Of a DNA stretch of 52,716 bases, positions 1 through 52,716 are shown piece by piece. The translations under genes were made by a program, and so were the position numbers. The stretch is taken from contig JAMWCL010000004.1 in the NCBI GenBank assembly GCA_023819035.1, positions 1 through 52,716 on the forward strand, written 5' to 3'. The notes below the pieces were generated by a model. It searched no databases and was not told where the DNA came from. It saw only the letters and a list, made by a program, of their open reading frames with translations. The stretch comes from Candidatus Omnitrophota bacterium. Lineage in GTDB: Bacteria; Omnitrophota; Gorgyraeia; Gygaellales; Profunditerraquicolaceae. The first letter of the stretch is position 1; every line of letters starts with the position of its first letter.

Positions 1-122
1 TTATCCCTTGCATAATTTTGACTAAAAATCTTTTTCTTTTTTAACTTCTTGAGCTCAAGAGGCAGATAATTGGCAAGGATAAGTTATATTTCTTAAGTGA
101 AAGTTTTTAATATCTTATCTAA

Positions 123-160
123 GGGGGACAGACTATGCTTTAGGATAAGGAACGCCCCTG
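123..160. repeat. Flanking repeat A, left copy (GGGGACA...AAGGAACGCCCCT)
   Basis: Similar to 1570-1605 GGGGACAACCTTTGCTTCAGATTAAGGAGCGTCCCT; same orientation. Confidence 0.6.
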
Positions 161-232
161 CTTAAGCCTTCTACTTTGCAGAAAGATGACATTATTATAT
201 TGTGGTAACGGATAATTTTTGGCAGATGTAAA

Positions 233-282
233 AGCAAAATAGAAATTTCATATTTTTAGCAATATAGAAATTTCATATTTTT
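233..282. repeat. Two tandem copies of a 25-bp unit (agcaa[a/t]atagaaatttcatattttt)
   Basis: Copies at 233-257 and 258-282 with one mismatch; contain the IS end motif. Confidence 0.9.
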
Positions 283-1525
283 AAAGAGCACTAGCTAACA
301 TCTCTTCTTTCTCTTTAAAATTTAAAGAACCGGGTAACTTAAACTTCCTCCAAGGATGATCTTTAGGAGGAATGTATTTGGTTCTTGGTCTATAAGGTTC
401 TTTTGGTTTCGCTGGCTTTATATCTATGAGTTTGTATTTTAGGCTAAAGCCATTATAGTTAATGTACAATTTGCCGTTAAGTCTTTCTTCTACAAAGACA
501 TACTTTGTCCTTATGCCTAAAGGCAAATCCTAAGATCTGGTAAAGCCTTCTGTTATGTCTTATCGTTAAATCACTTCTTAAGACCCTCTTTGTTCTTACA
601 GATAATATCTTATCTAAGTCGTTTTTAGGTATGGCTCTGTGAAGATTTGCCGAATTTAATGGTTCAATACTGAATCTCTGATTAAATTTAACAAGATACG
701 CTTTTAAGAATTCATTTGCCTCTTCTTTAGTCTTAATAATCTTTAATCTCATCTCTTTTATCAGCCTATCTTGAAAGGTCCTTAAAACCCTCTCTATCCT
801 TCCTTTTGCCTGAGGTGAATTGGCATGAATGATATTTACGCCTAACTCGTTCAGAGCCCTCTCAAATTGGCTTAAAGGTTGTTTGTTCTCTAATTGTTCT
901 TCTATACTTTGTTTTTTAGTTGACCTATAAGTGGTGTGTTTGTTGACGTAGATAGCCTAGGGAATACCATACTTTTCTATGTATCTTTTAAAGCTATTCA
1001 TTGCAGGCATTGTTCCTTCGTAATCGTAGAATCTGGCAAAGACTAAATTTGTAGCATCATCGACATAAGTCATCAAAACAAGTTCTGGATCTCTTTCCTC
1101 AAGCCATTTATGGTGTGAGCCGTCGAGTTGGACCAGCTGGCCGAAACATTCACACCTTTGACGCCAAAATCTATGTTTTCGGGATTTTCCTTGTCTGTGC
1201 CATAAGCCCTCATCAATTAGCCACTTCCTTAGTGTCTCTTGCTTAATTTGATCTTATTTAACTCTAAGAGTTTTTCAGTTGCTAAGGTAGGACCAAAATC
1301 AGGGTATTTGTTCTTGTAAAGACTAATAACTTTATCTTTTAGTTTTTGAGGAAATAGACGATGAGAAGGCCTACCTCTTAGTCTATGAATTATACCCTTA
1401 TCACCTTCTTCTTTTATCCTTTTAATTATCCTCCTTATCTGTCTGGTGCTTAAATCTAATATCTGGGCTGCTTCTATTTGCTTTAGCTTTTTATCTATTA
1501 ACTTGTGAATTAGCGGACAAATCTA
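281..1525 (-). pseudogene. ISNCY-family transposase pseudogene (rve/DDE integrase core)
   Basis: Minus-strand translation gives QLVQLDGSHHKWLEERDPELVLMTYVDDATNLVFARFYDYEGTMPAMNSF...YGIP*AIYVNKHTTY...LSQFERALNELGVNIIHANSPQAKGRIERVLRTFQDRLIKEMRLK...FNQRFSIEP...LHRAIP. In-frame TAG at 957-959, frameshift near 523-530 (DLPLGIRTKYVFVEERL continues in another frame), another near 1242. Confidence 0.85.
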
Positions 1526-1569
1526 TTTTGCACAATTAGGACATTATTATATTGCGGTTACAGTCCTCA

Positions 1570-1605
1570 GGGGACAACCTTTGCTTCAGATTAAGGAGCG
1601 TCCCT
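1570..1605. repeat. Flanking repeat A, right copy
   Basis: See 123-160. Confidence 0.6.
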
Positions 1606-1679
1606 CAAACTCAAAGGCATCAGGAAACATTCCTGGAAAATATATATTGCGATTAGATCCTATCCTTTAGGGAGAAATG

Positions 1680-3548
1680 TTAAAATATAAGCCTTGTCCC
1701 AAAAAATAAAGAGAATTTAGAAGTCTGATATCCTTTTATCTCTTCATATTTTTCATCCACTATATTCTCAACACGACTAAATACTTCAAAATTATCTTTC
1801 AGTTTATAATTTATAGCAATATTTCCTAATACATAAGGTTTAAGAAGCTGATTTCCTGAAGTATCTGAAAAGCGATGTCCTGTATAGGAGATATCCAAAT
1901 AAGTGGTTAATTTATCAAATTCTCCTTTTATTCTAAATAATACTTTATTAGATGGACGTCTGGCAAGTTCTGCATGGTTTTCTTTATTTTCTGTATCTAA
2001 CCAAGTATACCCTAAACTTAAATCTATATTTTTATTTAAGGAGTAGATTAATTCATTTTCAATCCCTTTAATTCTGGATTTACTTACATTAACATAACCC
2101 TGTCCCCCGATATAATCTATAAGATCTTTAAGTTGACTGTGAAAATAAACAGAGCTTAATTTTAAATTATCATTAAATTTATGTTCAAAACCTATCTCAT
2201 AGGTTTCTGATTTCTCCGGTTTAAGATTACTATTGCCAATAGGTCCCCAGGCAGTTTGTGGAGCATAAAGTTGATATAAGGATGGTGCCTTAAAACCTGT
2301 GCCAAAAGATGCCTTTAGTTTTGTATCTTCATTAAACAGATAACTTCCTCCAATTCTATAAGTACTTTTGTCTTTAAAACTTGAATGATCATCTAATCTA
2401 TAAGATAAAGAAAAAAGTATATTTTTATTAGGTTCTAAGATATTTTCCAAAAAATAACCTTTGTTATTTGCAGTTTCTTTAGGAAAGTCAGAACCTCCCC
2501 AGCTGTCTGCCCTGAAAGAATCACCCTTTTCTCTTAAATAATCAAAACCAAAGATTATCTTATAAAAATCAACTGGTCTTAACTCAAATTGATTATCTAA
2601 CTGATAGGTTGAGCCAAGATACCAGTAGTCAGTTAAAGCATCCTCCCAGCCCTTTCGGTATATTTTGGTAGAGGCTAAAGTTAGTTTATAATCCAAATTA
2701 TTGCTAATGGAGTATTTTACCTTAAGACCTAAGATTCCTTCGTAGTCATAGGCATAGTTATCATCATCGTCGACAGGAAGATAGGGTGGAGTCCAGCTAC
2801 TTCCGTCGTATTCATATTTGGCATAGATGTAATGACCAATAAGTTCAAGTTTTGTTCTATCAGAAATTTCATAATCTAAATTTAAAATGGCATTTAAATT
2901 GTGATAAGAGTCTCTTTCGTGATTGTTATTTTTTTCTTTGGCTAAAGAATAGCCTCCGGTATCTGTCCTAATCACCCCTACATTATAACCAAAATTATCC
3001 TTCCTTCCATTAAATTCTAAAGACTCTTCATAGGTATGGTAACTACCTATTTTCTGTTGATAGATAAATTTAGGTTTTTCTTTCCCTTTTTTACTTAAAA
3101 GATTTATTATTCCTCCAATAGCATCTGAACCGTAAAGAGAACTTTGCGGACCTTTGGAGACTTCAATTCTATCAACGCCAATTAATTTAAAATGAGCAAA
3201 ATTATAATACCCGCTGGTAAGTATAGGGTCATATATCTTTATTCCATCAAGCATAAAACGGCTATGATAAGAATTGTGACCCCTTAAGAAAATAGAGGTA
3301 TCTCCACCTATTCCAGTTGCGGTCTTCATAATACTTGTAGATTCAGCCAGTGCCTCTTTTAGAGAATATATTCCTTTATTTTGGGTTTCTTCTACATCAA
3401 TTTCTTCTACAGTTGCACCTGCTACTTTAGATAGAATCTCTGTTCTATAAGGAGTTATTACAATCTTTTCCAGTTCCACCTCCCGCGCTGATACAGATAT
3501 TACCCAGACCCAAAAGAAGACTACTGTTAATAATATTGCTTTTTTCAT
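1680..3548 (-). CDS. btuB: TonB-dependent outer-membrane receptor, BtuB-like (vitamin B12)
   Basis: 622 aa; signal peptide, plug domain (VEEIDVEETQ...SIFLRGHNSYHSRFMLDGIKIYDP...GPQSSLYGSDAIGGIINL), C-terminal beta-barrel ending SLFFGTRLIF; downstream of a cobalamin riboswitch candidate. Confidence 0.88.
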   Translation of the reverse strand: MKKAILLTVVFFWVWVISVSAREVELEKIVITPYRTEILSKVAGATVEEIDVEETQNKGIYSLKEALAESTSIMKTATGIGGDTSIFLRGHNSYHSRFMLDGIKIYDPILTSGYYNFAHFKLIGVDRIEVSKGPQSSLYGSDAIGGIINLLSKKGKEKPKFIYQQKIGSYHTYEESLEFNGRKDNFGYNVGVIRTDTGGYSLAKEKNNNHERDSYHNLNAILNLDYEISDRTKLELIGHYIYAKYEYDGSSWTPPYLPVDDDDNYAYDYEGILGLKVKYSISNNLDYKLTLASTKIYRKGWEDALTDYWYLGSTYQLDNQFELRPVDFYKIIFGFDYLREKGDSFRADSWGGSDFPKETANNKGYFLENILEPNKNILFSLSYRLDDHSSFKDKSTYRIGGSYLFNEDTKLKASFGTGFKAPSLYQLYAPQTAWGPIGNSNLKPEKSETYEIGFEHKFNDNLKLSSVYFHSQLKDLIDYIGGQGYVNVSKSRIKGIENELIYSLNKNIDLSLGYTWLDTENKENHAELARRPSNKVLFRIKGEFDKLTTYLDISYTGHRFSDTSGNQLLKPYVLGNIAINYKLKDNFEVFSRVENIVDEKYEEIKGYQTSKFSLFFGTRLIF

Positions 3549-3553
3549 CAGAC

Positions 3554-4237
3554 CTACCTCCTTTCTTTTGATTCAACACTATACTCCTGGATATCTAAGA
3601 ACCAGAAATTATTAATCAATAGTTTTTCTGTCTTTTTTATATTTATTCTTTTATTAAAGATCGGGCCATCATAAACAAAAGTATGATATTCTCCCTTTTC
3701 ACCACAGAGATCCACATCTTTTATGGTTTGTAAGTCTTTAATAAAATCTTTATCGATTGTGCGACCAATCCAATTCTCATCAAATTTATCTGCCTGTGCA
3801 CTTGTAACTATTGCTTTAAAACCCAAACTTATAAATTCATTTAGTAACTTCAAGGTAGATTTCTGCCATAAAGGAGAGATAACCTTAAGTCCTTCTTGGG
3901 CACAGATATTCTTAACCCACTCCTGTAGATCCTGTAGATATATATCACCCCGCACGATCTGATTAATATTTATTCTTTTTAATTCTTGCAAAGTCTTTCT
4001 AAATACTTCTTCATAGGTATCTTTTGTAGTTTCTTTCTGTATCAGGGGGATATCCAATACCTCTGATTGAAGTTGAACCAAATTGCTTTTAGTTCCATGA
4101 AAGGATACACGGCCATACTCATGAGAGATAAAATTAAAAATACAGGCAATTCTATAACCCTTCTGCATTGCCCTGTATAATGCCAGACAGCTATCTTTTC
4201 CACTACTCCAGGAACAAGCAGCAACTCTGTTCTTCAA
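3554..4237 (-). CDS. PP-loop ATPase, DUF71/COG2102 family (Dph6-like fold; B12-associated subfamily)
   Basis: N-terminal PP-loop ACSWSSGKDSCLAL and C-terminal GEKGEYHTFVYDGPIF; located between B12 transport genes. Start codon is TTG with AAGGAATA upstream. Confidence 0.8.
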   Translation of the reverse strand: MKNRVAACSWSSGKDSCLALYRAMQKGYRIACIFNFISHEYGRVSFHGTKSNLVQLQSEVLDIPLIQKETTKDTYEEVFRKTLQELKRININQIVRGDIYLQDLQEWVKNICAQEGLKVISPLWQKSTLKLLNEFISLGFKAIVTSAQADKFDENWIGRTIDKDFIKDLQTIKDVDLCGEKGEYHTFVYDGPIFNKRINIKKTEKLLINNFWFLDIQEYSVESKERR

Positions 4238-4252
4238 AATTATTCCTTTTTA

Positions 4253-4279
4253 TTAAAAACCCGAACTTCTAAGGCGGGT
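4253..4279 (-). terminator. Rho-independent terminator of the second riboswitch
   Basis: Minus strand ACCCGCCTTAGAAGTTCGGGTTTTTAATA: short GC stem ACCCG/CGGGT then T-run, just upstream of the COG2102 start codon. Confidence 0.6.
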
Positions 4280-4326
4280 AGCTTTGGTTTTAAAACTTCC
4301 CTTCCCAGGAAGGTACTAACCTAAAA

Positions 4327-4411
4327 AATAGATGATCGACCGGGCTACTCTTTTAGAGATTACCGTTGCTGGGGCAGCCTCAGGAATCTCATCTGAAATT
4401 CCTGCATCTAT
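4327..4411 (-). promoter_or_regulatory. Compact cobalamin riboswitch aptamer candidate
   Basis: Minus strand ATAGATGCAGGAATTTCAGATGAGATTCCTGAGGCTGCCCCAGCAACGGTAATCTCTAAAAGAGTAGCCCGGTCGATCATCTAT. Core GGCTGCCCC-GCAACGGTAA and AGCCCGG resemble the cobalamin aptamer core; closing stem ATAGATG/CATCTAT pairs perfectly; followed by a terminator and the B12 genes. Confidence 0.72.
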
Positions 4412-4429
4412 CTGGTTTATTTATGAAAA

Positions 4430-4458
4430 ATTTTATTTATATTTAAAAAATCCGTCAA
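4430..4458 (-). promoter_or_regulatory. Sigma70-type promoter for second riboswitch
   Basis: Minus strand TTGACG-N17-TAAAAT, about 15-20 nt upstream of the aptamer. Confidence 0.7.
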
Positions 4459-4476
4459 TAGACAAAAATGGACAAA

Positions 4477-4620
4477 TTAAGACGTCTTTAAAATTCTACT
4501 TATATGTCTTATGCTTAGATTAAATTTTTTACTTAATTCTTTTAAAGAAATCCCTTTTTTTCTTAAGGTGATAATCTTTTGATTCCGTTTTTTTAAAAAA
4601 TCTTTGAATATAGAATTCAT
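4477..4620 (-). CDS. Small helix-turn-helix protein (47 aa), not in the supplied ORF track
   Basis: Minus-strand translation from ATG at 4620: MNSIFKDFLKKRNQKIITLRKKGISLKELSKKFNLSIRHISRILKTS*. Starts 6 nt after the btuD stop. Confidence 0.6.
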   Translation of the reverse strand: MNSIFKDFLKKRNQKIITLRKKGISLKELSKKFNLSIRHISRILKTS

Positions 4621-4626
4621 CTCATT

Positions 4627-5421
4627 TCATTCTTTTTGGCTCTCGGAAAATAAAATTATGAATGGCCTTCCTGTTAGAGGATTTTCTTTCACCAAAACCG
4701 GGGTTCTATATACTGTCTCTAAATCTTTATAGGTTAAAACCTCCGATATATCTCCCTGCTTCACAATTCTTCCTTTATCAAGAAGGATAAGCCTTTCACA
4801 ATATTGACTGGCTAAATTTAAATCATGTAATACAATTAAAACAGTTACATTTTTTGTTTGATTTAATTTTTTTATTAAGTCCATTATATGTATCTGATGC
4901 CCAATATCTAAATGGGCGGTAGGTTCATCCAGAATCAAAAGTTTTGGTTCCTGAGCAAGGGCACGTGCAATTAACACCCTCTGGCGTTCTCCACTGCTTA
5001 AGGCTTCGAAGGGCTTATTTCTTAAATCTAATGTTTCTGTTAAGAAAAGGGCATTTTCTACAATAGAAAAATCTTTTTTTGTTTCTGATTGCAGTCTTTT
5101 TAAGTAGGGTATCCTTCCCATGAAAACTATCTCCCAGACACTAAAAGAAAAATAAATCTTTGTTTCCTGGGCTACAAAAGCCACATTTTGAGAAAACTCC
5201 TTTAAACTTATTTTTTTTAAATCTTTGCCCTGCCAAAAAATTTTTCCTTTGGTAGGACTTAGGACTTTGGTAATTAATCTTAAAAGCGTAGATTTTCCCG
5301 AAGCATTTGGCCCAATAATACCTAAGAAATCTTTTTCATTTAATTCAAAAGAAACATTCTTTATTACTTCATTATTTTTATATCCTCCATATAGATTTTC
5401 TACTTTTAATATACTATCCAT
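4627..5421 (-). CDS. btuD: ABC transporter ATP-binding protein, cobalamin/Fe-siderophore type
   Basis: Walker A GPNASGKST, signature LSSGERQRV, Walker B LLILDEP; adjacent to BtuC-like permease. Confidence 0.9.
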   Translation of the reverse strand: MDSILKVENLYGGYKNNEVIKNVSFELNEKDFLGIIGPNASGKSTLLRLITKVLSPTKGKIFWQGKDLKKISLKEFSQNVAFVAQETKIYFSFSVWEIVFMGRIPYLKRLQSETKKDFSIVENALFLTETLDLRNKPFEALSSGERQRVLIARALAQEPKLLILDEPTAHLDIGHQIHIMDLIKKLNQTKNVTVLIVLHDLNLASQYCERLILLDKGRIVKQGDISEVLTYKDLETVYRTPVLVKENPLTGRPFIILFSESQKE

Positions 5422-5428
5422 CTTTCTC

Positions 5429-6388
5429 TTAGGTTATTTTCTGTTTTCCTTTTAAAAGGAATATAAAAATGGGGGCTCCCAGAAAAGCAGTGATAACACC
5501 AATAGGTATCTCCAAAGGTGAGATTAAGGTACGTGCCAGCATATCAGAAAATACTAAAAATGCCGCTCCTAAGATAGCACTTAAAGGAATCAGTCTTTTA
5601 TGATTTGACCCAAAAGCAAATCTTATAATATGGGGAATAATTAGGCCTACAAAGCCAATAATTCCGCTTACACAAACGATACTTGAAGTAATTAAAGAAA
5701 CTAGAATAAATAGGATTTTTTTTACCTTTTCCACATCTATTCCTAAATGGATTGCCTCCTCTTCTCCTATACTTATTGCATTTAAGTCCTTCCAAAATAA
5801 AAATATCAGTGATATAGCTGATACAACTATAACTGTAACTAAAATTAAGGGTTTTAGATCATAATTACTTAAGCTTCCCCATAACCACCAAAATATTCCA
5901 TGCATTACCTGCTTAGGTGAAGTATAGATTAGCAAAATAATTATTCCTGATAAGACTAAAGAGACAATTACCCCTGCCAATATTAACGACTGAATGGGTA
6001 AACGATTATCCTCCCGAGCAATCTGATATACTAAAATTGTAGTAGAAATCGCACCTATAAATGCACTTAAAGGTAGAAATAATCCAGAAAATCCCAGAAC
6101 TATTGCTAAAACTGCCCCTAAACCTGCACCGCTAGATGTACCTAAAAGATACGGTTCGGCTAAAGGATTTTTAAGAATTGCTTGCATTACTACCCCAGAA
6201 ACTGTTAAACCTGCACCAGCAATTATGCCCAATAAGATACGAAGAATTCTTAAATAAAGAATAGGCCTATTTTCCTTTAAAAAAAGTTCTAAAAAATTAA
6301 GTTTTACTGAACCGTGGTTTAGAGCTAAAGTTAAAGATAAAATAAATAACAAAATTAATAGAATAATTCTTATATTAAAATTTTTCAT
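5429..6388 (-). CDS. btuC: FecCD/BtuC-type ABC transporter permease
   Basis: 319 aa hydrophobic; GAGLTVSGVVMQAILKNPLAEPYLLGTSSGAGLGA and GFVGLIIPHIIR motifs. Confidence 0.92.
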   Translation of the reverse strand: MKNFNIRIILLILLFILSLTLALNHGSVKLNFLELFLKENRPILYLRILRILLGIIAGAGLTVSGVVMQAILKNPLAEPYLLGTSSGAGLGAVLAIVLGFSGLFLPLSAFIGAISTTILVYQIAREDNRLPIQSLILAGVIVSLVLSGIIILLIYTSPKQVMHGIFWWLWGSLSNYDLKPLILVTVIVVSAISLIFLFWKDLNAISIGEEEAIHLGIDVEKVKKILFILVSLITSSIVCVSGIIGFVGLIIPHIIRFAFGSNHKRLIPLSAILGAAFLVFSDMLARTLISPLEIPIGVITAFLGAPIFIFLLKGKQKIT

Positions 6389-7217
6389 CTTCGAAATATA
6401 ATCTTTGATATATTTTAAGAAGCCCTTCTATCAATCGCGGTCCGGGGCGTAAAAGAATATCTGGTTCTATATCCGTATAGATACGATTAGATTTAGTTGC
6501 TTTTAGAAAATTCCAAATAAAATTTTTTCTAAAACTATATTTATCTTTACCCATATATGTAGCGATAATACATTCGGGATCCTCTTTAATTAACTGTTCA
6601 AAACTGAAATAGGTATAAGGTCTTTTGATATGATGGGTGATATTTCTGCCTCCTGCTAAATAAATCAATTCATCGATAAAACAACCGTATCCTACGGTCA
6701 TTAAAGGCTCGTCCCAAAAAAGAAAAAATACCTTTGGTCTTTTATTTAGAGGAATGTCTTTTGTCTTATTGATAACTAAATTTATATTTCTTCTCATATT
6801 ATTAACTAATTCATCTGCCTCTTTGACTCTATTAGTAATTTGGCCAATTTCTTTTATGGATACCATTAACTCCTCTATATTTTTAGGGTCACTTATATAT
6901 AATTTTAAATTCAGCTGTTTTAATTGATTAACTACCCTTTCCTGTTGTAATCCCGTACAGAAGACAATATCGGGTCTTAAAGAAATAATTTTTTCTATAT
7001 CTGGCTGGCTGAAAGAACCTATCCTGGGTTTATTATTTGCCTGAGGTGGATAATTACAGAATGAACTTACCCCAACAATCTCTTCATCTAATCCTAAAGC
7101 AAAGAGTATCTCAGTAATTGAAGGAGCAAGGGAAATAACTCTTAATTTATGTTCGCTGGCAAAAAGGAAAGCTTTAAAGGAAAGCAAAACAGCTACCAAA
7201 ATAAATATCTTTTTCAT
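6375..7217 (-). CDS. btuF: Periplasmic cobalamin-binding protein, BtuF-like
   Basis: Signal peptide, RVISLAPSITEILFALGLDEEIVGVSSFCNYPP, GRNI, LRPGPRLIEGL; downstream of canonical cobalamin riboswitch. Confidence 0.9.
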   Translation of the reverse strand: MKKIFILVAVLLSFKAFLFASEHKLRVISLAPSITEILFALGLDEEIVGVSSFCNYPPQANNKPRIGSFSQPDIEKIISLRPDIVFCTGLQQERVVNQLKQLNLKLYISDPKNIEELMVSIKEIGQITNRVKEADELVNNMRRNINLVINKTKDIPLNKRPKVFFLFWDEPLMTVGYGCFIDELIYLAGGRNITHHIKRPYTYFSFEQLIKEDPECIIATYMGKDKYSFRKNFIWNFLKATKSNRIYTDIEPDILLRPGPRLIEGLLKIYQRLYFEDEKF

Positions 7218-7226
7218 AAAATAAAA

Positions 7227-7268
7227 AACCCCGAAAAATAGTAAATTTTCATACTAATTTTCGGGGTT
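7227..7268 (-). terminator. Rho-independent terminator (riboswitch expression platform)
   Basis: Minus strand AACCCCGAAAATTAGTATGAAAATTTACTATTTTTCGGGGTTTTTTATTTTATG: strong stem then T-tract immediately before btuF. Confidence 0.9.
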
Positions 7269-7310
7269 GCACCCTTATTTTACTTTGGCCCTTACCACGA
7301 GGCACTTTAT

Positions 7311-7455
7311 TATACAGGCAGGTCTTCTGACTCGGAGATCATCCTACTTTTCTGCGCCTTCCCAGCTCTTGGCCAGTGGCATTAATGCAGAATTTCGTCC
7401 TTCCCTACAGCAGCGGGACTGTGACCGCTTCTACGGTCTTCCCTTAGCCTGTATA
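7311..7455 (-). promoter_or_regulatory. Cobalamin riboswitch aptamer (canonical)
   Basis: Minus strand has TATACAGGC...AAGGGAA...CCCGCTGCTGTAG...GCCACTGGCC...GGGAAGGCG...CCGAGTCAGAAGACCTGCCTGTATA; P1 pairing TATACAGGC/GCCTGTATA. Confidence 0.95.
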
Positions 7456-7484
7456 CTAAACCTCTTAAAGAACAAACAAAATTT

Positions 7485-7513
7485 AATATAAACTAAATTA
7501 AATTTTATGTCAA
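7485..7513 (-). promoter_or_regulatory. Sigma70-type promoter for btuFCD
   Basis: Minus strand TTGACA-N17-TATATT just upstream of the riboswitch. Confidence 0.8.
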
Positions 7514-7518
7514 GAAAA

Positions 7519-7971
7519 TTATTTTATTTTTGATTCCTTAGATTTCTTAAATACTTGAGATTTAGGCCCTAATAAAATACTGATGGTAATAAGCCTTCCT
7601 TTAGGTAATATATTAATAATACAGGTTTCGTTTTCACGCTCAAAATTCATCAAACGCTGACCATATTCTACAACATTTAAAAGATGCCAGTCGTACATCA
7701 ACATCTGTTCTTTATAAAAATTAATTATCCGTTCTACATCAGCTTTACCTTGATATTTTAATAATCCTACACGTACACCTGCAGTTTCAAAGACATAAGA
7801 TTCATTAGGAATTAGTGTAAAACCAGAAGGATAAGGTATATCTGTAAACTTTAACATTGCCGATGGTTCTAATGGGTTTGTTGAACTAATTAAGGAGGCA
7901 TCCTTCTTAGAAACTGTAGTACAACCACCTATATTAAAGATGACAAATAGAATCAAAAATATATATTTCAT
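7519..7971 (-). CDS. Putative lipoprotein of unknown function
   Basis: 150 aa; lipobox-like ILFVIFNIGGC. Confidence 0.65.
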   Translation of the reverse strand: MKYIFLILFVIFNIGGCTTVSKKDASLISSTNPLEPSAMLKFTDIPYPSGFTLIPNESYVFETAGVRVGLLKYQGKADVERIINFYKEQMLMYDWHLLNVVEYGQRLMNFERENETCIINILPKGRLITISILLGPKSQVFKKSKESKIK

Positions 7972-8621
7972 CTTACCTCCTTCTCTTTTAAAAAATAAAG
8001 AACCCGCTTGTTTATTGCCTCAAGATCCTTTTGTGTAAGACCTGCCTTAAAAGCAAAGTTGTTTAATTCATCAAGCTTGATAATATCCTCGGGTTGATGA
8101 CTATCAGTATTTAAGATTAAAGGGGCATCGATCTTTTTAGCATACTCTACTACATAAGGATTTGTCTCCGAATGACCTTTTCTTGAGGTTATCTCTAAAA
8201 ATATCCCCTTTTTTTTAGCTAATCTTACATCCTGCTCTTTGATTAAACCCGGATGAGCCAGAATGTCAATATCTGCCAATAAAGCAGCGTGATTAGTCCC
8301 CTTTATTACTGGCTCAACTAAGGTCTCTCCGTGGGCAACAATAACCTTTATTCCTTTTTTACGCGCAAGATTAGCCAGGGGTTTAAATTGCTCAAGAGGT
8401 AAATGCGTTAATTCAATTCCCGGCAAAACCTTTATCATAGAATCATCTGGCCAATGTTTACAGAAATTCATAATTGCCTGAACAGTAAATTCAATATTGC
8501 TGTAATCTGCGTGGTCGGTGATTGCGATTATCTTATAACCTAAAGAAGCATACCGAACAGCTACTTCCGAAGGAAGCAATACCCCATCGCTTAATAAAGA
8601 ATGGCAATGAAGGTTATACAT
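7968..8621 (-). CDS. PHP-domain metal-dependent phosphoesterase
   Basis: MYNLHCHSLLSDGVLLPSEVAVRYASLGYKIIAITDHADY, HPGLI, NTDSH motifs. Confidence 0.88.
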   Translation of the reverse strand: MYNLHCHSLLSDGVLLPSEVAVRYASLGYKIIAITDHADYSNIEFTVQAIMNFCKHWPDDSMIKVLPGIELTHLPLEQFKPLANLARKKGIKVIVAHGETLVEPVIKGTNHAALLADIDILAHPGLIKEQDVRLAKKKGIFLEITSRKGHSETNPYVVEYAKKIDAPLILNTDSHQPEDIIKLDELNNFAFKAGLTQKDLEAINKRVLYFLKEKEVR

Positions 8622-8634
8622 TTTTAAAGATTAC

Positions 8635-8708
8635 TGCCCCAGGGCGGACTCGAACCTCCGACACCAGGTTTAGGAAACCTGTGCTCTATCCAACTGAGCT
8701 ACTGGGGC
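8635..8708 (-). tRNA. tRNA-Arg (anticodon CCT)
   Basis: Minus strand GCCCCAGTAGCTCAGTTGGATAGAGCACAGGTTTCCTAAACCTGGTGTCGGAGGTTCGAGTCCGCCCTGGGGCA; anticodon loop TTCCTAA; cloverleaf arms pair. Confidence 0.96.
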
Positions 8709-8753
8709 ATATTCTTTAACTTATTAATTTTCTATAACCTGTAGGATAATTTT

Positions 8754-8781
8754 ATTATAGCATTTGGATATACATTGTCAA
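8754..8781 (-). promoter_or_regulatory. Sigma70-type promoter upstream of tRNA-Arg
   Basis: Minus strand TTGACA-N16-TATAAT. Confidence 0.75.
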
Positions 8782-8848
8782 TTTAATCATTTTATCCCTT
8801 TATTCTTAACTTAATTTTTCTATTTAAATTAGGATTAAGTTTAGTCTA

Positions 8849-9922
8849 TCAAGAAAGGAGTCCTTCTACCGCTGAATAAACCTCTTGTACCTTTATACTT
8901 TTAAGGCACCTTAAGTCATACTGACAACCTAAAAATCTAAATTTTTTATAACAGGGTCTGCAGGGAAGATCTTTTTTGATAACTATATTATTTTGACCTA
9001 ACGGATAAGGACCGTAGACCTTCTCATCTACCGGACCAAATATAGAAACCGTCTTTATCCCTAAGGCATTTGCCATATGGACATTGCCACTATCATTGGT
9101 AATTAAAATATTCAGTTTAGAAAGTAAACTTAAATATTGCATAAGAGAAAGCCTTCCTGCTAAATTAATCACTTCCTTGTTAATTTCTTTCTCTATAAAA
9201 TTGACAATCTCTTTCTCCTTTTCATCAGCAAAAAGAATAATTTTTGTATTATATCTATTTAATAATTTTTTTGTAAGTTCGATATAATTCTGTAAAGGCC
9301 AGTATTTTAAATAAGCCTGTTTTCCCCAGCTTGCCCCTCCACAGGGTGCAATACCAATTAGAGGTTTAACTCCCTTTAAATTGTACTCTTTTAAAAAAGC
9401 ATCTACCCAGGCTAATGACTTTTTATCTAAAAAGACATCCAATTTTATACTTTGAGGTGGCTTGGTTTTTAAAAATTTTAAAACCTCTAAATAGTACTCT
9501 ACTACATGTTTATTCTCAAAACCTTCAACATCAATTCCTTCAGTTAAAAATTTTACTTTTTTTTTATAGTTAAGTCCGATTCTTTTCTTAATCCCTGCTA
9601 TTTTACAAACTAGGCTATAGCGATGGTCTAAAGAAAAATCTACCGCGATATCAAAATTTTGTTTTTTTATCTCTGAAAAAAAAATCAAAGCCTCTTTTAT
9701 TCCCTCAATTTTACTTCTTTTAAAAATTTTCTTTAAATCACCTCTGGATAAAGCAAATGTCTTATTAATGAAAGGATTGTTCTTTAAAATCGGTTCCACC
9801 CTTTCATTACACCAATAACCTAAAAAACACTCTGGATAACTTTCTTTTATTACCCTGATCACCGGTGTGGTAAACAAAACATCCCCAATTCCAAAGGGAT
9901 TGATCAGTAAGATTTTTTTCAT
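8849..9922 (-). CDS. Glycosyltransferase family 9 (heptosyltransferase-like)
   Basis: KILLINPFGIGDVLFTTPVIRVIKESYP; NDSGNVHMANALGIKTVSIFGP. Confidence 0.9.
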   Translation of the reverse strand: MKKILLINPFGIGDVLFTTPVIRVIKESYPECFLGYWCNERVEPILKNNPFINKTFALSRGDLKKIFKRSKIEGIKEALIFFSEIKKQNFDIAVDFSLDHRYSLVCKIAGIKKRIGLNYKKKVKFLTEGIDVEGFENKHVVEYYLEVLKFLKTKPPQSIKLDVFLDKKSLAWVDAFLKEYNLKGVKPLIGIAPCGGASWGKQAYLKYWPLQNYIELTKKLLNRYNTKIILFADEKEKEIVNFIEKEINKEVINLAGRLSLMQYLSLLSKLNILITNDSGNVHMANALGIKTVSIFGPVDEKVYGPYPLGQNNIVIKKDLPCRPCYKKFRFLGCQYDLRCLKSIKVQEVYSAVEGLLS

Positions 9923-10258
9923 ACTGGCATAACTATACGCTTAATCTCATTTAAAAAATCCTTTAGATTTTGAGGTATAATATGTCCAATAAATGTTTTT
10001 AAAAAAGAGATAAGGAGTAAGATACTGACAGAAAAATTTTCTATTTTTACCAGGTAGTTGACTATTTATTAAAAAATCTTCAATCTCTACACTTTCTAGC
10101 TTCATATTAAATATTATGATACTTAGGATAAATCCAAAAATATATGCCAAAAATCCTTATAATTCGTCAATCTTCAAATTTAGAGCAATAAAACCAAAGT
10201 GGTGAAAATAGATTAAATTTTGACTCTATTCCTATAGAGATATGATAGATTTTAAGCT

Positions 10259-11125
10259 TCATCTGAATTTATCTAGTTCAAAACCAATTATCTTAAAAAT
10301 CTCTTTTAATCTGTATCTATAGGTATGATTATTTTTTACATACTCAAATCCAGTATAGGCAATTTTTTCTCTTTCATTTTTATTTTCTAAATAATAATCT
10401 ATCTTTTGTTTCAATTCTTTCAATATATCATCAAAAACTACTAGATGCCTTCCTTCCTGAAATATCTCTTCAAAACCGTTATCTTTTATACGATGGGTCA
10501 TCACTAATGCTCCTGCAGACATCGCTTCAAAAATTCTCGCATTTATATCATTATTTATAGGATAATTTACCACAATCCTTGCTTTTGAATAATAATTTAA
10601 AATTTCTGTATAAGGAGCTTTCCCAAAATAGGAATTTGAATAATTTATTTTTAAAATTTCTAAAACCACTTTTCTTAAACTATATTTTCCTTCTGTGCCA
10701 ATAAAACATATATCCCATACCTTTTCTTTATCAGGGATAAATCTAAAATAAGAAGGCACCTCATCACCTGCCCAAGGAATCCAGAAACATAATTTCTTAA
10801 CTTCTTTTTTCAATCTCTCTGCGCCTTATTTTTGCATACAGAAAACAAAGTCATAATTCTTAATTATCTTTTTTATTTTCTTATACGGTTTAGGTAGGTG
10901 TGTATCTGAAACCCAGAAACCAGAAGGATGTAAACTTGAAGGTAAATCTAAGGAATAATCCCCATCATCAATTCTTAAATAGAAATCAAATTCCTTTTTT
11001 ATATTTTGAGCTTCCCTTAAATCAAATTGAGAGATATTGAGTCCGGGATAATCTTTTAAGATCTCTAAGCATCTTTCTCCCAAAGCAACCCTCTGATTAC
11101 GATTATAGATTAATGCAAGTCTCAT
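10259..11125 (-). pseudogene. CgeB-like glycosyltransferase interrupted by one in-frame stop
   Basis: ORFs 10826-11125 and 10259-10813 lie in the same frame (start offset 312 nt) and join as ...YDFVFCMQK[TAA]GAERLKKEVKKLCFWIPWAGDE...; the ORF2 'M' is an internal TTG. Confidence 0.75.
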
Positions 11126-12047
11126 TTTTATGTTTGTTTTTTATCTTTTTTATCTTTTTCCTTATATTTTTTGAGACCTTAACAATAAAACCCCAAAATG
11201 GTCCGTAAAGAAAATAATAACTTTTTCTCTTTTCTTCTCCTAAATAATTCCAGGGTTGCCAATCTTTAGCAAATTCTTTTATTTCTTTTGTTGTATACTT
11301 TCTATCAACTAATTTTACGCATCCTTTCAAAAAACGTGGGCTCTTTAGATCCTCTAATCTTTTATAATTACTGATGGAGGAATAATCCTTACCTTCTTTA
11401 TTGGACACTGCAGGGTATGGTAAGGCAGCACCACAATTATAACAGTATCTTTTTATCTGATCTTTAAAGTCTTGAGGAGTTTTATTATACCAGCCTTTCT
11501 CTAAAGGATATCCTCCCGGACCATCGAATAACAAATCCATCGCTGCCGCCACCTCACAGAAAAAACCTCCTTTAGGATTTATGGAAGGAGACCATTTCTC
11601 CTGAATCCAACATTTTGAAATCAACTCCTCCATATATGCTTTATCTTCTAAAACATCCTTTATGGCAATAAGTATCGGTTGGTGTTTCTGGAGTGGCGTA
11701 GCATGATCATTATAATAGACATTTTCTTGAAAGGTTTTTCTGATTATACTTCTATATTTTTTCCAATTATATCCTGAAGTCCATAAAAATCTTTTCTCCA
11801 AAGATACTTTTTTGCGAAGGAGTTGACATATCTGATAAAAATTTGGATGTAGTAAAGGCTCTCCACCCATAATCCCAATACCACCTTTAAATCCTTCCAA
11901 GGACTCGATAGCTTTCTCTACTGTTTCTAAATCCATAAAATATGTTTTTTTATGATGACCTACAAAACGGGTGCAATTAGTACATTCAAAAACACAGGCA
12001 TTGGTAATCTCAATCTGTATAAGCCAGGTATCCTTTATTGCCTTCAT
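11103..12047 (-). CDS. Radical SAM protein
   Basis: IEITNACVFECTNCTRF (CxxxCxxC) and GIMGGEPLLHPNF; additional C-terminal Cys motif YCYNCG. Confidence 0.85.
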   Translation of the reverse strand: MKAIKDTWLIQIEITNACVFECTNCTRFVGHHKKTYFMDLETVEKAIESLEGFKGGIGIMGGEPLLHPNFYQICQLLRKKVSLEKRFLWTSGYNWKKYRSIIRKTFQENVYYNDHATPLQKHQPILIAIKDVLEDKAYMEELISKCWIQEKWSPSINPKGGFFCEVAAAMDLLFDGPGGYPLEKGWYNKTPQDFKDQIKRYCYNCGAALPYPAVSNKEGKDYSSISNYKRLEDLKSPRFLKGCVKLVDRKYTTKEIKEFAKDWQPWNYLGEEKRKSYYFLYGPFWGFIVKVSKNIRKKIKKIKNKHKNETCINL

Positions 12048-12091
12048 AGCCTTATCCTAATTAAACTTAATAAAATTTTCAAAGTCCTAAA

Positions 12092-13066
12092 TTATACTTT
12101 TAAAATTAATTTAATTTTGTCAAAAACTTCCTCTACAGTAATCTCTGACAGATTTGATTTTTCAATCACTATATGACCTTTTCCCCAAGGCCCCCATCTT
12201 TTAGCAGATTTTGCAGGTATATCATTTCTAAAAAGTGCAATTACCGGAATCCCTACGCAGATTGCCAGATGCACCGGACCGCTATCTCCTGAAACTAATA
12301 ACCGACATTTCTTAAGTAAACTTGCCAATTCTTTTAAAGTAGTTTTACCGGTAAGATTAATTATATTCTTTGCTCCAAGACTAGAAAAATATTGTTTACT
12401 CTTCTCTTCTTCCTCTTTTCCACCAATAATTATTACATTTAAATTACTATTTGCTGAAATTTTTTTTACCAATTCCACAAAATTCTCAATTTGCCATTGT
12501 TTTATGGGATCCGATGTCCAAGGATGTATAGCAATCAAATTAGATACATCTTTAATCTGAGGGATAGCAAAATCTTCAGTAATATTTAAAGATAAGCTTT
12601 TATCCTCTGTCTTTGCGCCAACCAAACCTACCAATTCTAAATTGTATTCTACTTCGTGTTTAAGACCCAGATACTTCTTATCTTTTATTTTATGAGTGAG
12701 CAAAAAATCCCATTTTCGCGCATAACCTACCCTTGTAGGTATACCTATAAGAAAACTAATTATATTTAATTCTTTAGATGGGTTAAGAATTATACAGATA
12801 TCAAACCTTTCCTTCTTAAGTTTATAACTAAACTTTAAAATTTCAAAAAACTTATGTTTTCTGTTTTCCCAAATAATTATCTCATCAATATAAGGAATAT
12901 ACTGCGCTAATTCTTTTGTATAAAGATTTACAACTGCACAAATTTTTGCTTGAGGAAAACTTTCCTTCAAAGCTCTAAAAGCAGGAATATTTAAAAGAAA
13001 CTCACCGAAGCGGTCATTTCTTACTACCAGAATTTTTTTAATTCTTAAAGGATTTATCTGTTGCAT
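12092..13066 (-). CDS. Glycosyltransferase family 9
   Basis: KILVVRNDRFGEFLLNIPAFRALKESFPQAKI; GDSGPVHLAICVGIPVIALF. Confidence 0.9.
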   Translation of the reverse strand: MQQINPLRIKKILVVRNDRFGEFLLNIPAFRALKESFPQAKICAVVNLYTKELAQYIPYIDEIIIWENRKHKFFEILKFSYKLKKERFDICIILNPSKELNIISFLIGIPTRVGYARKWDFLLTHKIKDKKYLGLKHEVEYNLELVGLVGAKTEDKSLSLNITEDFAIPQIKDVSNLIAIHPWTSDPIKQWQIENFVELVKKISANSNLNVIIIGGKEEEEKSKQYFSSLGAKNIINLTGKTTLKELASLLKKCRLLVSGDSGPVHLAICVGIPVIALFRNDIPAKSAKRWGPWGKGHIVIEKSNLSEITVEEVFDKIKLILKV

Positions 13067-14199
13067 AAATTCTTATATATCTTTAATGTCTCTGAAGCAG
13101 TTTTTCCCCATGAAAAATTTTTTAATCTTTCTCTACCTTTTCTTATCAAATAGTTTTGTAAATCCTCTTTTTTTAAGAGATCTATAATTTTAAAACTTAA
13201 ATCCCTATAATCATCCGGATTAAAATATACCACTGCATCACCTGCCACCTCCGGAATTGCTCCTCTATCTGAAGATATTAATGGCACCCCGCAGGAAAAA
13301 CATTCCAGAATCGGTAGACCAAATCCTTCATATAAAGATGGTATAATTGCTATCTTTGCTTTAGAAATAAGAGCCTTCAGCTCTTCTGTAGGTATCCAGC
13401 CTGTAATTATAACCTTATCCTGAAGTTTTAACTTTTCAATGCGCTTAATCAGTTTTATATATTCTATAGATTCATTATAAAAATTTCCTGTATATACTAA
13501 TTTAAGATTATTATTTATTTGGCTTAAGCAATCATAAAATCCTTCCAGCACAATTAAAGCATTTCGCCGGAGATGATCTATTCCTAAAGGATCAATAAGA
13601 TATTTATCCTTTGTTAAATTGTATTTAGATAAAATTGTTTCTATATAATTCGATTCCATCTCTTCACTAAACTCTTCATCTAAACCTAAATAGACTACCT
13701 TTACCTTATCTTTCTTAACTTTTAATACTCTGACAATATCCTCTCTACTTTTATAAGAATCAGTAATAATCAAATCCGCCAGATGTGCAGATAAAAGATG
13801 TCTTAATTTATACCGGATTTCTTTCCTTTTATTTTTAAAATGTCCACCCAAAATCCAGGGGGCTAAATCATGAATAGTTAAGATACAAGGACAACTTTTA
13901 AAAAAAGGAATTCCCCAATTCCAAGTAGCATGATATAAATCTATTCTATACTCTTTTAATTTTTTAGGCAGATATTTAGAAAACCATCTCTTTTTTTCTT
14001 TTTTACTAGAAGCAAAAATAACCTTTGTAATCCGGGGGGTATTAAAAACATCATACTGTGCTTGAATGGGATTATCTGAAAAAAGAAACAGTTCTATAGA
14101 TTTATCAAGCTTTATAATATTCTTTACTAAATTAAAAACGTAACTGGAGATTCCACATTTTGGATAATACATAATTCTGGCATCGATAGCAATCCGCAT
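13054..14199 (-). CDS. Glycosyltransferase family 1/4
   Basis: MRIAIDARIMYYPKCGISSYVFNLVKNI; PSLYEGFGLPILECFSCGVPLISSDRGAIPEVAGDAVVYFNPDD. Confidence 0.93.
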   Translation of the reverse strand: MRIAIDARIMYYPKCGISSYVFNLVKNIIKLDKSIELFLFSDNPIQAQYDVFNTPRITKVIFASSKKEKKRWFSKYLPKKLKEYRIDLYHATWNWGIPFFKSCPCILTIHDLAPWILGGHFKNKRKEIRYKLRHLLSAHLADLIITDSYKSREDIVRVLKVKKDKVKVVYLGLDEEFSEEMESNYIETILSKYNLTKDKYLIDPLGIDHLRRNALIVLEGFYDCLSQINNNLKLVYTGNFYNESIEYIKLIKRIEKLKLQDKVIITGWIPTEELKALISKAKIAIIPSLYEGFGLPILECFSCGVPLISSDRGAIPEVAGDAVVYFNPDDYRDLSFKIIDLLKKEDLQNYLIRKGRERLKNFSWGKTASETLKIYKNLCNR

Positions 14200-14200
14200 C

Positions 14201-15229
14201 TCAGAAATTATAGTGATTGCTGTTTATCGCAAATAAAATCCCAGTTATCGAGAAAGCGCTTCTGGTCCAATTCTCTATCTTTACTTTAAATCCTGAATTG
14301 TTAAGATGTTCGATTAAAGGAGCGGGGTCTTTATGATATTCTATTAATATAATCTTTATTTTTTTTAATGTTTCAGTGGGACAGGAAAAAATGGCTGGGA
14401 ATTCTGCTCCTTCACAGTCCATTTTAAGTATATCAATCCTTTCCATATTTTCTATCAATTTAAAAAAAGAGACAATTCTTAAAGAAATAGTCTTTGCTTG
14501 ATTTGTCTGTTTATACCCGAATGTTCCACCCGGACCATAAAAACTATCTTCTTTAATTTCCACTATACCCTCTTTATCACCTACACCAAAATTAAAAACC
14601 TCTATAGAATTATTAAGATTATTTAAATCTATGTTCTTTTTACAAACCTCAAAAAACAAAGGATGGGGTTCATAGGCATAAACTTTTCTTGCCCCTTTAT
14701 TGCAGAATAAAACAGCAGTATCTCCGATATAAGCACCAATATCTAAAACAAAACTATCTTTTAGATATGGATAAATAAGGCTATATTGATTATCCCTGAA
14801 AGATTCTCTCAATATCTGCCAATCAGAAATAAATCTTTTTCGTATAAAAAACTTTGTAATTTTGTCAATTTCCACCAGAAAAAAATCATTATCATAATCG
14901 CTAAATTTTATCTGATTATCCAAAAGTTCCTTTATGGTTTCTAAGGCGAATATATCTAAATTACTTTCTTTTCTAATATCTCTGGTTTTATTATAAACAA
15001 TCATTTTATCTTTTTCTTTATAATATTCTAATCTTTTTTCTCTAATCAAATTAAAGATAACCTTAAATAAACCTTTGTTGTAAGTTAACTGGTTTCTGTT
15101 TACTTTAAAAAAAATCCTGTCTGGCTGAGTATTTAAAATTAAGTTTATCTTTTTTTTAAATCCCCATTTTAAGATATAGTAATCCCAGAAGTTCTTACAG
15201 ACTTTAAAGTCACAACTTGATTTTCCCAT
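14201..15229 (-). CDS. FkbM-family methyltransferase
   Basis: FVLDIGAYIGDTAVLFCNKGARKVYAYEPHPLFFEVCKKNI; IDILKMDCEGAEFP. Confidence 0.88.
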   Translation of the reverse strand: MGKSSCDFKVCKNFWDYYILKWGFKKKINLILNTQPDRIFFKVNRNQLTYNKGLFKVIFNLIREKRLEYYKEKDKMIVYNKTRDIRKESNLDIFALETIKELLDNQIKFSDYDNDFFLVEIDKITKFFIRKRFISDWQILRESFRDNQYSLIYPYLKDSFVLDIGAYIGDTAVLFCNKGARKVYAYEPHPLFFEVCKKNIDLNNLNNSIEVFNFGVGDKEGIVEIKEDSFYGPGGTFGYKQTNQAKTISLRIVSFFKLIENMERIDILKMDCEGAEFPAIFSCPTETLKKIKIILIEYHKDPAPLIEHLNNSGFKVKIENWTRSAFSITGILFAINSNHYNF

Positions 15230-15364
15230 CTTATTAATTAAGTTCTTTATTTTAACCTATTTTAAATTTCTTAGAAATTAAAATTTCTTTCTCTGTTTCA
15301 AACAATATAAAGGTCCTTTTAACCAAATGTTATCGCAAATCACAATTATATAAAATTATGTTTA

Positions 15365-15393
15365 ATTATAGATAAAATCTAAAGCTATGTCAA
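15365..15393 (-). promoter_or_regulatory. Consensus sigma70-type promoter for the glycan cluster
   Basis: Minus strand TTGACA-N17-TATAAT. Confidence 0.82.
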
Positions 15394-15422
15394 AGAGAAC
15401 CTAATACACTGTTTATAAAGAT

Positions 15423-16208
15423 TTATATAAAATTAATAAGGTTGATAAAATCCTTTAAGGAAAGCTTTTCTGCACGGATAGAAGGATTAATATTATATTT
15501 AATAAAAAATTGTTGTAATTTTTCTTCGGGTATTAAATCCTTTAAGCTATTTTTAAGCATCTTTCTTCGATAATTAAAAGCAGTCCGAATAATTCTTAAA
15601 AGAAATGATTCATCATTAACCATTATTGGATAAGCCCTGAACTTTAATCTTATAAAACTTGAATCAATTTTGGGTTTCGGGAAAAAGGAGGTTTTTTTAA
15701 TCTTAAATAAAATTTCTGGCTCGCTATAATATTGAACAAAACAACTCAATGCTCCATAAAGTCTTGAACCAGGTTGGGAAATCATTCTTTTAGCAAATTC
15801 TTCTTGAACTGTAATAAATATATCTTTGATCTTTTCTTTATATTTAAATAGCTGTTCAATTATAGGGGTAGTAATATAATAAGGGATATTACCAATAACC
15901 TTAATCTTATCTTCTATTTTATTCAAGAAATTTTGAAAATTAAATCTTAAAATATCTTGCCTTATTACTTTTGTATTAGAATAATCTTTAAGATTTTTTT
16001 TTAAAAGCGTACATAAATCCTTATCTAATTCAATAGCATACAAAGATTTTACCTTTTTCGCTATCTGGCAAGTAAGCTCTCCCCTCCCTGCCCCAATCTC
16101 TAAAACAATATCTGAAGGATTGAATTCACATGCAGTAATAATTTTGTTTTGGATATTCCTATCAATTAAGAAATGCTGACCTAAACCCTTCTTAGGTTTA
16201 ACGTACAT
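15423..16208 (-). CDS. rsmA: 16S rRNA dimethyladenosine transferase KsgA/RsmA
   Basis: KKGLGQHFLID, VLEIGAGRGELT, GNIPYYITTPI, FFPKPKIDSSFI. Confidence 0.95.
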   Translation of the reverse strand: MYVKPKKGLGQHFLIDRNIQNKIITACEFNPSDIVLEIGAGRGELTCQIAKKVKSLYAIELDKDLCTLLKKNLKDYSNTKVIRQDILRFNFQNFLNKIEDKIKVIGNIPYYITTPIIEQLFKYKEKIKDIFITVQEEFAKRMISQPGSRLYGALSCFVQYYSEPEILFKIKKTSFFPKPKIDSSFIRLKFRAYPIMVNDESFLLRIIRTAFNYRRKMLKNSLKDLIPEEKLQQFFIKYNINPSIRAEKLSLKDFINLINFI

Positions 16209-17164
16209 TGTATTGCAAGCTTTATTGCAGCAATTAATGAGGAAGGATCAGCTAATTCAGTCCCGGCAATATCAAAGGCTGTTCCGTGTAAAGGAGATGT
16301 TCTGATAAAATCAAGACCTAAAGTAAGATTTACTCCTATTTCGTAAGAAAGTAATTTTAAAGGTATCAAAGCCTGATCATGATACATAGCAACTACACAA
16401 TCATACTGCTTCTGATATGTCCTAGATATAGCTACATCCGAAGGTAAAGGACCATCAATATATTTTATTATTCTTTTTAAATTTTTAACTGCTGGTTTTA
16501 TGATTCTCTCTTCTTCATTACCTAAAAGCCCATTATCAGAGGCATGAGGATTCAATCCACAAATTACCAGATGCGGTTCTTTAATTAAGAATAACTTTTT
16601 TAATGCCTTGTAGCTTAAAAGGGTAGTTTTATATATTTTATCCTGTGTCAAAGTCGAAGGAACATCTCTTAAGGGAAGATGCCGGGTCACCAGACTAATT
16701 TTTAATTTATTATTCAGAAGCATCATCACCAAATCTTGGTTATTAAAGTTAGATGAGAAATACTCTGTATGTCCCACGTAGGGAAAGCCTGCCAGATTTA
16801 TTGCCTTTTTAGAAATCGGACAGGTAACCAGACAATCTATTTTCTTAGCTCTTATTAACTCTAAAGCCCGATCAAGATACTCAATTGATGCTCTTCCATA
16901 TTCTGATTTTATTTTTCCAAATCGAAAGTAACGATGGTTAACATTATTTAAATCTATAAAATTTATATCTTTTAGTTCTAACTGACAAATCTTAAGTGAT
17001 TTACTAAATACCCATCTATCTCCAATAATATAGAATCTTGCAGGTTTATCAATTATCTTTAATGCCTTAGCAATTATTAATGGTCCGATGCCTGATGGAT
17101 CCCCCATCGTGATACCTACCCTAATCAGAGAAGATCTTGATATACGCCTTCTTTTTAAGTTCAT
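16181..17164 (-). CDS. pdxA: 4-hydroxythreonine-4-phosphate dehydrogenase
   Basis: ITMGDPSGIGPLIIAKAL; GLNPHASDNGLLGNEE; MYHDQALIPLKLL; RTSPLHGTAFDIAG. Confidence 0.95.
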   Translation of the reverse strand: MNLKRRRISRSSLIRVGITMGDPSGIGPLIIAKALKIIDKPARFYIIGDRWVFSKSLKICQLELKDINFIDLNNVNHRYFRFGKIKSEYGRASIEYLDRALELIRAKKIDCLVTCPISKKAINLAGFPYVGHTEYFSSNFNNQDLVMMLLNNKLKISLVTRHLPLRDVPSTLTQDKIYKTTLLSYKALKKLFLIKEPHLVICGLNPHASDNGLLGNEEERIIKPAVKNLKRIIKYIDGPLPSDVAISRTYQKQYDCVVAMYHDQALIPLKLLSYEIGVNLTLGLDFIRTSPLHGTAFDIAGTELADPSSLIAAIKLAIQCTLNLRRV

Positions 17165-18026
17165 CTAACCACCTCGTTATCTCCTTATGGATTTTTTCTT
17201 CGAAAAGAAAGGCATAAATCTCATCCTGAGCTTCAGATAAGCTTTTATGACGATAAGGAATAATATTATATAATTTAAATATATAAAAATTATCTTCAAC
17301 CTTAATAGGAAAGGAAACCTGTCCTAAGTTTAGGTTAAATAAAATATCCTCAAGTTCTTTTTTTAACTCTCTGTCTTTAGAAACAGAGAGTTGTTCTATA
17401 TTTAGAGAGTAATTCTTTACTAATTCTGTAAAATCTAAACCTTTATTTAATTCCGCGTATAATTCTTTGGCAACATTTTCATCCTTAACCTTTATATACA
17501 TAAATTCCCTTTTTTCTGGTTCAATCAGATTATCTTTATTTTTTTGATAGAATTCAGTAACCTCGGATGGCTTAACCATGATTTTATTTTTTATCTTTGT
17601 CTCAATTAGATTAGCGATTAAAAATTGTTCTTTAATTCTTTTTTCTATGTCTGCCTGGGTTAATCCTTGATTAGTTAAGGCATGTTGGAATTCTAAGTCA
17701 GAGGAAAAACCTCTTTTTATCTGTTCTATCCTTGCTCTAATTCTATTTTCATCAATCTGAATATTTTCTTTATTAGCTTCCCGAAGAATAAGTTTTTCTT
17801 CAATAAGTCTTTCTAATAGTTCTTTTTTCATTAATTGCATTTTATCCTCAAAGACATCCTCCTCATAACCTGAGATTGACTGCATGCGAATAAAATTATA
17901 AAAATTATCCAAATCAGCCTGTGTAATTACTTCTTTATCTACAATAGCAATAATTCTATCTTGAGCAGATAAAGGATAAGACAAGATGAATCCTGCCAAT
18001 AGAATAAATACTATTAACTTACGCAT
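17121..18026 (-). CDS. SurA-like periplasmic peptidyl-prolyl isomerase/chaperone
   Basis: Signal peptide, DRIIAIVDKEVITQADLDNF, SurA_N helical region, rotamase-like C-terminus. Confidence 0.85.
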   Translation of the reverse strand: MRKLIVFILLAGFILSYPLSAQDRIIAIVDKEVITQADLDNFYNFIRMQSISGYEEDVFEDKMQLMKKELLERLIEEKLILREANKENIQIDENRIRARIEQIKRGFSSDLEFQHALTNQGLTQADIEKRIKEQFLIANLIETKIKNKIMVKPSEVTEFYQKNKDNLIEPEKREFMYIKVKDENVAKELYAELNKGLDFTELVKNYSLNIEQLSVSKDRELKKELEDILFNLNLGQVSFPIKVEDNFYIFKLYNIIPYRHKSLSEAQDEIYAFLFEEKIHKEITRWLDELKKKAYIKIFSD

Positions 18027-19917
18027 TAACCAACCCTGCTTTTTTAAAAGTATTGATTGCTTCCTTTAATAATCTACAGTAAAGGTCAAATCCTACCGCA
18101 GCAATAAAGCCATGTTGTTGTTCTCCTAAAAGATTACCTGCTCCTCTCAATTCTAAATCCTCCATAGCAATCTTAAAACCTGCTCCTAATTGGGTGTAGG
18201 ACTGAATTACCCGAAGCCTTCTTCTTGCCTCTGTATCTAAAACTTCATCTTTGGGGATCAAAAAATATGCATATGCGGGTTTATCAAACCTTCCTACCCT
18301 CCCCCGTAATTGATGTAGATCAGCTAAACCAAATGTATGGGCATCATTTACAATAATCGTATTAACATTTGGAATGTCTATTCCAGATTCAATGATAGCA
18401 GTACTAATCAAAACATCAATATTACCTTTTAAAAAATCAAGCATAATTTTCTCTAATATACAAGCAGGCATCTGACCGTGAGCAACAGCAAGCTTTGTTT
18501 GAGAAGGACAGATCTTGCTGATCCTTTCTTTAATCTTCTCAATATCCTTAATGCGATTATGCACAAAATAGACTTGACCTTTTCTTTCCAATTCTTTCAT
18601 AATTGCCTGACGAATTAAATCTTCATCATATTCTACCACAATCGTAGTGATTGGCAATCTATTTGGTGGTGGTGTATTTATTACCGAAAGGTCTTTAGCA
18701 TCCATGAGACTCATATATAAGGTTCGTGGTATAGGTGTAGCGGTAAGGGTAAGTACATCGGTAGTTAATCTTAAAACCTTTAATTTTTCCTTTGCCCTAA
18801 CACCAAAACGCTGTTCCTCATCAATGATCACTAAACCTAAGTCTTTAAATCTTACATCATCCGAAAGCAAACGATGGGTTCCGATTACAATATCTACTAT
18901 TCCCTGAGTAATTCCTTCAATGATGCGTTTTTGCTCTTTATAACTTTTAAAGCGACAAAGTAGCTCAATATTAATGGGGAAATCCTTCATCCGAGTAGTA
19001 AAATTATGGAAATGCTGTTCTGCCAGAATGGTAGTAGGCACAAGGTAGGCTACCTGTTTATTATCCATAACTGCCTTAAATGCTGCGCGCATAGCCACCT
19101 CGGTTTTTCCGTATCCTACATCACCACAGATAAGTCTATCCATAGGTTTAGGCGATTCCATATCCTGTTTTACTTGTTGGGTGACAATTATCTGGTCGGG
19201 TGTCTCCTGATAAGGAAAGCTTGCTTCGAACTGCTTCTGCCACTGGGTGTCTTTAGAGTAAGAAAAACCCGGTACAGACATTCGTAGTGCCTGAAGAGAA
19301 AGTAGTTCCCAAGCTAATTTCTGTATTCCCTTACGGGTTCTCTCTTTGGTTCTTAGCCATTCCTTGGTTCCTAAACGATGAAGCCGGGGTCTTCTTGCTT
19401 GAAAGGCAATGTATTTCTGAACAAGGTGCATGGATTCAACAGGTACATAGAGTTTTTCCTGACGGTCATACTCAATTACTAAATGGTCTTTATATTTATC
19501 CTTTATCTTTATCTTATCCATCCCCAAGAACCTACCTATACCATATTGGTTATGAACCACATAATCTCCCACATTTAAATCTAAAAAATTATCAAGGGGA
19601 AAATCCTCTTTAAATGTTAAGGTTCTAAATTTGGGAGGCCTTTTAATTGGAAGAATAATTACCATCTTATGTTCCCATAGCAGATTGCCATTTAAAGGAT
19701 CAAAGGTTCTTATCAAGTTAAGCTTATCAAATTGAAATTCAATACGGATGGGTAACTCGAAGGTAAAAGGAAAAATATCGATAATACCGCCCCTGCGCGC
19801 AAAATCCCCTTCCTCTAAAACATGTTCCTGTCTTTTATAACCAAAATCAATCAAGGTAGATAAAACCTTCTCTAGATCAAAATTACCCTCAGTATAAAGT
19901 TTTAAAGACTTAAACAT
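18019..19917 (-). CDS. mfd: Transcription-repair coupling factor, minimal form lacking D2 and D7 regions
   Basis: RRGGIIDIFPF, CarD/RID-like VGDYVVHNQYGIGRFLGMDKI, GDVGYGKTEVAMRAAFKAV, DEEQRFGV, LTATPIPRTL, QLRGRVGR; 632 aa, ends after LLKEAINTFKKAGLVNA. Confidence 0.92.
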   Translation of the reverse strand: MFKSLKLYTEGNFDLEKVLSTLIDFGYKRQEHVLEEGDFARRGGIIDIFPFTFELPIRIEFQFDKLNLIRTFDPLNGNLLWEHKMVIILPIKRPPKFRTLTFKEDFPLDNFLDLNVGDYVVHNQYGIGRFLGMDKIKIKDKYKDHLVIEYDRQEKLYVPVESMHLVQKYIAFQARRPRLHRLGTKEWLRTKERTRKGIQKLAWELLSLQALRMSVPGFSYSKDTQWQKQFEASFPYQETPDQIIVTQQVKQDMESPKPMDRLICGDVGYGKTEVAMRAAFKAVMDNKQVAYLVPTTILAEQHFHNFTTRMKDFPINIELLCRFKSYKEQKRIIEGITQGIVDIVIGTHRLLSDDVRFKDLGLVIIDEEQRFGVRAKEKLKVLRLTTDVLTLTATPIPRTLYMSLMDAKDLSVINTPPPNRLPITTIVVEYDEDLIRQAIMKELERKGQVYFVHNRIKDIEKIKERISKICPSQTKLAVAHGQMPACILEKIMLDFLKGNIDVLISTAIIESGIDIPNVNTIIVNDAHTFGLADLHQLRGRVGRFDKPAYAYFLIPKDEVLDTEARRRLRVIQSYTQLGAGFKIAMEDLELRGAGNLLGEQQHGFIAAVGFDLYCRLLKEAINTFKKAGLVNA

Positions 19918-19945
19918 AATAATTAAAATCCGATGGTGTCTACAT

Positions 19946-22153
19946 TTATAACCTTATATTTTTACTCTTGTGCTGCCAGGCGAGAACCAAAGGTGAGGCA
20001 ATATAGATGGTAGAATAAACCCCAGAAATAAATCCAATTAGAAGACAAAAGGCAAAGTTATTTAATACCTCTCCCCCATAAAATAAAATAGCAATTACTA
20101 CTAATAAGGTAACTAAAGAGGTAAGTAGTGTTCTACTAAGAGTCTGATTCACACTTAAATTTATAAGATTGTATAAACTATATTTTCGTAGAAGTTGACT
20201 ATTTTCTCTAACTCGGTCATAAATCACAATGGTATCATTAATAGAATATCCAGCAATAGTTAAAAAAGCAGTAATAGTCAGAAGGTCTATCTGTCTACCC
20301 GTAATAGCCATAAAGCCTAAAGCTACTAAGACATCGTGAAAAAGAGCAATTACCCCCGCTACAGCAAAATTAAGGTGTTTAAATCTTAAAGCCACATAAA
20401 TTAAAATTCCCAGTAATGACCAAAGGATCGCCTTTACTGCCTTTACCTTAAGATGTCTTCCTGCTACAGGTCCTACACGTTCTACCCTTAAGATTTGGAT
20501 ATCCTCATCAGGAAAAACCTCCTTTAGTTTTTGGGTAATTAGTTGATTTTTATCCTCAACCGTACGGATTAATAAAACCCGGGGGTTATCTTTAAATTGC
20601 TGTAAAGAGGCGTCTGCTAAGTTTAACTCTTTAAGAATATTACGTACCTTATCTATATCGGGGGTAGATTTAAAACTATATTCCTGTAATTGTCCGCCGG
20701 CAAAATCAATACCGTATGCCTGTTTTCCTCTTTTAAAATAAACAATGAGACCAAAAATAATTACCAATAACGATAAAATATAAAATATTCTTCTTTTTCC
20801 AATAAAATCTAATCTTGCTTCCTTAATAAATCTTAGCATAGGTAAAGAATTCTTCAATAAGCCAAACTCGATAAGTAATTCAAAGATTGTGCGTGTAACT
20901 ATAACCGCAGTAAAAAGACTAGCAATAAGACCGGTGGTTAAGGTTACAGCAAAACCTCTTATGGGACCGGTTCCAAAGATAAATAATAATGCAGAAGCAA
21001 TTATGGTAGTGACATTAGAATCAAATATGGCACTAAAAGCTTTATTATATCCATTGGCAATCGCACTACGTAAAGATCTACCCCCAGCCAATTCTTCTTT
21101 TATTCTTTCGTTAATTAAGACATTTGCATCTACTGCCATACCTAAAGATAAAGCCATCCCGGCAATACCCGGTAAGGTTAAGGTTGCTGAAATACCAAAT
21201 AAAGCAGGTAACATTCCTAATATTCCTAAGATTATAAGGAGATTCAAGATAAGTGCAAAGTCAGCAATGATTCCTGCTGAAAGATAATAAAATGCCATAA
21301 AGATAAAAATCAATATACTTCCAACAATGCTTGCCTTAATCCCTTTTCGAATTGAATCTTGACCTAACAACGGCCCGATTGTCCTTTCTTCTTCTACCCA
21401 CATAGGGGCAGGTAATGCCCCTACCCTTAAGACTAAAGCCAAATCCCTAGCTTCCTCAATATCAAAACGACCTGTAATCACTGCTTCCCCATAAGGAATA
21501 TGTTCCTTTATATTAGGTGCAGATTGAACCTTGCCGTCTAATACTATGGCTAATCTTTTTCCTATATTCTCTGAGGTTATCTTAGAGAATTTCTTTGCTC
21601 CTTCACTGTTAAATTTTAATCCCACTACTGGCTCATTAAATTCGCCTTGGAAACGTACCATCGCATCCACCAAGGTATCGCCGGTTAGAACCGGCTCTTT
21701 TTCTAAAAGCAGTTGTTCTTCAGTGTCATGCACGGTCTTTAACTCATAACCTTCGGGGACATTTCCTTGAAGGGCTTGCTTTATTTTTTCGGGTTCAGAA
21801 CAAACCAATTTGAACTCAAGAAGAGCGGTCCTACCAATTATCTCTATTGCGCGTTCTCTATCAGTAACCCCGGGTAATTGAACAACTATCTCATCCTCAC
21901 CCTGTCGCTGAATATACGGTTCTCTTACCCCAAATTCATCAACTCGATTTCTAATCACCTCTAAAGCTCTTTCTACAACATCTATTTTGGCAAAATCACT
22001 TATCGATTTAGTGTCTACCTTAAGTAGAAGATGTATTCCTCCTTTAAGATCTAAACCTAAGTTAATTCTTCTATTCAATGGAAAAGCAAAATATATACAG
22101 ATTCCCAATACCAGTAAGATAAAAATTAACTTATAGATAATTCGTTTTTTCAT
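19946..22153 (-). CDS. secDF: Fused protein translocase SecD-SecF
   Basis: NLGLDLKGGIHLLL ... GMAVDANVLINERIKEE (SecD), YGIDFAGGQLQEY ... GYSINDTIVIYDRVRE (SecF) in one 735-aa ORF. Confidence 0.95.
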   Translation of the reverse strand: MKKRIIYKLIFILLVLGICIYFAFPLNRRINLGLDLKGGIHLLLKVDTKSISDFAKIDVVERALEVIRNRVDEFGVREPYIQRQGEDEIVVQLPGVTDRERAIEIIGRTALLEFKLVCSEPEKIKQALQGNVPEGYELKTVHDTEEQLLLEKEPVLTGDTLVDAMVRFQGEFNEPVVGLKFNSEGAKKFSKITSENIGKRLAIVLDGKVQSAPNIKEHIPYGEAVITGRFDIEEARDLALVLRVGALPAPMWVEEERTIGPLLGQDSIRKGIKASIVGSILIFIFMAFYYLSAGIIADFALILNLLIILGILGMLPALFGISATLTLPGIAGMALSLGMAVDANVLINERIKEELAGGRSLRSAIANGYNKAFSAIFDSNVTTIIASALLFIFGTGPIRGFAVTLTTGLIASLFTAVIVTRTIFELLIEFGLLKNSLPMLRFIKEARLDFIGKRRIFYILSLLVIIFGLIVYFKRGKQAYGIDFAGGQLQEYSFKSTPDIDKVRNILKELNLADASLQQFKDNPRVLLIRTVEDKNQLITQKLKEVFPDEDIQILRVERVGPVAGRHLKVKAVKAILWSLLGILIYVALRFKHLNFAVAGVIALFHDVLVALGFMAITGRQIDLLTITAFLTIAGYSINDTIVIYDRVRENSQLLRKYSLYNLINLSVNQTLSRTLLTSLVTLLVVIAILFYGGEVLNNFAFCLLIGFISGVYSTIYIASPLVLAWQHKSKNIRL

Positions 22154-22155
22154 TT

Positions 22156-22455
22156 TTAAACTTCCGATTTATTAATTTTATTCTTTATATAAGCAATACA
22201 GTTTTTCTCTAATTCTATCTTTACATTATCGTCTATTCTTAATGTAACGGTCTTTTCTTTAATATTAACTATTGTTCCATGAATACCACCCGTGGTAACT
22301 ACCTCATCATTTTTCTTTAAATTATTCAGCATATCTTGATGCTGTTTTTCTCTTATCTTTTGTGGACGAATCAGTAAGAAATAAAAGATTATAATTATAA
22401 AAATTAATGGTATAAGATTTAAAATAGGATTAACCGCTTGATTCTGAGGTGACAT
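22156..22455 (-). CDS. yajC: Preprotein translocase subunit YajC
   Basis: FYFLLIRPQKIREKQHQDMLNNLKKNDEVVTTGGIHGTIVNI. Confidence 0.95.
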   Translation of the reverse strand: MSPQNQAVNPILNLIPLIFIIIIFYFLLIRPQKIREKQHQDMLNNLKKNDEVVTTGGIHGTIVNIKEKTVTLRIDDNVKIELEKNCIAYIKNKINKSEV

Positions 22456-22702
22456 GTTTTTGCTCCTTTCTGTAGCGTTTTACTAAACATTCTACAGTCT
22501 CAGAAAGTTGCGCACCATTTTTAATCCAATAATTCAAGCGTTCTAAGTTTATCTTTATCTGTTTATTTATAGGGTTATAGAACCCTAACTCTTCTATAAT
22601 CTTACTATCCCTGGCCCTTCGTGCATCAAAGACACTGATACGAAAATGCGGCCTTTTCTTGGCACCCTTGCCTATTCTTCTTAAACGAATACGGACTGCC
22701 AT
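22430..22702 (-). CDS. rpsP: 30S ribosomal protein S16
   Basis: MAVRIRLRRIGKGAKKRPHFRISVFDARRARDSKIIEELGFYNP. Confidence 0.97.
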   Translation of the reverse strand: MAVRIRLRRIGKGAKKRPHFRISVFDARRARDSKIIEELGFYNPINKQIKINLERLNYWIKNGAQLSETVECLVKRYRKEQKHVTSESSG

Positions 22703-22718
22703 CTTAATCCTCCTTTTA

Positions 22719-24203
22719 TCATCTAATAAGTGCCTCTAACAAAGCTTTTGCCTTATTTATTGATTCAAGATACTCTTTTTTTGGTTGCGAATCAGCCACT
22801 ATTCCTGCACCTGTTTGAATATAAGCAATATTATTCTTAATTAAGATAGTTCTTATAGTAATACAGGTATCCATATTTTCTGAAAAGCTAAAATATCCTA
22901 CACACCCTGCATAGGGTCCGCGTCGGATATTTTCTAATTCGTCAATTATCTCCATCGCCCTGATCTTTGGACTGCCCGTTACTGTACCTGCAGGAAAACA
23001 CGCCTTTAATACATCATAGATATTATATCTTTTATCAATGATTCCTTTTATCTCACTTACCAGATGCATAACATGAGAATATCTTTCCACTTTCATAAAT
23101 TCCTTAACCTCTACTTTACCTATTTTAGAAACCCTGCCTAAATCATTTCTTCCTAGATCCACAAGCATAATATGCTCTGCCTTTTCCTTATTACTATTTA
23201 AAAGTTGCCATTCCAATCTTTTATCTTCTTCTTCTGTGTTTCCACGCGGTCTTGTGCCGGCAATCGGTCGGGTTTCGATTATGCCATCTTCACAACGCAC
23301 AAGCATTTCGGGAGAAGAACCGATAAGGATGATATCTTTTAACTTCAAGAAGAACATATAAGGCGAAGGATTTATATTCCTTAAATCTCGATAAATAAAA
23401 AAAGGTGATTTTTTTATAGGTATCTTAAGTCTTTGTGATAAAACTACTTGAGTAATATCTCCTTTTTTAATATATTCCTTTGCTTTTTTTACTATATTTA
23501 TAAATTCCGATTTTTTAAAATTTGAGGTAATCTTTATTTTTTCTCTTAAATTCTTTACTTGAAGTTTATTATAATTAAGTGGCTTTGAAAGTGTATCATG
23601 GATTGATTCGATTTTTTTAATTGCGGAAATATAAATCCGATGCTTTTTATTTCCTGATAACCTATCTTTTTCAAATATAACATTGTTAACAATCTTTATG
23701 GTATGTTTTATGTGGTCAAAGATTAAAATAGTATCAGTGAGAATAAAAAATGCATCGGGTAATCTTAAATCATCAGGATTTTTATCTGGTATTTCTTCAA
23801 AAAACCTAACAAAATCATAGCCTATATAACCTACAAGACCCCCCCAAAAACGGGGAAGTCCTTTTATATCTACAGCTTTAAAATTCTGCATAAATTTTTT
23901 GATCTCATCTAAAGGGGAGGTGTTGGTAATAAACCTTCTGATTATCTTTTTCTGGGCAAAGATCATCTCAATGTTTTTTTCTTTGCTTTTAAAGATAAAT
24001 GAAGGTCTACTTCCTAAGAATGAATAACGTGCAAGCTTTTCCTGTCCCTCTACGGATTCTAAAAGAAATGCATAATCGTTCTTTTTTATTTTTAGGAAAG
24101 CAGATACCGGTGTATCTAGATCTGCATTTATTTCTTTATAAACAGGGATCACATTATAGTCTCGGGATAATTTTATAAATTCTTTTAGACTTGGATAATA
24201 CAT
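22719..24203 (-). CDS. trpE: Anthranilate synthase component I
   Basis: GDITQVVLSQRL, IAGTRPRG, HIMLVDLGRNDLGRV, FPAGTVTGSPKIRAMEIIDELE. Confidence 0.93.
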   Translation of the reverse strand: MYYPSLKEFIKLSRDYNVIPVYKEINADLDTPVSAFLKIKKNDYAFLLESVEGQEKLARYSFLGSRPSFIFKSKEKNIEMIFAQKKIIRRFITNTSPLDEIKKFMQNFKAVDIKGLPRFWGGLVGYIGYDFVRFFEEIPDKNPDDLRLPDAFFILTDTILIFDHIKHTIKIVNNVIFEKDRLSGNKKHRIYISAIKKIESIHDTLSKPLNYNKLQVKNLREKIKITSNFKKSEFINIVKKAKEYIKKGDITQVVLSQRLKIPIKKSPFFIYRDLRNINPSPYMFFLKLKDIILIGSSPEMLVRCEDGIIETRPIAGTRPRGNTEEEDKRLEWQLLNSNKEKAEHIMLVDLGRNDLGRVSKIGKVEVKEFMKVERYSHVMHLVSEIKGIIDKRYNIYDVLKACFPAGTVTGSPKIRAMEIIDELENIRRGPYAGCVGYFSFSENMDTCITIRTILIKNNIAYIQTGAGIVADSQPKKEYLESINKAKALLEALIR

Positions 24204-24206
24204 AAT

Positions 24207-24542
24207 TTATTTTATTCTTCTATAAAAACAGGATTTATTACCTGTGTGACAAGCAAAACCTACCTGCTTAACCTTAATCAGGACTGCATCCATATCGCAA
24301 TCATAATAGATAGCTTTCACATACTGATAATTTCCTGAGGTTTGACCCTTGACCCAAAATTCCTTTCGTGAACGCGACCAAAAACAGGTTTTTTTGATTC
24401 TTATCGTTCTGCGTAACGATTCTTTATTCATATAAGCCAGCATCAAAACCTCGTTTGTTTTATAATCCTGGATTATCGCAGGAATTAAACCTTGATTATC
24501 AAATCTTAATTCATCTATATTAAACTTAATCTTTTTTTTCAT
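24207..24542 (-). CDS. hisI: Phosphoribosyl-AMP cyclohydrolase
   Basis: [61 protein letters not shown]. Confidence 0.96.
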
Positions 24543-25312
24543 ATCCTTACTGCGATACCCTTTTCTTTTAAATACTGTTTAATTTCTCTTATAGTATATT
24601 GTTGATAATGAAAAATCGATGCTGCCAAAGCAGCATCAGCACCTGTGTTGACAAAAACCTCATAAAAATGTTCAGGCCTACCGGCACCTCCTGAGGCGAC
24701 AACTGGAATATTCACCGCCTCCGTAATCGCCCTAGTTAAATCTAAATCATATCCATCCTTCGTTCCATCTTGATCCATACTAGTTAAAAGGATCTCTCCC
24801 GCACCCCGCCAAGCCACCTCTTTTGCCCATTCTACTGCATCTAAATCTGTAGAGGTTCGTCCTCCATTTATATAAACCTGCCATCTTTCTACCCTTAAAC
24901 CCCTGTCCATGATACTCTTGGCATCAATAGCGACAACAATACATTGACTACCAAATCTACGTGCCGACTCGTTAACTAAATCCGGATATTTTACCGCTGC
25001 AGTATTAATAGAAACCTTATCTGCTCCTGCATTAAGTAAATCCCTGATATCATTTATATCCTTTATTCCACCTCCGACAGTAAAAGGCATATATATATTC
25101 TTAGCTATCTTCTCTACCAGTTCTACCAAGGTTTTTCTCTGCTGGAAACTGGCAGTAATATCTAAAAAGACTAACTCATCTGCCTCCTCTTGCTCATAAA
25201 GTTTAGCTACCTCTACAGGATCTCCTGCATCTTTAAGACCGACAAACCTTACACCTTTTACTACCCGGTTATCTTTTATATCCAAACAAGGAATGATGCG
25301 TTTAGCAAGCAT
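24539..25312 (-). CDS. hisF: Imidazole glycerol phosphate synthase subunit HisF
   Basis: [71 protein letters not shown]. Confidence 0.97.
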
Positions 25313-25761
25313 TACTTTTCTTTCTTATATAAATAATTTTTCAATAAATCCCAGGTTTCTTTGCCTACTTTACCATCTACAGTTAAATTATTTGCCCTCT
25401 GAAATGCCTCAATTGCCTGCCGTGTCTGCCTGCCCATCTTGCCATCTATTGCACCAGGATTAAACCCAGCATTTTTTAAAGCAATCTGTATATCTCTTAC
25501 TGTGGGTTGAGATCTTTTTTCTCGAATAATGGCCTTTTTTTCTGTCTTATCTACCTTTTTACTTAAAATCTCTTCCCTTTCTTTTTCTGCCTCTCTTAGA
25601 GACTCTTTAAGATATTCGATTTGTCGATTCTTCTCTTGGATCTGTGCCTCTAAGGCTTGGATTTGATTCCTTAAACCTTGGATTTGGTAATCCTTAGCGG
25701 TGGTTGCACAACCACTAAGTAAAATTAAAAAAGATAAAGAAATAATTCTTATCTTACCCAT
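25312..25761 (-). CDS. Lipoprotein with coiled coil and peptidoglycan-binding domain
   Basis: ILLSGCA lipobox; C-terminal [51 protein letters not shown] (PG_binding_1). Confidence 0.88.
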
Positions 25762-25772
25762 ATTCCTCCTTT

Positions 25773-26492
25773 TTAGTTTAATCTTAAGGCCTGACTTAAG
25801 GTAAATCTTCCTTCGTACAGAGCCTTACCAATAATTACACCTATAAGACCCTTCTTTTCTAATGACTTAAGTTTATATAGATCATCTAAAGAGGAGATTC
25901 CTCCTGAAGCAATGATCTCTAAATTAGTTTTTTTTAAGAATTCGTTTATCCCCCTAATATCCGGGCCTTTTAGGGTACCGTCTCTAGTTACATTTGTATA
26001 GATAATTTGTTTAAAGCCAAGTTGTTTTAAACCATAAGCAAATTCTAATGCAGATATTTTTTTATTAATTGTCTGCCAGCCATTAGTTAAGATGTAAGTA
26101 TCCTTTATATCGATGCTAACAATAATTCTCTCTTTAAATTCTTCAAAAACCTTCTTAAGTAATTTTTTATCTCGAATCGCCTTAGTAGATAAAATTATAC
26201 GATATATTCCAAAATTAAGCAAAGATTTAATTAAATCTATACTTCTTATTCCTCCGCCAAATTGGATAGGGATATCGATATTTTTTACTATCTCTTTTAT
26301 AATATTTAAATTCTTAGGAATGCCTGTTATTGCCCCATCCAAATCTATAACATGCAGTAACCTTGCTCCTTGTTTTACCCAGTGCTTTGCAGTATTTACA
26401 GGATTACGCGAATATATCTTCTTATTAAATCTTCCCTGAACATATCTTACCACACAACCATCTTTTATATCTATTGCAGGAATAATTAACAT
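25773..26492 (-). CDS. hisA: 1-(5-phosphoribosyl)-5-[(5-phosphoribosylamino)methylideneamino]imidazole-4-carboxamide isomerase
   Basis: LIIPAIDIKDGCVVRYVQG; IQFGGGIRSIDLIKSLL; TNVTRDGTLKGPDI. Confidence 0.95.
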   Translation of the reverse strand: MLIIPAIDIKDGCVVRYVQGRFNKKIYSRNPVNTAKHWVKQGARLLHVIDLDGAITGIPKNLNIIKEIVKNIDIPIQFGGGIRSIDLIKSLLNFGIYRIILSTKAIRDKKLLKKVFEEFKERIIVSIDIKDTYILTNGWQTINKKISALEFAYGLKQLGFKQIIYTNVTRDGTLKGPDIRGINEFLKKTNLEIIASGGISSLDDLYKLKSLEKKGLIGVIIGKALYEGRFTLSQALRLN

Positions 26493-27109
26493 AAACTAAT
26501 AAAATTTTTAATTATCTTTAATCCTATTGCTTGACTTTTTTCCGGATGGAATTGAACCCCATAGATATTATCCTTCCAAACTACAGAAGCAAAATCTAAG
26601 CCATAATCTGTGTAGGTTACGATTATATTTTTATCCTCAGGCTCAGGATAATATGAGTGACAGAAATAAACATAAGAATTATCTGGTATATCTTTTAATA
26701 AAGGGCAATCCTTTAAAACCATCTTTATTTGATTCCATCCGATGTGAGGGATTTTTAAAGATAAATTATTATCAAATTTTTTTATCCTGCCTTTTAAGAT
26801 ACCCAAACCCCTTGAATCTTTTGCCTCCTGACTCTCTTCAAATAATAATTGCATCCCTAAGCAGATACCTAAAATTGTTTTTTTATTTTCTATATGTTTA
26901 ATTAAATTTGAAATTAAATCTTTCTTTTTTAGCCCTAAAATAGCATCATCAAAAGCTCCCACGCCTGGTAAAATTATCTTATCAGCTTTTTCTAAATCCT
27001 GAGGATTACTGGTCACTAAGGTCTTTACACCAAATGATTCCAGTGCCTTCTTTACACTGTGAATATTACCCATTCCGTAGTCAATGATACAAATCATCTT
27101 ATTAATCAA
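26486..27109 (-). CDS. hisH: Imidazole glycerol phosphate synthase subunit HisH
   Basis: IDYGMGNIHSVKKALE; GICLGMQLLFEESQE; YGVQFHPEKSQ. Confidence 0.96.
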   Translation of the reverse strand: MINKMICIIDYGMGNIHSVKKALESFGVKTLVTSNPQDLEKADKIILPGVGAFDDAILGLKKKDLISNLIKHIENKKTILGICLGMQLLFEESQEAKDSRGLGILKGRIKKFDNNLSLKIPHIGWNQIKMVLKDCPLLKDIPDNSYVYFCHSYYPEPEDKNIIVTYTDYGLDFASVVWKDNIYGVQFHPEKSQAIGLKIIKNFISLC

Positions 27110-27722
27110 TTATACCTTTGGTAGAAGGGATGCCTTTCCTTCGTGGATCTACTTGAGTTGCCTGATCTAAAGCGATTCCCAAGGCCTTAAAGACAGGCTC
27201 TAAGGTTGTATGTAAATCAGAAACAGGATTTTCTATATTTATATTTAAATTCATCCCGAGGTGTTTAGCGAATGAATCAAAGAAATGTCGAATATCAGAA
27301 AATTGATATTTGTCTTTTTTTAAAGAGGTAATCTTTTTTGAGGTCTTTAATTGAAGATGTCCTCTTCCACTTATATCTAAGATTACATAAGCTATAACTT
27401 CCTCCATTGGTACAGAGGCCGAACCAAATCTGCGAATTCCTTTTTTGTCACCCAAGGCTTGTTTAAATGCCTCACCTAAAACAATCCCGATATCTTCATT
27501 AGTATGGTGAAGATCTATATTTAGATCTCCCTTGGCAATAAGTTCTAAATCAAAAAATCCCCAAAAAGCAAACAACTCTAACATATGGTCTAAAATACCG
27601 ATTCCCGTATTTATCTTAGATTTACCTGAACCATCTATATTTAATTTGGCTAAGATAGTAGTTTCTTTGGTTTTTCTGTTTATAATTGCTTTTCTCATTT
27701 TATCCATTCCTTTTTTATTCAA
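27102..27722 (-). CDS. hisB: Imidazoleglycerol-phosphate dehydratase
   Basis: NTGIGILDHMLELFAFWG; DLHHTNEDIGIVLGEAFKQALGDKKGIRRFGSA. Confidence 0.96.
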   Translation of the reverse strand: MNKKGMDKMRKAIINRKTKETTILAKLNIDGSGKSKINTGIGILDHMLELFAFWGFFDLELIAKGDLNIDLHHTNEDIGIVLGEAFKQALGDKKGIRRFGSASVPMEEVIAYVILDISGRGHLQLKTSKKITSLKKDKYQFSDIRHFFDSFAKHLGMNLNINIENPVSDLHTTLEPVFKALGIALDQATQVDPRRKGIPSTKGIID

Positions 27723-28941
27723 ATCTTACCTTTACTGAATTAAGGTGTTGATTTAAACCTTCGATACTCGCGATCTTCTCCAACGGCTCCTTAACATTTT
27801 CTAATGCCTTTTTAGAGAAGCTAACAATATGAGTATGTTTTAAAAAATCAATTACCGATAAACCTGAGAAGAACCTTGCAGTACCTAAGGTAGGTAAAAC
27901 ATGACTGGGACCCGCTACATAATCCCCCACTGCCACTGGACTATAAGAACCTAAAAATATTGCACCGGCATTCTTTATCCCTTTTATTAATCGATAAGGA
28001 TTTTTGACCATAATCTCTAAATGTTCAGGAGCAATCTTATTAGTAATGGTTATCGCCTCTTCTAAGTTTTTTACTAGAATAATATAACCATTTAAATCAT
28101 TAAGCTCTGCTTTAACCTGTTTGGCTAAGGTCTTTGAATTTGTAATTAAGATACTTAAACCTTGTGTATGTTCTGCCTGTGCTTTTAAATCCGCAATAAC
28201 AAATTTTGGTTCACTAAAACGATTGGCAATAATGACTAATTCTGTGGGCCCGGCAATCATATCAATATCTACTATACCAAAAACCTGTCTCTTTGCTTCA
28301 GTTACATAGATATTTCCTGGTCCAACAATCTTGTCTACTTTAGGTATAGTTTTCGTTCCATAGGCTAAACTGGCTATTGCCTGTGCTCCACCTACCTTGT
28401 AGATTTCATTTACTCTTAAAAGATCCGCTACAACTAAAATATGAGGGTTAATATTTCCATTTTTATCTGGCGGACAGACTAAGACGATCCTTTTCACTTG
28501 CGCTATCTTTGCAGGAATCACTGTCATATAGACTGTAGATACTAAAGGGGCAGTACCTGCGGGAATATAAATACCCACACTTTCGATTGCCTGATAGTTA
28601 TTACTTAAGATAAGACCGTTGTTATCCTTAATACGCCAAGATTTAATCAGAAATCTACGTTGGTATCTGTTTATATTCTCAAAGATCTGTTTTAATGAAG
28701 AAACAAATTTAGGATCTATATTATGATAAGCAGCGCTTATCTCTGTTTCTGAAACCTTTAATTGGTAAGCAGATAACCTTACCCCATCGAATTTGCGGGT
28801 ATATTTTATCACGGCCTCATCTCCAAATAGGCGCACATCTTCAATAATCTTTTTTACCCTTTCTTCTATAGTTTTTGAGCGAAGAACACTCCGATTATAG
28901 ATCTTATCTAATTTTTTATTAGTTGAAAGGATAAGCTTCAT
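27715..28941 (-). CDS. hisD: Histidinol dehydrogenase
   Basis: GIYIPAGTAPLVSTVYMTVIPAKIAQV; KVGGAQAIASLAYGTKTIPKVDKIVGPGNIYVTEAKR; APEHLEIM. Confidence 0.96.
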   Translation of the reverse strand: MKLILSTNKKLDKIYNRSVLRSKTIEERVKKIIEDVRLFGDEAVIKYTRKFDGVRLSAYQLKVSETEISAAYHNIDPKFVSSLKQIFENINRYQRRFLIKSWRIKDNNGLILSNNYQAIESVGIYIPAGTAPLVSTVYMTVIPAKIAQVKRIVLVCPPDKNGNINPHILVVADLLRVNEIYKVGGAQAIASLAYGTKTIPKVDKIVGPGNIYVTEAKRQVFGIVDIDMIAGPTELVIIANRFSEPKFVIADLKAQAEHTQGLSILITNSKTLAKQVKAELNDLNGYIILVKNLEEAITITNKIAPEHLEIMVKNPYRLIKGIKNAGAIFLGSYSPVAVGDYVAGPSHVLPTLGTARFFSGLSVIDFLKHTHIVSFSKKALENVKEPLEKIASIEGLNQHLNSVKVRFE

Positions 28942-31559
28942 TTTAAATGGGCAATTATATTCTTTAACTCTTCAAAAACTAGAAAAATATTTTTAGGATT
29001 ATTGCCTCCTGCCTGGGCAAAGTCTAACCTTCCTCCTCCCTTGCCACCGATTAAAGGGGCGAGATTATTTATTAGCTTTGAAGCATCTAAGCCTTTCTGA
29101 CATAAATCTGAGGTTAAACCCATAACTAAAGATATTTTATCTTCAAATAAAGAGGCTAAAGCAATAACCGCATTATTTGTTTTTTCTTTAATTAAATCTA
29201 ATGTCTTTCTTAATAAATCTATATCTATTTCTTTTAAAGTGTAAGTGATTATCTTTATCCCATTTAAAACTGGTGCCTCCCGAATCAATTTATCTAAAGA
29301 AGCCTTTAACATCTCCATAACCTGAAGATTTAATCTTTTTTCTAATTCCTTTATTTGGATAAGATTCCTTTGTAACTCAGGAATAATTCTTTCTTTTGAT
29401 GTATTTAACAAAGAAGCAATGCGGTTAACTAAATCCTCTTCTTCTTTAATTTTCTTAAAAGCGATTTTACCTGTAACTGCCTCTATTCTTCTGATCCCAC
29501 TGGCTATTGAACCTTCGTGAATTATCTTAAATAAACCAATCTGACCAGTAAATTTAAGATGAGTTCCTCCACATAATTCTTTAGAAAAATCGCTAATCGA
29601 AACTACCCTGACCCTTTCTTCATATTTATCAGCGAAGAAAGCCAAAGCACCCTCTTTTTTTGCTTTAGATAAAGACATTTGTTTTATCTTAACCTTATGG
29701 TTTTCAATTACATATTCATTAACGATCTCTTCTATTCTCTCTAATTGATCTTGCTTAAGATCTTTAAAATGAGTAAAATCAAAACGCAATCTATCCTCAG
29801 CTACCAAGGAGCCCTGTTGTTTTACATGTTCACCTAATACCTTTCTTAAAACAGATTGTAATAGATGAGTAGCAGTGTGATTTCTGGCAATTGCTAATCG
29901 ACGCTCAAGATTAATTAAAGCATTAACCTTATCCGCTTTTTTAAAACCTCCTTCCTTAACCTTTCCTATATGAATAATTACCTTATCAAACCTTTTAGTA
30001 TCCAAAACTTCAAAGAGACTTTTACCCTTTTTTATATATCCTGTATCACCCACCTGTCCACCTGATTCGGCATAAAAAGGAGTCTTATCTAAAATAATTT
30101 CAGCGGATTCCCCTTTTTGAATCTTTTCTGTAAATTTGGCATCTTTAATTATTCTCAATATCTTGGCACAAAGCTGATATCTGTTATAACCTAAAAATTT
30201 AGTTTTTATTTTGGGCAGACCTAAACCTTTAAGATCAAATACCTGTCCTTTCATCAGGCTTTGTTGTCGAGAACGAATCTTCTGCGCCTCTAATTCCTTA
30301 TCAAATGCCTCTTGAGAAAAGGCAATATTATGTTTCTTAAGCCAATCCTTAGTCAACTCTAAAGGTACTCCATAGGTATCATAAAGATTAAAGCTAATTT
30401 TCCCTACTAATTCAGGATCAGGTTTATTAAATACTGAAGAGAATTTATCCATAAATAAGGTATCAGTTGAATTAAGTGTGGAAATAAATCCTTCCTCTTC
30501 AGCTAAGATAATCTCTGAGATATTTTCTTTACGCGTATAAAGTTGAGGGTAGAAACCTTTCATAGTTGTAGATACTATTGGTACAAGTTTATATAAAAAC
30601 GATTGTTTTATACCTAAACCCCTTAAATTTAGAATACTTTTTCTAATTAATCTTCTTACCACATAACCCCTTGCTTCGTTAGAAGGTTGAACCCCATCGT
30701 ATATGGCAAAAGATATGGCACGAATATGGTCAGCGATTGCATAAACAAGCTCTCGCTGTTTTAAACCCTCAGGGGTTAATTTTGATTCTATCTCCTTTAC
30801 AATCGGTAAGAATAAATCGGTTTGAAAGTTATTATAGACTCCCTGCATAACTGCAGATAATCTTTCTAAACCCATTCCTGTATCGATATTCTTTTTAGGG
30901 AGTGGTTTTAATATTTTCCCTTCTTTACGATTAAACTGAGTAAAGACTAAATTCCAGATTTCAGAGAACCTTCCACAATCACAGGAAGGATTACATTCCG
31001 GCCTTTTGCAACCTGTATCCTTACCCCAATCAAAGAATATCTCCGAGCATGGACCGCAAGGACCATTAGGGCCCTTTTCTTTCGCCTCGGAAGGCCAGAA
31101 GTTTTCTTTATCTCCTAATTTGACAATTTTTTCAGGTAAGATTTTTATCTTTTTAACCCAAATATTATAAGCTTCTTCATCATCCTTATATACTGAAACC
31201 CAGAGTCTTTCTTTTTTAATCTTCAGTTTTTCAGTTAAAAATTCCCAGGCAAAACTAATCGCTTCTTCTTTAAAATAATCACCAAAAGAAAAATTTCCTA
31301 ACATCTCAAAAAAGGTATGATGCCAAGGGGTCTTTCCTACCTTCTCTAAATCATCGGTACGCAAACATCTTTGACAAGTAGCAACTCTTTTTAGCCCTGA
31401 ATCGTAACCTAAGAATTCCTTTTTAAATTGATTCATACCTGCAGGGGTAAAAAGCACAGTTGGGTCATCCTTAGGTATTAAGGAATCGGGTTCAAAGATT
31501 TTATGTTTCTTAGACTTAAAAAAATCTAAAAACTTTTCCCTTAAGATATCTGCCTTCAT
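28938..31559 (-). CDS. alaS: Alanyl-tRNA synthetase
   Basis: LFTPAGMNQFKKEFLG; CQRCLRTDDLEKVGKTPWHHTFFEMLGNFSFGDYFK; HTATHLLQSVLRKVLG; ELCGGTHLKFTGQIG. Confidence 0.98.
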   Translation of the reverse strand: MKADILREKFLDFFKSKKHKIFEPDSLIPKDDPTVLFTPAGMNQFKKEFLGYDSGLKRVATCQRCLRTDDLEKVGKTPWHHTFFEMLGNFSFGDYFKEEAISFAWEFLTEKLKIKKERLWVSVYKDDEEAYNIWVKKIKILPEKIVKLGDKENFWPSEAKEKGPNGPCGPCSEIFFDWGKDTGCKRPECNPSCDCGRFSEIWNLVFTQFNRKEGKILKPLPKKNIDTGMGLERLSAVMQGVYNNFQTDLFLPIVKEIESKLTPEGLKQRELVYAIADHIRAISFAIYDGVQPSNEARGYVVRRLIRKSILNLRGLGIKQSFLYKLVPIVSTTMKGFYPQLYTRKENISEIILAEEEGFISTLNSTDTLFMDKFSSVFNKPDPELVGKISFNLYDTYGVPLELTKDWLKKHNIAFSQEAFDKELEAQKIRSRQQSLMKGQVFDLKGLGLPKIKTKFLGYNRYQLCAKILRIIKDAKFTEKIQKGESAEIILDKTPFYAESGGQVGDTGYIKKGKSLFEVLDTKRFDKVIIHIGKVKEGGFKKADKVNALINLERRLAIARNHTATHLLQSVLRKVLGEHVKQQGSLVAEDRLRFDFTHFKDLKQDQLERIEEIVNEYVIENHKVKIKQMSLSKAKKEGALAFFADKYEERVRVVSISDFSKELCGGTHLKFTGQIGLFKIIHEGSIASGIRRIEAVTGKIAFKKIKEEEDLVNRIASLLNTSKERIIPELQRNLIQIKELEKRLNLQVMEMLKASLDKLIREAPVLNGIKIITYTLKEIDIDLLRKTLDLIKEKTNNAVIALASLFEDKISLVMGLTSDLCQKGLDASKLINNLAPLIGGKGGGRLDFAQAGGNNPKNIFLVFEELKNIIAHLK

Positions 31560-31575
31560 TTATTCTTATAAAAAA

Positions 31576-32046
31576 TTAATCTAGCAATCTACTTATCACA
31601 TCATTAACTATCTCCTGAGAAAAACCACGTCGTAAAAGGTAATCATAGATACGCCTTTTTGTTTTATCAATTGGAAGATTCTCTAGTCTTTTAAATCTTT
31701 TCCTGGCTATTTCGGTAACAATTTTTTCTTCAGAATAATCCTTTAAAATCTCATTAATTTTTGAATCAATAATTGCCTTATCTATTCCTTTTAAGATTAA
31801 TTCCTGTTTTATTCGATTTATTCCCAAAGGCTTTTTTAGGCGGGATTCAATCCAAGCCTGGGCAAAGGAGGCATCGTTTATAAAATTATTCTTCCTTAGA
31901 AAGACCAATATTTTTTCAATTACCTCTTCCGAAAAGCCCTTTTTTTTTAGACGCTGAGATATCTCTTTTTCCGTTCGTGGTCTAAATCTAAGTAATAAAA
32001 AAGCGTAATCCTTTGCCTGCTGGAATAAATCTATTTTTTTCTTCAC
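31576..32046 (-). CDS. recX: Regulatory protein RecX
   Basis: LLRFRPRTEKEISQRLKKKGFSEEVIEKILVFLRKNNFINDASFAQAWIESR; close to recA. Confidence 0.88.
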   Translation of the reverse strand: MKKKIDLFQQAKDYAFLLLRFRPRTEKEISQRLKKKGFSEEVIEKILVFLRKNNFINDASFAQAWIESRLKKPLGINRIKQELILKGIDKAIIDSKINEILKDYSEEKIVTEIARKRFKRLENLPIDKTKRRIYDYLLRRGFSQEIVNDVISRLLD

Positions 32047-33527
32047 TCCTTTATTATAAAATAACCCCGGTTTGTTCGCACAAGGGCATTTCCCTTCAAC
32101 TTCTGAGTTATTCTTTTATAGTCAGAAAGGTTATTTATCGGTTCTCTATTTATCTCAACAATCACATCCCCTGGCATAATACCTGCTTCGTCGGCAGGAC
32201 TATTGGGCTCAACATTAACTACCACTACCCCTCTTTTTTCTTCAATCCTATACTGCCGTAAATTTCCCGGGGTTAAATCCTCAACCTCAATACCCCGCCA
32301 AATAGCTCCTGATATTGCGGTGCTAGAGAGTTCTTCTATGTTCTCCGGCCTTGAACCAATCTCAACATCTAGATTAATCTCTTTCTTATCGCGAATCACT
32401 GCTACCTTCACCTTGCGGCCGACCTCAGTCTGGCTAACTATATTAACAAGTTCACGAGTATTATTTATACTTTTATTATCAAATTTACGAATTATATCGC
32501 TTTCTTTTATACCTGCTTTCTGAGCAGGACTGTTCTCTAAAACCTTAGCTACTAAAACGCCATTTTTGTCAGGTAAACCAAAATATTTAGCTAAATCTTC
32601 GGTTAAATCTTGAACCGTAACCCCTAACCATCCATAAAGTACCTTTTTGCCTTCGATTAACCGGGAGATAATCCTTTTTGCTTTATTAATGGGGATAGCA
32701 AAACCAATACCTTGATATCCTCCGCTTGTAGTAAATATTGCTACATTTATCCCCACAACTTCGCCTTTAAGATTTACTAAGGGGCCTCCCGAATTACCCG
32801 GATTAATGGCGGCATCGGTTTGAATCAAATCCGTATAATCCCTATCCTTTCCTAAGGATCTACTTAATGAACGATGCAAAGCACTGACTACCCCTACGGT
32901 AACCGTCGGTTCAGGATTCTGGAGGGCAAAACCAAAGGGATTACCAATCGCCACCACCCATTCTCCGATGCGTAATCTATCGGAATCACCTAACCCTGCT
33001 ACGGGAAGATTATGAGCATTTATTTTTACAATTGCTAGATCGGAACGTTTATCCTTACCTTTAATCTCGCCTTTGAATTCCCTTCCATCAGGTAAGGTTA
33101 CAGTGATCTTATCTGCTTCTCCTACAACATGCTCATTAGTTAAAATATAACCTTCAGGATCAATGATTACCCCTGAACCTAACCCTATCTGCTTATACTC
33201 TCTTTCTGGGAATTCTGGAAAAAAATCCTCAAAGAATCGACGGAAGAAATCGTCTTCTGGGAAAGGCGATTCTCCAAAAGGAAAACTGTAATATCTCCTT
33301 ACACCAATACGCCGGGTGTATTCAGTACTAATAGAAACTACCGCCTTACCTGCGGTATTTGCCACATTTATTACCGCATCCTCCAATTTATCTCCTAAAA
33401 AGGAATAATAAGGAGCGGTTTTGTCAACTTGACCTTCTAATTGCGTAGAAAAGTTTAATTTAACAGAGATTATAAGCCCCAGAATTAAACCGATTAACAA
33501 AAAAAGGAACCTCCTCTTTCCTTTCAT
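32043..33527 (-). CDS. degP: Do/HtrA-family periplasmic serine protease with two PDZ domains
   Basis: GSGVIIDPEGYILTNEHVV; RSDLAIVKI; QTDAAINPGNSGGPLVNLKGEVVGIN. Confidence 0.94.
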   Translation of the reverse strand: MKGKRRFLFLLIGLILGLIISVKLNFSTQLEGQVDKTAPYYSFLGDKLEDAVINVANTAGKAVVSISTEYTRRIGVRRYYSFPFGESPFPEDDFFRRFFEDFFPEFPEREYKQIGLGSGVIIDPEGYILTNEHVVGEADKITVTLPDGREFKGEIKGKDKRSDLAIVKINAHNLPVAGLGDSDRLRIGEWVVAIGNPFGFALQNPEPTVTVGVVSALHRSLSRSLGKDRDYTDLIQTDAAINPGNSGGPLVNLKGEVVGINVAIFTTSGGYQGIGFAIPINKAKRIISRLIEGKKVLYGWLGVTVQDLTEDLAKYFGLPDKNGVLVAKVLENSPAQKAGIKESDIIRKFDNKSINNTRELVNIVSQTEVGRKVKVAVIRDKKEINLDVEIGSRPENIEELSSTAISGAIWRGIEVEDLTPGNLRQYRIEEKRGVVVVNVEPNSPADEAGIMPGDVIVEINREPINNLSDYKRITQKLKGNALVRTNRGYFIIKE

Positions 33528-33579
33528 ATTATTTCCTCCTTCCTTTTTGTCTTAAGTTAACAGTATCTAAAAATTTAAC

Positions 33580-34593
33580 TTACACTAATTTTTTTCTTAC
33601 TTCTTTTTCTATTTCTTCTTGTAACTTGGGGTGCTCTTTTAAATATTTTATTGCCATATCCCTACCCTGCCCGAGTTTTTCACCTTTAAATGAAAGCCAG
33701 GTTCCGGATTTTTCAATTATATTTAGATTAAGGCCTGCATCCACAATACTGTTAACCTTGGCGATACCTTCATTATGAAAGATCTCAAATTCTGCTTCTT
33801 TAAAGGGAGGGGCAACCTTATTCTTAACTACCCTTGCCTTGATTCTTCCTCCAATAACCGTATCCTGCGATTTTATTGAGGCGATCCTTCTTAAGTCTAA
33901 TCTTACTGAGGCATAAAATTTAAGCGCCCTTCCGCCCGGGGTAGTCTCGGGTGAACCAAACATTACTCCAATTTTTTCCCTTATTTGATTAATAAATATT
34001 ACACAGGTGTGCGATTTACTGATTGCTGCCGTAAGTTTTCGTAATGCCTGAGACATAAGCCTTGCCTGTAAACCTACATGGGCATCGCCCATTTCACCTT
34101 CAATCTCCGCCCGCGGGGTAAGCGCAGCTACCGAATCGATCACGATTAAATCCACTGCGTTAGAACGTACTAGGGTTTCTGCAATCTCTAATGCCTGTTC
34201 TCCCGTATCGGGTTGCGAAATTAACAGATCATCTAAATTTACTCCCACAATCTTAGCATATGTAGAATCAAAAGCATGCTCCGCATCAATAAAAGCAGCT
34301 ACCCCATTTCTTTTTTGAATCTCCTTAATTACACTTAAGGTAAGCGTTGTCTTTCCCGATGCCTCAGGCCCAAATATTTCGATAACCCTTCCCCGAGGAA
34401 ACCCACCCACCCCTAACGCCCAGTCAAGGGTAAGCGCACCCGAGGGTATAACCTCTACATCCTGTTTTACCTGAGCCCCTAACTTCATTATCGAACCTTT
34501 GCCAAACTGTTTTTCTATTTGAGCAAGTGCAAGTTCCAAGGCCTTTTGTCGATCGGTTATTTGTTTAGATACTATCTTTTTGTCTAAATTCAT
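33580..34593 (-). CDS. recA: Recombinase RecA
   Basis: [90 protein letters not shown]. Confidence 0.98.
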
Positions 34594-34621
34594 CTTAATA
34601 CCTCCAATTTTTAGAATTTGT

Positions 34622-34650
34622 ATTATATATTATTAAATATAAATGGTCAA
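34622..34650 (-). promoter_or_regulatory. Sigma70-type promoter of recA
   Basis: Minus strand TTGACC-N17-TATAAT; GGAGG ribosome-binding site before ATG. Confidence 0.8.
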
Positions 34651-34670
34651 GGTAAAATATTGTTTAAAAA

Positions 34671-35105
34671 TTAACTGCCGGAGGGAATACAGGTATCATC
34701 CTGTGATAGAGACCGGCCAGAGATAAAAGTAAAACTTTTTGTACCCAAGGTAATACAGTTTAAAGGCCTGGCAGTAAGGATATATCCAGTAGATGTAAAT
34801 TCACAATTATAGGTATAGCCATTTTCTGTTTTTCCACAATAGGCGCGATTAAGATAAGGAAGATCCGCTTCTCCTCCCATTTGCTTTGAGAGTAATTTTT
34901 TCTCATCCTCGGGATATCTACCTTCATGATCCTGAGCATATTTTTCTAAAGCCAAAGAGATGGTTTTTAGTGTCTGTTGAGCCATAGCCTCATTATTTCT
35001 TATGCGTTCCTGTAAAAACTTAGAAATAAAAAAAGCCAAAGTCAAACATACAAAAGCAATGGCTATTACCGCACCTATTAAACTAACCGCCTTATTTTTG
35101 TCCAT
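34671..35105 (-). CDS. Pseudopilin-like protein
   Basis: Short basic leader then hydrophobic helix AVSLIGAVIAIAFVCLTLAFF, type II pseudopilin-like C-terminus. Confidence 0.6.
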   Translation of the reverse strand: MDKNKAVSLIGAVIAIAFVCLTLAFFISKFLQERIRNNEAMAQQTLKTISLALEKYAQDHEGRYPEDEKKLLSKQMGGEADLPYLNRAYCGKTENGYTYNCEFTSTGYILTARPLNCITLGTKSFTFISGRSLSQDDTCIPSGS

Positions 35106-35940
35106 ACTTACCTGCCAAGGTAATTAACTTATTGCGACTTTCATCATCTATTTGGATAAATTTTATGCCAAGAAAATAACGTTGCTCTTTTTCCATACGG
35201 CAATAGATTATTTCACCCTTTGCTTTGATATTCAATGGGGAACTTGAATTTAAATCGTGCTTAGGTTTAAATTCCAAATTAACTTTTACACCCTTGGGGA
35301 TAAATAAAAATATGTTTAAACCTACTGCTGTTCCCCCGTGAGATATATTACAGGTAGTACCTTCAATAGGTGAAGAATAATGTAATTTTATCTCTTTATC
35401 ATCCAACTGTAAATAAACCGGAATTTTTAAAGGTAGGCGTTCCTGTTCTCGCCAATAACCTATCTTACGCAATGGCTGTTGCTTAAAAACAAATTTTTCT
35501 ATCGCAAATGCCTCTTCAGATAAACCATAGTAGGTATCTAAAGCGCTATTTATTGATTCAATATTAGAAATCAAAGGTTCGATATCTAAACCCGTTATTT
35601 TAGTAATCCTGTCTACTAAAGCAGTATCCAAAGGATTTATCATTGCAATATATAATTTTTCTTTAACCTTAAATAAGGGAATAAATAAGTTTTCTCGACA
35701 AAAACCTTCTTCTACTAAATTTAATACTTCAGATGATATACTATAATCGGAGACCCGGACATAAGGGATACCTGTTTCTTGAGCAAAAAAAATCGCAACA
35801 TCCTCTGAACTAAGAAAACCTAATTTTATTAAACTTGCCCAGATAGACTTTCCCGTCCTTTCTGACTCTTGACTAGCAAGATTAAACTGTTGTGTATCAA
35901 TCCAGTTATCTTGAATAAGTTTTAGGGTTATATCTTGCAT
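35092..35940 (-). CDS. MshEN (GspE N-terminal) domain fused to PilZ domain
   Basis: N-terminal GKSIWASLIKLGFLSSEDVAIFFAQETGIPYV...IAMINPLDTALVDRI; C-terminal PilZ-like region with TCNISHGGTAVGL. Confidence 0.75.
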   Translation of the reverse strand: MQDITLKLIQDNWIDTQQFNLASQESERTGKSIWASLIKLGFLSSEDVAIFFAQETGIPYVRVSDYSISSEVLNLVEEGFCRENLFIPLFKVKEKLYIAMINPLDTALVDRITKITGLDIEPLISNIESINSALDTYYGLSEEAFAIEKFVFKQQPLRKIGYWREQERLPLKIPVYLQLDDKEIKLHYSSPIEGTTCNISHGGTAVGLNIFLFIPKGVKVNLEFKPKHDLNSSSPLNIKAKGEIIYCRMEKEQRYFLGIKFIQIDDESRNKLITLAGKYGQK

Positions 35941-35942
35941 AA

Positions 35943-36515
35943 TTACTCCTTAAGTTGATGAGGATAATACTTCTTCATAAATTCTATCAATGTTTGAGAA
36001 ACCTTCTGTTCATCAATAATATATACTCCCGATTTAGCAATATCACTTTGAGAAACCTCTGGATATCTCTTTTTTACTTCTGCTAATAGCTCTGCATGTT
36101 GTCTGGCGATCTGGAGTAATATCCGGTTATCCCTAATCACATCATAGTAATCCAATGCTTGGTTTACAATTAATTTTAACTCCTCATTATCCCATGGCTT
36201 AGGAATGTAGCGATAGACCTGCCCCATATTTATTGCCTGGATTGCTGAATATAGATCGGGATATCCAGTAATAAGCATCCGAACAGTATCAGGATAAGCA
36301 TGTTTTACCTTGATTAAAAACTCAATACCTGAAATATCAGGAAGACGGTAATCTGTAATAACTAAATCTACACCATTTAAACTTTTAATCTTTTCCCAAG
36401 CCTCAGTAGCGGTCTCCGCAGTAATAATCTGACGATCCTCGGTTTTTAGAAGTCTAGTTAAACTATTTAAGATATTACGTTCATCATCAACCAAAAGAAT
36501 TGTATGCTTAGCCAT
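35943..36515 (-). CDS. Response regulator (receiver domain)
   Basis: ILLVDDERNILNSL; DLVITDYRLPDISGIEFL; YIPKPWDNEEL. Confidence 0.92.
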   Translation of the reverse strand: MAKHTILLVDDERNILNSLTRLLKTEDRQIITAETATEAWEKIKSLNGVDLVITDYRLPDISGIEFLIKVKHAYPDTVRMLITGYPDLYSAIQAINMGQVYRYIPKPWDNEELKLIVNQALDYYDVIRDNRILLQIARQHAELLAEVKKRYPEVSQSDIAKSGVYIIDEQKVSQTLIEFMKKYYPHQLKE

Positions 36516-36882
36516 TCTTTTTCTCCTCCTTTATATTTATTGTCTTTACTAGTTGATCAATAAAATCCTGGGCGCTCATGGGGGTAAGCTTAGTGAACAT
36601 AATACCCATGCCTGCAGGATTAATCTTGCCTTCACTATCTTGAGCCGGTTCTTTTCTATTCCAGGCCACTACCCCTTCAGCATGAACAAATTTTTTTTCT
36701 TCTCCCAATTCAAACATTACCTCGATCTTGGTTCCAGGTGGCTCTACATTATTGGTGACCAAAAATAGTCCTCCTGCTGAGATATCCGTTGCATCAATAT
36801 ATTGCCAGAAATTTTGACTACGATATTCTACCGGAAATTTAATATAAGCTCTTTGATATTTTCTTTTTTCTTCCCAACCCAT
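36508..36882 (-). CDS. PilZ-domain protein
   Basis: RKYQRAYIKFPVEYR ... ATDISAGGLFLVT: RxxxR and D/NxSxxG motifs. Confidence 0.9.
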   Translation of the reverse strand: MGWEEKRKYQRAYIKFPVEYRSQNFWQYIDATDISAGGLFLVTNNVEPPGTKIEVMFELGEEKKFVHAEGVVAWNRKEPAQDSEGKINPAGMGIMFTKLTPMSAQDFIDQLVKTINIKEEKKNG

Positions 36883-36899
36883 AGTTCTTCCTCCTTTTA

Positions 36900-37727
36900 C
36901 TAAACCTTGGGTAACTGGATAATAAAACTAGTGCCCTTGTTTACTTTACTTTCTACTTTTATCTCACCTCCATGGTGCTTAATAATATTATAACTTACCG
37001 AAAGACCGAGGCCTGTACCTTTTTTGGTAGAGAAAAATGGATCAAATATCTTGGGTAAAATTTCAGGAGCAATTCCACAACCCGTATCACTAATTTTAAT
37101 ATAAACATTTTTTGTATCTTCATAAGTTGAAATTGTAATCGTACCTTTATTTTCTATAGCTTGACTGGCATTTATTAAAATATTTAAAAATACCTGTGAT
37201 AGTTGCGTGGGGTCAGCAAGAATTGATGTCTTCGCTTGGTAGTCTTTAATTACGGTGATTTTATATTTTATCTCATTCCAAACTATAGCCAATGTTGACT
37301 CCAGTACCTGATTTACATCAGTGGGAACCCTCTGTGTTTCTTCCTTGCGACGCGAGAATGTGCGCAGATCTTGAACAATTCTTTTTATCCGCAAAGCACC
37401 TTCTAATGACTCCTGTGCAATTGAGGTTAAATCATCTAGTATCGCCTGAATATGGAAATCGTTAGAGGTCATTGATTGATTTAATTGATGTGTGTAATCC
37501 TTTAAGGTCTCCAAATTACTGATTAAGAAACTCAAGGGATTATTTATCTCATGAGCAATACCTGCCGCTAATGTACCCAAGGAAGCCATCTTTTCCATAT
37601 GGATAAGTTGTGCTTCCGTTTCCTTAATACGTCGGGTCTTTTCTTTAAGTTTAGATTCCCAGTAAAAACTAATAACTACACCATAAATAATAAAAAAGAT
37701 CAAGACAATAACTAACCAAACAAACAT
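36900..37727 (-). CDS. Sensor histidine kinase (single TM, no obvious periplasmic sensor)
   Basis: MASLGTLAAGIAHEINNPLSFL (H box), NILINASQAIE, DTGCGI, FDPFFSTKKGTGLGLSV. Confidence 0.93.
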   Translation of the reverse strand: MFVWLVIVLIFFIIYGVVISFYWESKLKEKTRRIKETEAQLIHMEKMASLGTLAAGIAHEINNPLSFLISNLETLKDYTHQLNQSMTSNDFHIQAILDDLTSIAQESLEGALRIKRIVQDLRTFSRRKEETQRVPTDVNQVLESTLAIVWNEIKYKITVIKDYQAKTSILADPTQLSQVFLNILINASQAIENKGTITISTYEDTKNVYIKISDTGCGIAPEILPKIFDPFFSTKKGTGLGLSVSYNIIKHHGGEIKVESKVNKGTSFIIQLPKV

Positions 37728-37730
37728 TTT

Positions 37731-38957
37731 TTAACCTGAACCCTTAAATACCTGAATCATATTCCATAAAGGTAAGAATATCGCTAAAGCCATACCCATT
37801 ACCACAACACCTAATACCGCAGTCATAATTGGTTCAATCATCGTGGTAAGATTTTTTATAGTAGTTCTTACCTCTAGACCAAAATATTCGCATAAGGAAT
37901 CTAACATTAAGCTTAAGGCTCCACTTTTTTCTCCTACAGAAATCATGTATCCTACTAAGCGAGGAAAGTATTTACTTTCTAAGACCCCTCCGGAAATACC
38001 CTTACCATCCGCCACATCACCTTTTATCCTCTGTATCTCTTTAGTTAATACCGCATTACCAATCGTCATACCCACAATATCTAATGTCTTAAGCACAGGT
38101 AGTCCTGCTTGATAAAGTACGCTTAACATCGAGGCAAAACGTAACATTGTAATTTTAATATAAATCTTGCCTACGATGGGTAGCTTAAATTTTTGCCCAT
38201 CCCACCAAAACCTTCCTTTTTTGGTATTAATAAATGTTCGGCACAAGACAAACAAAAATATCAAGGAAGGAAAGGTAATATACCAATAATTTTTAAAAGC
38301 ATTGCTTATAAAAATCATAATCTGAGTAGGTAAAGGTAATTTAATCCCTGCGCTCATATAAATCTTGGCGAACTGCGGAATAACGAATACAGATAATACA
38401 AAGATAGCCACAAATAAAGCAATTATCACCATGATTGGATATCTTAAAGCAGATTTAATGTTCGTGCGTGTTTGAAGGTCTTCTTCTAACATCTGGGCAA
38501 GTCTTAGGAGCACTTTATCTAGTACCCCTGCGCTTTCACCCGCAATAACTGTATTTACGTATAAATCAGAAAATACCCCGGGATGCTTAGCCATCGCCAA
38601 AGAAAGACTTAATCCTCCTTCTACATCATGGGTAACCTGATTTAAAGCAGTTTTTAATGCAAGATCATCGGCTTGTTCTGCTAATACCCCTAATCCCTCA
38701 ATAATCGGAACCGCAGCCTTTATAATTGTGGCAAATTGACGCGTAAAGATGACCAGGGATTCTATCCTAACTTTTTTAGTCTTTTTAAATAAATTCTCTA
38801 ATAAAGAGGCTTCTTTTTGAGACTTAAAACTTATACTTATCGGCATGTAGCCGATCTTAGCAAGCTGGGTGGTAACTTCTACCTCACCACTTGCTTCCAA
38901 TTCACCTTTGATTATCTTCCCTTTCGAATCTACTGCTCTATAAATATAGATGGGCAT
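37731..38957 (-). CDS. pilC: Type IV pilus/T2SS inner-membrane platform protein (PilC/GspF)
   Basis: YRAVDSKGKIIKGELEA; FTRQFATIIKAAVPIIEGL; GEKSGALSLMLDSLCEYFG; tandem T2SSF domains. Confidence 0.93.
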   Translation of the reverse strand: MPIYIYRAVDSKGKIIKGELEASGEVEVTTQLAKIGYMPISISFKSQKEASLLENLFKKTKKVRIESLVIFTRQFATIIKAAVPIIEGLGVLAEQADDLALKTALNQVTHDVEGGLSLSLAMAKHPGVFSDLYVNTVIAGESAGVLDKVLLRLAQMLEEDLQTRTNIKSALRYPIMVIIALFVAIFVLSVFVIPQFAKIYMSAGIKLPLPTQIMIFISNAFKNYWYITFPSLIFLFVLCRTFINTKKGRFWWDGQKFKLPIVGKIYIKITMLRFASMLSVLYQAGLPVLKTLDIVGMTIGNAVLTKEIQRIKGDVADGKGISGGVLESKYFPRLVGYMISVGEKSGALSLMLDSLCEYFGLEVRTTIKNLTTMIEPIMTAVLGVVVMGMALAIFLPLWNMIQVFKGSG

Positions 38958-38958
38958 T

Positions 38959-39795
38959 TTAACTAAAATTAAAATCCTTTATTACCAAATTGATTAAATC
39001 CGGTTCAATCCTTGAAACCTTTTTGGCAAAGCCTTCCATAAGTAAAAGATCTAAAAGGGTATTGATCCTTCGCGGAATGCCACCTGTATGTTTAAATATT
39101 TGTTTTATTGTTTCCGAAGAAAGTATGGGATTAGTATCTATATCCTTTCTACCGGCAATCCTTAAACGATGATTTATATATTTAGTTACATCATCTTCTT
39201 TAAGGGGTTCCAAATTACAGCGTACCGCGATCCTCTGACTTAAAGGTTTACTCGCATCTACTTTATCTTTTAATTCGGGCTGACCCATAATAATTAAGCT
39301 TAAAAGGAACCTATCTTCTGATTGAAAATTTAAGATAAGGCGTAACTGCTCAAAGATATGCATATCCTCAATCGTATGTGCCTCATCAATAATCACAACA
39401 TTCTGTTTGCCATCGCGTAAGTTATTTAAAAGAATATTATTTAATTTTTCAAGGAGGGGGTCAGCTAATAACTCGGTTTTCTTCTCTGGCAAGGTAACCT
39501 CAGGACTTAACCCCCGTACTATTGCACGTAATAGCTCTGATGGCTCTAAAAAACAAGGATTGGTAATAAAAGCACAACGCACCCTATCTTGACCTAAATC
39601 ATTTAATATGACCTTTGCAATAAGGGTTTTTCCGCAGCCAAATACCCCGGTAAGCATACCACAACCTAAATCTTGAGCAATTACATAGGTTAACTTCATC
39701 AAAGCCTCTTCATGTTGACCGGAAAGATAAAGATAACGTGGATCTGGTGTATTCTGAAATGGTTTCTCGTTAAGACCCCAATATTGCTCATACAT
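38959..39795 (-). CDS. ExeA/MshM-like AAA ATPase
   Basis: MYEQYWGLNEKPFQNTPDPRYLYLS; GVFGCGKTLIAKV; VVIIDEAHTI. Confidence 0.9.
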   Translation of the reverse strand: MYEQYWGLNEKPFQNTPDPRYLYLSGQHEEALMKLTYVIAQDLGCGMLTGVFGCGKTLIAKVILNDLGQDRVRCAFITNPCFLEPSELLRAIVRGLSPEVTLPEKKTELLADPLLEKLNNILLNNLRDGKQNVVIIDEAHTIEDMHIFEQLRLILNFQSEDRFLLSLIIMGQPELKDKVDASKPLSQRIAVRCNLEPLKEDDVTKYINHRLRIAGRKDIDTNPILSSETIKQIFKHTGGIPRRINTLLDLLLMEGFAKKVSRIEPDLINLVIKDFNFS

Positions 39796-39799
39796 TGGA

Positions 39800-41623
39800 T
39801 TATTTCTCTCTTCGACTTAACCAATTGGCAATGCGTTTTTGATATTCTTCTAACTGCGAGGCATCGACCCTTACCGGAGTAATCGCTGGTTTTTCTTTTG
39901 GTGGAATTTGAGGTTCTGCTGGTGATGCCTCAGCCTTTGCCTCCGTAAGCGGCCTTAATTCTACCTGTTCTTCGCAAACCCTAGCTACTTCCTCAATAGT
40001 AGTAATACCCGCTAAAACTTTACTGACTCCGTCTTCGGCTAAAAGACGCATTCCCTTCTCCTGTGCCTTCTTGCGCAAAGCTACTGTAGAAGCCTGAGAA
40101 ATAATCATTTCTCTTAACTCATCATCTATAATCATTAACTCGAATATCCCGGTTCGACCTTTATATCCAGTACCTCTACATTGTTCGCAACCTCTACCTC
40201 GGTAAAGAATAAGATTTTCCTTTCCTGAAAGCCCCCATCTTTCTAATAGCGCCTTAGATGGTGTATAGGGTTCTTTACAATTATCACAGATTACCCTCAC
40301 CAAACGCTGTGCCATCACCCCAATAAGACAGGCAGAGATAAGATAAGGTTCAACCCCCATATTTACTAAACGTGTCACTGCTGAAGGTGCATCGTTAGTA
40401 TGTAAGGTAGATAAGACTAAGTGTCCGGTAAGTGCGGCTTGAATTGAGATAATTGCGGTCTCTAAATCCCTAATCTCTCCCACCATAATTACATCGGGGT
40501 CCTGGCGTAAGATAGAACGTAAGCCATTAGCAAAGGTAATCCCTGCCTTGGGATTTACCTGTATCTGACGAATAAGACCTAAGCGATACTCTACAGGGTC
40601 TTCAATTGTAACGATATTACGATCAATAGTATTTATTCTCATTAAGGAAGAATACAAGGTGGTAGTTTTACCACTACCTGTTGGACCGGTAGAGAGGATT
40701 ATACCATAGGGTTTAGAGATTATACTTTCAAATCTTTTTAGTTCCTCATAGGTACTAAATCCTAGTTTCTCAATACCAATCATTACGGAAGCGGTATCTA
40801 ACAAACGCATAACCAGATTTTCTCCGTATACGGTAGGGATAGTAGAAACACGAAAATCGATTATACGATCCTCAAATTTAGCCTGAAAGTGTCCATCTTG
40901 AGGGATTCGACTCTCTGCGATATCCATACCTGCTAATACCTTAATACGGGAGATTATTGCCGACTCCCATTCTTTAGGGGGTGAGGGTATCTCATGAAGA
41001 ATACCATCGATTCTAAATCGTATACGCGTTATCTCCTGTTCTGGCTCAATATGGATATCAGAGGCGCGGTCACGAACTGCTTGAGCAATAATTAAATCTA
41101 CTAACTGAATAACTGTACTGCCTTCTCCTGCGGTTCCTTTTGATTCAGATGAGGTCTTAGCCTTTAAATCATCTAAGAAGTCCTTAGTAATCTTGCGTTC
41201 TGAATATAATTTATTCTGAGCTTCCTTTATTTCTTCGGGCGATGATAAATAGATCTCAAGAGGCATATTTGTATGAAGCTGAATGCGATCAACATAATAA
41301 AGATCGGTAGGATCGACCATTGCAATATGTAATTTACCATTCTCAATCATAATGGGAATAGACTGGGTTTGTCTAGCTAAATCCATGGGCATTATCTTAA
41401 TCAATTCTTCATTGGGCTGAAGATTCTCTAAATTTACATAAGAAAACCCTAAATGCTGGGCAATAGTCTCGTATAAAGAGGCACGGGTTAAAAGATGCCT
41501 ATCGATGATTATCTTTTCTAAAGGCCTTTTTAATTTTTTTGTTTCATCAACTGCCTGTGCCAAATCCTCTGGAGAGACAAGCCCCGAACTAAGGAGTAGA
41601 TTTTCTAATTCCTCATCGGTCAT
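39800..41623 (-). CDS. pilB: Type IV pilus assembly ATPase PilB/GspE, with MshEN N-terminal domain
   Basis: GTVIQLVDLIIAQAVRDRASDIHIEP; LSTGPTGSGKTTTLYSSL; QDPDVIMVGEIRDLETA; tetracysteine CDNC...CEQC. Confidence 0.95.
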   Translation of the reverse strand: MTDEELENLLLSSGLVSPEDLAQAVDETKKLKRPLEKIIIDRHLLTRASLYETIAQHLGFSYVNLENLQPNEELIKIMPMDLARQTQSIPIMIENGKLHIAMVDPTDLYYVDRIQLHTNMPLEIYLSSPEEIKEAQNKLYSERKITKDFLDDLKAKTSSESKGTAGEGSTVIQLVDLIIAQAVRDRASDIHIEPEQEITRIRFRIDGILHEIPSPPKEWESAIISRIKVLAGMDIAESRIPQDGHFQAKFEDRIIDFRVSTIPTVYGENLVMRLLDTASVMIGIEKLGFSTYEELKRFESIISKPYGIILSTGPTGSGKTTTLYSSLMRINTIDRNIVTIEDPVEYRLGLIRQIQVNPKAGITFANGLRSILRQDPDVIMVGEIRDLETAIISIQAALTGHLVLSTLHTNDAPSAVTRLVNMGVEPYLISACLIGVMAQRLVRVICDNCKEPYTPSKALLERWGLSGKENLILYRGRGCEQCRGTGYKGRTGIFELMIIDDELREMIISQASTVALRKKAQEKGMRLLAEDGVSKVLAGITTIEEVARVCEEQVELRPLTEAKAEASPAEPQIPPKEKPAITPVRVDASQLEEYQKRIANWLSRREK

Positions 41624-42321
41624 TTGATACCTAACCCCTTTTTTAAATATTCAATCCTTTGTTTTATCTTTTTAATCTCCTCTTTGTTTGAGGCAAGTTT
41701 TAAATACCGTAGATAACAGTTAATTGCCTCTTTTTTATTGATAAGATAACTATCGTAGAGAATCCCTAGATTATAATAAGCATCCTTGTCTTTAGGATTT
41801 AATTTAACTGCCATTTTAAAAGATTCCTCTGCTTGAGCATACTGATTTATTTTAATATACTCTACACCTAAATTATAATAAAGATTACTATTTTGAGGTT
41901 GAAGTTGAATAGCTTTAAGATAAAATGTAATTGCTTCTTCGTATTGATTCTTCTGGTCTAATTCCATAGCAGTTCTGGCTAAGGTAACCGCAGTTTCTCC
42001 TCCTGATTTTAATTCAGCCTCCTGGGATTCTTCCGTAACTGGAGCTTTATCTTCTTTAACTGATCCTACCAGTGTTTGTAGTTCCAATGAAGGTGATTCT
42101 AAAAGGATCTGTGCTTTTTTAAACTCCTCATCTGCTGCCTGGAAATCCTGCGTTTCAATTAATTGCTTTCCTCTTAGATAATGCTCTTTTGCCTTCTGTA
42201 TCTTTTCTTCGGTAGATAATATTTTATCTTGTTCAGCAAACAAATTCATATGAAAAATTTCCATAAACATTACCAAGATAAATAAACCAATAAACTTAAA
42301 ATATCGGTAATTATTTTTCAT
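41620..42321 (-). CDS. TPR-repeat protein
   Basis: Repeats NSNLYYNLGVEYIKINQYAQAEESFKMAVKLNPKDKDAYYNLGILYDS. Confidence 0.85.
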   Translation of the reverse strand: MKNNYRYFKFIGLFILVMFMEIFHMNLFAEQDKILSTEEKIQKAKEHYLRGKQLIETQDFQAADEEFKKAQILLESPSLELQTLVGSVKEDKAPVTEESQEAELKSGGETAVTLARTAMELDQKNQYEEAITFYLKAIQLQPQNSNLYYNLGVEYIKINQYAQAEESFKMAVKLNPKDKDAYYNLGILYDSYLINKKEAINCYLRYLKLASNKEEIKKIKQRIEYLKKGLGIK

Positions 42322-43414
42322 TTTTTACCTCGGTTTTATTTTCAGGATATAACTGCACCTCTATCTTTTTGCTTGATTCTGGCTCAGCTTCTGTTTGTGA
42401 AGAAGTAGAAGATAAAGGTTTACCAAAAAGCTCATTAAATTTCTTAAATCTTTCCTGTAAATCTGTATTTAATTGCCCTATCTGGATATTTAATTGCCCT
42501 ATCTGGATTAATTGTTTCTGTAGATCGTTTAAATAAAGATTAGTTTGATTTAAACGTAAATTCAAATCCTCTTTTTCCAATTGAAGTGCCACATACCTTT
42601 CTCTTAAGTTAATATTTTCTTTTTTGAAATCTTCTAAATCCGATTCTAGCTTTTTACTTTTGTTTTCTGTATCTATTAATTTAGTCTCTAAGCCCAATAT
42701 CTTATCTGCTCTTTTGCCTAACTCTATATCCTTTTTCTCAATAAGCTCCCTTAAATTCTTCTCCTCTGTCTTTAAAGATACATAATCTTGATTTAAACGT
42801 GCTAATTCAACATTAAGTGAATTTATCTGTTCCTGAAGTTTCTGATTTGTCTGTACAAATGAGTTCAGTTTATCCTCAAGTTCTTTTTGTTTTAAAAGTG
42901 CTTCTTGTTTTTGTTTAATTAGAAGCTCTTTCTCTTCTAAACCTGACTGTTTTTCTTTAAGTAGCTTTGAATACTCTTGATTCATCCTCTTTAATTCTAT
43001 ATTTAATCTCTCCAGTTCCTTATTTAAGTTAAAATTATATTCTTTCAATTTTTTAATGAGAATCTTTAATTCTTCATTTTCTTTCTTTATTTTATTCTGC
43101 TTTAACTGGGCGATAAGCTCTTGTTCTTTTGCTATCGATTCTTTCAATCTTTCTTCTAATTGTTGTTTATTTTCATTTGTCAGTTGCAGAATTTCTTTCT
43201 GATAAGAGAGATCTTTCTGCAATAAAATATTTTCTTTCAGGATAGCATCTAAGACACTCCTGAGATGCTTAACCTGGACTTGTAATCTATCTAAAGCTAA
43301 TCTTTGTGATTTTATATTTAAGAAAAGACCTTTTTCTAAGGTTAAAAAAATCAGAAAGACTAAAGCTATAAATGCAAAAAGGATTGTTAAAAATAGATTT
43401 TTTTTATCTTTCAT
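42311..43414 (-). CDS. Membrane-anchored coiled-coil protein
   Basis: N-terminal TM followed by about 290 residues of Leu/Glu/Lys-rich heptads. Confidence 0.75.
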   Translation of the reverse strand: MKDKKNLFLTILFAFIALVFLIFLTLEKGLFLNIKSQRLALDRLQVQVKHLRSVLDAILKENILLQKDLSYQKEILQLTNENKQQLEERLKESIAKEQELIAQLKQNKIKKENEELKILIKKLKEYNFNLNKELERLNIELKRMNQEYSKLLKEKQSGLEEKELLIKQKQEALLKQKELEDKLNSFVQTNQKLQEQINSLNVELARLNQDYVSLKTEEKNLRELIEKKDIELGKRADKILGLETKLIDTENKSKKLESDLEDFKKENINLRERYVALQLEKEDLNLRLNQTNLYLNDLQKQLIQIGQLNIQIGQLNTDLQERFKKFNELFGKPLSSTSSQTEAEPESSKKIEVQLYPENKTEVKNEK

Positions 43415-43441
43415 ATCTCTACTCCTTTTGATTTGACCATT

Positions 43442-44791
43442 CTATCTAATCGGTCTTAACTCTAATTTAAAAGGTTCAACAGGTAAGGTTACTAATTCTG
43501 ATTCCCAAGCAATAAGCTTATTTTTTGATTCTCTAAGGATACGTGCGGTAACAAAGATAAGCAAATCGGTTTTTTCATTAGGATCCTCTTCAGTTCCCAG
43601 CTCCTTTTGGCTAAATAAAAAATTAAGTAGTGGAATATCACCGAGAATTGGAATTTTGTTTATTGTAGTTTTTATTTTATTCTTTACTAATCCCCCAATC
43701 ACTACGGTTTGACCGTCTTGTATTTGCACCTCAGTTTCTGCTTCACGAGTAGAGGTAATCGGTCTTTGTTTGTTTCCATCCTCATCAGTTATCCAATCAA
43801 CGATTTCACTTACTTCCGGTTTAAGGTTTAATTTTATTTTATTCGCAGGATTAACCTGGGGAGTAACCTCTAAGACAACCCCTACCTTTTCGGGTTCCAT
43901 TTCCCAGCCAGTCATCTCCCACCTACCTGTCTCAGCATTTCGTTCATATCTAGGGATGGGGATCTTCCTTCCCACATGTATCCTTGCCTTATGATTATTA
44001 ATTGTGACAATACGTGGGTTAGCCACAAGTTTAGCATCAGAACGCGACTGCAAAAAGTCAAATATGGCTTTAACCTTGGTAAAATCCAGGGTAGCAAGAT
44101 CAATATTTGTAGTTACTTGCGGATCAAACTTAAAATTACTCTTAAGTGTATATGGGAATTGATAAGCAGATTGTGCTAAGGTGGTCTCAATTGTTGTTGT
44201 CCAGTCAATACCCAATCTTTCTGTATTGGTTAAGGAGGTCTCAATAAACCTTGCCTCAATCAATACCTGGGGAGTAATCTCATCTAAGGTGGGAATCATA
44301 TTTTCGATCTTATTTATTACGGAAAGTGTATCGGTTACTAATAAAGAATTTGAACGGGCATCCGCCTCTATCGAGCCATCAGGAGTTAAAACTTTCTTTA
44401 AACTTTCCTTAAGACTGAGAGCGCTGGCATTATTTAACTTAAAAAGCCGGGTTTGTTTTCCTTCCTGTAACGCCTCCTGAGGAGTGGTAACCTTAATTAC
44501 CTTTCCTTTACGAGTATATACAAAACCATTTACGGTAATAATGGAATCCAATGCCTCTTCCAAAGTTACATTACTTAACTGCACCGTAATTAATCCGGTG
44601 ACCTTCTCTGAGAACACAATATTTAGATTATATTGTTTAGCTAATTGACGAAGCACATCCTTAATATCCACCTCGCGGAATTCCAAAAACTCAATAATTT
44701 GGTATTCGGTCTCCTGAGCATAATCCAAGTACGGTAATAAAATAAATGTAAGCATAAATAGAAAAATCAATCCTTTATTTTTTTTCTTCAT
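43442..44791 (-). CDS. Secretin (PilQ/MshL-like)
   Basis: EVDIKDVLRQLAKQYNLNIVFSEKVTGLITVQLSNVTLEEALDSII; QVLIEARFIET; VVIGGLVKNK...IPILGDIPLLNFLF. Confidence 0.93.
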   Translation of the reverse strand: MKKKNKGLIFLFMLTFILLPYLDYAQETEYQIIEFLEFREVDIKDVLRQLAKQYNLNIVFSEKVTGLITVQLSNVTLEEALDSIITVNGFVYTRKGKVIKVTTPQEALQEGKQTRLFKLNNASALSLKESLKKVLTPDGSIEADARSNSLLVTDTLSVINKIENMIPTLDEITPQVLIEARFIETSLTNTERLGIDWTTTIETTLAQSAYQFPYTLKSNFKFDPQVTTNIDLATLDFTKVKAIFDFLQSRSDAKLVANPRIVTINNHKARIHVGRKIPIPRYERNAETGRWEMTGWEMEPEKVGVVLEVTPQVNPANKIKLNLKPEVSEIVDWITDEDGNKQRPITSTREAETEVQIQDGQTVVIGGLVKNKIKTTINKIPILGDIPLLNFLFSQKELGTEEDPNEKTDLLIFVTARILRESKNKLIAWESELVTLPVEPFKLELRPIR

Positions 44792-44804
44792 CTTTCACCT
44801 CGAT

Positions 44805-45266
44805 TTAATCTTTGGGTAATCCTAAATAAAATATTTGACCATCCCGATGTTGTAGCGTAACCTTATCCTTCTCAACAGAAACCACTTCATAATCTCCCAC
44901 CCTATCTCCGGCTTTAACTATCTCATTATTAATAAAGGCGTATCCTCTTTTATCTGCGCCAAAAGAAATACCTTTAAGATGAAGCTCACTTTGAACAAAT
45001 TCACTGCCTTTTTCTAAACTAAAGGGATCCCTGCCCCAGCTAAGGTTTAAACGCTCTTTTTGTAAATTCAATATCTTCTCATCTAAGGGGGTCTCAGTAA
45101 AAACAGGGGTTGCTTTATTACTAGAAAGACTGGAGGTTGTCGATTTCGGAGGGGCAATAGGAGGTTTTCTTTTTTTACTGGTGGTCTTAAGATTATTCAT
45201 TATCACCATAATAAAAACTACACTTAAAATTCCTGTAATAATCAGTTCCTTGATTTTTTTATCCAT
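44805..45266 (-). CDS. Pilus assembly protein, PilP/GspC-like periplasmic anchor
   Basis: TM + proline-rich linker + SWGRDPFSLEKG...LKGISFGADKRGYAFINNEIVKAGDRVGDYEVVSVEKDKVTL. Confidence 0.65.
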   Translation of the reverse strand: MDKKIKELIITGILSVVFIMVIMNNLKTTSKKRKPPIAPPKSTTSSLSSNKATPVFTETPLDEKILNLQKERLNLSWGRDPFSLEKGSEFVQSELHLKGISFGADKRGYAFINNEIVKAGDRVGDYEVVSVEKDKVTLQHRDGQIFYLGLPKD

Positions 45267-45267
45267 T

Positions 45268-45885
45268 CTAAAGTTCCCAAATCATATAGGTACTTAAAAG
45301 CATTGTAGCCAGGATCTCCTTAGCAGATGACTCAGATTTTTTGCCTATCTTTTCTGAACCAGGTGATTGCGGCTCAATGCTCGTTGGTTCTAAAATCAAT
45401 GTCTCGATCTTAAAAGCAAGGGGTGATTCAGCAATAGATTTTATAAATTCACCTACTAAACGATAAGGACAGCTCACGATTACCTCAATATAAGTCTTGG
45501 TAACCCCTAAAGGTAAACTCTCATTTTCATCCTTTATATCTTCGCGGGGTCTTATCGAGATAATCTTTTTGATATTTAGTCTATTTGCGATTTGGCCTAA
45601 TAACTGAACAGCCCGGGGCAATTGTTTTCTACTTATCCCTAATTCTTTAAGCTCTTCACTTTTTTTCTGAATCTCCTCCAGTGCTTTCTGTGGGTCAGGA
45701 AAATTTCGGATAAGCATCTCGGATTCTTTAATCTTATCTTGCTTCGCCTTTAATTCCTGACGCAACCTTCTTTCATATTGTATTGCGGGTCTACCTAAAA
45801 AAATATATAATCCCAATAGAAAAATAAGAAAGCCCAAACAACTAAGGAAGATATTCAACATTCTATTTTGGGGCTCTTTAAACAT
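45268..45885 (-). CDS. pilO: PilO-like pilus assembly protein
   Basis: Single TM, coiled coil, ferredoxin-like C-terminus (TKTYIEVIVSCPYRLVGEFIKSIAESPLAFKIETLIL); follows PilM-PilN. Confidence 0.7.
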   Translation of the reverse strand: MFKEPQNRMLNIFLSCLGFLIFLLGLYIFLGRPAIQYERRLRQELKAKQDKIKESEMLIRNFPDPQKALEEIQKKSEELKELGISRKQLPRAVQLLGQIANRLNIKKIISIRPREDIKDENESLPLGVTKTYIEVIVSCPYRLVGEFIKSIAESPLAFKIETLILEPTSIEPQSPGSEKIGKKSESSAKEILATMLLSTYMIWEL

Positions 45886-45890
45886 CTTAT

Positions 45891-47684
45891 TTAATAATTA
45901 AGTTCGCAGATAATTTCAAAGTTTGCTGCAGGAATTGAAGAGTACATATCCTTTTTGCTTGTAACCAATTGCGCATGTTTAAAAAATGGTGATTCTTCTA
46001 AAGCCATAAGATACTGAGAAAGTGCCAGATCAACAATAGTATAGCGAGCAAAAATCTTTCCTTCTAAATGAATCTGGCGGGGTTCTTTTTTCTGCGGGAT
46101 CGCGATGCGGTTTAAAATAACATCGTTAGGGGTAATATTACTTAATTCTTTTAATATACCCCACCAGATGGGTTGCCTACCTTCTGCTTTTTTTATTAAT
46201 TCCTTCCTCTGTTCCAGTTTTGTTTTGGTAAGAACATATTCCCTCGCTTTAGAGGCAATTGGTTCTAAACGATTTATCTCTGCCTCCAGTTTACTTAACC
46301 AGATTTTATATCTTAAGGCATTGGCATAAGCTAATCCATAAAAAGAAAGGCTAAAAGTAAGTAGTAAAGGAAAAACTATTCTTAAGAGGGTAGTAGCGAA
46401 GATGACTTTCTGCTCCACTCTTTCTTTTAAAGGAAGGAGATTTACCTTTCCTCCATTTCCTAAGCAAAGACCAAAAGATACCGCCATGTGACTGGCAACC
46501 TGCTCCATTACCATCTCTTGTTTAAATACACTGGTGTCCTGCCAACCCTTTAACGCTTGCAGGGTGTTAAGTATCTCTACCTTCTTTAATCCCTCAAGAT
46601 TATATAAGAGAAATTTATCTAGATTTTTTAAACGTGCACTCCCACCGGTAAGATATAACTCTTCAATGGGCTCAGATTTAAATGTCTTAATGTAGAAACT
46701 TATAGTGCGGTTAATCTCTGTAACCAATCTTTCTAAGGTAGGCCTTAATAGGGAGGATAACTGATTACCTAATATTACTCCAAAATCCGTAAGATATTGT
46801 GTCTGAGCGTCATCATCCAAAGGAATGCCACATTGTCGCTTAATCTTTTCTGCATCCTCCGCCAAAATATTTACTGTTCCCAAGGAGGTAGTAATTGTCT
46901 TAGTCAACGCTCTTGTGAGATGCTCGCCTGCTACCGGAATCTCGCGCGAAAACTGTAAGGCATTTCCTTTATAAAAATTAAGTAATGAGCAGGAGGCACC
47001 TATATCCAAGACTACGGTGGTCTTATCGGGAGTAATCTCAAGACAATATGGCAGAAGATTTCCAATTGCATCAGGAATTACATTTATACTGCGCGGTCTT
47101 AAGCCCATCTCTTTTAATAATTGCACCTGCTCATCAAGCACAAAGCGGTCGCAGGCAATACAGGTAACCTGAAGATTCACCCCTCCACCTTCATCATGTA
47201 TCTCATCGGTAACGAAGAAGTCAAAAAAAACATTAGAAAGATCGGTTTGAAAAGGAAGTCGCTTCTTTAACTCAATACTTACCGCTCCCCTAAGATCCTT
47301 CTTACTTAAGGCAGGAATGATTAAGGAAAGAATAAATACGCCTTTGCCTGAGATAGCAGTACGTCCTAAGGTAGTCTTTACCCGTGCATCGGCAATAAAC
47401 TGTTTAACAAATTCCCGAACAAATCTTCTTTTTTGTTGAAAAGTATCTTTAGCAGTAGAAGGGATTGCCCGTGTAATATAATTGGTAATAACATAACCGG
47501 TTCTTATCTTTTGAAGTTGAACAATCTTTATGTGACTGGAGCCTATATCTAAACCAATCACATTTTGAGTGGAGGCAAAGAAACTCTTAATTGAAGAAAG
47601 GATTTTTTCTGGTGAGAGCTTAAGTTTAGAGAGATCGATTAACTGGTTTTTTTTAATCTGAGATTCCTTTAAAGAATCTACCAT
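45891..47684 (-). CDS. pilM: PilM-PilN fusion protein
   Basis: N-terminal actin-like IGLDIGSSHIKIVQLQ...VVLDIGASCSLLNFY...LYLTGGSARLKNLD; then KVNLLPLKERVEQK followed by TM, coiled coil and PilN-like C-terminus. Confidence 0.85.
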   Translation of the reverse strand: MVDSLKESQIKKNQLIDLSKLKLSPEKILSSIKSFFASTQNVIGLDIGSSHIKIVQLQKIRTGYVITNYITRAIPSTAKDTFQQKRRFVREFVKQFIADARVKTTLGRTAISGKGVFILSLIIPALSKKDLRGAVSIELKKRLPFQTDLSNVFFDFFVTDEIHDEGGGVNLQVTCIACDRFVLDEQVQLLKEMGLRPRSINVIPDAIGNLLPYCLEITPDKTTVVLDIGASCSLLNFYKGNALQFSREIPVAGEHLTRALTKTITTSLGTVNILAEDAEKIKRQCGIPLDDDAQTQYLTDFGVILGNQLSSLLRPTLERLVTEINRTISFYIKTFKSEPIEELYLTGGSARLKNLDKFLLYNLEGLKKVEILNTLQALKGWQDTSVFKQEMVMEQVASHMAVSFGLCLGNGGKVNLLPLKERVEQKVIFATTLLRIVFPLLLTFSLSFYGLAYANALRYKIWLSKLEAEINRLEPIASKAREYVLTKTKLEQRKELIKKAEGRQPIWWGILKELSNITPNDVILNRIAIPQKKEPRQIHLEGKIFARYTIVDLALSQYLMALEESPFFKHAQLVTSKKDMYSSIPAANFEIICELNY

Positions 47685-47744
47685 TTTAAGAGAAGTCCTG
47701 TTTTGTCAAAAGATTACCCAACGCTAACTTATTTAATTATAATT

Positions 47745-47773
47745 ATTTTACAGATTTTCCAAAGCACTGTCAA
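47745..47773 (-). promoter_or_regulatory. Sigma70-type promoter for pilMN operon
   Basis: Minus strand TTGACA-N17-TAAAAT. Confidence 0.7.
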
Positions 47774-47805
47774 GGGATTTTAGTTATCACTGTTATATGT
47801 CTTTC

Positions 47806-48075
47806 TTAGCGGGTAGCGCGGACCTTAATTACCTGAAGTTCTTGTTGCATCTGGCTTTGGGTATTAAGGATAAGGTCTAATTTCTGAAGGATTTGCTTCT
47901 GATTTTCTAATTGGATAAGCACCCGATCAAGTTTGGCTTCTACTTCTTTAAGTCGGTCCGCTAAATCTTCAATAAAGATCTGATCCTGGGGATAATTCTG
48001 GGCTCTTAATAGATTAAGGGCAGTGATTAAAAAGAGGGTAATTAAGAAGATAAAAAAAATATTTTTTTTAAACAT
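47806..48075 (-). CDS. Small signal-anchored coiled-coil protein
   Basis: 89 aa; TM then DLADRLKEVEAKLDRVLIQLENQKQILQKLDLIL. Confidence 0.65.
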   Translation of the reverse strand: MFKKNIFFIFLITLFLITALNLLRAQNYPQDQIFIEDLADRLKEVEAKLDRVLIQLENQKQILQKLDLILNTQSQMQQELQVIKVRATR

Positions 48076-48117
48076 CCTCTACCTCCTATTTAGATAAGAT
48101 ATTTATAAATTCTTATC

Positions 48118-49824
48118 TTATTGTATCTGGGAGATCTCTCTCCAGCTAAACCCTGCAAGGCAAGGAAAGAAGGCATCTTCATCTGTCCATTTAGAAGGTC
48201 CTTTTCTCTGACAGGTATCAAAAGTTAATCGGCATAAACCATCCAAGGTTATATTATATCCGTATATAGAAACACCATCGATACCATCGATAAAATAAAC
48301 ATTGCCGGTGGCTTGATTATTCATTATCGCATTAATCTCTCCTGCAGCATAAACCAAACCATCAAAGAATGGCTGGTGGGCACTAGAGAAAATATTGCCA
48401 TTTTCCGTAGCGATATTTGGATAGGTTTGGTTTGCTGAGCGTCTATTGTGGGCGCGAAATCTTAAAAAGCCCTGACCCACAAGACCAATATCGCCCTCGG
48501 TGATAAAACTGGACATTTGGAAATTCGCGTTTCCATTCCTTGCATCAAAAAGCAGATCTCCTTTTAGATACCAGAGTTGACTATTGGCATTTGCCGAAAA
48601 TCTCCTTACCTCTCCAAGATACTCTCCTACTGTCCAATTAGGTGGACTACCTACAGAATTATCAAAATTAACCCTAATTGTCGTTGCTCCTGCTCCCGAA
48701 CTTACATAGGTAATCACTCCCCAATTTGTATAACTCCAGCGGTTACCACCTTTTGAGAAATTAGTTACAGCATTACCCACACTCATCGGAATATTACAAG
48801 TAAAGCTAATCTGATAGGTTCTTGTTGACCAATTACCACCGTATAAAGAGATGGAGGAAATCATAGGTAAAAGATAAATATTATCTCCTACATTCCAGTT
48901 TACTACGGTAGTTAACCTTACTGTTCTCCTATCTAAAACACCCCCTGTATCGATTTCTGCCCAACTTCCTATCTGAAACGAACCCATGGTAGTATTTCTA
49001 AGTCTTTGACCGTCAAAGCTTGAATAAGGGGTATCAAAGAAATCACTCTCGAAGGTAATTATACTTTTACCTGCTACTGTCTGAATACTTGCAATCTTGC
49101 CTGCTCTTGCCGGTGACCAGACCCGTGAGGGATTCTCATCAGCAATCTCTTGTTCCATCTGAGCCATATCAATCTTTAAGAAACTATTGTCATTGGGTGA
49201 GGTCTCTCTTGAAAAATGTTTATCTTCCGGGCAGGTATCGGGTACAGCGAAATCTACCTCTTGATTATGGGGTAAACTACCATTACCTTCATATCCATCA
49301 CCGGTTATAGGGTCAGGTCGGTCAGTAACTACTATATCTCCATTGATATAGGAACCGCTATCCATAGCGGACCAATCAAAGAGATATCTACAGTTAACTG
49401 CCTTATCAATGGTTCCAAAACTTACCTCTACCTTTACCAGACGCGTCGCGCGATAATTTGTCTGTGAGGGCACAAAACCACCAGAAATAATCACCACCCC
49501 TTCTTCTTCGGAGGTGGCATTACGACAGCAAACCCTATATTGACCGGGGAACAAAGAATGGGTAATCCAATCAGTGGCATCTAAACAATCATCATCTGTA
49601 CTTGTCCTCCAAGAGGGATCTGCCCATAGTTGATTCAACCCCCACTGTATGCCTGCCTCAGCAATATATAATGCATTTTCAGATTCAAGATTACGCAGAT
49701 TAACCTCAAAACTTGAAGACAGCATTATTGCTAAGGTCCAGCCTAAAATGGCAAAAAGTATCATCGCGGAAACCACAATAATTAAGGCAACCCCCTTCTT
49801 ATTCGGTGTACGGAACTTACTCAT
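48118..49824 (-). CDS. PilX-type minor pilin-like protein with large C-terminal domain
   Basis: GVALIIVVSAMILFAILGWTLAIMLSSSFEVNLRNLESENALYIAEAGIQWGLNQL (PilX_N-like). Confidence 0.75.
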   Translation of the reverse strand: MSKFRTPNKKGVALIIVVSAMILFAILGWTLAIMLSSSFEVNLRNLESENALYIAEAGIQWGLNQLWADPSWRTSTDDDCLDATDWITHSLFPGQYRVCCRNATSEEEGVVIISGGFVPSQTNYRATRLVKVEVSFGTIDKAVNCRYLFDWSAMDSGSYINGDIVVTDRPDPITGDGYEGNGSLPHNQEVDFAVPDTCPEDKHFSRETSPNDNSFLKIDMAQMEQEIADENPSRVWSPARAGKIASIQTVAGKSIITFESDFFDTPYSSFDGQRLRNTTMGSFQIGSWAEIDTGGVLDRRTVRLTTVVNWNVGDNIYLLPMISSISLYGGNWSTRTYQISFTCNIPMSVGNAVTNFSKGGNRWSYTNWGVITYVSSGAGATTIRVNFDNSVGSPPNWTVGEYLGEVRRFSANANSQLWYLKGDLLFDARNGNANFQMSSFITEGDIGLVGQGFLRFRAHNRRSANQTYPNIATENGNIFSSAHQPFFDGLVYAAGEINAIMNNQATGNVYFIDGIDGVSIYGYNITLDGLCRLTFDTCQRKGPSKWTDEDAFFPCLAGFSWREISQIQ

Positions 49825-49838
49825 TTTATCTCCTTATT

Positions 49839-50339
49839 TTATAGATTTCGCGGATATACCTGTGTCCGAAGTATCTTTGTTTGTCCACCCGAAGTTACTT
49901 GAATCTCTATAACAATCCGAGAGATATCGGAAAAATTTGAAACACTACAATTACATTCAGGTAAACAACTTGGTTGATTATCAAAGTTATAATAACAAAA
50001 TTTTAAACTCGTAACATTGCCTGCTAAAATATAAGAATTGCGCATCAGATTATTACCGGAGAGATAGAAGTTTATACTATTCTCATTTATATCGGTAAAT
50101 TGAAATTGATTTACCGAAGCAACCGATATAGAGAGGCTATCTCTTACCTCTCTTATCTCGCGTTGCATCCGACTCAGGGCAAGCCTTACCTCTGAGACTA
50201 CCTCGTTACGAAAGCTTAAGAAACGCCACAGATCAATAATTTCTTTTATATACATGCTAGACACCCCTACTAAAACCGCTACAATTATAATTACCATTAT
50301 TAATTCAATTAAAGTTATGCCCTTTTTCTTATGTATCAT
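49839..50339 (-). CDS. Prepilin-type protein (PilW-like)
   Basis: KKKGITLIELIMVIIIVAVLVGVSSMYIKE: prepilin cleavage/methylation motif. Confidence 0.85.
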   Translation of the reverse strand: MIHKKKGITLIELIMVIIIVAVLVGVSSMYIKEIIDLWRFLSFRNEVVSEVRLALSRMQREIREVRDSLSISVASVNQFQFTDINENSINFYLSGNNLMRNSYILAGNVTSLKFCYYNFDNQPSCLPECNCSVSNFSDISRIVIEIQVTSGGQTKILRTQVYPRNL

Positions 50340-50362
50340 TATTTTATTTCTCCCATAAATCT

Positions 50363-50827
50363 TTAATAAAATGTCACAATTGTTACCAAACTAACCTCAC
50401 CTGCTAATTGTTCACTGCGTAAAACCGAGACAGTGATACGTTTAAAATTCGTTGTACTTGCTGAACTCTCCCAGATATTTGTATTTAAGGTAACATAATC
50501 TACGATACAGCGACGTGTATATCCAGGCGCAGGACTATCCAAATAGCCATTAAAATCATCTACATCATCATAATCTAACCTTTGGTTTTCTCCACTATTA
50601 GGACCTAAATTAGGATTGCTTCTATCCTGGGGATCAACAAATTCTTTTGATTTTATCTCCTCCATTAATTCTTCGGCATAAAAAGTTGCCTCAGCAATTG
50701 CTTCAGAGCGACTGGACCTTAAAGCCACCTCTGCCCACATCCTTAAAAGCACCGGGATAGCCACGCCTAAGACAACAATGATTGTAATTAATTCAATTAA
50801 AGTTAAAGCCTTTCTTTTTATTACCAA
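50363..50827 (-). CDS. Prepilin-type protein (PilV-like)
   Basis: KRKALTLIELITIIVVLGVAIPVLLRMWAEVALRSSRSEAIAEATFYAEELMEEIKSKEF. Confidence 0.82.
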   Translation of the reverse strand: MVIKRKALTLIELITIIVVLGVAIPVLLRMWAEVALRSSRSEAIAEATFYAEELMEEIKSKEFVDPQDRSNPNLGPNSGENQRLDYDDVDDFNGYLDSPAPGYTRRCIVDYVTLNTNIWESSASTTNFKRITVSVLRSEQLAGEVSLVTIVTFY

Positions 50828-51321
50828 TTTATCCTTCCTGTATTAGGACTAATATAAATTGTAATATTATTTCCTCCGTAAGATAGATTAATCCAGCCAC
50901 TATTAGTTAAAGGATTGCCATTGGCATCCTGCGGTTCTCCCTTCCAATTAAAGCGCAAAGAGCTTGTTCCGCCAAAATTAACCCCTGTAATATCGATACC
51001 CCTGTATTGTGGGTCGGTAGTAAAATTAGTTTGCATATTCGCTCTAGTGAAAGGGTCAATTGCATAAGCATTATCCAAGACCCGGCGTGCCTCATAGGTA
51101 TCGGTAATAGCATTAAAGTTTAGGTAATAATCTTGGTGTTGACTAATCGCTAATTGTTGAATATATCTAATATCAGAAACAGTTTTTTTAACCGCTCCGC
51201 TTAATTTTATCATAGAGAAACTGGCAAAACGAGGGATGCTTAATCCCGCAAGGATACCGATAATTAGAATTATCATCACCACTTCAATAAAATTATATCC
51301 CTTCCTTAAAACCTTATTCAT
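50821..51321 (-). CDS. Prepilin-type protein (FimT/GspH-like)
   Basis: RKGYNFIEVVMIILIIGILAGLSIPRFASFSMIKLSGAVKKTVSDIRYIQQLAIS. Confidence 0.85.
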   Translation of the reverse strand: MNKVLRKGYNFIEVVMIILIIGILAGLSIPRFASFSMIKLSGAVKKTVSDIRYIQQLAISQHQDYYLNFNAITDTYEARRVLDNAYAIDPFTRANMQTNFTTDPQYRGIDITGVNFGGTSSLRFNWKGEPQDANGNPLTNSGWINLSYGGNNITIYISPNTGRINW

Positions 51322-51438
51322 CTCTGTTCATCTTTTATATCCTCTAATATAAATTATAATATATCTAAAATGAAAAAGCCAGTAAAATATAAAAAAATAC
51401 TTTTCAATCTACCTGATTTATGGTATATTTTATTTTTG

Positions 51439-52530
51439 ATGGCTGAAAAGGTTAAGAATATTGTGGAGGATATTGTAAGAGAGTATCTTAACGTTTCTCT
51501 TTCTTTGCGATATGACATCTGTACCTGCCCTCTCTGCAGAAACGCAATGCTTGCAGAAGCACTCTCTAATATCCCACCTAAATATGTTTCTACTGAAGAA
51601 GCGGGTATGCGAGCAGTAATTGAGCAGACCCGCCTTGAATATCAAGCAAGAATTGCCAAAGAGGTTTTAAATACAATAGACAGGATCAGTAAAAATCCTC
51701 CACATGAATTAAATGAAGATAAAAAACAGGCATTTAGATTACTCCTTAATAAGATCTATGAAGATAGAGGATTAGATTTTCGGCATTATCGAGAGGGGAT
51801 TTTAAAAAGAAGATTCGCCTTAAGGATGCATGCAAATAAGGTGAAATCCTATGCCGAATATCTTTTACTTCTCAACAAAACTCCTGAGGAATATGAAAAA
51901 CTCTTTGAGGCCCTCTGCATTAATGTCTCAGAATTCTTCCGTGACCCTCCAGTCTGGGAGGTAATAGAAAAAATCCTAAAAGAACTTATTAAAGAAAGGG
52001 TCGAAACCAATCAATCCCTTAAGATCTGGTCAGCAGGCTGTGCTAATGGAGAGGAACCTTATTCAATAGCCATTCTTATAAAAAAAATCTTAAAAGATTA
52101 TCCTCCGGATAAATTTAAAGGTGTGGAGATCTTGGCTACCGATATTGATAAACAGGTATTAAGGAATGGGGAGAAGGCAGAATATAGCTTAGCGAGTTTG
52201 AAAAATGTCTCTCCGAGAGTTTTAAAAGAATATTTTACTTACGAAGATGGACGCTACTGCATAATTCCTGAGATAAGAAAGATGGTCTTATTTAAACATA
52301 TGGACCTAATCCTGCAAGAGCCCCAGATTAAAGATTTAGATATAATCCTTTGTCGAAATGTCTTTATTTATTTTAACCGCAGTCTCCAAGACATCTTGTT
52401 TACCAAATTCTACAAATTTTTAAAGTCAGGCGGTTATCTGGTGTTAGGCAAGGTGGAAACTATATGGGATGAGGTAAAGGATATTTTCGAAAAAGTGGAC
52501 TTAGAAAACCGGATATTCCGCAAGAAATAA
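51439..52530 (+). CDS. ComFB-like domain fused to CheR-type protein methyltransferase
   Basis: ORF track opens at 51370, but domain homology starts at in-frame ATG 51439. N-term MAEKVKNIVEDIVREYLNVSLSLRYDICTCPLCRNAMLAEALSNIPPKYVSTEEAG (ComFB-like); C-term ISSEFFRDPP-type NVSEFFRDPPVWEVIEKIL, IWSAGCANGEEPYSIAI, DIILCRNVFIYF (CheR). Confidence 0.85.
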   Translation: MAEKVKNIVEDIVREYLNVSLSLRYDICTCPLCRNAMLAEALSNIPPKYVSTEEAGMRAVIEQTRLEYQARIAKEVLNTIDRISKNPPHELNEDKKQAFRLLLNKIYEDRGLDFRHYREGILKRRFALRMHANKVKSYAEYLLLLNKTPEEYEKLFEALCINVSEFFRDPPVWEVIEKILKELIKERVETNQSLKIWSAGCANGEEPYSIAILIKKILKDYPPDKFKGVEILATDIDKQVLRNGEKAEYSLASLKNVSPRVLKEYFTYEDGRYCIIPEIRKMVLFKHMDLILQEPQIKDLDIILCRNVFIYFNRSLQDILFTKFYKFLKSGGYLVLGKVETIWDEVKDIFEKVDLENRIFRKK

Positions 52531-52623
52531 AAAATTATTAAGCGAAAGGGTTATTTATTGCTAAGACCGCTTCAGGATTTATCTTTTTTACGGAACTTTG
52601 ACAGAAAAATAGGATTTTGATAT

Positions 52624-52650
52624 ACCCTCTCGTCGTGAGAGGATTATTTT
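52624..52650 (+). terminator. Rho-independent terminator after ComFB-CheR
   Basis: CCTCTCgtcgtGAGAGGATTATTTTTTG. Confidence 0.75.
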
Positions 52651-52687
52651 TTGTCTAATTTGTTGTGCAATATTTAAAAGAAATATC

Positions 52688-52716
52688 TTGACAAATAAAT
52701 ATAAATTTATTATAAT
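52688..52716 (+). promoter_or_regulatory. Consensus sigma70 promoter at window edge
   Basis: TTGACA-N17-TATAAT, with -10 hexamer as the last six bases of the window. Confidence 0.8.

Follow-up and report, generated by a model that had tools for sequence, protein, structure and literature searches.

The gene at 51439..52530 (+ strand) of the 52,716-nucleotide stretch analyzed here (the window, which is contig C12 of a 1.25-Mb Omnitrophota genome that is 92.6% complete) encodes a 363-aa protein in which a ComFB domain is fused to a CheR methyltransferase. PilK of the Pil-Chp system is a CheR-type enzyme of a chemosensory pathway controlling type IV pili, and it has no ComFB domain. Our best reading, to which we give about an even chance, is that the fusion would methylate MCPs as a PilK-like enzyme, with a cyclic dinucleotide controlling it in cis and pili as the likely output. 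The recurrent pairing of ComFB with CheR suggests that a second messenger directly tunes receptor adaptation of a pathway that probably steers pili.

Domain composition of the fusion protein

The first-pass annotation of this DNA had placed an open reading frame at 51370-52530 (+). That frame is present in the window, but translation more probably starts from the ATG at 51439, since the N-termini of relatives begin there; a start at 51370 adds 23 residues without counterpart in the relatives. The N-terminal domain (residues 6-87; 51454..51699, +) matched ComFB in Pfam (PF10719, E = 2.2e-13, 50.5 bits against a cut-off of 25), so the ComFB-like domain claimed from the letters alone was borne out. 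It is predicted to be a four-helix, Zn-binding domain of the c-di-NMP-receptor type, on the basis of Pfam, PDB profile matches and a fold match. When the fusion sequence was the query against the PDB, B. subtilis ComFB (4wai) was a weak match at the N-terminus; with a profile of ComFB domains, the matches were 4wai (4e-11) and CdgR, a receptor of c-di-GMP (8hja; 3e-5).

The AlphaFold model of the whole protein had a pLDDT of 82.6. Since a structure search with this model was dominated by CheR, the first 94 residues, with the ComFB domain, were modelled separately (pLDDT 72). The high-probability matches of this second model in the PDB were solely 4wai (ranks 1-3) and CdgR with c-di-GMP, 8hja (ranks 4-5), so the comparison proposed earlier with ComFB/CdgR structures came out as expected, with weak E-values of 0.1-1.3 (for the top 4wai match, probability 1.00, TM about 0.6 and E 0.1). 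Because these fold-match E-values are weak, the assignment to ComFB is carried by the sequence profile, with which the fold agrees. Pfam missed the ComFB domain in two fusions, G014b and G221.

The cysteine cluster that the first-pass annotation had described as CxCxxC corresponds to C28-x-C30-xx-C33 (51520..51537, +), and all three cysteines were present in 26/26 fusion copies. H89 (51703..51705, +) is a candidate fourth Zn ligand. This place is Cys or His in the ComFB family, and a histidine was found there or a few residues off in every one of the 26 copies, with H89 itself nearly invariant. C28, C30, C33 and H89 match the arrangement of Zn ligands in B. subtilis ComFB (C25, C27, C30 and C88; PMC4381287), in which three closely spaced cysteines are joined by a distant residue that may be Cys or His. 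CdgR has no such cysteine cluster.

The remainder of the protein, which had been called a complete CheR-type SAM methyltransferase, proved to be just that. Pfam identified the all-alpha CheR_N domain (residues 98-147; 51730..51879, +; 1e-11) and the CheR SAM-binding domain (residues 162-356; 51922..52506, +; 1.4e-51), and the SAM-site motifs NVSEFFRD, GCANGEEPYS, ATDID and CRNVFIYF are intact. The nearest solved structures by sequence were CheR of B. subtilis, Pseudomonas and Salmonella, and Foldseek matched the CheR part to 5ftw, 5xly (CheR1 complexed with MapZ) and 1af7. In the AlphaFold model the last ComFB helix ends at about residue 85 and the first CheR helix begins at about residue 93, with a short linker at 51706..51714 (+); the two domains are therefore predicted to be nearly contiguous. 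The beta-subdomain loop insertion of Salmonella CheR was absent from the fusion when the two were compared, and the host MCP has no C-terminal pentapeptide (it ends ...VSKFKL). The two absences are consistent with each other, and as judged from sequence the fusion would fall outside the pentapeptide-dependent CheR subclass.

Distribution and origin of the fusion

Full-length fusions were found as 26 copies in 23 genomes or records. Assembly artefact was considered as a source of the fusion and rejected, because independent genomes carry full-length copies at 40-55% identity. Among 58 related genomes, host included, 12 carried the fusion, and the 11 non-host copies were full length and 49-55% identical to it. 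The fusion was present in 12 of the 16 genomes with che-cluster ComFB/CheR genes compared to 0 of the 42 without them (Fisher p 2e-9); counted the other way, che-cluster comFB/cheR genes were present in 12/12 fusion genomes and in 4/46 without the fusion.

In a phylum-wide sample, 15/237 Omnitrophota genomes had the fusion and 22/237 had any ComFB, so the architecture is rare rather than common, as the earlier idea required. ComFB was fused to CheR or adjoined it at 25 of 30 loci across the Omnitrophota (2 from the host and 28 from the 237-genome sample). A single scan of genome contigs returned near relatives only. Spread by plasmids was considered. The best match (Azospirillum) reached back to query residue 28, and this is a spurious extension and not a ComFB domain, because the match starts at 6001, upstream of the annotated CheR gene at 6151; a stand-alone ComFB query had no match among plasmids. 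The best matches of the fusion among phages were confined to the CheR part, and a search of viral contigs gave no match.

In the CheR tree, the fusion CheRs and one lone CheR nested among them (from G003) formed one clade (100/99), and the CheRs of che clusters lay on the opposite side of a branch (86/73). The short ComFB tree agreed, weakly (76/77). The simplest reading of these trees is one old event of duplication and fusion. Both domains are mostly under purifying selection: synonymous changes dominate in close pairs, and ComFB dN/dS was 0.06-0.23 in 6 of 7 such pairs, with 0.61 for the pair L033-L034. Two fusions stand in tandem at each of L041:1764-3874 and L042:8450-10683, where the second copy keeps the cysteines and has lost LPPxY.

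Chemosensory genes of the host

The first-pass annotation had noted no other chemotaxis gene in the window. This holds for the window but not for the genome, which has a complete che cluster on contig C52. A genome-wide search found exactly 2 CheR and 2 ComFB in the host, and they are paired: one pair is the fusion on C12, and in the other comFB lies directly 5' of cheR in the C52 cluster. The order there is CheY-CheC-CheA-(FtsA/PilM-like)-ComFB-CheR-CheY-CheD-CheB-CheC. Because the CheR of this cluster is also preceded by a free ComFB gene, we regard ComFB-CheR coupling as a feature of the whole system.

The FtsA/PilM-like gene just before ComFB in this che cluster (L048:11906-14065) encodes a protein of about 715 aa with an FtsA/PilM/MreB-like actin fold, which matched TIGR01174 (ftsA) at 4e-30 and PilM at 8e-9. 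It is kept in at least 9 genomes of the order, whereas neither the G215 nor the G214 cluster showed it. Such a protein is unusual in a chemotaxis operon and might connect Che output to the pilus.

The host has a single MCP, on contig C20 (L069:8184-9875, beside CheW), and so has both an MCP and, on C52, a CheB partner. The MCP contains a CxxCH motif and matches the c-type heme sensor domain Mcp40H-20; nearby are genes for CheW and Tat and hydrogenase-like genes. Its pathway is perhaps one of redox or energy taxis. Four GGDEF matches and one DAC match were found in the host genome, and from these the host should be able to make c-di-NMP ligands. FliM was found in none of the 12 fusion genomes searched, host included, and two host proteins were above the cut-off for the PilT family. 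The pathway therefore lacks a flagellar switch as its target, whereas a retractable-pilus ATPase is present.

Gene neighborhood of the fusion

The fusion had been described as divergent from a pilus operon, and an operon with prepilins, PilMN, secretin and ATPase was indeed found in the window, on the minus strand. Three prepilin-like genes (49839-50339, 50363-50827 and 50821-51321) lie nearest the fusion. Further along are a PilM-PilN fused protein (45891-47684), a PilO-like protein (45268-45885), a secretin (43442-44791) and, between the last two, another gene (44805-45266). A PilB/GspE-type ATPase with an MshEN domain (39800..41623), in which the canonical MshEN motif was not found, a PilZ protein with RxxxR and DxSxxG motifs (36508..36882) and an MshEN-PilZ protein (35092..35940) also belong to the operon, as do T2SSE and T2SSF proteins, a histidine kinase and a response regulator. 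We use the safe term type IV pilus-type operon because some of its proteins are also hit by models for type II secretion. Between the secretin and the ATPase are a TPR protein (41620-42321) and a 367-aa protein (42311-43414).

Prepilin genes were divergent from the fusion, as in the window, in 7 relatives, and prepilins were beside it in 8 of the 10 fusion genomes of the host's family and order whose contigs reach the neighboring genes. The link between fusion and pilus genes is thus common but not universal. The G028 fusion lies next to a che cluster with ComFB and no CheR of its own. In G215, one stretch reads pilins-PilM-fusion-CheY-CheC-CheA-ComFB-CheR-CheD-CheB-CheC-MCP. The gene order in a second family is CheC-ComFB-fusion-PilZ-prepilins, and the fusions of G004, G208, G221, G270 and G267 have neither pilus nor che genes adjacent.

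REC-GGDEF and PilZ genes lie directly downstream of the fusion in 6 relatives. For the host genome, an operon running from the fusion into such genes was considered and found unsupported: the gene is followed by a hairpin and then by another promoter, and the contig ends there. The terminator-like hairpin (52626..52642, +) is weak, as 1 was found compared to 0.7 expected. Contig C36 carries the nearest REC-GGDEF homologue. A perfect sigma-70 consensus promoter, TTGACA-17-TATAAT, follows the hairpin at the very end of the contig (52688-52716), and the break of C12 may lie at a repeated, strongly expressed gene.

Proposed function and alternatives

The fusion would be a cytoplasmic chemosensory adaptation enzyme whose CheR part methylates MCP glutamates with SAM and whose ComFB domain binds a cyclic dinucleotide and dimerises. 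The state of the ligand would act through the very short linker on the CheR_N helices with which the enzyme docks on the MCP, and this putative allosteric coupling could be either activating or inhibitory. Pseudomonas offers a precedent, in that MapZ loaded with c-di-GMP inhibits CheR1, so that MCP methylation falls (PMC6370697). By setting receptor methylation, the second messenger would set CheA activity and, in turn, CheY output, and in a host without flagella the output would most likely be the type IV pilus. We take the pathway output to be probably pili because the host has one MCP, PilT, GGDEF and DAC enzymes but no FliM. Of the possible ligands, c-di-GMP is favored over c-di-AMP, because of the PilZ and GGDEF gene context. 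The fusion itself would be paralogous to the comFB-cheR pair of the main che cluster, with the two parts joined in one gene. Second-messenger control of MCP methylation, first raised as an idea from the sequence alone, is supported by homology and by gene context across the phylum, from which we infer the ligand and the substrate.

The main rival is that ComFB is a structural Zn module for dimerisation or docking, free of nucleotide, that anchors CheR to the receptor array or the pilus base; the FtsA/PilM-like protein of the che cluster would be a possible dock. In B. subtilis, ComFB forms an obligate Zn dimer and has no competence phenotype (PMC4381287), and CheR-TPR fusions show that CheR can carry protein-protein modules (PMC3447774). 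The Zn ligands are also the most constant feature of the fusions, while the LNxLPPxY stretch is variable or lost in some copies; this rival stays in play because G002 and G014 each lack the LPPxY motif in the second copy of the tandem. However, the cyanobacterial family members tested bind both c-di-AMP and c-di-GMP and control piliation (PMC12313861), and the fusion or ComFB loci recurrently have GGDEF or PilZ genes as neighbors. CdgR works through titration with c-di-GMP (PMC13075795). We consider a purely structural role unlikely, though well ahead of the other alternatives.

It is improbable that the substrate of the fusion is a pilus-related protein and not an MCP. Such a substrate would suit the prepilins adjoining it in 8 of 10 genomes, the single MCP of the host and the presence of the fusion in G002, where no MCP was detected; however, G002 does carry a che cluster, on a broken contig, the CheR fold and motifs are complete, the fusion is the sole CheR at the ComFB-type che cluster of G028, and it strictly co-occurs with che genes. 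Slightly less probable still is a zinc or redox sensor gating CheR, for which the CxCxxC..H site and the heme-like match of the sole host MCP, whose pathway may handle redox signals, would speak, but ComFB Zn is apparently tightly bound and may be structural (PMC4381287).

There is also a broader reading, which we hold tentatively, at a little below even odds. The Omnitrophota would have a flagellum-free chemosensory system with ComFB as a core component, in which, since the che-cluster CheR comes with ComFB as neighbor or fusion, a cyclic dinucleotide would set receptor adaptation; together with the FtsA/PilM-like protein, this would be an undescribed class of pilus-steering system.

Relation to known systems

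A close functional likeness is to MapZ-CheR1 of P. aeruginosa (PMC6370697; PDB 5xly), where a c-di-GMP receptor controls CheR and hence MCP methylation. MapZ, however, is a separate PilZ-domain adaptor that acts in trans in a flagellar pathway, whereas ComFB is in cis or encoded by a neighboring gene in a host without FliM. The fusion would work like MapZ in this comparison but is not MapZ, as its receptor domain is ComFB, in cis. ComFB and CdgR (4wai; Synechocystis CdgR, 8hja; PMC12313861, PMC4381287) share with it the Pfam family, the predicted fold and links to type IV pili, and the Zn-ligand pattern is of the Bacillus ComFB type; those proteins are stand-alone, with no CheR fusion or pairing reported in those papers, while ComFB of this host is fused or paired. 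CheR-TPR fusions such as FrzF (PMC3447774) also have an extra domain modulating methylation and are often non-flagellar and near GGDEF regulators, but that domain is a protein-binding TPR, whereas that of the fusion is of a nucleotide-receptor family. The likeness of the host system to Pil-Chp rests on two features, the lack of a flagellar target (FliM) and the presence of PilT.

Control of CheR itself by a second messenger is known (MapZ); what would be new here is such control by a different receptor, fused to the enzyme. Cross-talk of cyclic dinucleotides with chemotaxis is known through trans-acting adaptors such as MapZ, and a conserved fusion would spell this coupling out within a single protein, which can be purified for direct tests. 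For ComFB, a family with no clear mode of action so far, it would supply a first definite effector, and it opens a way into the study of sensing in an uncultured, largely nano-sized phylum that has pili but no flagella. A search of the literature other than preprints found no paper on ComFB together with CheR in this sense, and none emerged when Omnitrophota were searched for jointly with chemotaxis and type IV pili; chemotaxis is not mentioned in the main Omnitrophota genome survey. ComFB is reportedly treated in a 2024 preprint as a widespread c-di-NMP receptor family, and that preprint may list domain architectures.

Of the 5 ComFB loci that lie away from CheR, 3 adjoin a REC-GGDEF gene. 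In one family (f17; L150-L153, in G087, G229, G211 and G253), a stand-alone ComFB gene with no adjacent cheR lies beside two large ATPase/helicase-like genes, and a REC-GGDEF protein is encoded alongside in 3 of the 4.
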